This document shows positions 1-45,233 of a stretch of 45,233 bases of DNA, one piece after another. The stretch comes from a virus. Positions within the stretch are counted from its first letter, which is position 1. Each line of letters opens with the position of its first letter. A program made the translations under genes and the position numbers. The notes under the pieces are model-generated. The model did no database searches, was not told where the DNA came from, and saw nothing but the letters and a program-made list of their open reading frames with translations. The stretch covers positions 1-45,233 of the IMG/VR virus record IMGVR_UViG_3300029258_002017; one strand, written 5' to 3'.

Positions 1-51
1 AGCCTCGAAGCTCGCGCATTTTTCAGGATGCAAATGGAGCGGAAAAACGGA

Positions 52-1536
52 ATGGGTAACGACATGTCCACAGGCCTGCCATCGCAATTTATCAGGGACT
101 GCCTGTTCGCCAACGAGCTGGGCGATGGAACCTTGTATGCCGCCCTGCAGGATGGAAAATTCGTTTTCAACAAATCGGCGCAGGAATGGATGGCATGGTC
201 TGAGCATTTTTGGCAACTGGACGAACTCGATTTGTCCCACATTGCCGTTGAATCGGTCGCCCTTGCCTACCTGGAGGAGGCCCATCGGCTGGTAGACCAG
301 ATCGACCAGGCCATTTCCCACAAAGACAAAGATGCTCAATCCAGTTTGGAGCATATCCAAAAAGAGATCTACAACCGGGTTAAACGCCTTCGATCCGACC
401 GAGGCCGTCTCAACTGCCTGCGTATGGCCCACCTCAACAACGCCAAACCCCTCGCCATCCTCGGAGAGCAGCTCGATCAGGACCCCTGGCTACTCGCATG
501 CGCCAACGGGGTGATCGACCTGCGTACCGGTGAGCTCCGCCCAGGACGCCCTACCGACTACCTGAGCAAAGCTTCGCCAATACAATGGACCGCCATCGAT
601 ACCCCCTGCCCCACCTGGGACAAGACCCTGTCTGAGATTTTCGCCGGCGGGGACGAGCTTATCTCCTACGTCAACCGCCTTTTTGGCTACGCCGTGACCG
701 GTGTGCCCAAGGAGAACATCCTTCCGATCCTCTGGGGACAGGGCCGCAACGGAAAGACCACCATTGTCGAGACCATCTCCCGGGTTCTGGGTCCCCTGGC
801 GGCTCCCATTCAATCCGAAATGCTCCTGGATCAGGGCCGCAGCCGCAACAGTGCAGGCCCGTCTCCCGACATTATGGCCCTTCGCGGCCTTCGCATGGCC
901 TTTGCATCCGAGGCGGATGAGGACCGCAAGTTCTCCCCCAGCCGCATTAAATGGCTGTCCGGCTCCGACACCCTGGTGGGCCGCTCGCCCCATGACCGCC
1001 GCGAGACCCATTTCAGGCCCACCCATACCCTGATCCTGTTGACCAACCACAAGCCCCACGCGCCGGCCTCTGATTTCGCCTTTTGGGAACGGGTCCACCT
1101 GATCCCCTTCAACTACAGCTTTGTTGACCGCGAACCCCAAAAGGAAAACGAGTTCAAAGCCGACAAAGACCTGGGCGAAAAGCTCCAGGCCGAGGCGTCC
1201 GGCATTTTGGCCTGGCTGGTCCGCGGATGTCTCAAGTGGCAACAGATCGGCCTCGCCCCTCCAGAGGTGATCCGCCAGGCCACCGAAGAATATCGCCGCG
1301 ATGAGGACCTCCTCGCCGACTTCATCGAGGAACGCTGTTACATCTCCCCCGAATCCCGCGTCCAGGCATCCGATTTGTACGATGCCTTCAAGGCCTGGTT
1401 TGAGGAAAACGTCTCCAAGAAGGCCAGCATCAGTCAGAAGAAATTCGGAAAACTCATGAAAGGCCGGTTTGAAAAAGTCAAATCCGGCATTTTTTACTAT
1501 CAAGGGCTTAGACTGCTCACCCAAGGGGCGCAATAA
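52..1536 (+). CDS. Phage D5/P4-type helicase-primase
   Basis: Superfamily 3-type helicase of the P4/D5 phage primase family, which unwinds DNA at the phage replication fork. The Walker A motif GQGRNGKTT lies near residues 229-237 counted from the start at 52, and an acidic Walker B-like stretch (FASEADEDR) follows about 50 residues later. The N-terminal half resembles the D5_N region, and the C-terminus (DLLADFIEERC onward) resembles the small helical domain usual in this family. The reading frame is open to the left edge, with possible starts at 28, 52 and 64. I chose 52 because a GGAG lies about 12 nt upstream and because a frame entering from the right end of the window, if circular, would stop at 57-59. 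The length (about 494 aa) suits a stand-alone helicase; the primase is a separate gene at 1969. Confidence 0.88.
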   Translation: MGNDMSTGLPSQFIRDCLFANELGDGTLYAALQDGKFVFNKSAQEWMAWSEHFWQLDELDLSHIAVESVALAYLEEAHRLVDQIDQAISHKDKDAQSSLEHIQKEIYNRVKRLRSDRGRLNCLRMAHLNNAKPLAILGEQLDQDPWLLACANGVIDLRTGELRPGRPTDYLSKASPIQWTAIDTPCPTWDKTLSEIFAGGDELISYVNRLFGYAVTGVPKENILPILWGQGRNGKTTIVETISRVLGPLAAPIQSEMLLDQGRSRNSAGPSPDIMALRGLRMAFASEADEDRKFSPSRIKWLSGSDTLVGRSPHDRRETHFRPTHTLILLTNHKPHAPASDFAFWERVHLIPFNYSFVDREPQKENEFKADKDLGEKLQAEASGILAWLVRGCLKWQQIGLAPPEVIRQATEEYRRDEDLLADFIEERCYISPESRVQASDLYDAFKAWFEENVSKKASISQKKFGKLMKGRFEKVKSGIFYYQGLRLLTQGAQ

Positions 1537-1774
1537 TGGGACGAATGGGACCATTGGACGATCCACGCCTATATAGCCGGTATTTCAAAAACCCAGTTTT
1601 GTTTTTTCTATCATATAGGCGTTTTATAGTCCAATCATCCCTAAGAGATATATATAAAAAGAAGGTAAGTATTTAATATGTTTATGAATAGAGCTTTTTT
1701 TTATCAAACTGAAAGCTGCATCGACCGATTCAATGGTCCAAACCGCCACTTTTGCCTGTTTTGGAGGTGCATAT
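1537..1774. other. AT-rich gap with short repeats; candidate replication origin
   Basis: No gene is supported here. The gap sits between helicase and primase and is much richer in A/T than its surroundings (notably 1640-1690). It begins with three head-to-tail near-copies of a nine-base unit (ATGGGACGA, ATGGGACCA, TTGGACGA at 1536-1561). It also holds nested inverted repeats: ATTGGAC (1553-1559) with GTCCAAT (1629-1635), enclosing CGCCTATAT (1566-1574) with ATATAGGCG (1613-1621). GGACCATT (1548-1555) is complementary to AATGGTCC (1732-1739). Iteron-like repeats plus an AT-rich tract beside replication genes fit an origin or an operator region; this is inference. Confidence 0.35.
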
Positions 1775-1972
1775 ATGGCAGCAACCTGTAAAGCCTGCGG
1801 CGCAAAACTGCTCTGGGTAGACACCGCAGCCGGTAAAAAAATGCCCCTGAACGCCGCCCCGTTCAAGGCCGTCCAGGTCAAGGAGGGCATTGGCCAGGTG
1901 ATCGACGTGTATATGCCCCACTGGGCCACCTGCCCCAAGGCGCAGACCTTTAAAAAGGATTCATCGAAATGA
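1775..1972 (+). CDS. Small zinc-ribbon protein
   Basis: A 65-residue protein starting MAATCKACGAK. The start at 1775 is preceded by a good GGAGGT at 1763-1768. An upstream in-frame ATG at 1733 has no ribosome site. The CxxC pair near residues 5-8 and a downstream HWATCP motif suggest one zinc-binding knuckle of C-C-H-C type. Its stop overlaps the primase start by 4 nt (ATGA), so the two are probably co-translated. Similar small zinc-ribbon proteins are common in phage replication operons; the exact role is unknown. Confidence 0.75.
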   Translation: MAATCKACGAKLLWVDTAAGKKMPLNAAPFKAVQVKEGIGQVIDVYMPHWATCPKAQTFKKDSSK

Positions 1973-3135
1973 CCACCAACGTCCTCGACCTCGCCGAAAA
2001 ATACGTTGTCGCCAAAAAGGTGTCCTCCAACAAGGGCGGCGAATACCATTCCCCCTGCCCTGGTTGCCATGGCAAGGACCGCTTTCACATCTGGCCCGAG
2101 GAAAACAACGGTGAAGGATCCTACTGGTGCCGCCAGTGCAACAAGACTGGCGACGCCATCCAGTTCTTGCGAGACTTCGAAAATCTCTCGTTTCAGGAAG
2201 CCTGCGCCCGCCTGGGTAAAGAGATCGAGCGCAAACGCCCCCAGCCGTTCAAGACGCCACAGATCCCGACTCAACTGCAGGCGCCGCCCCCTTCGGCCTC
2301 CGCTTCCGATTCAAGCGCCCCTTCGGCCCCCCCTCGCCGCGCCGCCGCACCCGAGCCCTACGCCCCGGGCCCTGCAACCCCTGGCCCATCTCGTCCATGG
2401 CGCGACAAGGCTGCCGCCTTCGTGGACTGGTGCCACAGCCACCTGATGTATATCCCCCCCACCAACCGCGTTCGGCCAGCCACCCCCGGCGCCATGGAAT
2501 GTCGCGCCTGGCTCGAAGCCCGAGGCATCAACGACATGGAGATGAAACACTTCCGCTTGGGCTTCAACCCCGGCGAAAACGGCGCCGACATCTTCCGCCC
2601 CCGCCAGACCTGGGGCCTCGAACCCGACATCAAGCCCAACGGCCAGCCCAAGCGCCTCTGGTTCCCCATCGGCCTGGTGATCCCGCTCTATTTCGAGGAC
2701 CAGGTCCTGCGCATCCGCATTCGCCGCCCCCATGCCGACGATCCCCCCTACTACATCATTCCCGGCAGCGACATGCGGTGCCTGATGAAGAAGTATCCCT
2801 ATGGCCGGTTCGCCTACACCATCGTGGAGTCGGAGCTCGACGCGATCCTGATCGACAACCAGGCCTCCGACATGACCGGCGTCATCGCCCTGGGCAACGC
2901 ATCGCGCAAACCCGATGTCGTAACATGGGCCGCCCTGTCCACCGCATCATCTATTCTGGTGGCCCTCGATGCCGACAAAGCCGGCCAGGACGCCTCCCAG
3001 TGGTGGCTGGCCCAATACCCACAAGCCCGCCTCTGCCCGGTCCCCCAGGGAAAGGACCCCGGCGAGGCCTACCAGCAGGGCGTGGACATTCGCGCCTGGA
3101 TACAGTCCCACCTGCCGAAAGGATGGTTTCTGTAA
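1969..3135 (+). CDS. Phage DNA primase, CHC2 zinc finger plus Toprim
   Basis: DnaG-type primase that makes RNA primers for phage replication. The N-terminus carries a zinc-binding module with cysteines 30, 33, 54 and 57 (CPGC and CRQC). A proline/alanine-rich linker follows at about residues 95-140. The Toprim core lies at about 281-350: the conserved glutamate is in IVESELDA (about residue 287) and the metal-binding DxD is in ALDADKAGQ (D334, D336). At 388 aa it lacks the C-terminal helicase-binding domain of cellular DnaG, as usual in phages with a separate helicase. It overlaps the upstream zinc-ribbon gene by 4 nt, and its stop is shared with the next start (TAATG). Confidence 0.93.
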   Translation: MTTNVLDLAEKYVVAKKVSSNKGGEYHSPCPGCHGKDRFHIWPEENNGEGSYWCRQCNKTGDAIQFLRDFENLSFQEACARLGKEIERKRPQPFKTPQIPTQLQAPPPSASASDSSAPSAPPRRAAAPEPYAPGPATPGPSRPWRDKAAAFVDWCHSHLMYIPPTNRVRPATPGAMECRAWLEARGINDMEMKHFRLGFNPGENGADIFRPRQTWGLEPDIKPNGQPKRLWFPIGLVIPLYFEDQVLRIRIRRPHADDPPYYIIPGSDMRCLMKKYPYGRFAYTIVESELDAILIDNQASDMTGVIALGNASRKPDVVTWAALSTASSILVALDADKAGQDASQWWLAQYPQARLCPVPQGKDPGEAYQQGVDIRAWIQSHLPKGWFL

Positions 3136-3680
3136 TGGCCGAGGCAGCAATCGATATGAAATCAGATCCGGCGTATTTCTTCTGCGACCGATTGAGCTGC
3201 TGGATGAAGCGCGACCGGTGCGTTCAATACCGCATCATGGCCCGCATGGTCAGAGACGGCCTAAAATCAAACTTTCTCGCCCACAAACGGTATCTATCAT
3301 GCTTGCATTGCGAGCAGGGCGCCCAAATCGAATATCAGACAACAGGGAGGATCGACCCCATGCCAAAACCTACTGAAGCCCCGAGTCTCTCACGAAAACC
3401 ACGACAGCCCGCCTCCAAAGTTCTCACCAACCCGTGTCAGGAATGCGGCAAAAACGAGGCGATCATCGACAAAAACGGGGTTGTCGTCAACACCCTCTGC
3501 CGCGACTGTTTCGCGCAGAAGCGAAAGGATGCCGCATCGACCATCAAGCGGCACCGGCTCAAAGTTGTTCTCGATTTTACTGACCACCCAGCCACCCTCG
3601 ACGCGATCACCTCCAGAGCAAAAGATCAGTTTCGCACCGTCGAGCAGCAGATTATGTGGGATATGGCTCAATTTGGATAA
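3135..3680 (+). CDS. Cysteine-rich zinc-finger protein
   Basis: A 181-residue protein with no clear family assignment. The start at 3135 uses the TAATG overlap with the primase and has AGGATGG upstream. Two cysteine clusters are visible: CDRLSC with a later CLHC in the first 60 residues, and CQECGKNEA with LCRDC in the middle, suggesting two zinc-binding knuckles. A second plausible start lies at 3361 (GGGAGG about 10 nt upstream), which would give a shorter protein holding only the second cluster. The C-terminal part is basic and helical in appearance. A nucleic-acid-binding role is plausible from the replication context. Confidence 0.7.
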   Translation: MAEAAIDMKSDPAYFFCDRLSCWMKRDRCVQYRIMARMVRDGLKSNFLAHKRYLSCLHCEQGAQIEYQTTGRIDPMPKPTEAPSLSRKPRQPASKVLTNPCQECGKNEAIIDKNGVVVNTLCRDCFAQKRKDAASTIKRHRLKVVLDFTDHPATLDAITSRAKDQFRTVEQQIMWDMAQFG

Positions 3681-3762
3681 GTTTAAAGCTGCGGTCGCCG
3701 GCGGCAGGCGCCAGGCGGTCGTTTGGACCTTGGTTTGGATTTTTAAAAGGGGAGGGGAAAAA

Positions 3763-3981
3763 ATGAATCTGAAGGATGCAAAGCTCTGTATCGAATGCGA
3801 TGAGATCTTCGTCGGCGACACCTGCCCTCGGTGTGGGGCGTCTGTGGGCTGGCAATGGGTCCACAAGTGGCTGGAGCCTATCGGCAAACCGAAACCCTGG
3901 CAGACCATGGCGGACCCGTTTGCGTACGATACGCTGATCACTAAGTGTGTGAATGAGTGCCATCGGTTGTCAAACGCTTAA
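3763..3981 (+). CDS. Small zinc-ribbon protein
   Basis: A 72-residue protein. It starts at 3763 after a purine-rich GGGGAGGGG ribosome site; the longer open frame upstream lacks one. CIEC and CPRCGAS motifs form a compact C2-C2 zinc ribbon in the first 35 residues. Tryptophans follow in the middle (WQWVHKW). No family is recognised beyond the zinc ribbon. It sits in a run of small early/replication genes. Confidence 0.68.
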   Translation: MNLKDAKLCIECDEIFVGDTCPRCGASVGWQWVHKWLEPIGKPKPWQTMADPFAYDTLITKCVNECHRLSNA

Positions 3982-3994
3982 CAGGAGATATGGC

Positions 3995-4177
3995 ATGTGG
4001 ATGGCACTCACAGGATTTTTAATAGGGATCTGTCTGACAATCATTGTGTTGGGCATCTGCGCCACATCGGGCAGGTCGGAGCTGGAGATGCAGATCATGG
4101 AGTTGGAAAACATTCTGGCTGACAAACGGGCCGAGTTGGTCCGGTTGAAGATGAGGGACGGCCATGACGCTGGATGA
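3995..4177 (+). CDS. Small membrane protein with coiled coil
   Basis: A 60-residue protein with one N-terminal membrane segment (about residues 3-24, LTGFLIGICLTIIVLG), then a charged helix rich in E, L and K that looks like a short coiled coil. The start at 3995 is preceded by AGGAG at 3983-3987. The membrane-anchor-plus-helix layout recurs in several tiny proteins of this genome (39738, 42586). Function unknown. Confidence 0.6.
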   Translation: MWMALTGFLIGICLTIIVLGICATSGRSELEMQIMELENILADKRAELVRLKMRDGHDAG

Positions 4178-4319
4178 GGTCGACAGGGTCGAGATCTGGT
4201 TTGTGGAGTGGTTCTCCTTTATGCGCACCCTCTCCACATGGCCCGAGGTACGCGACCAGGCCAATGGCCTCATGGACCGCGTCACGGTCGAAATCGAACA
4301 CTGCCGCGCCCACTGTTGA
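4164..4319 (+). CDS. Small hypothetical protein, 51 aa
   Basis: A short frame starting MTLDEVDRVE at 4164, with GAGGGA just upstream, overlapping the 3' end of the preceding gene by 14 nt. The protein is acidic and aromatic-rich (WFVEWFSFMRTLSTWPEV). I do not recognise a family. The coding-type composition, ribosome site and overlap pattern match its neighbours. Confidence 0.5.
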   Translation: MTLDEVDRVEIWFVEWFSFMRTLSTWPEVRDQANGLMDRVTVEIEHCRAHC

Positions 4320-4371
4320 CCCGACGCGTGAGCGGTGCTGGAGGCATGCGATAAGAAATGACGGCATGTTA

Positions 4372-4390
4372 TCGCGCAGAGGCGCAGAGA
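4372..4390 (+). repeat. Dispersed CGCAGAG repeat, short copy
   Basis: A truncated copy (TCGCGCAGAGGCGCAGAGA) of a motif that recurs at 6729, 9219, 11397, 11465 and 33813. It sits in the spacer before the 4408 gene. Confidence 0.7.
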
Positions 4391-4407
4391 ACAAAAGGAG
4401 AAAATCG

Positions 4408-4626
4408 ATGAAAGAAAAGGATTATTGCGGAAGCCAAATGGCTCAAATAGTGGTGGAACACATGGCCGTTGGGGTGGAGGCAGCATACGACTTTAGGGCG
4501 ATCGATCGCAGGTATGTCGCTGAAAAACTTCGAGACATGGCTGACATCCTGGAAAAGCGAAAAGCAACCAATAAGGTCTCAAGCAGGACTGTTAAAGGGA
4601 GGAACGTAAATGGCCAGCCTCAATAA
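4408..4626 (+). CDS. Small hypothetical protein, 72 aa
   Basis: Starts MKEKDYCGSQ at 4408 with AGGAG at 4396-4400; the longer upstream frame is out of character and lacks a ribosome site. The protein is helical-looking and charged (YVAEKLRDMADILEKRK) with a basic tail. It overlaps the ssb start by 17 nt, so translation is probably coupled to SSB. No known family recognised. Confidence 0.65.
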   Translation: MKEKDYCGSQMAQIVVEHMAVGVEAAYDFRAIDRRYVAEKLRDMADILEKRKATNKVSSRTVKGRNVNGQPQ

Positions 4627-5038
4627 AGTCCATATTATTGGCCGCCTCGGGAAGGACCCGGAGTTGGCGTACACGAACGACGGGACTGCGGTGTGCCGTC
4701 TGTCGGTGGCCACGTCCGAAACGTGGAAGGACAAAAACACAGGGGAGAAAAAGGAACTGACCGAGTGGCACCGGATCACCTTTTGGCGCCGCCTGGCCGA
4801 GATCTGTCACGAATATCTCCGCAAGGGGGCGTTGATCTATGTGGAGGGGAAGCTCCAGACCCGCAGCTACGAAAAGGACGGGGACAAGCGGTATTCAACC
4901 GACATTATCGCCCAGTCCATGCAAATGCTCGACACGCGCGGCGCCGGGCAGACGGCCTCCCGCGACTATTACGGTGACCCCCCTCCCGAACGCGCCCCTG
5001 CTGCAACCGCGCCGCCGGAGGATGATATTCCGTTTTAA
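4610..5038 (+). CDS. ssb: Single-stranded DNA-binding protein
   Basis: Bacterial-type SSB with one OB fold (about residues 1-105), recognised from its start (ASLNKVHIIGRLGKDPE), the central WHRI..F, and the later LIYVEGKLQTRSYE strand. A short flexible linker leads to the acidic tip DDIPF, the standard protein-docking tail that recruits replication and repair partners. At 142 aa it is slightly shorter than host SSBs. A strong GGGAGG lies upstream. It coats ssDNA during phage replication and recombination. Confidence 0.96.
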   Translation: MASLNKVHIIGRLGKDPELAYTNDGTAVCRLSVATSETWKDKNTGEKKELTEWHRITFWRRLAEICHEYLRKGALIYVEGKLQTRSYEKDGDKRYSTDIIAQSMQMLDTRGAGQTASRDYYGDPPPERAPAATAPPEDDIPF

Positions 5039-5052
5039 AGGAGAATAAGGCA

Positions 5053-5235
5053 ATGATGCTATCGTCTCTAAGGCAAAACGTCGTTGAGGGCGATATCGAT
5101 GCGTCCCTGGAAGTAATCGCCGACTTTCACGACTGGTTTCGTATCCGTCTGTTTATGGTCGGCGAAATGGAAGGTGTTATCAATGAAAAATTTCGCATCT
5201 ATGGAACTGCAAGAAACACATTGGGGTTAGACTGA
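5053..5235 (+). CDS. Small hypothetical protein, 60 aa
   Basis: Begins MMLSSLRQNV with AAGGAG about 10 nt upstream. It could also start at the second Met, 5056. It looks mostly helical and acidic (EGDIDASLEVIADFHDWF). No family recognised. It lies between ssb and a small HTH-like gene with a 1-nt gap to the next start, so it is probably part of the same operon. Confidence 0.6.
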   Translation: MMLSSLRQNVVEGDIDASLEVIADFHDWFRIRLFMVGEMEGVINEKFRIYGTARNTLGLD

Positions 5236-5236
5236 T

Positions 5237-5506
5237 ATGGCTGAAACCAACACACCCGCCGTGGTCATTACCGACCAGGCGTTCAACGCGCTCATGCTGG
5301 TGGCCGAGGAAGGGATGTCCAAGGAGCAGGCGGCCTATTCCCTTCAACTGGCCCCGTGGGAAGTGAATTACCACATCAAACAAACCCTCTACCTCATCGA
5401 CCAGGCCCGGCGAAACGGCTTCCGCGTCATGCGCACGCGCACCCAGCCCAGCCAGCGACCGCTGCCAATGACCGATGCAGACCCTAACAAGGAACCATAC
5501 CTATGA
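5237..5506 (+). CDS. Small HTH-like protein
   Basis: An 89-residue protein. Residues about 10-55 (ITDQAFNALMLVAEEGMSK, then AAYSLQL..WEVNYHIKQT) look like a helix-turn-helix of the kind in sigma-region-4 or LuxR-type domains: a helix, EGMS turn, AAYSL, and a recognition-like helix. The tail is basic and proline-rich. It overlaps the next gene by 4 nt (ATGA). It may be a transcription factor for later genes; the fold call is from pattern only. Confidence 0.6.
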   Translation: MAETNTPAVVITDQAFNALMLVAEEGMSKEQAAYSLQLAPWEVNYHIKQTLYLIDQARRNGFRVMRTRTQPSQRPLPMTDADPNKEPYL

Positions 5507-5949
5507 AACCCAAAGCTGTCATGGATTCGAAAGAATGCCGTCGCTGCGGCCAAACAAAGCCAATAGCGGCCTTTCCAACGAAAAAAGGCCACATCTGCCG
5601 CGAGTGTTGCAACACGCAGGCACGAATCAAACGGGGCCGCCCTGCCGCATTACCGAAACGATCCTGCAAATATTGCGGGGCCGATATTACCCGCACTCAA
5701 TACCGCAGGACCGTGTGCGACGCCCCCGACTGCCAATACCGTTGGAAACGGGAGCTTTATTTGCGACACCAGGGACCCCCCAAAAACCCGCGACCGAAAA
5801 AAGACCCGGCGCCGCAAAAGCCCCGCCGCAAGTGCCGACTGTGCGGCCACGATATCATGAACAATAACTGGTTTTTCTGCGCCGACTGTTACGAAAATCA
5901 TGTGTCATTTGCAAAACGCCGCATCGATGGCGACTGGCTGTATGTGTGA
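5503..5949 (+). CDS. Multi-zinc-finger protein
   Basis: A 148-residue, strongly basic protein with three cysteine clusters: CRRCGQ...CRECC (about residues 12-36), CKYCGAD...CDAPDC (about 55-77), and CRLCGHD...CADC (about 112-130). The first resembles the zinc-knuckle domains seen in some phage HNH-type proteins, but no HNH motif is visible, so I call it a zinc-finger protein of unknown role. Start coupled to the previous gene by ATGA. It probably binds nucleic acid. Confidence 0.68.
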   Translation: MKPKAVMDSKECRRCGQTKPIAAFPTKKGHICRECCNTQARIKRGRPAALPKRSCKYCGADITRTQYRRTVCDAPDCQYRWKRELYLRHQGPPKNPRPKKDPAPQKPRRKCRLCGHDIMNNNWFFCADCYENHVSFAKRRIDGDWLYV

Positions 5950-6017
5950 CATGCAGACACTAACCCGACTCAACCCATCCATCCGGTCTGGCGGGGCCGA
6001 TGTACAGGAGTGCCCCC

Positions 6018-6728
6018 ATGACAGACCGATTGAACCGATTACTGGAAATCGCGGGCGACACCGACAAGGTGGAGCTCAAGATCTGCCACAACGCCACCGT
6101 TTCCTGTTTAAAGGCCTACAACGACGATCCCACGGCTGCCCGCAAGCGCGACCTGGATGCGGCCCGCGCAGGCCTGGCCGAGGCCATCGACCGCATGTGG
6201 CCGATCTACCACCCCGAGGCCGAGCGGTTCCCGAATGTCCTGGCCGTGGTGGCCTACCTCAAAAGCCAGGGGTTCAAGATTGCAAAATCCAAGATCTACA
6301 AAGACCGCAAAGACCACCAGATCCGCGTTCAACCCGATGGATCGGTGCTCAAAAAGGATGCCGATGCCTATGCCAAAACCCTCAAGCTGTTGGGCGACCC
6401 ACTCAAAGGCCTGGAGGAAGCCCAGCGCAAAAAGCTGGAGCTGGAAACCCTCAAACTCGAAAAGCAGACCCAAATCCTGACCCACGAACTCAAAGTGAAA
6501 GAAGGCCTGTTTGTCCCCCGGGACGAGGCGGACCTCACCCGCGCCGCCGCCATCAGCGTCATCGAGGCCAATGTCCGCAACCTGCACCTGACCTGCGCAG
6601 GCGACTGGATCGGCATTGTCTCCGGCGACCCGGCATCCACGGCCCCCCTCATCGATGCCATGGGCCAGCAGTTGGACGACCTTTTCAACCGCTTAAGCCA
6701 GGCCGGCGAATTTCAGCTAACCCTATAA
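6018..6728 (+). CDS. Terminase small subunit, Nu1-like
   Basis: A 236-residue protein starting MTDRLNRLLE after CAGGAG at 6005-6010. Residues about 75-100 (FPNVLAVVAYLKSQGFKIAKSKIYKD) look like the winged helix-turn-helix of gpNu1 that binds packaging sites on phage DNA. A long charged helix follows (EEAQRKKLELETLKLEKQTQ). The C-terminal domain (VPRDEADLTRAAAI...GDPASTAPLIDAM) matches the usual layout of this family. It recognises the phage genome and loads the large subunit. Unusually, the large subunit (9258) is 2.5 kb downstream. Confidence 0.72.
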   Translation: MTDRLNRLLEIAGDTDKVELKICHNATVSCLKAYNDDPTAARKRDLDAARAGLAEAIDRMWPIYHPEAERFPNVLAVVAYLKSQGFKIAKSKIYKDRKDHQIRVQPDGSVLKKDADAYAKTLKLLGDPLKGLEEAQRKKLELETLKLEKQTQILTHELKVKEGLFVPRDEADLTRAAAISVIEANVRNLHLTCAGDWIGIVSGDPASTAPLIDAMGQQLDDLFNRLSQAGEFQLTL

Positions 6729-6758
6729 TCTCGCGCAGAGACGCAGAGGCGCAGAGAA
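6729..6758 (+). repeat. Dispersed CGCAGAG repeat
   Basis: Full-length copy reading TCTCGCGCAGAGACGCAGAG onward. It begins at the terS stop codon and ends about 30 nt before a strong promoter. Confidence 0.8.
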
Positions 6759-6787
6759 ATTGATAAACTGTATCGTTCAAAAAAAGG

Positions 6788-6816
6788 TTGACAGCATCTC
6801 CGGTTTGGGCTATAAA
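6788..6816 (+). promoter_or_regulatory. Sigma70 promoter, near consensus
   Basis: TTGACA at 6788-6793, a 17-nt spacer, and TATAAA at 6811-6816: one mismatch from consensus with ideal spacing. It would start transcription at about 6822-6825, ahead of the candidate RNA and the 7027 gene. Confidence 0.8.
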
Positions 6817-6822
6817 GGAAGC

Positions 6823-6983
6823 TCTCAAACCGTAGGTGCGCCCTTGTCTCCGTGTCTGATGTCGGCTACGGAAAGGGGGGTAAGCCAATTTAAGAGCGAG
6901 CTGTTGCGGCTCGAGTGGCCCGGATACCGCGAGGTCTGGGGCGTTCCTACGGACGTGAGAACCACTCGGGCCGCTTTATTTTT
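6823..6983 (+). ncRNA. Candidate structured small RNA or mRNA leader
   Basis: Begins at the expected start of the 6788 promoter and has no convincing coding frame. A 5' domain is closed by GCTCT (6821-6825) with AGAGC (6892-6896) and encloses CCCTT/AAGGG and TCCGT/ACGGA helices. The 3' domain is a 13-bp stem (6906-6918 with 6962-6974, one G-U) with a 43-nt loop, followed directly by TTTATTTTT (6975-6983), as in an intrinsic terminator. No known RNA family recognised; it may be a free small RNA or an attenuator for the 7027-8195 genes. Confidence 0.5.
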
Positions 6984-7026
6984 AGGGCTCGGCGATATCA
7001 ACTCTCAAATCGTAGGAGGTTCCATC

Positions 7027-7431
7027 ATGCCCAAAAAGGACACATCTGAGCGTATTGTCCCCTGTTACATCCGCCCCGAAACCCAACTAAAAGAAATCAT
7101 CTCTGCCGATGGCGATTCCGTCTACATGTCGCCCTATGGTTATGCGGTCTACACGTATGCCGTCGAATTGGAGTTTTGGCTGTCGTGTTGGATTAGCCAA
7201 CTCAACCAGGTGGTTGAACTCTTCGACAACGCCCCCCACCAAACCGTAATGGATATATTGGAAACCCACTTATCGGCATTCACCAGGGAAAAAGACGAGC
7301 TTTTCAACGCAATCGACCAAGAGGTAGGAGAAATCGAGGTCGAAATGATCGGCGCCAACCGCTCCACCTGGCGCGTCAACCGCGTGGTGGGTGCACGAAT
7401 AAAACCAGCAGAGAAGGAGAAACCTCAATGA
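7027..7431 (+). CDS. Hypothetical phage protein, 134 aa
   Basis: Starts MPKKDTSERI at 7027 with TAGGAGG about 6 nt upstream. The longer open frame back to 6760 overlaps the promoter and RNA structure and has no ribosome site. The protein has an aromatic central part (YMSPYGYAVYTYAVELEFW) then a helical part with the sequence FTREKDELFNAIDQE. No family recognised. It is coupled by ATGA to the ParB-like gene, so the two may act together. Confidence 0.7.
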   Translation: MPKKDTSERIVPCYIRPETQLKEIISADGDSVYMSPYGYAVYTYAVELEFWLSCWISQLNQVVELFDNAPHQTVMDILETHLSAFTREKDELFNAIDQEVGEIEVEMIGANRSTWRVNRVVGARIKPAEKEKPQ

Positions 7432-8195
7432 TCGACATCGGCCAGGTCCATATAGCGGAACCCTTCAGCGAAATATTCCCGGTTGACAATAAAACGCTTC
7501 GGGCGATTCAGGAGAACATCACACATCATGGGTTTGATGAAGCCGAGCCCCTTATTGTTTGGAAGCGAAACGGAAAGCTGGTCTGCGTGGACGGCCACAC
7601 CCGCTATATGGCAGCCCAGGCCCTCGGCTTATTGCAGGTTCCTGTGATTGAAAAATCATTCGATACCGACGATGCAGCGGTCGAGTACGCCATCCACCGG
7701 CAGAGGGACCGGCGAAACCTGAGTGATGCGGAGCTGTGGAAGTGTATTGAGTGGATGGATAAGCGGAAAGAGCGGGGAGAGAGAACAGACTTGGCGCAAT
7801 CTTGCGCCAAGTCAGAAACACGAAATCCAAAATCCGCCGAACAGACCGCCCAAACTCTGGGCATATCCGCCCGCAAGGTAGAGCAAGTTCGCACTGTTTT
7901 AGACCACGGCGACGATGAGACCAAACAGGCAATTGAACAGGGGGAGATCAGCATCAACAAAGCGTATGAGGAAACGCAAAAAAGGCGACTTGATTCCAAA
8001 GAAAAAACCAAAAAACAGAGAGAGCGGGAAAGGGAGATCTGGGAGCGGGCCAACCGGCGGGATGAGGCGTTTCAAAAAGCATTCGACGCATTTTTGTGGG
8101 AAATGCAGCGGGTGAAGATGGAGGCATGGAAAAATACGTCGAAAGAATACGCCTTGGCATGCGCTCAACAGATCGTCAATGTCATCAATGTTTGA
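7428..8195 (+). CDS. ParB-like nuclease-domain protein
   Basis: A 255-residue protein whose N-terminal 90 residues match the ParB/Srx domain: IFPVDNKTLRAIQENI, then PLIVWKRNGKLVCVDGHTRYMAA, with the VDGHTR box typical of the family. A helix-turn-helix-like segment follows (TAQTLGISARKVEQVRTVLD). The C-terminus is a long basic coiled coil. In phages such proteins may regulate transcription or modify or bind DNA; the chromosome-partition role is not implied because no ParA is present. Start coupled by ATGA to the 7027 gene. A perfect 24-bp palindrome lies inside the coding sequence at 7789-7812. Confidence 0.85.
   Translation: MIDIGQVHIAEPFSEIFPVDNKTLRAIQENITHHGFDEAEPLIVWKRNGKLVCVDGHTRYMAAQALGLLQVPVIEKSFDTDDAAVEYAIHRQRDRRNLSDAELWKCIEWMDKRKERGERTDLAQSCAKSETRNPKSAEQTAQTLGISARKVEQVRTVLDHGDDETKQAIEQGEISINKAYEETQKRRLDSKEKTKKQREREREIWERANRRDEAFQKAFDAFLWEMQRVKMEAWKNTSKEYALACAQQIVNVINV
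7789..7812. repeat. Perfect 24-bp inverted repeat inside ParB-like gene
   Basis: Arms ACTTGGCGCAA (7789-7799) and TTGCGCCAAGT (7802-7812) flank a 2-nt centre. It encodes the hydrophilic linker between the ParB domain and the HTH region, where sequence would be free to vary. Confidence 0.85.
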
Positions 8196-8216
8196 AAGGG
8201 AAAGGGAGGATGCGAG

Positions 8217-9137
8217 ATGTTAGATTTAAGAAAAAGATTAATTGAACGTCGGAATGTTGAGTTGTCGCCGGATTTGGCGAAACATTATTTGAACTTCAAC
8301 ACGTATAGCACACAAAGAGCATTGCGGCCACACCATGTAAACGATCTTGCAAAAAAAATGGTTCAAGGGCTGTTCCGGTATGCCGAGGTTTCTTTTGCCA
8401 GCTATTTAAACGCCGACATTATGATAAATGGCCAACATCAGTGCCAAGCAATTATAAAGTCAGGTGAGACATATCCGTGCGTCTTGGAAAAATTCAGAGT
8501 TGAGAATGCGCGGGAGTTGTCGGAGGCTTATCGTCAATTTGAATATCTGCCCAGATCTCTTCGTGAAATGATCAAGGTCGAGGCTGAAGCGTTGGGTGTG
8601 ACGTGGCCTCTGTGGGTGAGCTCTTTGGTGGTTTCGGCAGCAGGCCTCTTGAACAACATATCTAATACGAGATTCAGTTTTACTTCTGGCGTAGGAAGTA
8701 CCAATGAGCGTAACGCTATCACGAAAGATGTCCGCGTGCAATACCTGGCAAAATATTTACTGGAAGGGGATTTTATAGCTTCCGTTTTAACCTTTGAAGG
8801 GAATGCCAAGGCCACTCGAACCTCGGTGAAACATCTGGCGAGGGCCGCTGTGGTGGCTATAATGATTAAGACATATCGCAAAGACAGCGAAGACGCCACG
8901 ATCTTTTGGCAGAATACGAGAGATGGAGAGGGACTCAGGAAAGACATGCCCGAGATGCAACTCAGAGAGTTTTTGATCAAATCAGGGCTCTATGGGTGTC
9001 AACAAGGATCTTTCTACCGAAAAGTGACAAATCACGAGTTGGCATACAGAAGCATCATAGCATGGAATGCAGTCCGGTCCAATTCCAAGACAAATTTGAA
9101 ATATATGCCAAGCAAAGCATTGCCACCCCTCAAATAA
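8217..9137 (+). CDS. NGQHR-type ParB-fold-like protein
   Basis: A 306-residue protein. Residues about 65-80 (ADIMINGQHQCQAIIKSGE) match the NGQHR/DGQHR box of ParB-superfamily proteins found in phages and mobile elements. Around it are short strands and helices as in that fold. The rest is helical with no other motif I recognise. It is visibly richer in A/T than the genes around it, suggesting separate acquisition. A GGGAGG lies upstream. It sits directly after the first ParB-like gene, so the pair may be functionally linked; the role is unknown. Confidence 0.72.
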   Translation: MLDLRKRLIERRNVELSPDLAKHYLNFNTYSTQRALRPHHVNDLAKKMVQGLFRYAEVSFASYLNADIMINGQHQCQAIIKSGETYPCVLEKFRVENARELSEAYRQFEYLPRSLREMIKVEAEALGVTWPLWVSSLVVSAAGLLNNISNTRFSFTSGVGSTNERNAITKDVRVQYLAKYLLEGDFIASVLTFEGNAKATRTSVKHLARAAVVAIMIKTYRKDSEDATIFWQNTRDGEGLRKDMPEMQLREFLIKSGLYGCQQGSFYRKVTNHELAYRSIIAWNAVRSNSKTNLKYMPSKALPPLK

Positions 9138-9142
9138 TAGCA

Positions 9143-9200
9143 CGCGACAAGGGTCGCGCAATAACATTAACCCCCCCTGTTCCCAATCACGGGAACAGGG
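9143..9200. other. Two perfect hairpins after the 8217 gene
   Basis: CGCGAC-AAGG-GTCGCG (9143-9158) and a 10-bp stem CCCTGTTCCC (9175-9184) with GGGAACAGGG (9191-9200). Neither is followed by a T-run, so they may be RNA-processing or stability elements, not classical terminators. Confidence 0.6.
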
Positions 9201-9218
9201 TCCACAACCCATAACCCC

Positions 9219-9248
9219 CTCTGCGCCTCTGCGTCTCTGCGCGAGAAA
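9219..9248 (-). repeat. Dispersed CGCAGAG repeat, inverted copy
   Basis: Reads CTCTGCGCCTCTGCGTCTCT onward on + and ends 9 nt before the terminase start, so it forms part of that gene's leader. Confidence 0.8.
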
Positions 9249-9257
9249 AGGTGTTTT

Positions 9258-11168
9258 ATGGATCTCATCACTACCATCCCCCGCTCCGCCTCCCGCTGGT
9301 TCGCCGGGCTTCCGTCGCCGGCCGGGCTGATTCGGTTCGCGTTCAGCGAGGCCGAGCGGCGGATACTTAAAAAGCGAAAGCGGATCAAGGTGTCGGCCTG
9401 GGCCGAGCGGCACCGGGTGATCACCATGGGCAAATATCAGGGGTCGTGGCGAAACGAGGTGACACCGTACCTCGTGGGGATCATGGACGCTATGGCCTGG
9501 CCGTCCATCCGCACCGTGATCCTGTGCGCCGCGCCCCAGATCGGCAAAACCGAGGCGGTCAATAATTTCGTGGGCTGGGCCGTCGACCGCGCCCCGGGTC
9601 CGGTTCTCTACGTCTACCCCGACGCCCTCACCGCCCGCGAAAACTCCAAAGACCGTATCCTCCCCATGATCGAGGCCTCCCCCCGCCTCCGGTCCTACCT
9701 CACCGGCTGGGAGGACGATAAAACATCGCTCCGCATCAAGCTGGCCCACATGCCCATCTACCTGGCATGGGCCGGGTCCGCCGCCCGGCTGGCCAACAAG
9801 CCCATTCGGTACGTCATCTTCGATGAAACCGACAAATACCCCCCCGTCTCTAACAAACGCGAGGCCGACCCCATCAGCCTGGGCGAAAAGCGAACCATCA
9901 CCTACCGGTACGATTACAAGGTCATCAAGCTCTCCACCCCCACCATCGAACAGGCCCCCATCTGGCAGGCATTGCAGACCGAGGCCGAGGAGGTGTTCGA
10001 ATACCACGTCCCCTGCTGGGCCTGCGGCGAGCGCCAGGCCATGGAGTTCGACCAGATTCGCTGGCCCAAAGAGAAAAACGAGAAGGGCGAGGAATCCCAC
10101 CCTTCACCCGAACGGATCGAAAAGGACTCCCTGGCCCGCTACATCTGCATTCACTGTCAGGCCGATTGGGCCGACCACGACCGAGACAAGGCAGTTGCCG
10201 CAGGCCAATGGACCGGACAGCGAACCGGCCTCCCCATCGATGCGTATCTCAAGGCCCACAAGCCCCGCAAGATCGGGTTCCACCTCCCCTCGTGGATCTC
10301 CCCATTTGTGTCGCTCTCCACCGTGGCCGCCGCCTTCGTCAAATCGCTCCACAACAAAACCCTGCTCAAGGATTTTAGAAACGCCCACCAGGCCATCCCG
10401 TGGCTCGACTACACCCAGGACCGCAAAGAGGATGCCATCCTCGCCCTGCGCGACACCCGCCCCCGCGGCCTGGTCCCCTCCGAGGGCGTGGTGGGCCTGA
10501 CTGCCGCCGTGGATACGCAGGATTATGGATTTTGGTATGAGATCCGCGCCTGGGGCGAGGGATTCGAGTCGTGGCAGATTCGAGAGGGATACGTCCCGTC
10601 CGATGGAAAGGCCGATTTTTCGGCCCTCGACAAGGTGCTCTTCGAGGATGCGTATTACGACATCGATAAAAAAGCCTACCCGGTCCAACTGGTCTTTATC
10701 GACTCGGGCGGCCACCGCACCTGGGAGGTCTATCAGTGGTGCCGCAGCCGAGGCAGGCATGTAATCCCCATCAAGGGCGAGGGCCGCATGACCGGCACGC
10801 ATGCCTGGTCCAAACAAGACACGATCCCCGGCACTAACAAACCCATTCCCGGCGGCATTCAGATCCTTCGGCTCAACGTCAACCTCTACAAAGACCAGCT
10901 CGCCGGCCGCATCGAGGTGGCCCCCGCCGATCCGGGGGCCTGGCATCTGCACAGCGAAACCCCGCTTACCTGGGCCACCCAAATGTGCGCCGAGTTTGTC
11001 AACGACAAAGGCGTGTGGGAATGCCCTTCCGGCAAAGACAACCACGCCTGGGACTGTAGCTGTTACAACTGGGCCGCAGCGGACATCTTTGTCCGTCACT
11101 GGCAGCGCCCCGAAACCCTAACCCCCAGACCGCCGCGCATCCCCGCGCCGCGAGAAAAACGCTGGTAG
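9258..11168 (+). CDS. terL: Terminase large subunit, GpA family
   Basis: ATP-driven DNA-packaging motor and nuclease of the lambda GpA family. The ATPase has a Walker A-like motif APQIGKTEA at about residues 92-100 and Walker B VIFDE at about 186-190. A cysteine pair follows the ATPase domain (CWACGERQ and CIHCQADW), as in many GpA proteins. The nuclease domain shows VDTQDYG (about 418-424) and FIDSGGHRTWEVY (about 480-492). The length (636 aa) is typical. The ribosome site is weak (AAAAGGTG just upstream). It cuts concatemers and fills proheads with the small subunit at 6018. Confidence 0.95.
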   Translation: MDLITTIPRSASRWFAGLPSPAGLIRFAFSEAERRILKKRKRIKVSAWAERHRVITMGKYQGSWRNEVTPYLVGIMDAMAWPSIRTVILCAAPQIGKTEAVNNFVGWAVDRAPGPVLYVYPDALTARENSKDRILPMIEASPRLRSYLTGWEDDKTSLRIKLAHMPIYLAWAGSAARLANKPIRYVIFDETDKYPPVSNKREADPISLGEKRTITYRYDYKVIKLSTPTIEQAPIWQALQTEAEEVFEYHVPCWACGERQAMEFDQIRWPKEKNEKGEESHPSPERIEKDSLARYICIHCQADWADHDRDKAVAAGQWTGQRTGLPIDAYLKAHKPRKIGFHLPSWISPFVSLSTVAAAFVKSLHNKTLLKDFRNAHQAIPWLDYTQDRKEDAILALRDTRPRGLVPSEGVVGLTAAVDTQDYGFWYEIRAWGEGFESWQIREGYVPSDGKADFSALDKVLFEDAYYDIDKKAYPVQLVFIDSGGHRTWEVYQWCRSRGRHVIPIKGEGRMTGTHAWSKQDTIPGTNKPIPGGIQILRLNVNLYKDQLAGRIEVAPADPGAWHLHSETPLTWATQMCAEFVNDKGVWECPSGKDNHAWDCSCYNWAAADIFVRHWQRPETLTPRPPRIPAPREKRW

Positions 11169-11192
11169 CAAACACAGAAAGGAGACCCCGCA

Positions 11193-11435
11193 ATGTCCCG
11201 ACTGGACGGCATGGCCGAAATTGCATCGTATTTTGGGTATAGTCACTCCACCATCCTGGCGCTGATTCGTAATCAGGATTTCCCCGCACGCAAAGTCACC
11301 GGAGGGATCTGGATGTCGGACACCGACCTCATCGACAAATGGCGCAAAAATCAAATCATGGTAGCCCCCCTCGCCCCACCCAAACCCAAAAAACTATCTC
11401 GCGCAAAGACGCAGAGGCGCAGAGGGAGGGCGTGA
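11193..11435 (+). CDS. Small excisionase/Nu1-like HTH protein
   Basis: An 80-residue protein starting MSRLDGMAEIASYFGYSHST after AAAGGAG. The pattern (a helix, Y.HSTIL recognition helix, then a basic wing FPARKVTGGIWMSD) fits the MerR/excisionase-like winged helix also seen in gpNu1 N-termini. The last dozen residues (SRAKTQRRRGR) are encoded by the dispersed repeat, so the original gene probably ended near residue 66 and was extended by repeat insertion. Role unknown; perhaps a second packaging-site-binding or regulatory protein. Confidence 0.65.
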   Translation: MSRLDGMAEIASYFGYSHSTILALIRNQDFPARKVTGGIWMSDTDLIDKWRKNQIMVAPLAPPKPKKLSRAKTQRRRGRA

Positions 11436-11496
11436 TATAGACCAGGGGTTTTTGTTTTAATTGACCTTCTCTGCGCCTCTGCGTCTCTGCGCGAGA
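11397..11496. repeat. Inverted pair of dispersed CGCAGAG repeats
   Basis: A + copy at 11397-11429 and a nearly exact - copy at 11465-11496 are separated by 35 nt. The arms would form a long hairpin. The first arm encodes the C-terminus of the HTH protein. Confidence 0.85.
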
Positions 11497-11550
11497 AATA
11501 TGCTTTTTAATCCCTGTCAAGCACAAAGTCAGTCGGTTTTTCTGCAAAGT

Positions 11551-11580
11551 TCGCTAAACTCCGCTAAATTCCGCTATTCT
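11551..11580 (+). repeat. Three tandem 10-bp repeats
   Basis: TCGCTAAACT, CCGCTAAATT and CCGCTATTCT in a row, one helical turn apart, in the gap between the HTH gene and the structural operon. The spacing suggests a protein-binding array. Nothing else coding is supported in 11500-11648. Confidence 0.5.
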
Positions 11581-11648
11581 CCACCGGTTTTCCAAAACCA
11601 TCAAAAAGCCATGATATAGTCTGTCATCTTTCATCCACCTCCCTTCCC

Positions 11649-11703
11649 AGACCCGGCCTTGGCGGAGGCCGCCACCTCCGCAAGCGCCGGGTCTTTCTTT
11701 TGG
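11649..11703 (+). terminator. Intrinsic terminator
   Basis: A 9-bp outer stem AGACCCGGC (11649-11657) with GCCGGGTCT (11686-11694), a further inner stem (CTTGGCGGAGG with CCTCCGCAAG, one bulge), and TTTCTTTT after it. It separates the packaging genes from the structural operon. Confidence 0.8.
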
Positions 11704-11728
11704 AGGGAAGGAACAGACAGGAGCACTC

Positions 11729-11944
11729 ATGGCGTTTACCAGCACAGACCTGACCAACATCGAGGCCGCCATTATCGACCTGGCCACCGGGGCGCGGGAG
11801 GTCCAGGTGGCCGTCGGAGACCGCAGCATTCGATACGCCGAATGCGACATGGACAAGCTCCAGGCCTTGCGCTCCATCGTGCAGGCCCAGGTGGGAACGG
11901 TCTATACCCGCGTTTATGCCTATAACGGGGGCCGATCCTCATGA
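11729..11944 (+). CDS. gpW-like head-tail joining protein
   Basis: A 71-residue protein with the gpW layout: an N-terminal helix (FTSTDLTNIEAAIIDLATGA), a short hairpin (EVQVAVGDRSIRYAE), and a second helix (MDKLQALRSIVQAQV). In lambda, gpW plugs the portal after packaging and starts the head-tail connector. CAGGAG precedes the start at 11729. Its stop overlaps the portal start by 4 nt, the usual position for this gene. Confidence 0.8.
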   Translation: MAFTSTDLTNIEAAIIDLATGAREVQVAVGDRSIRYAECDMDKLQALRSIVQAQVGTVYTRVYAYNGGRSS

Positions 11945-13515
11945 AAAACCTGGCAGACCGCATTATCGCCTACTTTTCTCCCCAACGGGCCATTCAACGA
12001 CACTTCTACCGCAGCAAACTGGCCAAGCTCCGCCTTCGATCCGATGCCTACGCAGCCAGCAAAACCAACCGCATGACAGGGGCCTGGTCCGCAACCGATG
12101 CCAATGTCAACACGATCCTCAAAAACTCCGGCCCCACCGTGCGCAACCGGGTCCGCCAACTGGTGCGTGATTTCCCCTACTTTGCCCGGGCCGTCAACGT
12201 CATGGTGGACTACACCGTGGGCCAGGGCATCCTGTTTCAAAGCCGCGTCGATTTTCCCGATGGGGGCCTCAATAAACGCGCTATTCAACAGATTGAAGAC
12301 GCCTTTTCATTTTGGGCCGACGAGGCCGATGTGGCCCGAAAGCTCCATTATTACGAGTTGATGCAGCTCGCCAAGCGACAGGATGTCGAGACCGGCGAGT
12401 TTCTGTTGGTCAAGACCCAGCCCCGCAACAAATCGGCCTACCTCCCCTTTGCCCTTCAGATCTATGAGGCCGACTGGCTGACCGATCTTCACGCCCAGGC
12501 CGCGTCCCCGGCCAACGAGGTGGACCAGGGCATCGAGTACAACACAGCCACTGGCGAGATCATGGCCTATCATTTTTCCGATCCCGACGGGTGGGGCAAG
12601 GCCCAGCGCATTCCGGCCGATCGCGTGATGCATCACTTTCAGACGCTTCGACCGGGGCAGTTGCGCGGCATTTCTCCCTTTGTCGCCGGGGTCCTGGTGG
12701 CCCACGACCTGGGCGACTACATGGACACCGAGATGGATGCAGCCAAAATGGCCGCCAAATATCTCACCTTCGTCAAGACCCCCAATGCATACGAACGTCA
12801 ATATGGCCGCGTCGAAACGGATACCGACACGGACCAGCAGATCGAGACCATGGAAAACGCCATTATCGAATACCTCAATCCTGGCGAGGATATCGAGATC
12901 GCGTCCAATCCTCGGCCCGGCAGCAATTTTCCCCCCATGGTCAAGTTGGTGCTGACCATGCTGTCGGTCTCGACCGGCGTCCCCTATGAATTGCTCTCCG
13001 GCGACTATGCGGGGATGAATTACAGCACCTCGCGCACGGTCCGCAACGATTTTGCCCAGCAGCTTCGCCCCATCTGCGTTCGCCACATTCGCCATTTTTG
13101 CCTGCCCACGCTGCGGGAGTTTATGGACATGGCCGTCTTGACCGGCAGGCTGTCGCTTCCCGGGTATTACGCCAACCCGGCCCCATGGCTCAAATCCGAC
13201 TGGCAGCCGCCCGGTATGGAGTCCATCGACCCGCTCCGCGAGGTCAAGGCCCGCATCGATGAGGTGAGCTTTGGATTGCGGTCCCCCCAGGAGATTGCCC
13301 GGTCCCGAGGCAGAGACCTCGAAGAGGTTTATAGAGAAATTGCCGCCGCTAACAGCCTGGCCGAGGAGCTGGGTCTCGACTTTACCCAAACCCCGGCCAC
13401 CGGCGTTCACAACAACCCGGCGGCCATTACAGGAGAATCAGAAGATGCCGAAGAACAAGACAAAGCCGACCGAACCAGAAGGGCTCACCTGTCGCAGCTT
13501 CGCGCTGTCCGTTGA
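11941..13515 (+). CDS. Portal protein, lambda family
   Basis: A 524-residue lambda gpB-type portal that forms the ring through which DNA enters and leaves the head. Recognisable features are the N-terminal RNRVRQLVRDFPYFARAVN segment, the VDYTVGQGI strand, GEFLLVKTQPR, the RPGQLRGISPF region, and the C-terminal VPYELLSGDYAGMNYSTSR typical of the family. It overlaps the gpW-like gene by 4 nt. Its last 71 nt overlap the start of the protease-capsid gene. Length and position are typical. Confidence 0.95.
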   Translation: MKNLADRIIAYFSPQRAIQRHFYRSKLAKLRLRSDAYAASKTNRMTGAWSATDANVNTILKNSGPTVRNRVRQLVRDFPYFARAVNVMVDYTVGQGILFQSRVDFPDGGLNKRAIQQIEDAFSFWADEADVARKLHYYELMQLAKRQDVETGEFLLVKTQPRNKSAYLPFALQIYEADWLTDLHAQAASPANEVDQGIEYNTATGEIMAYHFSDPDGWGKAQRIPADRVMHHFQTLRPGQLRGISPFVAGVLVAHDLGDYMDTEMDAAKMAAKYLTFVKTPNAYERQYGRVETDTDTDQQIETMENAIIEYLNPGEDIEIASNPRPGSNFPPMVKLVLTMLSVSTGVPYELLSGDYAGMNYSTSRTVRNDFAQQLRPICVRHIRHFCLPTLREFMDMAVLTGRLSLPGYYANPAPWLKSDWQPPGMESIDPLREVKARIDEVSFGLRSPQEIARSRGRDLEEVYREIAAANSLAEELGLDFTQTPATGVHNNPAAITGESEDAEEQDKADRTRRAHLSQLRAVR

Positions 13516-15517
13516 CCGGCGGGGAATCCCCCAGACCGTCAACGATGATGAGCGAACCGTCGAGGTCGTGGCCACCACCGAGGCCCCGGCGGAGGTATTC
13601 GACTGGCAGCGGTTCGAAGTGGTGCGCGAGGTCCTGCTGACCTCCGGCATGGAATTGCCCGAGAGCGGCCAGGTCCCCCTGCTAAACGCCCACAACCGGT
13701 ACGACATCGGGGATGTCATCGGGTCGTTTCGCAACATTCGCACCGAGCCGGACCGAATCGTAGGCCGCGTTCAGTTCAGCCAGGCCGCGGCCGATGCGTT
13801 CACCAAGCTGAAAGAGGGGCATCTCACCGATTTTTCGGTTGGATACCGCGTCACCAAAAGCCAGTGGGTGCCCGAAAACGAACAAGCCGAGATTCAGGGG
13901 AAGACCTACGCCGGCCCCCTGCGCGTATCCACCCAATGGCAGCTAAAGGAGCTGTCGGCCGTACCCATCGGCGCCGATCCGCAGGCCAAGGCCCGAGCGG
14001 AACATTATACCACACCCAACGATACACAGGAGGACAGTACTATGGAAAAACGATTGCGACAAACCCTCGAAGCCCGGGGCCTGCCCAAGGATGCGACGGA
14101 TGAGGAGGCGTGGGCCTACCTGGACACCCTCACCTCTCCAGATTCCGCAGGGAGGTCTGAGCCTGCTCAGGACCCGCCCCAAGCCAGTATCCCGCCCGTC
14201 GATGTTCGACAGGCCGCCATCGCCGCCGAACGAGACCGCATTCGAGAGATCACGGCCATGTGTGCGCGATTTGACCTGGCTGACATGGCCCAGGCTATGG
14301 TCGATGCAGGAACGTCCGTTGATCAGGCTCGCAAAGAGGTAATGGAGGCCGCCCTGGCCAAACGAACCAGCGAGCCGCCCGATATCGGGTATCGCGGCCC
14401 TCGCGTCGAGATGATCGCCGATGAGCGCGACAAGTTCCGCGCCGCCTCCATCGATGCGGTCCTGCTTCGCGCAGGGTCTCAGGTGGCCGCCCCGGCCCCC
14501 GGCGCCCAGGAGCTGGCAGGCTATTCCCTGCGAGAACTGGCCCGCCATTGCCTACGCATCAACAGCCTCAAGGAGACCGGCCAGCCCATGGAGATGGTCG
14601 GAAGGGCGCTTACTACCTCCGATTTCCCCTACATCCTGGCCAATGTGGCCAACAAGGCCCTGTTCGACGGGTTCGACACCGCCGAGGAAACATGGGCCGA
14701 GTGGTGCGGGGTCGGCAGCGTCCCGGATTTCAAAACCAACTACCGGCCTCGCGCCTCCGAGGCGTCCGACCTGGATGAGCTCCCCGAGGGGATGGAATAC
14801 AAGTACGGCGACCGGACCGAGACTCAGGAGAGCTTCAGCATCGCCACCTACGGAAAAATGTTTGCCATTACGCGGCAGACCATCATCAATGACGATCTGG
14901 GGGCCTTGACCAACATTCCGCAAATGCACGGCGAGGCAGCGGCCCGCAAAGTGGGCGATGTGGCCTATGCCATCCTGACCGCCAATGCGGCCATGGGCGA
15001 CGGAGTTTCCCTGTTCGACGCATCCACCCATAACAACTACGTCGCCAGCGGGTCCGGCGCCGTCCCCGGCATTGCCACCATCGCGGCTGGCATCCTGGCC
15101 ATGGGCACCCAAAAAGACCTCCAGGACCTGAGGCGTCTCAACATTCGCCCCCGGTTTTTCATCAGCCCCAAGGCCCTCGAAGGGACCGCCGAGGTGTTTT
15201 TTCGCTCCGAGCGGTTCACGGACAGCGACACTGTCGGAACAGACTCGTCCCTGGCAGGAACCCGGGTCAACCCCTATGCAGGCAACTATTTTACCCGCGT
15301 CTACGATGCCCGCCTGGATGACAACGATCCGGCAGAGTGGTATCTGGCGGCCGCCAAGGGAAAGACCGTTATCGTCTACTTTCTCAACGGGAACCAAAAA
15401 CCCTTCATGGAATCCAAAGAGGGGTGGAACGTGGACGGGGTCGAGTACAAGGTCCGCATCGACTGCGGGGCCAAGGCCATGGACTGGCGCGGTCTGTACT
15501 GCAACAACGGCAATTAA
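13445..15517 (+). CDS. Fused prohead protease / major capsid protein
   Basis: A 690-residue fusion. Residues about 1-185 are an HK97-type prohead protease: the candidate catalytic His83 lies in LLNAHNR and Ser131 in DFSVGY. Residues about 200-690 are the major capsid protein, with a helical scaffold-like delta region (200-310) and an HK97-fold coat domain (TSDFPYILANVANKAL onward). The start at 13445 has CAGGAG upstream; the longer frame overlaps the portal and is unlikely. A perfect internal ribosome site at 14028-14033 precedes an in-frame ATG at 14042 (Met200), so the coat protein is probably also made on its own. The protease would trim the scaffold-like segment during maturation. Confidence 0.93.
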   Translation: MPKNKTKPTEPEGLTCRSFALSVDRRGIPQTVNDDERTVEVVATTEAPAEVFDWQRFEVVREVLLTSGMELPESGQVPLLNAHNRYDIGDVIGSFRNIRTEPDRIVGRVQFSQAAADAFTKLKEGHLTDFSVGYRVTKSQWVPENEQAEIQGKTYAGPLRVSTQWQLKELSAVPIGADPQAKARAEHYTTPNDTQEDSTMEKRLRQTLEARGLPKDATDEEAWAYLDTLTSPDSAGRSEPAQDPPQASIPPVDVRQAAIAAERDRIREITAMCARFDLADMAQAMVDAGTSVDQARKEVMEAALAKRTSEPPDIGYRGPRVEMIADERDKFRAASIDAVLLRAGSQVAAPAPGAQELAGYSLRELARHCLRINSLKETGQPMEMVGRALTTSDFPYILANVANKALFDGFDTAEETWAEWCGVGSVPDFKTNYRPRASEASDLDELPEGMEYKYGDRTETQESFSIATYGKMFAITRQTIINDDLGALTNIPQMHGEAAARKVGDVAYAILTANAAMGDGVSLFDASTHNNYVASGSGAVPGIATIAAGILAMGTQKDLQDLRRLNIRPRFFISPKALEGTAEVFFRSERFTDSDTVGTDSSLAGTRVNPYAGNYFTRVYDARLDDNDPAEWYLAAAKGKTVIVYFLNGNQKPFMESKEGWNVDGVEYKVRIDCGAKAMDWRGLYCNNGN
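14028..14044 (+). promoter_or_regulatory. Internal ribosome site and in-frame start for capsid
   Basis: AGGAGG (14028-14033), 8-nt spacing, ATG at 14042 in the frame of the fusion gene, precisely at the junction between the protease and capsid parts. Expected product about 491 aa. Confidence 0.75.
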
Positions 15518-15528
15518 CATCCCGATGG

Positions 15529-15546
15529 GCGGGCCGAAAGGCCCGC
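15529..15546 (+). other. GC-rich tetraloop hairpin after capsid gene
   Basis: GCGGGCC-GAAA-GGCCCGC: a 7-bp stem with a stable GNRA loop. There is no T-run after it, so it is more likely a transcript-stabilising or partial-termination element that raises capsid over downstream products. Confidence 0.6.
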
Positions 15547-15569
15547 TTCACTAAAGGAGGATTTGACAC

Positions 15570-15965
15570 ATGGAAAATTCAGGACTGGTTGAATACAAAC
15601 GGGTCGCCTATTTCGAATACGATTTTGCTCGAGATGGCGGAGGCGTCGGCGACATCGAGGTCGAGGGGGACGTTATCCCCTCCGGCGCAATTATTCATGA
15701 TGGGATGATTCATGTCAAGACTGCGGTCCTCAGCGGCGGGTCTGCAACGGTCGCCATCAAGGCGTTGACCACCGAAGACATCAAGGCCGCCACCGGAAAA
15801 GCCACCTATTCACTCAACGCTATGCTGGCCACGGTCCCGGTGGGCAGCGCAGCCTCGGCAATCCGAGTCACCAGCAACATTACAGCGCTGACGTTCACCG
15901 TCGCAGTGGCTGCGCTCACTGCCGGCAAAATCTGTGTTGCACTTGAATATTACATGACCGCATAA
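15570..15965 (+). CDS. Probable head decoration protein
   Basis: A 131-residue beta-rich protein directly after the major capsid, preceded by AAAGGAGG. Glycine/alanine/threonine-rich strands (VEGDVIPSGAIIHDGMIHV, SGGSATVAIKAL) resemble capsid-decoration or stabilising proteins that sit in this slot in lambda-like phages. No catalytic motif. The call rests on position and composition; it could be another structural protein. Confidence 0.55.
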   Translation: MENSGLVEYKRVAYFEYDFARDGGGVGDIEVEGDVIPSGAIIHDGMIHVKTAVLSGGSATVAIKALTTEDIKAATGKATYSLNAMLATVPVGSAASAIRVTSNITALTFTVAVAALTAGKICVALEYYMTA

Positions 15966-15975
15966 GAGGTGCCCC

Positions 15976-16290
15976 ATGAGTTACAAGACCCTGGTAAAAG
16001 CGGGGCTTGCCCAGGCCGATGGCGCCCAGGTGTTCGATCTGACCGGGTGGGAGCAAACGCGCCGCCATCAGCTTCAGATCGTGCCCAGCGCCACGCCAAC
16101 GGCGGGCACGCTGACCGTAGCCGTCCGCACGCCGGGGGCCGATGCGTACTCAGAGATTGGGTCCATTGACATGACGGGATCTGAACTGGTGGTCGATTTC
16201 GACTGTTATGCCGATTCGGTCCAGATTACCCCGGCGAGCTTCGATGCGGCAAAAACCTATGACGCCTACCTGTTTGGGAGCGACCGCTAA
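15976..16290 (+). CDS. Small structural protein, 104 aa
   Basis: Beta-rich protein (HQLQIVPSATPTAGTLTVAV, SELVVDFDCYADSVQI) with a weak purine-rich ribosome site before 15976. It looks like a compact beta sandwich, perhaps a second decoration or fibre-like head protein. No family recognised. The next gene starts within its stop codon (TAATG). Confidence 0.65.
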   Translation: MSYKTLVKAGLAQADGAQVFDLTGWEQTRRHQLQIVPSATPTAGTLTVAVRTPGADAYSEIGSIDMTGSELVVDFDCYADSVQITPASFDAAKTYDAYLFGSDR

Positions 16291-16454
16291 TGTTTGAGCC
16301 GTATCCCACACTCAGAGAGGTCATATTAACCCCCGTGTCCCTTCGCAGGGTCAACTTGACCCTGGAAGACGTGAGCGCCCTTCCCATCCTGGATGAATCT
16401 GGCAACTGGATTCAGGATGAGGAAGGCCGGTCGCTCACCGGAGAGCCGGCATGA
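16290..16454 (+). CDS. Small hypothetical protein, 54 aa
   Basis: Begins MFEPYPTLREV at 16290 by TAATG coupling and ends overlapping the next start by 4 nt. The frame fills the space between two structural genes exactly. It ends in an acidic tail (DESGNWIQDEEGRS). Role unknown, but the tight packing argues that it is real. Confidence 0.65.
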   Translation: MFEPYPTLREVILTPVSLRRVNLTLEDVSALPILDESGNWIQDEEGRSLTGEPA

Positions 16455-16780
16455 GCGCGGAAGATGCGATTTACACCCTGATGGGGACTGCCGCCACCTA
16501 TACGCCGGTTTCCGGCGCAGCGGCATCGGTCACTGTCCTCATCGATGAAGAGGCCGACGCGTCCGCTGAAGATATGCAGCTCGAACATCCGGCAGAGATT
16601 CGCGTTCGGCAATCCGAGGTGGCTGCAAAACCGGCATACCGAAGCACCTTTACCACCTTGGATGGCGCAGGGACCTCCCAGTCATGGGAGGTTATGGCCG
16701 TTAAAGAGGCCCGCGACTTCGGCGACTTCGGCGGAGAGTGGGTCTGTATCTGCGTTCGCAACGTGAGGCCGACGCTATGA
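16451..16780 (+). CDS. Putative head-tail connector/stopper
   Basis: A 109-residue protein starting MSAEDAIYTL. Its beta-rich body (ASVTVLIDEE, AEIRVRQSEV, YRSTFTTLDG, GEWVCICVRNV) and its position between capsid and tail tube match small head-tail joining proteins of the lambda FII type. Coupled by 4-nt overlaps at both ends. Family assignment is by context plus general shape. Confidence 0.6.
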   Translation: MSAEDAIYTLMGTAATYTPVSGAAASVTVLIDEEADASAEDMQLEHPAEIRVRQSEVAAKPAYRSTFTTLDGAGTSQSWEVMAVKEARDFGDFGGEWVCICVRNVRPTL

Positions 16781-17250
16781 GGATCGACACGCTGCTCGAT
16801 ACGCTGGCCGACGCGATCGCGTCCAACGCCACGCTGTCGGCCTGGGCAACTACCACGTATGGAAAGGCCCACAAGGTTTTTATCAACATGGACCAGCATG
16901 CGCCGCCGGAGGCGTCGGATGCGCCGTTTGTGGTGATCTACAAGCAGAGCAAGACCGAAGGCCAGGGCGTCGATCCTCGAAGCCACGGTATTGGGGTTCG
17001 GTGCGCGGTAAACGACAGCACCAAGGCCACTCCGACCCACACCAACCAAACCGAGTACAACGGCGGATCTCGGCTCGAAACCATGCGCCGCTACACTCGA
17101 AACGCTGTTACAGGGGCCAGTATGGGAAATTGCACGGTGGACAGTATTGCCACCGAGTATGGCCCCTTAGAAAACTTCCCCTGGTTTGTGTGCGACATGT
17201 CGATCACCATTTTGGAAGACGCGCTCATCGGCGTCGACCCGTTTGAATAG
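16777..17250 (+). CDS. Putative tail terminator/completion protein
   Basis: A 157-residue protein starting MRIDTLLDTLADAIAS at 16777 (ATGA overlap). It has an N-terminal helix, then strands (KVFINMDQ, DAPFVVIYK) and a C-terminal strand ending in acidic residues. The gene lies just before the tail tube, where lambda-like phages keep the tail terminator (gpU-like). No diagnostic motif, so the name rests on position. Confidence 0.55.
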   Translation: MRIDTLLDTLADAIASNATLSAWATTTYGKAHKVFINMDQHAPPEASDAPFVVIYKQSKTEGQGVDPRSHGIGVRCAVNDSTKATPTHTNQTEYNGGSRLETMRRYTRNAVTGASMGNCTVDSIATEYGPLENFPWFVCDMSITILEDALIGVDPFE

Positions 17251-17259
17251 GAGGTTATT

Positions 17260-18201
17260 ATGACCCAGGCAAAAGGCTCTTCAGTCCAGCTCTTACTGGA
17301 TTACGAAACCACATACGGCGCCGATCCCGCAGTGCCCAACGCGTATATCATGCCGGTCAACAGCATCACCTTGGCGGCGGACCAGTCCAAAAACAGCCCG
17401 GCCACCCTGCGCGGCGATCGAAACCCCACCGTCCCCTGGGACGGTAATCGTAACGTCAACGGATCGATCGTGGTCCCGGTGGACTACACCGCATTCTGGT
17501 ATTGGCTCCAGGCTATGTTTAAAGACCCGACCACCTCCGGCGGACCGGTCTATACCCACAAATTTACCGTACAGGATGACCAGGAATCCCTGGTGTTGGA
17601 CAAGGGGTTTACCGACATCACCAAATACTGGAAATACAACGGCTGCAAAATATCCCGATGGTCCATGAATTTAGGCGGGGATGAGGAGCTGGTCAGCACG
17701 TTCGACATTATCGGTTCCGCCGAAACCCTTGGCACGTCTCCCCTCGACGCTACGCCCAACAGCCTGACCCTGGGCCGTCTCGACAATTTCGAGGCCAGCC
17801 TGAAGGAGGGCGGTTCCAGTATCGCCAATGTCAAGACCCTGTCCTTTGCGGTCGACTTCGGCCTCGATCCCGATTGTTTTGTGATCGGAGGCGCAGGCAT
17901 ACGCGGCGGCCTGCCCGAAGGGGTGCTATCGGTCACCGGCAATCTCACCGCGCTGTTCGAAAATCACACCCTGGCCGACAAGGCCGTCGCCAGCACCGAG
18001 ACCAGCATCGGCATCGAGATCGTGTCAGGCAGCTATGGGCTCAAGATCTACTTTGACGAGCTTCAGTATGCTCGCCCCAAAACCCTGGTGGAAGGCCCCA
18101 AGGGTATTCTGATCAGCCTCGATTGGGCGGCCTATTATGACGATGATGCAGATGCCTCCAGCATTTGGGTGCAGTGTCTGAATGCGGATGCGCACGCTTA
18201 A
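17260..18201 (+). CDS. Major tail tube protein
   Basis: A 313-residue protein that would stack in rings to form the flexible tail. Features seen in phage tube proteins of this size are an N-terminal loop with LLLDYETTYGADP, the GDRNPTVPWDGNRNVNGSI strand segment, a central insert, and a C-terminal ISLDWAAYYDDDADASS. Preceded by AGGAGG. It lies directly upstream of the tail chaperone frameshift pair, the usual order. Confidence 0.82.
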   Translation: MTQAKGSSVQLLLDYETTYGADPAVPNAYIMPVNSITLAADQSKNSPATLRGDRNPTVPWDGNRNVNGSIVVPVDYTAFWYWLQAMFKDPTTSGGPVYTHKFTVQDDQESLVLDKGFTDITKYWKYNGCKISRWSMNLGGDEELVSTFDIIGSAETLGTSPLDATPNSLTLGRLDNFEASLKEGGSSIANVKTLSFAVDFGLDPDCFVIGGAGIRGGLPEGVLSVTGNLTALFENHTLADKAVASTETSIGIEIVSGSYGLKIYFDELQYARPKTLVEGPKGILISLDWAAYYDDDADASSIWVQCLNADAHA

Positions 18202-18202
18202 G

Positions 18203-18284
18203 GGGGAGGGGTTGGAGGTTGGAGGTTGGAGGTCAAGGGCCAGAGGTCGGAGGTCAGAGGTCGGAGGTCAGAAAGCGGAGGATG
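18203..18284 (+). repeat. G-rich tandem repeats with many Shine-Dalgarno-like cores
   Basis: Short units such as GGTTGGA and GGTCAGAGGTCGGA are repeated through the spacer between tail tube and chaperone. GGAGG or GAGG cores occur about ten times. No coding frame supported. Confidence 0.7.
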
Positions 18285-18288
18285 ACTA

Positions 18289-18534
18289 ATGGAATTTGAG
18301 GGGAGATCGTTAAAACGCAAAGAGGTCAAGGCCTTAAAGGCCAAGGGCTACAATATGGGCAATCTGCGTCCGGAGCAGGTAGACGATTTAATGGACGAGA
18401 TTTTCCTTCTGGTCTTCACGCCGGAACAGATTGCCGAACTGGATGAGCGAGATCAAAAAGACTGCATGAAGATTCTAAACCAGATCATCGCCGAGACCAG
18501 CGGCAGCGTTTCACCCGATGACGCAAAAAACTGA
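18289..18534 (+). CDS. Tail assembly chaperone, short form (G-like)
   Basis: An 81-residue protein (MEFEGRSLKRKEVKAL onward), helical and acidic towards the C-terminus, between the tail tube and tape measure. This is the place of lambda gpG. The last codons before the stop are GCA AAA AAC, a canonical slippery site, so a share of ribosomes should shift to make the longer product described at 18289-18938. It coats the tape measure protein during tail assembly. Confidence 0.8.
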   Translation: MEFEGRSLKRKEVKALKAKGYNMGNLRPEQVDDLMDEIFLLVFTPEQIAELDERDQKDCMKILNQIIAETSGSVSPDDAKN

Positions 18535-18938
18535 TTGAGGTCTGGGAGTGGCATCATGACGAGTCCCGAATCGCGTATTGCAAAGCATGCCGCAAAGGTC
18601 GCCCCCCGTCGGACTGCCTCGCCTGCGAGTGGGGCCGACCCCCAGACCTCATCTCCACCAACCAGGATGCCTGGGATGTGTTCAATGTATGCGGATCTCA
18701 GTGGCGAGTCGGCCCAATGGGGGGCCTGATCGGCCTGGATTACTCGGCACTGTTTGCCGTCGCCGACCGAATGGACATCCCCATCACGCGCCGCCTGATC
18801 GCCCAAATACAAATGTTAGAACGACAACAGATCAAACAGGTAAACGCCCATGCTGCCGATACAAATAACCATGACCGGACTGAAATCATTGGAAAAGAGT
18901 CTGGGGGCAAAAATAAAATCGGAGAGAAAGGCCCTTAA
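18289..18938 (+). CDS. Tail assembly chaperone, -1 frameshift product (GT-like)
   Basis: After a -1 slip at 18525-18531, translation continues from CTG at 18531 to the stop at 18936-18938, adding 135 residues to the 81 of the short form (about 216 aa in total). The extension has a four-cysteine cluster (CKACRKG...CLACEWG), then GGLIGLDYSALFAVADRMDIPIT, which resembles the small phage T-domain family encoded at this position in other siphoviruses. The extension has no good start codon or ribosome site of its own upstream of these motifs, which supports frameshifting. It recruits tail tube subunits. Confidence 0.78.
18525..18531 (+). promoter_or_regulatory. Slippery heptamer for -1 frameshift
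   Basis: A AAA AAC in the correct phase (zero frame GCA AAA AAC) directly before the TGA stop at 18532-18534. Confidence 0.82.
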
Positions 18939-19431
18939 CAATGCCATTAAAGTTGAAGGATTCAGGCTGAGAAAAGTCCTTATCGATGAAATAAAACAAG
19001 GAGCCCCAGGCGGAAAAGCATTTGCTCCAAGGACCTATATCAGCAAGGCGTACACTCGAAAGCCTCGGCAAAAGCCACTCGTTAGGCTTACCCTTGGAGC
19101 GCGATATTACATCCCCACAAAAGACCCGATTGTGATGCATATCGGTTGGGTAGGGCCAGGAGTGAGCAAAAGCTGGAAACGACTTGCCGAAATGCATCAG
19201 GAAGGGTTTACGTCTCCGGTACGTGAAGCCAGGCGCAGGTATTTGGTTAAAATCATGACCGAACGAGGCAAGCGATCTATTTATCGCCGTTTTATACCGA
19301 AAGAATCTACCACCATATTTAAAACTCCGGCCAGGCCTATCATTACGCCGTTCTGGCAACGTCATCAACACCAAGCATACCGCAATATCCGCAACAACTA
19401 CCGCCGCAAGCTGGCAGGGGAGCGTATCTGA
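18850..19431 (+). CDS. Putative phage morphogenesis protein
   Basis: A 193-residue basic protein starting MLPIQITMTG, overlapping the end of the GT-like frame. It has an N-terminal helix with KALNNAIKVEGFRLRKVL and a C-terminal TPARPIITPFWQRHQ. The PARP-I-P motif plus the helix-rich N-terminus recalls the HK97 gp10 and phage virion-morphogenesis families that act at the head-tail joint. Its placement between chaperone and tape measure is unusual for those families. Codon use is more A/T-rich than in the tail tube gene, as in the following tape measure gene. Confidence 0.55.
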   Translation: MLPIQITMTGLKSLEKSLGAKIKSERKALNNAIKVEGFRLRKVLIDEIKQGAPGGKAFAPRTYISKAYTRKPRQKPLVRLTLGARYYIPTKDPIVMHIGWVGPGVSKSWKRLAEMHQEGFTSPVREARRRYLVKIMTERGKRSIYRRFIPKESTTIFKTPARPIITPFWQRHQHQAYRNIRNNYRRKLAGERI

Positions 19432-21713
19432 TGGCAGCGGATGCAAAGTTAGAGGTCGTTCTTTCCGCCAAAGACATGGCGACCAAAACCATTCAGGGCG
19501 CCGCTCATGCCATCAAAACGTCTCTAACGTCTTTGACCCAAAATATTCTGAGCGTTCAAGGCGCTTTGGTTGGTCTTGTCGGCGGTTACGGACTGAAAAG
19601 TTTAGCCGACAGCATGTGGAACGTCGGAGTGTCGAGCGACCGCATTGCACGCAGTCTGGCTGCGGCCACCGGGTCTATACAGGAGGCAACTGCTGCGCAG
19701 GTATTTTTAAAAGAAGAATCTGAGCGGCTGGGTTTGGTATTTGAGGACCAGGTAAACAGTTACAAAAACCTGGCCGCCGCTGCGAGAGGCACTGCACTGG
19801 AAGGGCAGGCCACAAAAGACATTTATATCGCAGTCGCTGAAGCGGCTACAGCCCTTCAGATGTCCACATACGAAGCTGAAGGCGCCCTGACTGCTATTGG
19901 CCAAATGCTGAGCAAGGGGAAGGTTCAGGCGGAAGAACTCCGAGGGCAATTAGGAGAACGGTTGCCGGGCGCTTTTCAAATTGCAGCCAAAGCGATGGGT
20001 GTTACCACGGCCCAGTTGTCCAAAATGCTCGAAGAGGGGAAAGTCCTCGCAGACGATTTTCTTCCCAGATTTGCCCAGACGTTGCGCAGTCAGTTTGCAG
20101 GGCAGGTGGCCAATGCCGCTGATTCTGCACAGGCGTCTGTCAATCGGTTAAAAAATACATGGTACGATTTGCAAAAAACAGTCATGGAGTCAGGCGTACT
20201 CGATGAAGTTAAAAACACCCTTGTGAATATCAATACGCAGTTGTCCAATTGGATTACTCAGAACCGAGCTTTAATTCAACAGCGAGTCCCGGAATTTATC
20301 CAGCAAATCACAGACGGACTGCAACGCATTTGGACAATAATATCGTATGACCCCGCTATCGTTGAATATGGATTGATCGGCTTGGCTGTCGGTGGCAAAA
20401 AGGGGGCTGTTTTGATCGGCGGCATGGCCCACATGGCGGAAGTCGTTAGAACACAAGCCGCTGCATTTGCGCTTGTTGCATCAGGCCAGCTCAAAATATC
20501 GCAGGTCGCCACTGCCAATTTCAAGGAATTACAGGCCTTAGTCAATCAATTCGATGCTGGTCCGATCCGACATCAACTCGAACAAACCGTGGTGGACCTG
20601 GAAGACAAAGTTCAACAGTTGCGGGAGCGCATGTATGGAGGGCAGTTATCCAGCGTTCTCCCGGCCCCTGATTATCTCCGCAAGGAACTGGCAAACTATG
20701 AGCGTGCGCTCGAAGAAGCTAAAGCCAAACTTCAAGATTACGATATATCGGGAGCCTTACAGTCGGCAATGGAGGCAGAGTCCAACGCTATTTCCAACGC
20801 TTTAAAAAAGGTCGCTTCGTCTGTAAAACCCTTTACATTGCCGCCGATTACAGTCACAGCGTCTCAAGATCTCAGGGAGTATAACGCTTTTTTAAGGGAG
20901 GTTGATCGTCTTCAAATAGAGGCTGCCAATTCTCTAAAGGTGCTCGAAACGCAATCCACCAGCACATGGCAAAGCATGAATGAATGGATACAGAAAAATA
21001 ATAATGCTGAGCGAGAAGCGATTGCCCTGGCGAAACAATGGAGTGAGGAGGCTATTCGAAGTATTTCTCCCGATATGCCTAATATGGCCGAACGGCTCGA
21101 AGAAGCCCTTGGCGACCCCGACGCGTATTTCGGCAAAATCACAGACAGCGCCGAAAGTATGGCCGAATCCGTCAAAAACGCCGTCACCGGTTGGGCCTCC
21201 GGGTTTTCAAAGACCCTTTCCGATCTGGTTTGGGGCGCCGAAACCTCATTTTCCGACATCGCCGAATCCTTTGGCCGCATGCTGACCCAAATGGTTATGC
21301 AGCAAATGGTAGTGCAGCCCTTGCTAAACGCATTCACCGGATGGATGGGCGCCGCTTTCCCCAGCGCCCAGGGGAACGTATTTGTGGCCGGCGCGCCCCA
21401 GCCCTACGCCAAAGGCGGGATTATCGATCGACCGACACTCTTCCCCATGGCCTCGGGCGGGATGGGGCTGGCGGGCGAGGCCGGGGACGAGGCGATTTTT
21501 CCTATTACCCGGCTGCCGGGTGGCGATCTGGGGATCAAGGGCTCGGGCGCTGCCCCGCCCAACGTCACCGTGGTAGTCACCAACAACACCGGTCAGGCCG
21601 CCCAGGCCCGCCAGGACGCACCCAAATGGAATGGACAGGAGTGGGTTATCGGCGTGTGGCTGGATGCCTATGAGCGCAACGTGGGCGGGCTTCGCAACAT
21701 GATGGGGAGGTAA
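19431..21713 (+). CDS. Tape measure protein
   Basis: A 760-residue protein that sets tail length. The N-terminal 270 residues match the tape-measure N-terminal domain (SDRIARSLAAATGSIQEATA; GKVQAEELRGQLGERLPGAF; VLADDFLPRFAQTL). The middle has hydrophobic stretches and coiled-coil helices. The C-terminus is lambda-H-like, with GGIIDRPTLFPMASGGMGLA and GEAGDEAIFPITRL. By the usual 0.15 nm per residue rule the tail would be about 110 nm long. The first two-thirds are richer in A/T than the last third, with a visible change near 21050, suggesting a recombined gene. Confidence 0.94.
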   Translation: MAADAKLEVVLSAKDMATKTIQGAAHAIKTSLTSLTQNILSVQGALVGLVGGYGLKSLADSMWNVGVSSDRIARSLAAATGSIQEATAAQVFLKEESERLGLVFEDQVNSYKNLAAAARGTALEGQATKDIYIAVAEAATALQMSTYEAEGALTAIGQMLSKGKVQAEELRGQLGERLPGAFQIAAKAMGVTTAQLSKMLEEGKVLADDFLPRFAQTLRSQFAGQVANAADSAQASVNRLKNTWYDLQKTVMESGVLDEVKNTLVNINTQLSNWITQNRALIQQRVPEFIQQITDGLQRIWTIISYDPAIVEYGLIGLAVGGKKGAVLIGGMAHMAEVVRTQAAAFALVASGQLKISQVATANFKELQALVNQFDAGPIRHQLEQTVVDLEDKVQQLRERMYGGQLSSVLPAPDYLRKELANYERALEEAKAKLQDYDISGALQSAMEAESNAISNALKKVASSVKPFTLPPITVTASQDLREYNAFLREVDRLQIEAANSLKVLETQSTSTWQSMNEWIQKNNNAEREAIALAKQWSEEAIRSISPDMPNMAERLEEALGDPDAYFGKITDSAESMAESVKNAVTGWASGFSKTLSDLVWGAETSFSDIAESFGRMLTQMVMQQMVVQPLLNAFTGWMGAAFPSAQGNVFVAGAPQPYAKGGIIDRPTLFPMASGGMGLAGEAGDEAIFPITRLPGGDLGIKGSGAAPPNVTVVVTNNTGQAAQARQDAPKWNGQEWVIGVWLDAYERNVGGLRNMMGR

Positions 21714-21717
21714 CGAT

Positions 21718-22074
21718 ATGGCCAATTGGCCCAGCATCGCACAGTGCAGCAGCGACCTGTTTGAGCAATACCCGCAGCGGGGCCAGGTCCGCACGGAGTT
21801 TGAAAACGGCGCGGTTCAAAGCCGGGCACGGGCCACCAGCACCCGGTGGGTCTTTGTCCTGGGATGGCGGGCGCTCAGCCAGACGGACTACGCTACCCTG
21901 TGCACGTTTTTCGACACCAACCTGGGGACCACGTTTTCATGGACCCACCCGATTACGTCCACGGTCTACACCTGCCGGTTTTCCGAGGACCGCCTGCCAC
22001 CGGCCATGTTCAGCGGGTTTGTCTCCGGCGTGACGGCCTGGCGCATGTCGGGGCTCCAGATCGAACAGGCATAA
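21718..22074 (+). CDS. Minor tail protein, gpM-like
   Basis: A 118-residue protein preceded by GGGGAGG. WVFVLGWRALSQTDYATL, the TTFSWTHP segment and the position right after the tape measure fit the lambda minor tail protein M family of the tail-tip hub. One base lies between its stop and the next start. Confidence 0.8.
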   Translation: MANWPSIAQCSSDLFEQYPQRGQVRTEFENGAVQSRARATSTRWVFVLGWRALSQTDYATLCTFFDTNLGTTFSWTHPITSTVYTCRFSEDRLPPAMFSGFVSGVTAWRMSGLQIEQA

Positions 22075-22075
22075 T

Positions 22076-22693
22076 ATGCACACGCTCTCCACCGCCGCGA
22101 TTGCCGAGAAAAACGCCCTGGTCAACACCGGGGCCTGGCTCATCTTGATGGAGATCACCTTCGACGGCCCCACCACGGTGCGCGTGTGCTCAAATACGGC
22201 GAATATCGTCTGGCCCACGGGGGGAGACACGTACACGGCATTTCCCTTCGAGCTGGAAGAGGTGGGGGACAGCGCCAAGGGCGAGCGGCCCAAGGTGACC
22301 GTCCGGCTCGGCAACGCCTCCCGCGTGATGGAGCAGTATATGGAGGCAGGCAACGGCGGCATCGATGCGGAGGTAACCCTGCGGGTGGTGCATTCGGCCC
22401 ACCTCAATCTGACCGATCCCGAGATCGAGCTGACCTACCGGGTCATCGACGCCCGGGCCGACAGCAAATGGGCGCATTTTACCCTGGGCAGCGTCGGGCC
22501 GTTTGACCGGCGGTGGCCTCGCAACCGGGTCTTTAAAAACTTTTGCCGCTACAAGGTTTTCAAGGGGACCCGCTGCGGCTATGCGGGGGCCGAGACCGTC
22601 TGCGACCGAACCCTCACCCGCTGCCGCGAGCTGGGCAATTCCGACCGGTTTGGGGGCGCTCCGGGCGCGGGCCGACGGGGGCTGTATGCGTAA
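22076..22693 (+). CDS. Minor tail protein, gpL-like
   Basis: A 205-residue tail-tip protein. The N-terminal part is beta-rich (AWLILMEITFDGPTTVRVC). The C-terminus has conserved cysteines (FCRYKVFKGTRCGY, VCDRTLTRCRELGN) that in lambda gpL-type proteins bind an iron-sulfur cluster. Gene order M-L-K-J is kept. It overlaps the next gene by 8 nt. Confidence 0.85.
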   Translation: MHTLSTAAIAEKNALVNTGAWLILMEITFDGPTTVRVCSNTANIVWPTGGDTYTAFPFELEEVGDSAKGERPKVTVRLGNASRVMEQYMEAGNGGIDAEVTLRVVHSAHLNLTDPEIELTYRVIDARADSKWAHFTLGSVGPFDRRWPRNRVFKNFCRYKVFKGTRCGYAGAETVCDRTLTRCRELGNSDRFGGAPGAGRRGLYA

Positions 22694-23105
22694 CCGGGAC
22701 GTGATGCAGCGGCTGCGGCCATTCATCGGGATCCCGTTTGTCAACGGCGGGCGCTCTATCGCCAGGGGCGCCGACTGCTGGGGCCTGGCCATGCTGGCCT
22801 ACCGGGGCCTGTGGGGCATCGAGCTGCCGGATTACCGCGTGTCGTGCTTTGCCACCGCAGACATCAACGACACGGTGGATTCCCAGCGGGCGCAGTGGCG
22901 CCGCACGGCCCAGCCAGAGGTCCCCTGCCTGGTGGTCATGCGGATCGATCCCAATATCCCGGAGGCCTGCAACCACCTGGGCGTCTATGTGGGCAACGGA
23001 TTCATGCTCCATACGCTCGCAAAACAGCACAGCGTGCTGGAGCGGATCGCACACCCGTATTTCACGCGCAAAATCGAAGGGTTTTATGCCTATCATCCCG
23101 GATAA
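22686..23105 (+). CDS. NlpC/P60 tail peptidase, gpK-like
   Basis: A 139-residue NlpC/P60-type cysteine peptidase of the tail tip, thought to open peptidoglycan during DNA entry. Candidate catalytic residues are Cys31 (GADCWGLAML) and His97 (CNHLGVYVG), with His109 close behind. It lacks the N-terminal metalloprotease (Mov34-type) domain of lambda gpK, so it is a minimal version. The start at 22686 overlaps the gpL-like gene by 8 nt, and the end overlaps the J-like start. Confidence 0.85.
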   Translation: MRNRDVMQRLRPFIGIPFVNGGRSIARGADCWGLAMLAYRGLWGIELPDYRVSCFATADINDTVDSQRAQWRRTAQPEVPCLVVMRIDPNIPEACNHLGVYVGNGFMLHTLAKQHSVLERIAHPYFTRKIEGFYAYHPG

Positions 23106-26100
23106 CAAGGTCCTGATCACAGCGGTCACAAACCCCTGGCAGCCCACCACCAGCCAGGTCTCGCAATGGGTGGACCACGTGCCCGGACGCGCCATCCCGG
23201 AGTATGCCCGCCAGATATTCCCCCAGGCCCCGGCTGATATGGAGATCGCCGTCAGCCTCAACCGGGTTCCCCTTGTACCCGATCAGATCGCCTCGGTCGC
23301 CATTACGCCGGGCGACAACATCGTCTTTTGCCTGGTCCCCCACGGCGGGGACCAGGGGGGTAAAAACATCCTGGGCATTGTGGCCATGCTCGCCGTCATG
23401 GTGGCCGCGGTCGCAGCCCAGCAGTGGTGGACCGCGCCGCTCATCGCCGGGGGCGTGAGCGGGTCTGCCATGGGCGGGGCCATGCTTGCGGGGGGCATCA
23501 TGATGGCCGGGGGCGTCCTGGTCAATACGCTGCTCAAGCCCCAGCAGGCCGACGTGCCGGATCTGTCAGCCGGCAGCCCAACGTATTCGTGGGACACCCG
23601 CCAGAACCTGGAAAACGAGGGCATCCCCTGGCCCGTGGTGTATGGCCGCTGCCGCGTGCAGCCGCCCCTGATCTGCAAATACACGGAGCTGTGTGAAAAC
23701 AAGCAATATCTCAACATGCTCTATGCCGTGGCCGACCATGCCGTGGACGGCATTACGGACATCATTATCAACGACACGGCCATCGAGGATTTTGATAATG
23801 TTTACCATGAGATCCGGGTTGGCGGATCTGACAACGACGTCCCCTTAGAAAATTTTGGCGACACCATTACGGATCACAACGTAGAATCCGGCCAGTTGGA
23901 CCCCGATTCCGCTGCCCCCTCCGTACCCGTCGAGGTAGACATCGACCCGGACGAAACCCTCATTGTGGGGTCGTGGTCATCTACCATTACCACCGTTAAA
24001 GACGATATTGTCCGCCTCCTGATCGATCTCGAAATTGACGAGGAATTTTTTGAGGAGCTGGGGGATCCTGGCTCGTTTGTGGGCACCATCCCCGGCTCAG
24101 CGGATTTTGTCGTCAAAATGCGCTATCGATCTTCACCGGCTGGGGCCTGGAGCTCGGAGCTCTCATTCCCCGGCACGCGCAAGATATTTTATACCGGCAC
24201 GGCAGGGACCGAATGGCTGGTCAATGAAGACACGCGGTTCATCAACTGCGAGATCGACGGCCTCGCTGCGGATCAGTATGACGTCGAGGTCAAGCTGTAC
24301 TCCAGCACGGCGGAATCCGGCCACGGCATTTTGCTCACGGGATACCGGGCCTTTTCGGACGGGGCCGCCGGTCAAAGCGTCGTTGAAAACGTGCCCGGAT
24401 CGGCCTTTGACGAGATTCGGGTCTTTGCCGTGCTGCCAGGGCTGGGCCGCCATACCGGGTCGGGCATCGAATCGATTACCGTCAAGGTGCTGGCCGGCGT
24501 TAAAATCTCCGGGGGATCCTGGGTCAACCAGGTCCATGAGTTTACCGGGGCCCAGGCCGATCCTATCCGATACCAGTGGACGTTTAAAAACCTGACCCAC
24601 GGGTCCTATCAGGTCAAGCTGGCCTATGCCGAGCAGCCCCCGGGGGTGGGGGACAACCTCTATATGAACGCTGTCACGTTCAGTTACTATCAGACCGTGA
24701 TCTATGACGATTTTACCTATCCGGGCGCATCGCTGCTGGCCGTCAGGGCCCTGTCCACCGACCAGCTCAACGGGATGATCCCCCGCATCTCCTGCCTGGT
24801 CCAGCGCGACAACGTCAGCGTCTACACCGGGGCCGCCTGGGTGGACAAGCCGTCCAATAACCCGGCCTGGGCCGCGTTCGACATGGTCACCAACGACGAC
24901 TACGGCTATGGGGTGGATGGCGACAAGATGCTTTACTCCGAGTTTGACGACTGGGCCGACTGGTGCGACGACGCCTCCGATGAACGCGACAAGGCCCAGG
25001 CCGGGACCGCCACCAGCGTGGGGCTCACCTTTCTGACCGACACGGCCCAGGCCTGGAACATCAACGCCTATGCGGGCTATATCCTGATCGATTCAGCCGA
25101 CGTCTGGTTCGAGATCGCCTCCAACACCGCCACCACCCTGACCGTATCCGGGACCCCGGCAGCGGGGGCGTATGGCATCTATTCCGCGGCGGATTTTGGC
25201 ACGGCCACGGCTGGCAGCGGGTCAGGCGAGATCGAGGATACCTCCAAGGACTGGACGGTAAATCAGTGGAAGGGGTACGTCGCGGTGGACTATGACGCGG
25301 GCGCATCCTATACCATCGAGAGCAACACCGACGACACCCTGACGCTCCAGGGTGGGGCCGGCGGGGTCAACGGCAACCGCTATTACATCCGCAAGCACGA
25401 TTTTAAATGCAATATCTATTTTGATTTGACCCGCCGCTTCGACGTGGCCCTGGGCCTGATCGAGACCCTGGGCTGGGGCCGCGTGGTCCAGAAGGGCACC
25501 AGCTACGGCTGCCTGGTGGACCGGCCCGGGACGCCCGTGCAGCTCTTCGGCATTGGCAACATCGTCAAGGATACCTTCGAAATCGACTATCTTCGCCAGG
25601 AAAACCGCTGCAACCAGATCGAGTGCACCTTCTATGACGAGCAGGACGACTATGTGCGCAAGACCGTCCTGGTCCACCGCCAGGACTACGCCGAATCGGA
25701 CGACACCATCTATGAGACCACCCAGCTCGACCTCATCGGATGCACCCGGCGAGATCTGGCCATCTATCACGCCCAGTATATGCTGGCCTGCAACCAATTG
25801 CTCAAAAAGGTGGTCAGCTTCCAGGTGGAGGTCGACGCCCTCGCCGCCCAGGCCGGGGACCTCATCTATGTGTCGCACGACGTGCCCCAGTGGGGGTATT
25901 CGGGGCGGGTGGTCTCGTCCACCAACAACACCGTCACCATTGACCGCAGCGTCACCATGCAGCCGGGGACCACCTACCAGATCATGATCCGCCACCAGAC
26001 CGACGTGGACGCCGACGGCTACGACGACATGGAAACCGGGACCATCGCCGCGGTCGGGGTCGAGACCACCACGGACGAGGTAACCCTGGCCGCCGGGACC

Positions 26101-27573
26101 TGGACCAACAACCCGGCTGCCGGCGCCGTGTACGCCTTTGGGGCCGTGGGCGCCCTGGCCGGGGATTACCGGATCGTCAACATCACGCGGGCCGGGGACC
26201 TCACCCGCAAGATCACGGCCCTGGAATACGATGTGGATGTCTACACCCCGGATCAGATCATTGCCGAGGACGAGTCCATCTCCGATCTGGTCCTGGTCAG
26301 CGATCTGGCCGCCGCCGAGTATTTCAACTGGGACCGCCCCTATTTCGAGGCATTTGTCCACCTTACCTGGCGGGGCCACGCCTATCTCTGGTATGTGTGG
26401 TATCGCATCTATGACACCGAGGCCGCATGGACCTACTGGGGCGAGACGTCGGACCCCGAGGCCAAGATCGCGGGAGACCTGCTCCACCCCATGACCACCT
26501 ATCAGTTTGCAGTCAGCGCCAATCGAGCGTTGGGGATGGACGCCGAGTTTGTGGATATTGATTTCAAGGGCTATGGCGACACCCTGCCGCCGTATTGGCG
26601 GGCCCATGGGCTCCGGGTCACGGGCGATGATACCGGCGAAAACATTTGGACCGGGCTGGATCTGCACATCGAGTGGTACACCACCGTGTTTTTCGATCTC
26701 GATGCCGGGGACGAACCCGGCGGGGCTGGCATTGCCCCTCCCTCTCAGGAGTTTGACGAGTTTCGCGTCCAGGCCATTGACACCGCCACCGGGACGGTGT
26801 TGCGCGAGGTGATGGGGCCGGGGTCCGAGGCCGTCTATGTTTACGACGCCAACGTGTTGGATACGGGCGGGTATCCCAAGAGCGTGATCACCATCAAGCT
26901 GTGGGGCATTATCCACGGCTGCGAGACCGCCGAGCCCGCTGTCATTATCTGCACCAACGAGGCCCCGGCCGCCCCGGCCAGCGTTACCGCCTACAGCCGC
27001 ATCGGCGGGGTGGAGTTCACCTGGCCCGAAAACACCGAGGCCGACGTTGCCAGCTATTTTGTGCGCACCCGCATTGACAGCGGATCGTGGGGCGAGTGGG
27101 AAAATATCCTGACCAACAGCACCCACCGGGGTCTCACCCTGGCCGAGGCCGCCGCCTATCTGGCCGCCAACGGGCACCTGCGCGTGCCTATCGACATCGA
27201 GGTTTTTGTAGAGGACAAATTCTATCTCTACTCCGGCCTGGACGACAGCGGGACCGCCACCAGCGTGGGGACCAACTCGCTGACCGACACCACCAAATCG
27301 TGGACGCCCGACGAATGGGCCGGATCGGTCCTCCTGGACAGCACGTTCACCCCATTCGATATCGCCAGCAATACGGCCACCGTCCTCACGGTCGTGGGCA
27401 ACCCGGCCGCCGGGGCCTACACCATTCAGACCCCAGCCTCAGGATCGGGCACGGCGAACCAGCCCTACACGGCCTATGTCCAATTAACCATGACCGCGGG
27501 CGCGGGCATTACCGGCGACGTGGACGAACTCTATAACAACGTTTTAGGCAGCGGAGGCGTAACAGTCACCTGA
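23086..27573 (+). CDS. Tail-tip host-specificity protein, gpJ-like
   Basis: A 1495-residue central tail-tip protein. The start at 23086 follows GAAGG and is preferred to the earlier frame, which overlaps the gpK-like gene. The first 80 residues (VLITAVTNPWQPTTS) look like the gpI-type N-terminal part. A glycine/alanine hydrophobic segment follows (about residues 95-150), as in gpI/gpJ proteins. Then come the hub domains and, towards the C-terminus, fibronectin-III-like segments (APAAPASVTAYSRI). Three copies of a 50-residue beta module ((T)DT..SW..(E/Q)WxG...I.SNTATTLTV) lie at about 640-700, 713-755 and 1388-1447. It should contact the host receptor. Confidence 0.9.
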   Translation: MPIIPDNKVLITAVTNPWQPTTSQVSQWVDHVPGRAIPEYARQIFPQAPADMEIAVSLNRVPLVPDQIASVAITPGDNIVFCLVPHGGDQGGKNILGIVAMLAVMVAAVAAQQWWTAPLIAGGVSGSAMGGAMLAGGIMMAGGVLVNTLLKPQQADVPDLSAGSPTYSWDTRQNLENEGIPWPVVYGRCRVQPPLICKYTELCENKQYLNMLYAVADHAVDGITDIIINDTAIEDFDNVYHEIRVGGSDNDVPLENFGDTITDHNVESGQLDPDSAAPSVPVEVDIDPDETLIVGSWSSTITTVKDDIVRLLIDLEIDEEFFEELGDPGSFVGTIPGSADFVVKMRYRSSPAGAWSSELSFPGTRKIFYTGTAGTEWLVNEDTRFINCEIDGLAADQYDVEVKLYSSTAESGHGILLTGYRAFSDGAAGQSVVENVPGSAFDEIRVFAVLPGLGRHTGSGIESITVKVLAGVKISGGSWVNQVHEFTGAQADPIRYQWTFKNLTHGSYQVKLAYAEQPPGVGDNLYMNAVTFSYYQTVIYDDFTYPGASLLAVRALSTDQLNGMIPRISCLVQRDNVSVYTGAAWVDKPSNNPAWAAFDMVTNDDYGYGVDGDKMLYSEFDDWADWCDDASDERDKAQAGTATSVGLTFLTDTAQAWNINAYAGYILIDSADVWFEIASNTATTLTVSGTPAAGAYGIYSAADFGTATAGSGSGEIEDTSKDWTVNQWKGYVAVDYDAGASYTIESNTDDTLTLQGGAGGVNGNRYYIRKHDFKCNIYFDLTRRFDVALGLIETLGWGRVVQKGTSYGCLVDRPGTPVQLFGIGNIVKDTFEIDYLRQENRCNQIECTFYDEQDDYVRKTVLVHRQDYAESDDTIYETTQLDLIGCTRRDLAIYHAQYMLACNQLLKKVVSFQVEVDALAAQAGDLIYVSHDVPQWGYSGRVVSSTNNTVTIDRSVTMQPGTTYQIMIRHQTDVDADGYDDMETGTIAAVGVETTTDEVTLAAGTWTNNPAAGAVYAFGAVGALAGDYRIVNITRAGDLTRKITALEYDVDVYTPDQIIAEDESISDLVLVSDLAAAEYFNWDRPYFEAFVHLTWRGHAYLWYVWYRIYDTEAAWTYWGETSDPEAKIAGDLLHPMTTYQFAVSANRALGMDAEFVDIDFKGYGDTLPPYWRAHGLRVTGDDTGENIWTGLDLHIEWYTTVFFDLDAGDEPGGAGIAPPSQEFDEFRVQAIDTATGTVLREVMGPGSEAVYVYDANVLDTGGYPKSVITIKLWGIIHGCETAEPAVIICTNEAPAAPASVTAYSRIGGVEFTWPENTEADVASYFVRTRIDSGSWGEWENILTNSTHRGLTLAEAAAYLAANGHLRVPIDIEVFVEDKFYLYSGLDDSGTATSVGTNSLTDTTKSWTPDEWAGSVLLDSTFTPFDIASNTATVLTVVGNPAAGAYTIQTPASGSGTANQPYTAYVQLTMTAGAGITGDVDELYNNVLGSGGVTVT

Positions 27574-30500
27574 TGGCCTGGCGCGAGATATCCTACACCT
27601 ATGCGTATACGCACCTGTTCCAAAAGCACCTGCTCTGGCTGGCAGCGAACGCCAACATCTATATTGCCATGCGGGAGAGCGAGGACGATAGCTGGACCTA
27701 TTACGCCGGGACCGCCGCCCACGCCCTGGACACCGGCCTGGTCCTGACTGCATACAGCGCGGAGGCCGACGCCCAGACCAACTACCTGACCACCGACAAG
27801 GACGCCAACGACAAGGTGGTGACCATGCTGCCCGCCATCGTGCAGGCCCGGTTCGTCAAGCTGTTTGTGGAGAGCGGGTCTGGGGTGCAGATTTATGAGT
27901 GGTGGCCCAGCACCTATTTGACCGCCCATGAAATTGTCTCGGGCGAGATCCTGATCACCGACGAGATGAGCACGGCCCCCTGCCTGCGCGTCCTGGTCTC
28001 GGACCAGGAGCGCATCTATCTGGGCGATCTGGGGTCCGACGAATACGGCCTGCGGTGCCGGGACGCCAGCGGGAATATTGTATTTGAGAGCAGCAATGCC
28101 GGCCAGAGCTTCGCCGGGTGGACCTTTACGGACGAATACTTTTACAAACTCACCTCCGGCACGCCCGAAAGCAGCCCCAATGCCGGGATCGTCCTCAGTG
28201 TTGCAGCAGGGCTGGGGGGCGATTTGTCGAGCATTATCGTTTACGACGCGACACCCTTGACCCGTGCCCGCATGGGGTATCTGTACGAGGACGGAGGCAC
28301 GGAGCATTGGGGCATCGGCAGTCAGGACGGATCGGGGAACGTACTGTTCGAGATCAGCGATCAACTGATTCAACTGGCTGGGTGGACGTTTGATCATCGG
28401 TATTTTTACAACCTGGGCAGCGGCACGCCCGGGAGCAGCCCCCAGGAGGGGGTGGTGCTGGATGTGGGCGACGGATCCACGGAATTTCCGTGCGTCACGG
28501 TCTATGACGCGAGCGGCCTTCAGCGGGCCGCCATGGGCTGGCTATACGATGACGGTTCGGACCATTGGGGCATCGGCGGGCTGGACGCCATGGGCAACCT
28601 GCTGTTTGAGATCAGCGACCAGACCACACAGATTTCGGGGTGGACCATCACTACGGCCGCCCTGACCGGCGGCAATGCCACCCTGTCGAGCACCGGCGTA
28701 GTGACCCTGGGCACATCCAACGACGTGGTGATCGTCTCCGCCGCCGACGCCACGTACCGGCTGTGGGCCGGGCATGCCACCGCCGGGTCCGCCCCCTTCC
28801 GGGTCACCAAGGCCGGGGCCCTGACTGCCACCAGCGCCACCATTACCGGCGTCATCACGGCCACCACCGGCTACATCGGCGGGGCTTCGGGCTGGGTAAT
28901 CGCCGCGGGCAAGATGACCTCCACCGGCATTGGTCTGGCTACCAGCGCAGGGGACGCCACCTACGCCTTTTGGGCGGGCGATAACACCCCTGGCAGCGCC
29001 GAGTTTCGGGTCACCCACGCCGGGGCACTGACCGCGACATCGGCTACCATCACAGGCTCTGTTACCGCAACGACCGGGACGATCGGCGGGTGGACGATTA
29101 TCTCGGGATACATTTATTCGCTGGTGTCCGGCACGCCTACCAGTTCTCCCAACTCCGGCATTGTCTTGGAATCCGGGTCGCAGGCCAAGCTGGTAGTCTG
29201 GGACGCCACTCCCTTACGGCGCGCCCAGGTGGGCTATCTGTATGAGGACGGGGGCACGGATCACTGGGGTATGGGTGGGTATGATGGATCCGGCAACATC
29301 CTTTTTGAGATATCCGACCAGCTCACCCAGATCTCCGGCTGGACCATCACTACGGCCACCCTGACCGGCGGCAATGCCACCCTGTCGAGCACCGGCGTAG
29401 TGACCCTGGGCACATCCAACGACGTGGTGATCGTCTCCGCCGCCGACGCCACGTATCGGCTGTGGGCCGGGCATGCCACCGCCGGGTCCGCCCCCTTCCG
29501 GGTCACCAAAACCGGGGCCCTGATCGCCACGAACGCCACCATCTCCGGCACTATCAGCGCCACGGCCATCGATATTGGCGGGGCCGACAACACGTCATTC
29601 CATGTCGATACAGACGGCAACATGTGGCTGGGGGCCGCCACTTACGATATTGGGACCAACCCGTTCGCGGTCAGCAAGGCAGGGCTGATGCGCGCCGTAT
29701 CGGGCACTATTGGTGGGTGGACCCTCTCCGGCAATGCAATGAGCTCAGGCGCATGGGCGTCTAATATTATTCACCTCGTTGCTAACGGCGTGTGGTCGTA
29801 TATTAGCATCAACGATCCCACATACGGCGCAAAAGGCATTCAACTATTATACAGCGGCGGAACTCCAAAAGCCTATATCGGCGACGGCGCCAATCAATAT
29901 TTTCAGTTCGATGGCAGCAATATATCCTGGAAGGGCACCAACACTCAACTGACCGCAGCGGGCGCTTTCACTGCCACCTCTGCCACGATCACCGGGGCCA
30001 TTACGGCCACGTCCGGGACCATCGGGTCGTTTACCATCGGCACCTATCTGTACTCTGGGTCTAAAATCGCCTACAACGACGCCAACGCCGGGGTCCATCT
30101 GGGGTCAGACGGGATCGGGATCGGGAACAATGTGTTTACGGTGTCAAGCGCCGGCGCTCTCACCGCCACCAGCGGCACCATCGGCGGGGCCACCATCACG
30201 TCGACCTACCTGTTGATCACCGCCGCCGCAGGCCTGGTGGTCGCCGCCGACGGGGGCATCAAGCTCACCGGGCACGCGACCACCCCCGCATTCATCCACA
30301 TGTACGGCACGTCCTACACCTCCAAGCTGGGCTGCAACGCCACCGGCGAGGTCCAGGGATGGCGGCCCGAATCAGACAACACGGCCAGCCTCCACATCGG
30401 GGTGGGGCCTACTGCGTTTACTGGCTTTTCGTGGATGGACCAGCACCGGTGGTCCTATATCTACCTGGATGGCTACAACCTGTTCCAGGCCCGCGCCTAT

Positions 30501-31106
30501 ATGGGCGAATACACCCAGACCTTTCTAATGCTGGACCAGGGCAACGACAAGATCGAACTCAAAAGCCACAGCGAGCAGTACGTGTTTTCCGAGGTCACCC
30601 TCGAAGCGGGCCAAAAATGGTCCAACGATCATTACGCGTTGATGAAGGCCAGCCCCTATCACGCGTCAGATACCGGCACCCCGGAGACCACCGGCAGCGG
30701 CTATCTGACCGATACCGACAAGGGCTGGAGCAACGACGAATGGATTGGCTATTACCTCCAGGACAGCGCAGGGACCACCCATGCCATCACAGACAACACC
30801 GATACGCGGCTGGACTGGGACAGCGCCGCCACCCCCGCCTCCGGCGTCTACTGGATTCGCAACCCCGCCTTCGTCCAGGTCACGGTCGACGGAGACGCCA
30901 ACAAGATAATTTTGTCCACCAAATCCTTGGGAGACCCCGGCGTGATCGACATCGAGTATGCCGACCGCATCCGGCTGCAGACCAGCAAGACGCCTGCCAG
31001 CAGCACCGACACAGGCGTCGTGGGCGATATTTGCTGGGATGCTGACTATATCTATGTGTGCACGGCCACTAATTATTGGGAGCGGGCCGCTATCGCGCAC
31101 TGGTAA
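27573..31106 (+). CDS. Large repetitive tail fibre
   Basis: A 1177-residue fibre protein starting within the previous stop (TGATG). It contains three copies of a module with GYLYEDGGTEHWGIG and FEISDQ, and many GALTATSATITG-type strand repeats typical of beta-helical or triple-stranded fibre shafts. Two 169-bp stretches (28642-28810 and 29341-29509) are almost identical at the DNA level. Near the C-terminus (about residues 1035-1095) is another copy of the SW..EW.G / I.DNT beta module found in the gpJ-like protein. It is likely attached to the tail tip and involved in adsorption. Confidence 0.85.
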   Translation: MAWREISYTYAYTHLFQKHLLWLAANANIYIAMRESEDDSWTYYAGTAAHALDTGLVLTAYSAEADAQTNYLTTDKDANDKVVTMLPAIVQARFVKLFVESGSGVQIYEWWPSTYLTAHEIVSGEILITDEMSTAPCLRVLVSDQERIYLGDLGSDEYGLRCRDASGNIVFESSNAGQSFAGWTFTDEYFYKLTSGTPESSPNAGIVLSVAAGLGGDLSSIIVYDATPLTRARMGYLYEDGGTEHWGIGSQDGSGNVLFEISDQLIQLAGWTFDHRYFYNLGSGTPGSSPQEGVVLDVGDGSTEFPCVTVYDASGLQRAAMGWLYDDGSDHWGIGGLDAMGNLLFEISDQTTQISGWTITTAALTGGNATLSSTGVVTLGTSNDVVIVSAADATYRLWAGHATAGSAPFRVTKAGALTATSATITGVITATTGYIGGASGWVIAAGKMTSTGIGLATSAGDATYAFWAGDNTPGSAEFRVTHAGALTATSATITGSVTATTGTIGGWTIISGYIYSLVSGTPTSSPNSGIVLESGSQAKLVVWDATPLRRAQVGYLYEDGGTDHWGMGGYDGSGNILFEISDQLTQISGWTITTATLTGGNATLSSTGVVTLGTSNDVVIVSAADATYRLWAGHATAGSAPFRVTKTGALIATNATISGTISATAIDIGGADNTSFHVDTDGNMWLGAATYDIGTNPFAVSKAGLMRAVSGTIGGWTLSGNAMSSGAWASNIIHLVANGVWSYISINDPTYGAKGIQLLYSGGTPKAYIGDGANQYFQFDGSNISWKGTNTQLTAAGAFTATSATITGAITATSGTIGSFTIGTYLYSGSKIAYNDANAGVHLGSDGIGIGNNVFTVSSAGALTATSGTIGGATITSTYLLITAAAGLVVAADGGIKLTGHATTPAFIHMYGTSYTSKLGCNATGEVQGWRPESDNTASLHIGVGPTAFTGFSWMDQHRWSYIYLDGYNLFQARAYMGEYTQTFLMLDQGNDKIELKSHSEQYVFSEVTLEAGQKWSNDHYALMKASPYHASDTGTPETTGSGYLTDTDKGWSNDEWIGYYLQDSAGTTHAITDNTDTRLDWDSAATPASGVYWIRNPAFVQVTVDGDANKIILSTKSLGDPGVIDIEYADRIRLQTSKTPASSTDTGVVGDICWDADYIYVCTATNYWERAAIAHW
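28642..28810 (+). repeat. 169-bp direct repeat, copy 1
   Basis: Nearly identical to 29341-29509 within the same fibre gene; only a few bases differ (for example GCCGCC against GCCACC near the start). Confidence 0.85.
29341..29509 (+). repeat. 169-bp direct repeat, copy 2
   Basis: Second copy, 699 bp downstream of the first and in the same reading frame, so exchange between copies would keep the gene open. Confidence 0.85.
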
Positions 31107-31139
31107 ACGTAACCCTGCAACCTATAGAGGAGGCACATT

Positions 31140-31547
31140 ATGACAGACGCCATCACCATTACCCACGCCCAGATCGAGGCCATTATGGCCAGCCCGGGAA
31201 CCCTGGAAACCATTAAAACCAAGCTGCCCACCAAGGCCGCCTATTGGCTCGCCCGCGCCATCGTCGAGATGCAGAAGATCTACAAGGTCTATAAGGATCA
31301 GCAGCAGCAGATCATCACGGCCCACGCCATGGTGGACGACCATGGCAAGCCATCGGCCAAGCCCAACGGCCAGGTGATCTGGAAGCCAGAGGACGAGGAA
31401 ACGGCTGGGCAAAAGCTCAAAGAATTGGCCGAGACCGAAGTGGATCTGCACGTCCGTCCGATTGTCATCGATCCCATGCCCGAGAGCATGACCATCGAGA
31501 GCATGATACTGTTGATGCCCCTGCTCAAAGAGATCGGGGACGCGTAA
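31140..31547 (+). CDS. Hypothetical phage protein, 135 aa
   Basis: Begins MTDAITITHAQIEAIMASP after AGGAGG. It is helical, with repeated K/Q/E (AYWLARAIVEMQKIYKVYKDQQQQ). The C-terminal half is acidic. The pattern resembles small helical phage proteins of unknown role that lie near fibre genes. It could be a fibre chaperone or assembly factor; there is no direct evidence. Confidence 0.7.
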   Translation: MTDAITITHAQIEAIMASPGTLETIKTKLPTKAAYWLARAIVEMQKIYKVYKDQQQQIITAHAMVDDHGKPSAKPNGQVIWKPEDEETAGQKLKELAETEVDLHVRPIVIDPMPESMTIESMILLMPLLKEIGDA

Positions 31548-31557
31548 GGAGGCCGCC

Positions 31558-32289
31558 ATGGGCCAGTACAAAACAGGGACCGCCAGCGTCACCAACGGGT
31601 CCGCGGTAGTTACAGGGTCCGGGACTCTCTGGTCTACATACGTCAGCATAGGCGATACCTTCAAACTTAGCGGCGTCAATGCGCTCATGTATATCCAGAG
31701 CGTGGATTCGGACACGCAGATCACCCTGACCACCCTATGGGCCGGGTCCACAGCGGCCAACAGCGCATATATGATCTGCTCCGACTGGACGCCCAATTTT
31801 GCCCTCCCTGAGATCTGGGCGGGAGACAAGGATTGGCCGTTCCACCTGACTACCGCCCTGCGCATGATCGATGAGTTGCTGAGCGAGGTCATCTGGCAGG
31901 AGTCTATCCGCACGTATGACGATTCAGCTCTCAGCGGAACGCCTATTGTGGTCCGGTTCAAGTACCTGGGATACAACTACTATACAAAAGCCTATCCGAC
32001 CATTGCGGCCGAGGCTGGCGCCTCCAGCGATGACGTGCAGACCAATCTATACAGCATCGACGACACTGCTCTGAGCGGGTCGCCGGTCATTTTAAAGATC
32101 TATACAAACGGCATCGCATATTATTTCAAGGCCTACCCCACAGTGGCGGCTTCCGTATTTAATGCGGGCGATCAAGACATCCATTTACCCCGGTTTGGAG
32201 ACGCATCCCTGAGCGGTACGGCGAGGGTGGCCAAAACCACTATTGGCGGGGTCGATTACTACTTTAAACTCTATCCAACCAAGGCGTAG
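31558..32289 (+). CDS. Fibre/adhesin-like protein with KAYPT repeats
   Basis: A 243-residue protein. Residues 1-75 form a fibre-type beta domain (TGTASVTNGSAVVTGSGTLW; DTQITLTTLWAG). The C-terminal 130 residues hold three copies of a module of about 30-40 residues: (Y)DDxALSGTP..., a strand, YY(T/F)KAYPT. The same module is repeated three times in the next gene, so the two arose by duplication. Good GGAGG before the start. A structural or adhesive role is likely. Confidence 0.75.
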   Translation: MGQYKTGTASVTNGSAVVTGSGTLWSTYVSIGDTFKLSGVNALMYIQSVDSDTQITLTTLWAGSTAANSAYMICSDWTPNFALPEIWAGDKDWPFHLTTALRMIDELLSEVIWQESIRTYDDSALSGTPIVVRFKYLGYNYYTKAYPTIAAEAGASSDDVQTNLYSIDDTALSGSPVILKIYTNGIAYYFKAYPTVAASVFNAGDQDIHLPRFGDASLSGTARVAKTTIGGVDYYFKLYPTKA

Positions 32290-32305
32290 TAGAAAGGAGG
32301 CCCAC

Positions 32306-32815
32306 ATGCCCAAAATCAGCGCATACCCAGCAGCAAGCGCGCTCGCCCCGACCGATGAGCTAATTGTCAACCAGGCCGGGGTCACGCGCAAGGTCACAGT
32401 GGCCCTGATGGAATCGGCCACCGAGGTCCAGGTAGTGTCGTATGCGGACGCAGCGCTTTCCGGAACGCCAAAAGCCATACGGTTCAGCTATCAGGGGACC
32501 TGGTATTACACCAAAGCCTATCCCACCGCTGGGGCCGAGGCGTCCGGGTCCGGCAATGACCCGGGAGACAATCTGTATGCCATCGACGATGCCGCTGTAA
32601 CCGGTACCCCTGTCGTGTTGGGCATTATGTCGGGCGATACGGAATACTATTTTAAGGCGTACCCGACCGCAGCCTCGCCCACGCATCATGATGGCGATAT
32701 CAGCCTGCGATTAACCCGTTATGCCGACGCGGCCGTTACCGGGACGCCCCTGATCGCCAAGACAGTGATTGGCGGGACCGCATATTACTGGAAAATTTAC
32801 CCCACAAAAGCATAG
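32306..32815 (+). CDS. Adhesin-like protein with KAYPT repeats
   Basis: A 169-residue protein starting MPKISAYPAAS after GAAAGGAGG. The first 40 residues (ALAPTDELIVNQAGVTRKV) are a typical fibre-attachment start. Then follow three modules with YADAALSGTP, IDDAAVTGTP and YADAAVTGTP, each ending in YY.K.YPT. It is closely related to the second half of the preceding gene. Probably a short tail or head fibre. Confidence 0.75.
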   Translation: MPKISAYPAASALAPTDELIVNQAGVTRKVTVALMESATEVQVVSYADAALSGTPKAIRFSYQGTWYYTKAYPTAGAEASGSGNDPGDNLYAIDDAAVTGTPVVLGIMSGDTEYYFKAYPTAASPTHHDGDISLRLTRYADAAVTGTPLIAKTVIGGTAYYWKIYPTKA

Positions 32816-32827
32816 GAGGGATCAACC

Positions 32828-33730
32828 ATGACTGAAAAATGGGAAATCGGCAACATTGACAACAGCCCGATCGGGCAGGCGACGCCGGCAGCCGGGGCAT
32901 TCACAACCCTTGCCGCCTCTGGAAACGTCACCCCCGATACGTTAACCGCAAGCAAACCGGTCTTTACGGATGCGAGCAAACACCTCGTATCTACCGGCAC
33001 CCTGGGGGTCGATCAGGGAGGCACTGGCATCACTACATTGACGGATCACGGCGTGCTGGTGGGATCTGGAGTAGGCGCAGTGACGCCGCTCGCTGTGGGC
33101 ACCAACGGCCAGGTCCTGGTGGGATCTACCGGGGCCGATCCGGTGTTTGCCACCATTACCGACGGCGAGGGGATCACCACCACCCTGGGCGCCGGGACGT
33201 TGCAGATCGATTGCGAGGACGCCAGTGATACCAACAAAGGGGTTGTCGAGCTGGCCACGGACGCGGAGGCGGTGACCGGGTCAGATACCGACCGCGCCTG
33301 CACCCCCGCCAACCTCACCGCCCGCCTGGCTGCCCCTGGGGCGATTGGTGGGACCACCCCGGCAGCGGGGGCGTTTACTACCCTGGGCGCAGCCGGGTTG
33401 AGTACCTTGTCCAGCATGACGGCAAAAAAGACCAATGTGGACGACGACAATTATAACCCGAGCGCCTTAACCACCGATCACATTATCGCCTTTATTGCCC
33501 TTACTGCGGCCAAAAACTGCATCATCAGCACCGAGGACGAGGACAGCGGCACAGCTACCCAGCCCAGGGTGATGATTATCAAAGACGAGAGCGGCGATGC
33601 AGGCACGTACAACATCACCATCAGCCTGGAGTCCGGCGGGACCATCGACGGAGCCGCCACCTACACGCTCAACCAGGCGTACGAATCCGTCAGGCTCTAT
33701 ATCAACGGGACCAACGCATTTACCATGTAA
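32828..33730 (+). CDS. Phage fibre-like protein
   Basis: A 300-residue protein with two copies of TPAAGAFTTLxA (near residues 20 and 183) and a VDQGGTGITTL segment, both common in phage tail-fibre shafts and collars. The C-terminal part is beta-rich (YNITISLESGGTIDGAATY). It lies immediately upstream of the DGR target gene. Its DNA has a strong AGGAGG before the start. Confidence 0.8.
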   Translation: MTEKWEIGNIDNSPIGQATPAAGAFTTLAASGNVTPDTLTASKPVFTDASKHLVSTGTLGVDQGGTGITTLTDHGVLVGSGVGAVTPLAVGTNGQVLVGSTGADPVFATITDGEGITTTLGAGTLQIDCEDASDTNKGVVELATDAEAVTGSDTDRACTPANLTARLAAPGAIGGTTPAAGAFTTLGAAGLSTLSSMTAKKTNVDDDNYNPSALTTDHIIAFIALTAAKNCIISTEDEDSGTATQPRVMIIKDESGDAGTYNITISLESGGTIDGAATYTLNQAYESVRLYINGTNAFTM

Positions 33731-33790
33731 CGATCCGTCTGATCCGACCGATTGGACTGATCCAACATTATTACTAAGGAGGAAATAATC

Positions 33791-35389
33791 ATGAACAAAA
33801 AACAATTATCCACCCTCTGTTCCTCTGCGCCTCTGCGCCTCTGCGCGATCATCTGCGCTGTACTCGTTGCCGCCCTGCTGATCGCCGCCCCGCCTGCCCT
33901 GGCCAAATACGACGGAAGCCTCGGCTGGTATGGGGTATCCTGGAACCAATCCACTGACAGCTATTCCCGCCGCGGCGATCTGGTGGATTTTGCCGCCGCT
34001 GCCAGCCCGGGCGACGACTACCTGCCCGTGCAACGCCTCATGCGCCGCTGCGTGATGAACGACTCTGGCGTGGTGGTTTATTACCTGGACCCAACAGACT
34101 CGACTAAGAAGTACAATGGGGCCAGCGCCAGCCTCGACGGGACCGACGGTCAGGTGATGGTCGAGATCCCCAAATTTTATATCCGCACCAGCTACAGTTC
34201 CAACGTCCACTCGTGGGACATCTCCCTGACCCCCCGCGACGGGTTTTTCCCACACCCCGCATTTTACAAAGACGGGGCCTGGGTGGACTACCGCTACATG
34301 GGGGCCTACGAGGGGAGCTTGTGGGACGACGACACCACCGCTATGTACTCTGATGCGGACGCCGTGACAGCCGACACCTACGACGATGGAGATAAGTTGT
34401 GCAGCATTACCGCCCAGTGTCCCAAAACAAATGAGACCCGCGCTGAGTTCCGGGAGGCCGCCAGCGACAGAGGCGCAGGCTGGCGCAATCAGGAGTATGA
34501 CATTACAACCGCTGTGCAACTGCTCTACCTGGTCGAGTACGCGGATTTTGATTCGCAGTCCATGATCGGCAAGGGGCGCACCATGTTTTCCTCCGGCGCG
34601 TGGACAGTAGCCGGGACCGGAGTCGGCGACTACATCGGCCGCACCGGGTACAGCAACAGTTATGGCAATGCAACAGCCACCTACCCAGCGATGGGCAGTC
34701 AACGGTCATCTGCTCTGGACATATCTGCCATAGATACATCACAGGCGGCCTATTGTGATTTTGTGTCGTATCGAGGCATTGAAAATTTCTACGGGAACGT
34801 GTGGCAATGGGTGGACGGCATCAATGTGGGCCTGGCTGGCACGCACGACGGCGGGGATAACGAGGCCACCGTTATGACCGACAGCGGCGAGTCCTGGCCG
34901 ACGAACAGCCTAATCGGCGCCACCATCACAAATACGACCGACAGCAGCTCGGGCACGATCACCGCCAACACCGGCACGACCATCACCGTCGCGTCGCTGA
35001 GCGGCGGAACGGACAACGACTGGGATACCGGCGATGCGTTCGTGGTCAGCAACATTGTCTGGCTGTGCAGCAATGAGGCCAATTTTGCCGACGATGCCTA
35101 CACTAACTATGATGCCCTGTACGATACCAGCGGAGACCGGGCCGTACTGCACAATGCCGACGGATATGCCGGAGCGCTGGAGCAGATTTACACCGGCTTT
35201 TTGGCGACGGATGTGACCGGGTCGAGCACAACCAAGGTTTGCGATTACTATTACCAAGATACTGGGTGGCGTGTGGTCGGCTTCGGCGGGGCTGCGGGTA
35301 GCGCGTCGGCTGCGGGTGCGTTCTGCGTCTCTGCGGGTAGCACGTCATCGTATGTCCATGCGGCTATCGGCGGGCGGCTCTGCTATTAA
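33791..35389 (+). CDS. DGR target protein, C-type-lectin/FGE-like, exported
   Basis: A 532-residue protein. Residues 1-38 look like a Sec signal peptide: basic MNKK, a long hydrophobic core, and ALA before K39; a strong AAGGAGG precedes the start. The mature part has tail-protein features (RRCVMNDSGVVVYYLDPTD; MVEIPKFYIRT). The C-terminal domain has GNVWQWVDG and ends TGWRVVGFGG...IGGRLCY, the hallmark of the formylglycine-generating-enzyme-type C-lectin fold used by DGRs. A copy of the SW....G / TIT.NTGTTITV beta module interrupts this domain (about residues 352-420). The last 40 residues are the variable repeat. Only the signal peptide is atypical for a phage tail receptor-binding protein. 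Confidence 0.93.
   Translation: MNKKQLSTLCSSAPLRLCAIICAVLVAALLIAAPPALAKYDGSLGWYGVSWNQSTDSYSRRGDLVDFAAAASPGDDYLPVQRLMRRCVMNDSGVVVYYLDPTDSTKKYNGASASLDGTDGQVMVEIPKFYIRTSYSSNVHSWDISLTPRDGFFPHPAFYKDGAWVDYRYMGAYEGSLWDDDTTAMYSDADAVTADTYDDGDKLCSITAQCPKTNETRAEFREAASDRGAGWRNQEYDITTAVQLLYLVEYADFDSQSMIGKGRTMFSSGAWTVAGTGVGDYIGRTGYSNSYGNATATYPAMGSQRSSALDISAIDTSQAAYCDFVSYRGIENFYGNVWQWVDGINVGLAGTHDGGDNEATVMTDSGESWPTNSLIGATITNTTDSSSGTITANTGTTITVASLSGGTDNDWDTGDAFVVSNIVWLCSNEANFADDAYTNYDALYDTSGDRAVLHNADGYAGALEQIYTGFLATDVTGSSTTKVCDYYYQDTGWRVVGFGGAAGSASAAGAFCVSAGSTSSYVHAAIGGRLCY
33813..33849 (-). repeat. Dispersed CGCAGAG repeat inside signal peptide
   Basis: CCTCTGTTCCTCTGCGCCTC onward: an inverted copy with an extra CCTCTGCG unit. 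It is read in frame as TLCSSAPLRLCAI, the front of the signal peptide's hydrophobic core. Confidence 0.8.
35266..35378 (+). other. DGR variable repeat (VR)
   Basis: Matches the template at 35459-35571 without gaps. It encodes the last residues of the target (WRVVGFGG to IGGRL). Over 112 nt it differs from the template at 17 sites. At 16 of these the template base is A (9 A to G, 4 A to C, 3 A to T); the exception is C35472 to G. The altered codons change 14 residues. Confidence 0.95.
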
Positions 35390-35440
35390 CGTCAACACGC
35401 CGCGCGCAGCGCGCAACACGCAGCACGCGCGCGACAAAAC
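35390..35440. other. GC-rich inverted repeat downstream of VR
   Basis: GCGCGC-A-GCGCGC at 35402-35414 and a further CGCGCGC near 35427-35433, just after the target stop. In known DGRs a hairpin/cruciform right after VR helps mark the homing site; this element is in the right place for that. Confidence 0.5.
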
Positions 35441-35458
35441 CGTGAAATGGTCCCGGTC

Positions 35459-35571
35459 GTGGCGTGTGGTCCGCTTCGGCGGGGATGCGGATAGCACGAC
35501 GACTGCGGGTGCGTTCTACGTCAATGCGAATAACACGTCATCGAATGTCAATGCGAATATCGGCAGGCGGC
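35459..35571 (+). other. DGR template repeat (TR)
   Basis: The invariant template copied into the VR. It is 193 bp downstream of the VR in the same orientation and 140 bp upstream of the RT start. It is rich in AAT, GAT, ACG and AAC codons in the VR frame. Of 23 adenines in 35459-35570, 16 differ in the VR and 7 are unchanged. The non-coding stretch on to the RT (35572-35710) holds a perfect 14-bp palindrome at 35661-35674 (CCTGCCATGGCAGG) and would be part of the template RNA. Confidence 0.95.
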
Positions 35572-35710
35572 AAGGCTTATTTCAAACAGTTCAGGTTTTT
35601 GGGAGGCCGGGACCCTGCCCCTTGGCAAAACACAAAGCAAAGCCCCATCGGTGCTGGTAGCCTGCCATGGCAGGTCGAACGTTCCGGGGCGAAATAAGCA
35701 GAGGGCAACA

Positions 35711-36775
35711 ATGAAACGATACGGAAACCTGTATCCCAACATGTGCGATCCGCAAAACATCCTGGCCGCCCACCTGGCTGCCCGCCGGGGCAAGGGCCAT
35801 TACCGCGAGGTCAAGATGGTGGATGCCGATCCGGAGCGCTATCTGGATAAAATCAGGGATATGTTGGTCAACAAGATATTTGTGAATGCTCCCTACAAGG
35901 TGTTTACCAAAACGGATCAGCGCAAAAACCGGGTGATCCACAAGCTGCCCTACTATCCGGACCGGATCGTTCACCATGCGGTTGTGCAGGTGCTGGAGCC
36001 GATCTGGATGGCCGGGTTTATCCCCACCACCCTGGCATGCATCAAGGGCCGCGGCATTCACACAGGGGCGCGCCAGATTAAGCATGCTATCCATGCTGAT
36101 CCGGACGGAACCCGGTATTGTCTCAAAATGGACGTCAAACAATTCTACCCCAGCATGGACCACAAGGCGCTGCTGGGCATGCTGGCGAGAAAGATCAAGG
36201 ACCCGGACGTGATGTGGCTGTTGAGCGAGATCATCGATTCCACACCGTCTCCGGGTCTGCCCATCGGCAACTACCTGAGCCAGTATTTTGGCAATGTGTA
36301 TTTGTCTGGGATCGACCATTATGTCAAGGAGTCGCTGGGGTGCAAGCACTACTGGCGCTATTGCGACGACATGGTGATCCTGGATGGCGACAAGGCCCGG
36401 CTGCATGGGTTGCGCCGGGATATCGACGAGGCCCTGGGAGAGATCCGCCTGACCATGAAGGCCAACTGGCAGGTGTTTCCGGTATCTGTGCGCGGACTGG
36501 ATTTTATGGGGTACCGGTTTTTTGGCGGATACACCCTGCTGCGCAAAACAACGGCAACCCAGTTTAAACGGGCCATGGCCAGGATCAAGCGATGCTGGCG
36601 CCGTATGCGGCCCATCAGTGTAGTGAGCACGGTCATGAGTTATTATGGCTGGATGACACACGCTAACTGTTTGCATTTGTGGCATGCCTATGTTGACGAT
36701 CAGATCCGGGACATCCTGGCGACAGTGTGTCGAACGGCCGGGATACGCAACCCCATGAAAAGGAGGTTTGCGTAA
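35711..36775 (+). CDS. DGR reverse transcriptase
   Basis: A 354-residue RT of the diversity-generating retroelement group, which copies the TR RNA into cDNA with errors at adenines. Motifs: catalytic Asp141 in KMDVKQFYPSMD; IGNYLSQ at 185-191, the DGR form of motif 4 that replaces the QG of other RTs; YCDDMV with Asp219 and Asp220; and the later FMGYRFFGG and WMTHANCLHLW thumb region. The N-terminus (NLYPNMCDPQNILAAHLAARRGKGH) is also typical. The start at 35711 follows AGAGGG; an earlier in-frame ATG at 35651 lies in the template RNA region. Its stop touches the start of the next gene. Confidence 0.97.
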   Translation: MKRYGNLYPNMCDPQNILAAHLAARRGKGHYREVKMVDADPERYLDKIRDMLVNKIFVNAPYKVFTKTDQRKNRVIHKLPYYPDRIVHHAVVQVLEPIWMAGFIPTTLACIKGRGIHTGARQIKHAIHADPDGTRYCLKMDVKQFYPSMDHKALLGMLARKIKDPDVMWLLSEIIDSTPSPGLPIGNYLSQYFGNVYLSGIDHYVKESLGCKHYWRYCDDMVILDGDKARLHGLRRDIDEALGEIRLTMKANWQVFPVSVRGLDFMGYRFFGGYTLLRKTTATQFKRAMARIKRCWRRMRPISVVSTVMSYYGWMTHANCLHLWHAYVDDQIRDILATVCRTAGIRNPMKRRFA

Positions 36776-37105
36776 ATGGGAGATGGCATCACGGTGCTGG
36801 CAGACAAGCGCAAACCGCGGTTTTCGGAGTTCGCCGACGAAAAGCCCCCGCTGGAGGGCGATAAGCTCAAGATAGACGACATTTTAAATCAGGAGGTGGA
36901 GCTGATCGATTTCAGAATTGGCCGTACCAAGTACAGCAAGAACCAGTCGGGCAAATATATCACGCTCCAGATCCGAAAAGACGGGATGTTGCATGTGGTA
37001 TTTACGGGGAGCGACGTACTAATCAGTCAGGCAATGAAATACGCGGAACATGTCCCGTTCTTGGTCACCATTAAGAAAATCAACCGTTATTACACCATGA
37101 CATAA
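36776..37105 (+). CDS. Small beta-rich protein coupled to DGR RT
   Basis: A 109-residue protein starting MGDGITVLAD at the base after the RT stop, with AAGGAGG inside the RT 3' end. The core has alternating strands (EVELIDFRIGRTKY, KYITLQIRKDGMLHVVFTGS, VPFLVTIKKINRYYTM) and looks like an OB-type fold with basic and aromatic residues, suggesting nucleic-acid binding. It is not like Avd, the helical bundle that usually partners DGR RTs. Direct coupling suggests a role in retrohoming; this is inference. Confidence 0.7.
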   Translation: MGDGITVLADKRKPRFSEFADEKPPLEGDKLKIDDILNQEVELIDFRIGRTKYSKNQSGKYITLQIRKDGMLHVVFTGSDVLISQAMKYAEHVPFLVTIKKINRYYTMT

Positions 37106-37120
37106 CGAAAGGAGATCATT

Positions 37121-37441
37121 ATGAAAAACGCATTGATCATCATCGTAACCGTTGCATGCGCCGCACTGTTTGTCTCGCCGTCCATGGCCGCTGACCATCC
37201 GGGGGCCGACTACGCCTGGGAATACAGCTCGTATGCCATGCCTGAAACCGGCGTCACCCGGGGCCAGAAAATATTCCGGTGGGCCAGCGAATCATTTGTC
37301 AATGACGATGGCGACACCATCTATCGGTGCAAATACGTGTGGACAGGCACCGGCAAACAGGACCCAGTCAAAACTATGATCCAGACGAAATATCCGTCGG
37401 AAAAAAGCGTTGATGATTTGGTTAAAGATGTTGAAAAATAA
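37121..37441 (+). CDS. Small exported protein
   Basis: A 106-residue protein with a clear Sec signal peptide (MKNALIIIVTVACAAL, cleavage likely after SMA at residue 23). The mature part is about 83 residues, aromatic-rich (DYAWEYSSYAMPETG, KYVWTGTG) with no known motif. Good GAAAGGAG before the start. Like the DGR target it would go to the periplasm or surface, so it may be a lysogen-expressed accessory (moron) or partner of the target. Confidence 0.75.
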   Translation: MKNALIIIVTVACAALFVSPSMAADHPGADYAWEYSSYAMPETGVTRGQKIFRWASESFVNDDGDTIYRCKYVWTGTGKQDPVKTMIQTKYPSEKSVDDLVKDVEK

Positions 37442-37493
37442 CATTGCCAACCATGCTCGCGTGGCTGATCGGAAAGGAGCGGAGTCCAAGTAA

Positions 37494-37577
37494 ATGACCC
37501 ACCGCTCCGACTACCTACTCATCGCCGCTGCGTGCCTGTTAATAGGCATTGCAGTGGCGTGGGTGGGGTGGATGTGA
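37494..37577 (+). CDS. Tiny membrane protein, 27 aa
   Basis: MTHRSDYLLIAAACLLIG... : one membrane helix with a basic start. GGAG at 37481-37484 lies about 9 nt upstream. Its stop is 2 nt before the next start. Too short for certainty, but the ribosome site and coupling support it. Confidence 0.42.
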   Translation: MTHRSDYLLIAAACLLIGIAVAWVGWM

Positions 37578-37579
37578 AG

Positions 37580-37786
37580 ATGGACAAACGCAGCATCAAA
37601 ATAGGTGCGCCAAAACTCTGCCCACGATGCGACAGTTTGAATCCGTCAGGCCGGAAGCTACCAGGGGAGTGTATGTGGTGTGGTCCTGGTGGAGGCAAAG
37701 AGAAGATGGCAAGGCTGGCGGCTCAGATGAAGGATGATCACCGATTCGACAAGGTAGTTGATGACCATTTTTGGGAGTTGTTCTGA
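37580..37786 (+). CDS. Small zinc-ribbon protein, 68 aa
   Basis: Starts MDKRSIKIGAP just after the tiny membrane protein; the ribosome site is weak (GTGAAG), so reinitiation is likely. It has CPRCDSLNP and CMWCGPGG, a C2-C2 zinc ribbon. The C-terminus is helical and charged. No family beyond the ribbon. Coupled by TGATG to the next gene. Confidence 0.6.
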   Translation: MDKRSIKIGAPKLCPRCDSLNPSGRKLPGECMWCGPGGGKEKMARLAAQMKDDHRFDKVVDDHFWELF

Positions 37787-38184
37787 TGACCCCTATAACC
37801 TACGGCGACAACAGCCGACCCTTGTGGTCACTCATCTGGCGCACTCGACGCGCTTTTAGAACATTTCGAGCTCTGTACGGTTTGGGGTGTGCGATGCAAG
37901 AGTTGGAGGGAAGAGTGGAGAAGATAGAAAAGATGCAAAGTAAACGAATAACACCACCAGACTTTGGAGAGTTTACACCTGAGTCAAAATGCACCTGTGT
38001 TTTTGACAACAATGAGAACCTTGTCGAGGTCTGCAAGCTGCACGCTGACTGGAAAAAGCAGGCTGAGGACCGGGTGCATATCCGGGCGCTTGAAGGGATG
38101 ATTGAGATACTGACAAATGGATTCGGCAAGACTATGCCCCCTGACGAGAGTACAGTTGACAGTCGTGCGCTTGGTCGAGAGTAA
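37786..38184 (+). CDS. Hypothetical protein, 132 aa
   Basis: Begins MTPITYGDNSRPLW by TGATG coupling. A basic helix (RTRRAFRTFRALYG) is followed by a coiled-coil stretch (MQELEGRVEKIEKMQ) and a cysteine-containing segment (CTCVFDNNENLVEVC). No membrane segment. Role unknown; it precedes the lysis genes. Confidence 0.62.
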   Translation: MTPITYGDNSRPLWSLIWRTRRAFRTFRALYGLGCAMQELEGRVEKIEKMQSKRITPPDFGEFTPESKCTCVFDNNENLVEVCKLHADWKKQAEDRVHIRALEGMIEILTNGFGKTMPPDESTVDSRALGRE

Positions 38185-38189
38185 CGCGG

Positions 38190-38345
38190 CGGACCGGTCT
38201 GGAGCGACTCCGCTTAAGGCAAACCGTTTAGGCTCCAGGGGCCAGACGAGAGGGTGAAGAGCCTATCGTGATACACGGCGGAAGGTAAGACACTCTGATG
38301 GGGGTTCCAACTAATAACGTCTAACTAAGCTCTAAGGAAAGGACA
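38190..38345 (+). ncRNA. Candidate structured RNA or 5' leader
   Basis: A 170-nt gap without a supported gene. GGTCTGGAGC (38196-38205) pairs with GCTCCAGGGGCC (38232-38243) as a 10-bp stem with a GG bulge. An alternative pairing GTCTGG/CCAGAC uses the same bases. Downstream are CGTG-ATA-CACG and an AGAG..TG/CACTCT helix. Alternative folds just before the 38355 gene would suit a regulatory leader. No known RNA family recognised. Confidence 0.35.
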
Positions 38346-38354
38346 CCATGCATC

Positions 38355-38735
38355 ATGCATACCGTAATCGACTGGACTCTGTTGGGGACAGTAATCGCTG
38401 TAGCTGGAAGTGTAATCGCCGGAATCAAAGCATACGGTCGGCATGAAGAGAAAATCGATCAGCATCAAAGGGCCATAGATGCCTGTCACATGGAGGACGT
38501 GATGACAGCTCCAAAGTGTGAAAAAACTCACGAAGCTACCAGGAATCAGTTTCAGTCCGAGCTGCGGCAGTATCAAGATTTGAGCATGGCGAACTTGAAG
38601 CCATTGGTAGAAGATGTGGCCGAACTCAAGAGCGACACAAAACAAATCTCTAAAGACCTGACAGAGCTTCGCCTCCAGCTATCCGGCATCATGGGGCAGA
38701 TCACAACGATGACGTCTAAAGGAGAGATGAGATGA
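38355..38735 (+). CDS. Membrane-anchored coiled-coil protein
   Basis: A 126-residue protein with one N-terminal membrane segment (about residues 6-26, WTLLGTVIAVAGSVIAGI) followed by long charged helices (HEEKIDQHQRAID; EDVAELKSDTKQISKDLTEL). The shape resembles XhlA-type or spanin-like phage lysis proteins. AAGGAAAGGA lies upstream. It overlaps the receiver-domain gene by 4 nt (ATGA). Confidence 0.68.
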   Translation: MHTVIDWTLLGTVIAVAGSVIAGIKAYGRHEEKIDQHQRAIDACHMEDVMTAPKCEKTHEATRNQFQSELRQYQDLSMANLKPLVEDVAELKSDTKQISKDLTELRLQLSGIMGQITTMTSKGEMR

Positions 38736-39145
38736 CTATCAGAACGGGGGTTAAGGCGAAACGAACTATCCTGGCAGTAGATGATGAAACACCCTGGCTC
38801 GATGTGTTATGCCGGACATTGAACAAATGGAATTACACTGCCGTCTGTTTTCCGACAGCACGAGAGGCGCTGGATGTGTTCCCGTCCATCCGGCCATTCC
38901 TTGTGCTTACCGACTTGAGACTGACGAACCACATCGACGGCGCAACGATGGCAGCTAAGATGCACATGCAGGACCCGATGTGTATTTTCATTGCAATCAG
39001 CGGCTTAGTCTCAACGTGGGATCTGGGCTTTCTGCTCGGGAGCGTATTCACGGACGTGCTGAACAAGCCAATAGATTTTAATGTACTCAAACAGGTGACA
39101 AATTACGCCTGGGAGAAGAGGCAGCGGTGGGAGCAGTTGATTTAG
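38732..39145 (+). CDS. CheY-like receiver-domain protein
   Basis: A 137-residue single receiver domain. All key residues are visible: acidic pocket D17/D18 (ILAVDDE), phosphorylation site D61 (VLTDLRL), S90 in the switch position (IAISG), and K112 in NKPI. No output domain follows; the tail is a short charged helix. It is unusual inside a phage lysis block, coupled at both ends to lysis-type genes (4-nt overlap upstream, 19-nt overlap downstream). It may read or interfere with a host histidine kinase, or be a captured host gene. Confidence 0.88.
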   Translation: MTIRTGVKAKRTILAVDDETPWLDVLCRTLNKWNYTAVCFPTAREALDVFPSIRPFLVLTDLRLTNHIDGATMAAKMHMQDPMCIFIAISGLVSTWDLGFLLGSVFTDVLNKPIDFNVLKQVTNYAWEKRQRWEQLI

Positions 39146-39546
39146 ACCTTCAATCAGTTGATGAATTCGATCTGCTTGTGGCCTGCCTACGCGGTGAGGC
39201 TGAGGGTGAGCCGTTCATGGGCAAACTCGCCATTGCCTGCGTTATCCGCAACCGGGTTAAGGACAAGCGCTGGCCGGACACCTACCGGGGCGTCATGTTG
39301 CAGCCATATCAGTTCTCTTGTTTTTTGCCCCAGTATTTTAGGCCGCAAACACTGAAGCACGACTGGGATAAAAGCTATTGGAAAGAGTGCAACTTCGCAG
39401 CCTTTGGGGTTTATCACGATTGGGTTCGGGACATCACTGGCGGAGCGAATCACTATCACGCCTTCGGGGTGCATCCGAAATGGGCTGATGACATGGAGCG
39501 GGCAGACATCAACATTGCAGGGCATCATATATTTTATAAGGGATGA
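39127..39546 (+). CDS. SleB/CwlJ-type cell-wall hydrolase (endolysin)
   Basis: A 139-residue hydrolase of the SleB family. Motifs: LVACLRGEAEGEPFMGKLAI with the conserved glutamate, AIACVIRNRV, and GVMLQPYQFSCF, all standard for the family. There is no signal peptide, so release depends on the holin. The start is GTG at 39127 inside the receiver gene, with AGAGGC upstream; no in-frame ATG precedes the domain. It degrades peptidoglycan at lysis. Confidence 0.9.
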   Translation: MGAVDLDLQSVDEFDLLVACLRGEAEGEPFMGKLAIACVIRNRVKDKRWPDTYRGVMLQPYQFSCFLPQYFRPQTLKHDWDKSYWKECNFAAFGVYHDWVRDITGGANHYHAFGVHPKWADDMERADINIAGHHIFYKG

Positions 39547-39713
39547 GAGCCAAGCACGTAAAGCATCAAAAGCCTGATTCACCCGCCATCGGGAGATGGA
39601 TCAAACGCTACCTGGCCCTGCGAACGTGCCGGGACATCATGCGCCGGGCAGAGCAGGAACGGATAGAAGTGGCAGAGTGGGAGGCTGAACGAGGTGTCAA
39701 TCATGATTCATAA
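39543..39713 (+). CDS. Small basic protein, 56 aa
   Basis: MRAKHVKHQKPDS onward, coupled by ATGA to the endolysin. Very basic with an amphipathic helix (RYLALRTCRDIMRRAEQE). Position among lysis genes could suggest a lysis regulator, but there is no motif. Missed by length filters. Confidence 0.55.
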   Translation: MRAKHVKHQKPDSPAIGRWIKRYLALRTCRDIMRRAEQERIEVAEWEAERGVNHDS

Positions 39714-39737
39714 ATATTTAATCAGAGACCCGGCAAA

Positions 39738-39962
39738 ATGGTAGCTGACTTGCACCCGGTTGTATTCGCTCTTGGAGTAGCTGTCGGGCTGGCCATTGGC
39801 GTGCTGGGCATGTGGCTGTGCCGGGACACTGGCCGGGAAGACGCAGAGCTGGAGAACGCCATCCTTCGCCACCAGCTCTGCATCGAAGCAGACCGCAAGC
39901 AGGAGCTGGTTAAACAATTAACGGCAGAGTTGGCCAGACGGGAGAACGGCAATGTTTCATAA
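39738..39962 (+). CDS. Spanin-like membrane protein
   Basis: A 74-residue protein: N-terminal membrane segment (VVFALGVAVGLAIGVLGMWL) then a charged coiled coil (EDAELENAILRHQLCIEADRK). This is the layout of inner-membrane spanins (Rz-like), which fuse the two membranes at the end of lysis. No separate lipoprotein partner (Rz1) is evident. It overlaps the next gene by 11 nt. Confidence 0.6.
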   Translation: MVADLHPVVFALGVAVGLAIGVLGMWLCRDTGREDAELENAILRHQLCIEADRKQELVKQLTAELARRENGNVS

Positions 39963-40899
39963 AGGAATGTATATCATCTGGCCGGATGAGTTATATATCG
40001 ACCAGGCCGTAAAGGCAGGCATAGACACGCTGTTAGTCAACCTGAATGATGGGACTCCTCGATCAGAGACCGAGCGTCTATGCCGCAAGTACCATGATCA
40101 GGGCGTAACGGTGGTCCCCACTGTCGCACTGGTTCAGCCGAACTATGCCCTGGAAGACGATGAACAGTTTTTTGATGGGACGAACCGCATCCCACATTAC
40201 TATTGCCCAACCAGTTCGGAGCGAATCGATAAACTCCTGAGCGTTCCGTTGCACCTATGCAAATCCTGGGCCGCTAACGCCGTAGGCATCGACGATGAGG
40301 ACTATGTGCCCGGAATGAAATACCATGAAAACTATACGCAATATCCATGTCAATGCCAACGCTGCAAGACCCTATCCGTAGACCAGCAGCGCAGCATGCA
40401 CGCGGACATGATCCGCCAGGCCCTCGGCGAGATCCCCCTGTATCACATGCCCCATATCAATCCGTACATCTGGCGCATTGGGTCGGTATGGTGCAACGAA
40501 CATACGTACGAAAAATGGGGCGCGTACGACCGCGTGCTCAAGAATACCCGAAAAATGAAAAAGAAAACGATATCTACCCGCAACATCTCCGGGGTCTGGG
40601 CCGAAAAGTTCAGCGCGCACAGGTATCTGGACCGACTCAAATCCATTGTCACATCACCCGCTACAGACGGCTACTGGATCTATTCGCACATGCGGTTCTC
40701 GCGCAATAGCCTATGGCGCACCCACCCGGAGACGCCCGAGGCTATCGAGACCCTCAAGTCCCTGCCGTATCAATCCCTGATTGACGAGGAGATGCCCGCA
40801 TTCTTTGAAGAGCTGCGCGCCCTCAATCGCCGGGTGGATAAATACCGCAGCGGGGCATGGTTCTGGATTCTGGATAAACTGTATGGATTTTTTAAATAG
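39952..40899 (+). CDS. Putative TIM-barrel glycosidase-like protein
   Basis: A 315-residue protein of uncertain family. The first third alternates strands and helices in barrel style (GMYIIWPDELYIDQAVKAGI; DTLLVNLNDGT; VTVVPTVALVQ; AVGIDDED). A CQCQRC motif at about residue 135 recalls cysteine motifs in hypothetical glycoside-hydrolase-like barrels. No signal peptide; the C-terminal tip is aromatic (WFWILDKLYGFFK). It could process host surface sugars or be an accessory gene; the assignment is tentative. Confidence 0.5.
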   Translation: MFHKGMYIIWPDELYIDQAVKAGIDTLLVNLNDGTPRSETERLCRKYHDQGVTVVPTVALVQPNYALEDDEQFFDGTNRIPHYYCPTSSERIDKLLSVPLHLCKSWAANAVGIDDEDYVPGMKYHENYTQYPCQCQRCKTLSVDQQRSMHADMIRQALGEIPLYHMPHINPYIWRIGSVWCNEHTYEKWGAYDRVLKNTRKMKKKTISTRNISGVWAEKFSAHRYLDRLKSIVTSPATDGYWIYSHMRFSRNSLWRTHPETPEAIETLKSLPYQSLIDEEMPAFFEELRALNRRVDKYRSGAWFWILDKLYGFFK

Positions 40900-40908
40900 G
40901 AGGCTGTT

Positions 40909-41358
40909 ATGGACCTGACAGGCATTGGCAGCGTGTTTGATTTTGCCAAAGGGATCGTGGACCGGATCTGGCCCCCCGACGCCGACCCAACAGAGAAGGC
41001 CAAGGCGCAACTGGCACTGCAACAAATGATCGAGCAGCGCGAAACCCAGATTATAGAGGCCCAGAAATCGATCATTGTCAGCGAGATGAACCAAGGCGAC
41101 GCCTACACAAAACGCGCCCGACCCACCATCGTATACGCCGGCCTGGCATTCATTTTCCTGGTCAACGTGGTTTTCCCTCTCCTGGCCTGGGCCACCGCGC
41201 TGAGCACAGGCAAACCCCTCGCCGACATCCCCCACATCACCCTCCCCGGCGAGTTCTGGGCCGCCTGGGGAGGGGTCTGCAGCATCTGGGTCATCGGCCG
41301 CAGCGCCGAAAAACGCGGCGCCGCCAACAAGGTCACCAACCTAATTACCGGAACATAA
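40909..41358 (+). CDS. Holin, 3-TM type
   Basis: A 149-residue protein. The N-terminal FDFAKGIVDRIWPPDADPTEKAKAQL is the hallmark of the 3-TM holin family shared with gene transfer agents. Then come a helix with E/Q, ARPTIVYAGLAFIFLVNVVF as a membrane segment, a second hydrophobic stretch, and GRSAEKRGAANK at the C-terminus. It forms inner-membrane lesions that release the endolysin. AGGAGG lies upstream. It is the last gene before attP. Confidence 0.88.
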   Translation: MDLTGIGSVFDFAKGIVDRIWPPDADPTEKAKAQLALQQMIEQRETQIIEAQKSIIVSEMNQGDAYTKRARPTIVYAGLAFIFLVNVVFPLLAWATALSTGKPLADIPHITLPGEFWAAWGGVCSIWVIGRSAEKRGAANKVTNLITGT

Positions 41359-41438
41359 CGCCCCTGGTCCTACATCAATATACGACCAGTGCTACCCCCT
41401 AATTAACCTAACATTATTAAGCCCTTGCCCTCCATCAA

Positions 41439-41488
41439 CCACCCTGACACGGTAGGGGTCAAGGGTTCAAATCCCTTCGTGCCTACCA
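41439..41488 (+). other. attP core: 3' part of tRNA-Val(GAC)
   Basis: A tRNA 3' half: anticodon stem-loop with GAC (41446-41448), 3' stem strand GGTAG, variable loop GGGTC, T-arm AAGGG-TTCAAAT-CCCTT, acceptor strand CGTGCCT, A, and CCA at 41486-41488. No D-arm or 5' acceptor strand is present. One mismatch in the anticodon stem suggests that homology to the host gene begins there. This is the classical tyrosine-integrase target and would restore the host tRNA after integration. Confidence 0.88.
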
Positions 41489-41496
41489 GCGTAAAA

Positions 41497-42582
41497 TCAA
41501 TAAGTTAAGCCGCTTTTCGGAGCGGCTTTTTTTTGGGGGTTTTGGTCGCAAATTGTAAGACCAGGGATTTTGGCCACGGTGTCGATGCGGAGGCGGTGGG
41601 AAACGTGCTGGTAGGTGCGCATGAGGGTTTCCGGGCGGGAGCCCATGATCTCAGAAAGGGCTTTGATGTCTGCGTCTCGCTCCAGGGCTGCGGTGGCAAA
41701 GGCGTGGCGCAAATCGTAGGGGCGGAGGCGGCGGGTGATTTTAGCGTGCTTCAGGGCATGGCGCCAGGCGGTTTTGATCGATTGGATGGGTTTGCCGCGA
41801 TAGTGGATGATGGGGCCATGGCCGTCGTCAGTTGCAAACCAACCGGTGAGGGTGGGCAACAGTTGGGGGTGGATGGGGACCGCTCGCTTGGTGGGGCCGC
41901 CTTTGTGCGCCGATGTGACCAGGATGGCCTCGCTTTCCCACGATACGGCTGGCCAGGTCAGCGACAGCAGCTCCACGGCCCCAGGCCGCAGGCCCAGGTA
42001 ATACGACAAGACAATAGCGCGCCGCAGGTGATCCGCACTGTGAACCAGGATACGCTCGACCTCATCCACGGAGGGGGGCGGGATAATGGCGTCATAGGCT
42101 TTCGGTTTTTTGTAGTCTCGGACCGGATTGGCCGGAATGAGCGGCGGGTTTCGAGAGACTGCGGCGTTGAGGATGGCCTGGATCGCGGTCAGCTCGCGCC
42201 GAATCGTGCTGTCCTGCACCTGTGCTCGCCGGCTGTGGACATACTGGTCCAAATCATGAAACCGCAGCCCGATAGCGTCTCGGTGCCCAAAATAGGGGAT
42301 GATATGGGCCTCCAGTTGGTAGCGCAGCACATCCCTGGTGCTCATAGCCAGGTGCTGGGTCTGCACGTATGACCTCGCCAGGTCCGCAAAGACCGGCCCC
42401 ACATGCCGCCGGGCTGGCCGCCGTTTGGCCAAATGCAGCGCATCATGCCGAGCCTGTGCCCGTTTTTGTCCCTCGACCCCTCTGCCGAAATATTCCCGCC
42501 GCTCGGTCGCTTTCCCGGTATCTGTATCCCGCTCACGATAGTAACAGATCCATCGCCCGTCTTTGAGCATTCGAATGGCCAC
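41497..42582 (-). CDS. int: Tyrosine integrase
   Basis: A 361-residue tyrosine recombinase with an N-terminal Arm/SAM-like part and a C-terminal catalytic domain. Candidate catalytic residues: Arg199 (LGLRPG), Lys227 (AHKGG), Arg292 and His293 in PYDLRHAFAT, and Tyr324 in MRTYQHV. The histidine usual before DLRH is Tyr289, and the second usual H is Ser315, both known variations. The start is GTG at 42582 (or ATG at 42570); AGGTGA overlaps the end of the upstream gene. The final residues (KKAAPKSGLTY) are encoded by the tRNA-associated terminator next to attP. Confidence 0.94.
   Translation of the reverse strand: MAIRMLKDGRWICYYRERDTDTGKATERREYFGRGVEGQKRAQARHDALHLAKRRPARRHVGPVFADLARSYVQTQHLAMSTRDVLRYQLEAHIIPYFGHRDAIGLRFHDLDQYVHSRRAQVQDSTIRRELTAIQAILNAAVSRNPPLIPANPVRDYKKPKAYDAIIPPPSVDEVERILVHSADHLRRAIVLSYYLGLRPGAVELLSLTWPAVSWESEAILVTSAHKGGPTKRAVPIHPQLLPTLTGWFATDDGHGPIIHYRGKPIQSIKTAWRHALKHAKITRRLRPYDLRHAFATAALERDADIKALSEIMGSRPETLMRTYQHVSHRLRIDTVAKIPGLTICDQNPQKKAAPKSGLTY
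41507..41534 (+). terminator. Intrinsic terminator beside attP
   Basis: AAGCCGC (41507-41513) with GCGGCTT (41522-41528) and a run of eight T on the + strand. It would end late transcription after the holin and, in the lysogen, end the restored tRNA transcript. It overlaps the last codons of int. Confidence 0.85.
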
Positions 42583-42585
42583 AAC

Positions 42586-42765
42586 TCACCTGCGACTGTC
42601 TTGGATCTCCATCGATATGTCATCGATCTTTTTTGTAATCTTCTGGAGTTCGGTGTAACATTTATGCGCCCATTTTTGGGCCGAATACACAGAGAAGGGG
42701 ATCAATATTACCATCACGATCCCCACCAGCCACACCAACCCCATCATGCCTGCAAAGGCCTCCAC
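42586..42765 (-). CDS. Small membrane protein upstream of int, 59 aa
   Basis: GTG start at 42765 with GGGAGGTAGCGGC upstream on the - strand. One membrane helix (MMGLVWLVGIVMVILIPF) is followed by a charged coiled-coil helix (YTELQKITKKIDDISMEIQ). It ends 3 nt before the int start, so the two are probably one operon. Function unknown; superinfection exclusion is one possibility for membrane proteins in this position. Confidence 0.68.
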   Translation of the reverse strand: MEAFAGMMGLVWLVGIVMVILIPFSVYSAQKWAHKCYTELQKITKKIDDISMEIQDSRR

Positions 42766-42813
42766 GCCGCTACCTCCCGAATTTGATGTAAATCACGTTC
42801 GCATTTACCGTTT

Positions 42814-43533
42814 TTATTCGTGCTGGGCAGGGTCCACAGGCTCGCGCAAGCCAGGAGGACCTTTTTTTTCTTTGCTGAGTTCAGCCTTCAGTTTTGCCAC
42901 CTCTGTATTTGTGGCGATGATTTGTTGCTCCATGCCAAAAATGGTCCCCTTCAGTTGTTTTTCCTTTTCGATTTTTTCGCCAAACTCCATCACATTCATC
43001 TTGAGCGCCATGGCCGTACTGGTCTCGCCGCTGGTTAAGATCCGCGCCACAGACCGCATGATTTCCGCATCGTCTGCCTTGTCCAAAACTTTGATCAACA
43101 TGGCGATGTCTTCTTTCTGTCCAACCAGGGCTTTTTCAAGGCGGTAAACCAGCGGGGCCAAATCGGTTGATATGGCAACGTGAGGCTCATCATGTTGTTT
43201 TTCAGCCTCATACAGCGTCAGCTTAACCACCTTCCCATTTGCGCTAACCTCCCTTGTTTTTCCCCATAGGCCGGATTTGTCTGAGATATTATCAACAGTT
43301 TGGCTATTTTCATGAATCTTTTTTGGATCAAAATACCATTTCGACAAAGGAAAACTTATTTGTTCAAATTCAATGAGTCGATCAGGTGGGATTTTATTTC
43401 TGGACATATAACTGGATAACTCCGGTTGGCTTGTTTGTAACCTTTTTGCTAAATCTGTAACCCACCGTTTTTTTATCCTTATTCCAAACAGTTGTGCCAA
43501 TCTAATAAAATTTTCTCTTGTTATGTTTGCCAT
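42814..43533 (-). CDS. CI-type phage repressor without S24 domain
   Basis: A 239-residue protein. The N-terminal 65 residues match the Phage_CI_repr HTH (LAKRLQTSQPELSSYMSRNKI). The usual LexA/S24 self-cleavage domain is absent. Instead there is a middle segment and long charged coiled coils (EKEKQLKGTIFGMEQQI; VAKLKAELSKEKK). It is therefore unlikely to be inactivated by RecA-driven self-cleavage. It is divergent from the early + genes across a 140-bp control region. No ribosome site is visible before the ATG at 43533, so its mRNA may be leaderless. Confidence 0.85.
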   Translation of the reverse strand: MANITRENFIRLAQLFGIRIKKRWVTDLAKRLQTSQPELSSYMSRNKIPPDRLIEFEQISFPLSKWYFDPKKIHENSQTVDNISDKSGLWGKTREVSANGKVVKLTLYEAEKQHDEPHVAISTDLAPLVYRLEKALVGQKEDIAMLIKVLDKADDAEIMRSVARILTSGETSTAMALKMNVMEFGEKIEKEKQLKGTIFGMEQQIIATNTEVAKLKAELSKEKKGPPGLREPVDPAQHE

Positions 43534-43545
43534 GTATGTATTTTT

Positions 43546-43578
43546 TGCTTGACAAGCATTACTAACGTGACATATAAA
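43546..43578 (+). promoter_or_regulatory. Early rightward promoter with overlapping operator
   Basis: TTGACA (43549-43554), an 18-nt spacer, TATAAA (43573-43578). A 13-bp palindrome TGCTTG-A-CAAGCA (43546-43558) covers the -35 box and is a good candidate operator for the CI-type repressor. The leader that follows contains CCGGG...CCCGG and no supported gene before 43674. Confidence 0.75.
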
Positions 43579-43673
43579 GCCGTCAACCTACTCAAACTCC
43601 CCTACCGCCGGGACCCAACCCCGGAGAACAAAGGGGTTATGAAAAACAGAGATGCACAGAGGAATTGTAATAA

Positions 43674-43961
43674 ATGTCAAATAATATGTCAACAAATATT
43701 CAACCTACCGTTTTCGACCGGAATCTTCTGACTTTCGAGGCATTGCTCAACCTCGGATGGCCCCCCAATAAAGCTCGATCCGCTTTAATCCGCCTTAATG
43801 GGGTGGATATTACGAACACCGCCAGGTCTCATCAGATTCCATACGCCACGTTATACACAGCGGCCCACGGCACGCGGCCATGCAAAGATGGCCGAACCAT
43901 CCTCAGCGACATCCTCAATATCCCCGAAGACACGTTATACCCGGAGGCGAATCATGGATAG
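43674..43961 (+). CDS. Putative Cro-like early protein
   Basis: A 95-residue protein starting MSNNMSTNIQ after AGAGGAA, the first gene of the rightward early transcript. The segment ITNTARSHQIPYATLYTAAHG looks like a helix-turn-helix (TARSHQIP turn, ATLYTA recognition helix). Position opposite the repressor is that of Cro. The DNA-binding call is from pattern and position. Confidence 0.65.
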   Translation: MSNNMSTNIQPTVFDRNLLTFEALLNLGWPPNKARSALIRLNGVDITNTARSHQIPYATLYTAAHGTRPCKDGRTILSDILNIPEDTLYPEANHG

Positions 43962-44133
43962 AACTATATCTGAGTTGATCCGGTTGCGCCATGCCGTTGT
44001 GGCCATGCGCGACTGGATTGTTCCCAATCTGGATGCTCTTGAGCGTCAGATTGATGCCCTTGTTCCAAAACACGATGCCCCCGCGAAAACGAATTACGAT
44101 GTTAAATCGTGGTTCGATGAGGCATCGAAATGA
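43954..44133 (+). CDS. Small early protein, 59 aa
   Basis: Starts MDRTISELIRLRH at 43954 with GGAGG upstream, overlapping the Cro-like gene by 8 nt. One long amphipathic helix (AMRDWIVPNLDALERQIDAL) and a charged tail. No family recognised. Confidence 0.6.
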   Translation: MDRTISELIRLRHAVVAMRDWIVPNLDALERQIDALVPKHDAPAKTNYDVKSWFDEASK

Positions 44134-44152
44134 CCCGACAATGGAGGCGATC

Positions 44153-44665
44153 ATGACACATATTGGCTTGATGGGGACACATGGCACAGGCAAAAGCACC
44201 TACTCGCGCAAGCTGTGGGCCTGGGCTCAAAAGGAGTTTGGCGGGGGCGTGTCCTTAATAAAGGAAGTCGCCAGGAGATGCGAATACCCCGTCAATAAGG
44301 AAACCAGCGCAGAGGCCCAGTTGTGGATATTCACCACGCAAATGGCTGAAGAGCTGGCCGCCATGCGCAGGGCTGAGGTGGTTATCTGTGACCGAACCGT
44401 GTTGGATGGACTGGCCTACAGTGAGGCCGCAGGGTTGACAGATGTGGTGGATGCCTGCCTCCCCATGGCCCTGATGTGGATAGAGAGATATTCCGAAATA
44501 TATTGGTTTCGCCCGGTAAAAGGGAGATTGGTGGCAGATGGGTTTCGGGACACAGATCCGAAGTTTCAGGCTGAGATTGACATGATTCTGGCCGACTGGA
44601 TCATCACATACCACCTCAAAGTTACGGAGGTAAACGGAGATGGACTATTTATTCCATGTCATTAA
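44153..44665 (+). CDS. P-loop ATPase/kinase-like protein
   Basis: A 170-residue protein starting MTHIGLMGTHGTGKST. The Walker A (GTHGTGKST, residues 8-16) begins at the N-terminus, and VVICDRTVLD (about residues 76-85) is the matching acidic motif. The whole looks like the AAA_28/NadR-type small P-loop family that includes nucleoside and nicotinamide kinases. GGAGG upstream (44144-44148) decides the start. It may be a phage nucleotide or cofactor kinase; the substrate cannot be read from sequence. Confidence 0.78.
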   Translation: MTHIGLMGTHGTGKSTYSRKLWAWAQKEFGGGVSLIKEVARRCEYPVNKETSAEAQLWIFTTQMAEELAAMRRAEVVICDRTVLDGLAYSEAAGLTDVVDACLPMALMWIERYSEIYWFRPVKGRLVADGFRDTDPKFQAEIDMILADWIITYHLKVTEVNGDGLFIPCH

Positions 44666-44753
44666 CACACACTGGATATGGGCAGGGCCAATCTTTCTTG
44701 GCATTCTTTTGGTCATGTTTCTGAACGTGATCCGCGATTTATTCCGGGCATGA
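44640..44753 (+). CDS. Tiny membrane protein, 37 aa
   Basis: MDYLFHVINTHWIWAGPIF... : a single membrane helix with a short basic end (IRDLFRA). GGAGG at 44626-44630 lies upstream, inside the kinase-like gene, and its stop is in the next gene's start (ATGA). Function unknown. Confidence 0.6.
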   Translation: MDYLFHVINTHWIWAGPIFLGILLVMFLNVIRDLFRA

Positions 44754-45049
44754 GACCAAGCCCCGACATCATGATCCCTATCGCTGGGATCATAGATGAG
44801 ACAGACAATGGCATTCAGGTGGTGGTGCGAACCACCAACAAAGCCACCTGGCTGCCCAAAAGCCACCTGGACTACCTGCCCGGCGCCGTTCTGGTTCCGG
44901 CATGGCTGGCCCGCAAAATCAAGGAGGGGAAAGATGAGAGCATGGATCGATGGTCAATGGCGCCCTGTGCAAGCGCCCAGGGAAATCAACCAAGGCCGAA
45001 ACAAGGGCCGCATCGAGGTAAAGGTCAACAAGTTGCGCAGGGTGGATAA
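44750..45049 (+). CDS. Hypothetical early protein, 99 aa
   Basis: Starts MRPSPDIMIPIAG by ATGA coupling. The first 60 residues look coding (VVVRTTNKATWLPKSHLDYL; WLARKIKEGK). The last 35 are a glutamine/proline/glycine-rich tail that overlaps the next gene in another frame by 116 nt, so either a real long overlap exists or a single-base shift has replaced an earlier stop. No family recognised. Confidence 0.55.
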   Translation: MRPSPDIMIPIAGIIDETDNGIQVVVRTTNKATWLPKSHLDYLPGAVLVPAWLARKIKEGKDESMDRWSMAPCASAQGNQPRPKQGPHRGKGQQVAQGG

Positions 45050-45122
45050 GACATGGAAATGCGTCGCCCACCCTGTCATTCTCGACCCAACTCAAATTGT
45101 AGGTTATGAGGTTCCCGCATGA
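44934..45122 (+). CDS. Hypothetical early protein, 62 aa
   Basis: Starts MRAWIDGQWRPVQ with AAGGAGGGGAAAG upstream, the best ribosome site in this region. Basic, with short strands (GRIEVKVNKLRRVDK; WKCVAHPVILDPTQ). Its stop overlaps the next possible start by 4 nt. No family recognised. Confidence 0.68.
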   Translation: MRAWIDGQWRPVQAPREINQGRNKGRIEVKVNKLRRVDKTWKCVAHPVILDPTQIVGYEVPA

Positions 45123-45233
45123 CTACCACGCGCGCCCCCCTCTCCCTCACTATCTGTCGCGCCCAACCTCCATCACGACATCACTATCATCAAACCCGTG
45201 GGTCCTTCCCCGCCCCCCGCCAAACGCAGTTTC
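45119..45233 (+). CDS. Open frame running off the right end
   Basis: ATG at 45119 coupled by ATGA to the preceding gene; 38 codons then the window ends (MTTTRAPLSLTIC onward, rich in R, P, T, H). If the sequence is circular the frame continues at 3 and stops with TAA at 57-59, total 57 aa, overlapping the helicase start at 52. The composition is unlike a folded protein, so the gene itself is uncertain. Confidence 0.3.
   Translation, partial: MTTTRAPLSLTICRAQPPSRHHYHQTRGSFPAPRQTQF

What the first reader, a model, noticed from the sequence alone, without database searches (positions are those of the whole stretch)
33791..37105. Complete diversity-generating retroelement on a siphophage
Target, VR, TR and RT are all present in order. 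TR and VR align without gaps from 35459/35266. Over 112 positions there are 17 differences, and 16 are at TR adenines (A to G 9, A to C 4, A to T 3); only C35472 to G is not. The RT has IGNYLSQ and YCDD. Adenine-specific substitution into a C-lectin C-terminus is the defining mark of a working DGR, as in Bordetella phage BPP-1. 16 of the 23 TR adenines in the aligned span are changed, so the VR has been well mutagenised.
Basis: partly seen in the sequence, partly recalled or inferred. Interest (0 to 1): 0.95.

Follow-up and report, generated by a model that had tools for sequence, protein, structure and literature searches.

The report
Avd-less phage diversity-generating retroelement
This tailed phage carries a genuine diversity-generating retroelement, a known kind of machine that rewrites one end of a tail-type recognition protein by error-prone copying at adenines; the part worth a second look is that its usual helper protein is missing and a small conserved protein and a folded RNA sit beside the copying enzyme instead.

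Summary
TR 35459-35571 and VR 35266-35378 align without gaps over 113 nt with 17 differences, 16 at TR adenines (hypergeometric P 3.5e-13). The RT falls on the DGR side of a tree against group II introns. The target matches the C-lectin DGR variable protein TaqVP by profile and by fold. In close relatives with the same TR and RT, 235 of 257 VR differences fall at TR adenines, so this class is active in nature; activity of this copy was not tested.

Beyond the finding: no Avd, HRDC or MutS-like gene was found. The TR-RT spacer (35611-35702) is Rfam RT-17 RNA, with 12 of 16 pairs showing double-sided compensatory change. The ORF after the RT (36776-37105) belongs to a family with no Pfam or PDB match, OB-like by prediction. 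In 45 genomes chosen for carrying it, all 49 copies lie just 3' of a DGR RT; it is fused to the RT in 11 loci. It is a strong candidate accessory protein, possibly one already proposed in a 2018 survey I could not read. The target and a second downstream protein both carry signal-peptide-like N-termini, a pairing that recurs in relatives and hints that the diversified protein may be exported.

The parts
33791..35389 (+). DGR target gene, 532 aa, tail-type protein with C-lectin variable domain
   Evidence: phrog_5302 tail protein E 3.8e-90; TaqVP 5vf4 by profile E 1.9e-4 and Foldseek E 5e-7
33791..33904 (+). signal-peptide-like N-terminus of the target (about 38 aa, ends ...PPALA)
   Evidence: heuristic; only 3 of 50 window genes score; inference, no dedicated predictor run
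35266..35378 (+). variable repeat (VR)
   Evidence: ungapped match to TR, 16 of 17 differences at TR adenines
35365..35386 (+). candidate IMH, G+C-rich VR 3' end up to the stop codon
   Evidence: position by analogy with BPP-1; inference from sequence
35401..35413 (+). weak G+C-rich hairpin after VR (5-bp stem)
   Evidence: in the set as a whole stems of 6 or more follow VR in 30 of 182 against 5 of 182 shuffled
35459..35571 (+). template repeat (TR), 23 adenines
   Evidence: single TR/VR pair in the record
35611..35702 (+). structured spacer RNA, Rfam RF03020 (RT-17), between TR and RT
   Evidence: 54.5 bits over a gathering score of 40.4; covariation in relatives
35711..36775 (+). DGR reverse transcriptase, 354 aa from ATG 35711 (GTG 35651 would lie inside the RNA)
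   Evidence: phrog_1423 E 4e-121, 8ub7 E 6.6e-38, tree
36776..37105 (+). orfA, 109 aa, candidate DGR accessory protein with OB-like predicted fold
   Evidence: next to or fused with DGR RTs; AF2 pLDDT 88.8; no Pfam family
37121..37441 (+). orfB, 106 aa, conserved tail-module protein with signal-peptide-like start
   Evidence: homologues in 112 loci; signal peptides paired with those of the target

Best explanation
A complete phage diversity-generating retroelement of an Avd-less type. TR is transcribed with the RT message (inferred). The RNA just after TR folds into the RT-17 structure and recruits the RT (structure shown by covariation, recruitment inferred by analogy with the BPP-1 spacer). 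The RT copies TR with errors opposite adenines (shown by the substitution pattern and by relatives), and the cDNA replaces VR in the target's 3' end, varying the binding face of a C-lectin domain (fold supported, binding role inferred). orfA, encoded directly after the RT, is most likely an RT partner that handles the template RNA or the single-stranded cDNA in place of Avd (association shown, activity inferred).
For: TR/VR pattern P 3.5e-13. 182 of 222 distinct related loci show an adenine-only TR/VR pair; the same search with C, T or G as the free base gives 0, 0 and 14. 16 distinct VR pairs with identical TR and RT at least 98% identical: 235 of 257 differences at TR adenines, where adenines are 28% of TR. 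DGR RTs against group II: one branch, SH-aLRT 100. RT-17 hit in the spacer, and RT-17-like matches in 8 of the 9 first relatives. 65 of 84 places with the RT-17 core sequence in viral contigs have a DGR RT starting 71-208 nt downstream. Covariation: 91.2% of cells paired against 74.7% shuffled and at most 49% when slid; 12 pairs with double-sided change. 72 of 79 bacterial DGR loci carry the element just before the RT, 60 of them at E below 0.01 (three of these or near copies helped build the model). orfA: 75 of 80 viral loci have the RT nearby, in 74 of them upstream; 49 of 49 copies in 45 genomes lie within about 520 nt 3' of an RT; 11 RT-orfA fusions, 84 of 128 overlapping or within 30 nt.
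Against: Nothing contradicts DGR. For this copy activity is untested. No experiment links orfA or RT-17 RNA to cDNA synthesis. orfA's OB reading rests on a predicted model whose PDB matches are weak (best E 0.045). About half of the viral RT relatives lack orfA, so it cannot be essential to all DGRs; three orfA loci with room upstream have no RT. The 45 genomes were chosen because they hold both genes. The RNA model does not find the BPP-1 spacer.
Confidence: 0.9

Rival explanations
1. A DGR that is real but no longer active: TR, VR and RT are relics of past activity.
For: No reads of this phage were available; a single non-adenine difference is present.
Against: All three coding ORFs are open, catalytic YCDD is intact, the spacer RNA is conserved above the Rfam threshold, and 16 of 23 adenines are changed with only one other change, meaning little neutral drift since the last homing. 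Relatives are active.
Confidence: 0.08
2. orfA and the spacer RNA are bystanders: orfA is a tail-module or replication gene that happens to follow the RT, and RT-17 RNA is a regulatory leader of the RT message rather than part of the template RNA.
For: orfB and other tail-module genes also sit there; RT-17 ends within a few bases of the RT start; some relatives lack orfA.
Against: orfA is fused to the RT in 11 loci and has no copy away from an RT in 45 genomes. The RNA keeps a fixed place between TR and RT (median 116 nt from TR to RT), where in BPP-1 the spacer recruits the RT (PMC12875486).
Confidence: 0.15
3. Ordinary direct repeat or point-mutated duplication without a retroelement.
For: 85% identical direct repeat.
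Against: Adenine restriction, P 3.5e-13, an adjacent DGR-type RT, and the same layout in about 180 relatives.
Confidence: 0.01

Closest known systems
Bordetella phage BPP-1 DGR (mtd, avd, TR, brt)
   Same: Order target-VR, TR, RT; adenine-specific TR to VR change; C-lectin target in a tail module; RT homologous
   Different: BPP-1 has Avd (PF22296, E 2e-37) and no orfA; the window has no Avd and has orfA plus RT-17 RNA, which the model does not find in BPP-1
ANMV-1 archaeal virus DGR (PMC4372165) and Caudoviricetes vir525
   Same: Tail target, RT, and an orfA homologue directly after the RT, annotated only as hypothetical protein
   Different: Distant relatives (44-45% identity in orfA; RTs on separate branches); RNA element only weakly recognisable in ANMV-1 (E 0.16, right place)
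Rfam RF03020 RT-17 and RF03021 RT-18 RNA families
   Same: The window spacer is a full-length RT-17 match; RT-18 fits the same place in L010 and L306
   Different: The Rfam names seen here say only 'RT-17 RNA' and 'RT-18 RNA'; here they are placed between TR and RT of DGRs. I could not read the original description (Weinberg 2017), so this link may already be known
Known DGR accessory proteins Avd, HRDC, MutS-like (MSL), and one further protein without a Pfam domain (survey cited in PMC10053308)
   Same: Small gene overlapping or next to the RT
   Different: orfA matches none of PF22296, PF05635, PF00570 or PF01624 (the window record as a whole also lacks PF05635 and PF22296). It may be the fourth, Pfam-less protein of that survey; not comparable here
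TaqVP, Thermus aquaticus DGR variable protein (5vf4)
   Same: Profile and fold match over the target core and C-lectin domain
   Different: About 15% identity; the window protein adds a signal-peptide-like start and a low-confidence stretch at about 350-420

Membership tests
Diversity-generating retroelement | TR and VR near-identical repeats differing at TR adenines | tested here: met
   16 of 17 differences at A, P 3.5e-13
Diversity-generating retroelement | VR in the 3' end of a coding gene, TR non-coding near the RT | tested here: met
   VR ends 8 nt before the target stop codon; TR ends 139 nt before the RT start codon
Diversity-generating retroelement | RT of the DGR clade | tested here: met
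   tree against group II, SH-aLRT 100; retron and Abi RTs not included in the tree
Diversity-generating retroelement | C-type lectin (or Ig) variable domain | tested here: met
   TaqVP by profile and Foldseek
Diversity-generating retroelement | TR stays fixed while VR varies in populations | tested here: inconclusive
   met for relatives; no reads or near-identical genomes of this phage
Diversity-generating retroelement | IMH and IMH* with hairpin after VR | tested here: inconclusive
   G+C-rich VR end and a weak 5-bp stem
BPP-1-type DGR with Avd | Avd gene (PF22296) | tested here: not met
   absent in the window record; BPP-1 positive control E 2e-37; the record may be incomplete
Rfam RT-17 RNA | covariance-model score over the gathering threshold | tested here: met
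   54.5 against 40.4 bits, positions 1-95 of 95
OB-fold nucleic-acid-binding protein (orfA) | five-stranded barrel with helix between strands 3 and 4 | tested here: inconclusive
   predicted order fits; PDB matches weak, several OB domains among them
OB-fold nucleic-acid-binding protein (orfA) | binds single-stranded nucleic acid | not testable with these tools
   needs purified protein
DGR accessory protein without Pfam domain (2018 survey) | sequence identity with that family | not testable with these tools
   paper not held

The most novel reading that the evidence does not exclude
A DGR subtype in which Avd is replaced by an OB-like protein (orfA, sometimes fused to the RT) acting with an RT-17 spacer RNA, and which in this phage and several relatives diversifies a Sec-exported protein, paired with an exported partner (orfB), instead of a cytoplasmically assembled tail tip. 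The diversified protein would then act in the periplasm or on the surface of the infected cell.
Probability: 0.25. Interest if true: 0.75.

Novelty: new member of a known kind. Interest (0 to 1): 0.45.

Why it matters
DGRs are well surveyed (over 30,000 in PMC8144416), so one more is ordinary. What would matter: the BPP-1 system is, to my knowledge, the only one dissected in depth, and it depends on Avd. This locus and about a hundred relatives point to a second solution with a gene that annotation leaves as hypothetical and with an RNA family whose role is not stated in what I could read. Both are directly testable, and an RT-orfA fusion would be a compact starting point for a reconstituted system. 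If the exported-target reading held, it would be a new use of a phage DGR.

Tried and rejected
Avd hidden in the window: PF05635 rings nowhere (a poor query, since BPP-1 Avd is PF22296), then PF22296 with BPP-1 as control: absent in the window, one sub-threshold match with internal stops among relatives. Second VR: none. RNA element in BPP-1: no match in its spacer even with filters off. Single-sequence folding of the spacer: not better than shuffles (z 0.28), so the structure claim rests on covariation alone. orfA in orfA-less relatives by profile search: 6 more found, 72 remain without; many of those have tail-chaperone-like ORFs instead (the tail-chaperone naming is my reading of the sequences). 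orfA against Pfam, PHROGs and PDB: only phrog_19665, unknown function. Literature on RT-17, Rfam and DGR, CH1 or MSL: nothing that settles it was held. Near DNA match to known phages: none.

Full report
Observation. I recomputed the TR/VR alignment. The offset is 193, the span 113 nt, with 17 differences of which 16 are at TR adenines (A>G 9, A>C 4, A>T 3) and one is C35472>G. Given 23 adenines in 113 positions this has P = 3.5e-13, and no difference is at a VR adenine. All changes fall at codon positions 1 and 2. The single odd change lies 5' of the first TR adenine. There is no second VR. The record is an IMG/VR virus contig of 45,233 bases with primase, terminase, portal, protease-head, tape measure and J-like genes, so the siphophage reading is fair.

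Is it a DGR? The RT's best solved relative is 8ub7 (E 6.6e-38, next 3e-14); the list calls it only 'Reverse transcriptase', and that it is the BPP-1 bRT is my own knowledge. In a tree of 59 RTs the DGR RTs, including BPP-1, ANMV-1, LBR48 and crAssphage LMMB, are separated from five group II RTs by a fully supported branch, and the window's nearest relative is L021 at 64% identity. L021 and L258 come from a contig of the same length (49,124 bases), which in the genome collection is part of a deltaproteobacterial MAG, and the L258 RT matches that viral contig at 100%. Retron and Abi RTs were not in the tree. The target's profile finds one PDB sequence, TaqVP (5vf4, E 1.9e-4), and its model (mean pLDDT 76.6) has TaqVP as the only strong Foldseek match (E 5e-7, probability 1.0). 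TaqVP is a C-lectin DGR variable protein (PMC6328139, abstract).

Is this class active? Of 222 distinct loci with a related RT, 182 have a repeat pair whose differences are confined to adenines, allowing one break. The same search with C, T or G as the free base finds 0, 0 and 14. Among loci with identical TR and RT at least 98% identical there are 16 distinct VR pairs: 257 differences, 235 at TR adenines, where adenines make up 28% of TR. These pairs are not all independent, since several come from one group of five contigs. I found no near-identical genome of the window phage itself.

Spacer RNA. Between TR and RT lies a full-length match to Rfam RT-17 (54.5 bits, gathering score 40.4). On its own the sequence does not fold better than shuffles, so I relied on comparison. 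On 27 spacers RNAalifold predicts 15 pairs, 12 of them with double-sided changes. Counted on the structure I wrote down by eye from the alignment (it has the same 15 pairs plus one), 91.2% of cells pair (shuffled 74.7%, slid versions at most 48.8%), 72 cells have changes on both sides (shuffled 19), and no shuffle of 500 reaches these values. A covariance model from these finds the element just before the RT in 72 of 79 bacterial DGR loci, 60 at E below 0.01; two of the training sequences are in that set and a third is a near copy. A DNA pattern for its first hairpin, scanned over viral contigs, gave 84 places; 65 have a DGR RT starting 71-208 nt downstream. In BPP-1 the corresponding spacer folds and recruits the RT-Avd complex, and a spacer adenine primes cDNA synthesis (PMC12875486). 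I infer the same role here. The model does not find the BPP-1 spacer and finds the ANMV-1 spacer only weakly (E 0.16, at the right place).

Accessory protein. Avd (PF22296) is absent from the window and, apart from one sub-threshold match with internal stops, from the relatives searched; BPP-1 rings at 2e-37. The contig may be incomplete, but the relatives agree. The gene directly after the RT, orfA, is conserved. Of 80 viral loci found by orfA alone, 75 carry the RT nearby: in 74 it lies upstream of orfA, in one (L086) downstream. Of the five without, two have hardly any upstream sequence, and three (L084, L091, L094) have room and no RT. In 45 bacterial genomes chosen for having both, the whole-genome search finds 49 orfA copies and every one lies within about 520 nt 3' of a DGR RT. 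In 128 distinct loci, 84 overlap or lie within 30 nt, 29 lie 31-600 nt away, 3 lie upstream, one further off, and 11 are single RT-orfA proteins. More than half of the viral RT relatives show no orfA (49 of 78, some of them cut short), and many of those carry tail-chaperone-like ORFs there instead. No Pfam family is shared by more than two of 88 members, and PHROGs knows it only as phrog_19665 of unknown function. The AlphaFold model (pLDDT 88.8) has strands, a helix and strands in OB order, and PDB matches are weak but include several OB domains. I conclude that orfA is very probably a DGR component; that it binds nucleic acid and stands in for Avd is inference. A 2018 survey proposed an accessory protein without a Pfam domain (as cited in PMC10053308); it may be orfA, and I could not check.

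Signal peptides. A simple heuristic flags 3 of 50 window genes, two of them the target and orfB, which flank the DGR. Over 59 distinct related loci with both genes, five have signal-peptide-like starts on both and 54 on neither, none on one only (Fisher p 2e-7). Reading by eye adds L054 as concordant and L110 as discordant. The bearers sit in several separate places of the RT tree, so the rows are not fully independent but the pairing recurs. The heuristic also flags 19 of 326 other long ORFs. An exported target would, to my knowledge, be unusual for a tailed phage; a hydrophobic anchor used in virion assembly is not excluded.

Verdict. The DGR is real and ordinary in kind. The additions (orfA, the placed RT-17 RNA, the paired signal peptides) raise the interest moderately; their priority over earlier work is unsettled, which is why I rate novelty as a new member of a known kind.

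Noticed in passing
33791-33904 and 37121-37189: Signal-peptide-like N-termini on both the DGR target and orfB; the pairing recurs in relatives (5 both, 54 neither, 0 discordant in the profile-found set; L110 discordant by eye).
   Followed up: partly
L270, L275, L298, L314, L317, L318, L319, L322, L327, L335, L098: orfA fused to the C-terminus of the DGR RT in one open frame.
   Followed up: yes
38732-39145: Response-regulator receiver-like protein (weak NCBIfam matches, best E 6.5e-8) encoded by the phage near the lysis genes.
   Followed up: no
39127-39546: SleB-type (spore cortex-lytic enzyme) domain match, E 1.5e-14, probably the phage endolysin, near a holin at 40909-41358.
   Followed up: no
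L084, L091, L094: orfA-like stretches with no DGR RT in up to 5 kb upstream; possible orphans or remnants.
   Followed up: partly
13271-15517: Head maturation protease and major head protein appear joined in one 748-aa ORF.
   Followed up: no

Follow-up and report, generated by a model that had tools for sequence, protein, structure and literature searches.

A predicted Sec signal peptide on the DGR target of a temperate siphophage and its recurrence among related phage adhesins

The window analyzed in this study (IMG/VR virus record IMGVR_UViG_3300029258_002017, positions 1 to 45,233; 45,233 nucleotides) holds most of a siphophage genome. Its genes follow the order primase, terminase, portal, protease-capsid protein, tail tube, tape measure, tail L, J, and fibre genes, with a DGR 3′ of the fibre genes and then endolysin, holin, and integrase. 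Upstream of the DGR lie the central tail fibre J (22738 to 27573, + strand), a tail fibre protein without a signal (27573 to 31106, +), and the fibre-like P0003, also without a signal (32828 to 33730, +), whose gene is directly 5′ of the DGR target, here called T. Long internal repeats were observed within the second of these fibre genes (window positions 28137 to 29584, 84% over 355 bp). The downstream lysis module starts with the endolysin (39127 to 39546, +) and includes the holin (40909 to 41358). The presence of a tyrosine integrase (41497 to 42582, − strand) indicates that the phage is temperate, in agreement with an earlier sequence-only reading that had suggested a prophage-borne system. 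T is positioned between the tail and lysis genes, in the late region.

T is not regarded as a host gene swept into the contig: its surroundings are head, tail, and lysis genes, and several of its signal-bearing relatives have head or tail genes beside them. A scan of bacterial genomes gave few close matches, the best being a contig (L031) inside a Deltaproteobacteria MAG, which shares with the window its primase (64%), terminase (57%), reverse transcriptase (RT; 64%), and accessory protein A (61%). This kinship and placement hint that the host of the window phage is possibly a deltaproteobacterium.

The target gene T encodes a variable adhesin of 532 aa (33791 to 35389, +) matching the tail protein family phrog_5302 (E 3.8e-90). 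Its variable region (VR; 35266 to 35378, +) and the template region (TR; 35459 to 35571, +) differ over 113 nt by 16 A-mismatches and one other, so the pair differs mainly at TR adenines. Between TR and RT lies an RT-17 RNA (Rfam RF03020, 54.5 bits; 35611 to 35702, +), and the DGR-type RT adjoining TR (35711 to 36775, +; PF00078, E 8.8e-12; phrog_1423, E 4e-121) was taken to start at the conserved MKRYGN rather than at the GTG at 35651. Judged by these features, namely, the A-specific VR/TR pair, the RT, and the RT-17 RNA, the DGR is real and complete. No second VR-bearing gene was found in the window, leaving T as the only one. Two small genes follow the RT. The first, A (109 aa; 36776 to 37105, +), has 61 homologues in related loci and no good Pfam or PHROGs name, and is perhaps a DGR cofactor. 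The second, D (106 aa; 37121 to 37441, +), carries an SPI-type signal of its own.

The mature part of T (33905 to 35386, +) was modeled with AF2 (pLDDT 82.6, pTM 0.84), giving a predicted C-type-lectin fold with the VR at its C terminus. With Foldseek and VIA-align, the closest structure to the model was TaqVP (5vf4), the C-type-lectin target of a Thermus aquaticus prophage DGR (Z 27.1, rmsd 3.4 over 276 residues, with 22% identity over these residues), followed by formylglycine-generating enzymes and Mtd. The model therefore identifies T as a predicted C-type-lectin DGR adhesin of the TaqVP type, and its homology to tail proteins marks it as a putative phage tail receptor-binding protein. Mtd of Bordetella phage BPP-1 is comparable in being a DGR target encoded in a phage tail region and in having a related lectin fold (Z 11.7), but it is a virion tail protein, whereas T differs in its N-terminal part and in having a signal peptide. 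For TaqVP, the passages found in PMC6328139 mention no signal peptide. The nearest homologue of T, in locus L003, carries this core as a C-terminal fusion to a fibre N terminus to which P0003 is homologous. Among named phages, the T core without a signal was found in MetMV, Porphyromonas phage005, and Bacteroides phage Versailles. The latter two also carry D downstream (after the RT in Versailles), and, unlike in the window, both T and D lack a signal there.

The N terminus of T reads MNKKQLSTLCSSAPLRLCAIICAVLVAALLIAAPPALA-KYDGSLGWYGVSWN, with K as the residue after MNKKQLSTLCSSAPLRLCAIICAVLVAALLIAAPPALA, and has the features of a Sec/SPI-type signal peptide (residues 1 to 38; 33791 to 33904, +). 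The ribosome site AAGGAGG stands directly 5′ of the ATG, and no alternative ATG, GTG, or TTG with a ribosome site was found in the window between the signal and the conserved core, which bears out the earlier claim of a strong ribosome site and a sole usable start and rules out a cytoplasmic T made from an internal start. Signals were called with our own rule-based Sec/SPI test, which requires n-, h-, and c-regions with a small-residue cleavage motif; it accepted MalE, OmpA, and Lpp and rejected LacZ and P0003. T has all of these elements. Of 67 window ORFs with a ribosome site, three passed, namely, T, D, and one antisense ORF that is taken as chance. Shuffled versions of T residues 2 to 38 still passed in 2,800 of 5,000 trials; since the composition of this segment is itself signal-like, such shuffles are useless as a null. 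Cleavage had been proposed near residue 38, where ALA/K is indeed a canonical site, but the scorer preferred residue 28, so the position is uncertain. Neither T nor the signal-bearing kin listed showed a lipobox, membrane anchor, or sorting domain, and cysteines were not enriched (P = 0.27), which removes disulphide bonding as the cause of export. In a separate observation, a dispersed repeat of about 30 bp, CCTCTGCGCCTCTGCGTCTCTGCGCGAGA, gave 13 pattern matches against 0.05 expected; one copy (33815 to 33850) encodes the n-region of the T signal, and the other five copies in the window are at 4371 to 4389, 6729 to 6758, 9217 to 9246, 11397 to 11426, and 11469 to 11498.

Better evidence for the signal is comparative, as the same core appears with differing signals in many other phages. 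Viral contigs were scanned with both RT and T to collect homologues, many relatives being fragments, and a de novo search located VR/TR pairs at 126 of the 141 related RT loci. A signal behind a ribosome site, in every case of SPI type, was present in 21 of 149 distinct T homologues. On the family tree of T, signal state changed 14 times, with at least 10 of these changes forced by well supported branches; the signal is thus not confined to the window contig. A full DGR accompanies, among others, the signal-bearing targets of the window, L007, L011/L012, L031, L047, L050, L108, L149, and L005. The signals differ in sequence, and several have Q directly after the site (ANA/Q, VEA/Q, and VIA/Q), as in the Q rule of Bacteroidetes (PMC10367356). 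Two further targets were recorded in these scans. That of L015 (5995 to 7311) bears a signal and a VR/TR pair with the RT undetected in the contig, and this DGR may have lost its RT. The L005 target (862 to 2964), possibly archaeal, begins with a segment of membrane or signal type and contains many N-x-S/T sites.

Phage DGR proteins have been described as having no detectable transmembrane regions or signal peptides, a rule cited as support for phage over bacterial origin (PMC6199706), and signals or membrane segments have been described for the targets of cells, with roles in the tail for those of viruses (PMC8144416). The sequence-only reading had noted that phage targets such as Mtd, as tail proteins assembled in the cytoplasm, need no export, and the open-licence literature yielded no description of a phage DGR target with a signal. 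T and 20 further distinct targets depart from this pattern. That reading had also named signal-less homologues as a finding that would count against it. Such homologues do form the majority (128 of 149), but the claim survives them, because signals recur and because D varies with T.

The D family, of about 100 aa, comprised 137 ORFs across loci, including that of the window, located downstream of T or of the RT. It received no name from Pfam or PHROGs, and its model was modest (pLDDT 75.5), with no significant fold match. Among T/D pairs, both members carried a signal in 9 cases, T only in 3 (L050, L108, and L297), D only in none, and neither in 93. This association was strong when kinship was ignored (Fisher P = 7e-11). 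Corrected for kinship, D changed the same way as T in about 4.6 of 7 independent pairs and never the opposite way (P ∼0.06); an earlier test on the RT tree, with one independent pair on supported branches, had too little power. Upstream proteins were also affected in places. Protein U of L031 carries a signal, and its homologue in L003 does not; the product of L081 5127 to 5666 carries one, and its homologue P0003 does not. Overall, neighbours with signals numbered 16 of 61 around signal-bearing T and 30 of 433 otherwise.

A hydrophobic N terminus need not act in export. T might instead stay in the cytoplasm and be built into the tail tip, with this segment serving virion or membrane contact, as could be expected from its tail-fibre position, from a nearest homologue that is a fibre fusion, and from the fact that most T homologues are tail proteins without signals. 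Such a role would not account for many differing textbook signals with positive n-regions and small residues at −3 and −1, for the recurrent Q after the site, or for the covariation of D with T while A had no signal among the members listed, and it is considered quite unlikely. At a probability of roughly 60%, the data favor genuine Sec/SPI export of T, the adhesin module having been moved to an export route in about one-seventh of the sampled kin. This rests on signal-like N termini, repeated changes of state, the T-D correlation, the DGR anatomy, the predicted fold, and the phage context. T would then be cleaved, and the lack of a lipobox or anchor suggests that it would be soluble in the periplasm.

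Several sites of action may be considered for an exported T. According to the sequence-only reading, it would be displayed by the lysogen or infected cell. On the host surface, a prophage-expressed T would be a diversified lectin comparable to Treponema TvpA and to the Legionella lipoprotein target, both of them exported DGR targets with a lectin fold. Those proteins are cellular and have lipoprotein signals (PMC4891356), whereas T belongs to a phage and its signal is of the SPI type, and the lipobox cysteine of a surface lipoprotein target was found neither in T nor in the signal-bearing phage homologues listed. Because the window phage is temperate, display by lysogens is possible, and relatives G005, G015, and G026 also have integrases; in addition, an N-terminal signal or membrane segment is common in cellular DGR targets (PMC8144416). 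However, no anchoring element was seen, the closest kin are tail-fibre tips, T lies in the tail-lysis region, and the sequence upstream of and around T gave no more promoter or terminator signal than expected by chance. We therefore consider display unlikely; of the earlier interpretation, the signal and the temperate phage were supported, and surface display by the lysogen was not.

The late position and the lack of a promoter above chance suggest instead that T is expressed with the tail genes. One use of a late, exported adhesin would be to bind the envelope receptor used by the phage itself, sparing progeny from debris and second infection in the manner of T5 Llp. The probable periplasmic location, the predicted adhesin fold, and the late position would suit such a cover. 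As T is the sole VR gene and has no start for a cytoplasmic copy, however, the adhesin on the virion would not share the variation of exported T, and this use appears doubtful, the least probable of those considered.

Under the preferred reading of genuine export, the DGR adhesin, often with D and upstream fibre-like proteins, would leave the cytoplasmic route of virion assembly for the export route. T would be made late, with the tail genes, and would gather with D in the periplasm until endolysin and holin opened the cell and freed it. Once released, the protein could serve the progeny as an adhesin, whether it becomes part of the virions during lysis or works as a free lectin. If the DGR serves tropism, T, as the only VR-bearing gene, must reach the virion, and lysis would be the obvious time. 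Late synthesis, periplasmic build-up, and release at lysis may accordingly be suggested, tentatively, as the likeliest use of T. The signal-less P0003 in the window counts against this explanation, and no case is known to us in which an adhesin of the virion arrives at the particle from beyond the cytoplasm. That phages repeatedly re-route the DGR adhesin module via Sec, with the adhesin joining the virion at lysis or being a secreted lectin, is held at somewhat less than even odds.

T and its kin contradict the stated rule that phage DGR proteins have no signals (PMC6199706). The widespread, unannotated D family may be needed for DGR adhesins. An adhesin that repeatedly changes cell compartment together with a partner would imply either that virion assembly includes a novel step or that a phage carries a secreted, self-diversifying lectin. 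Re-routing of the module through Sec, if true, would be a way of producing or employing a phage adhesin that has not been described before.
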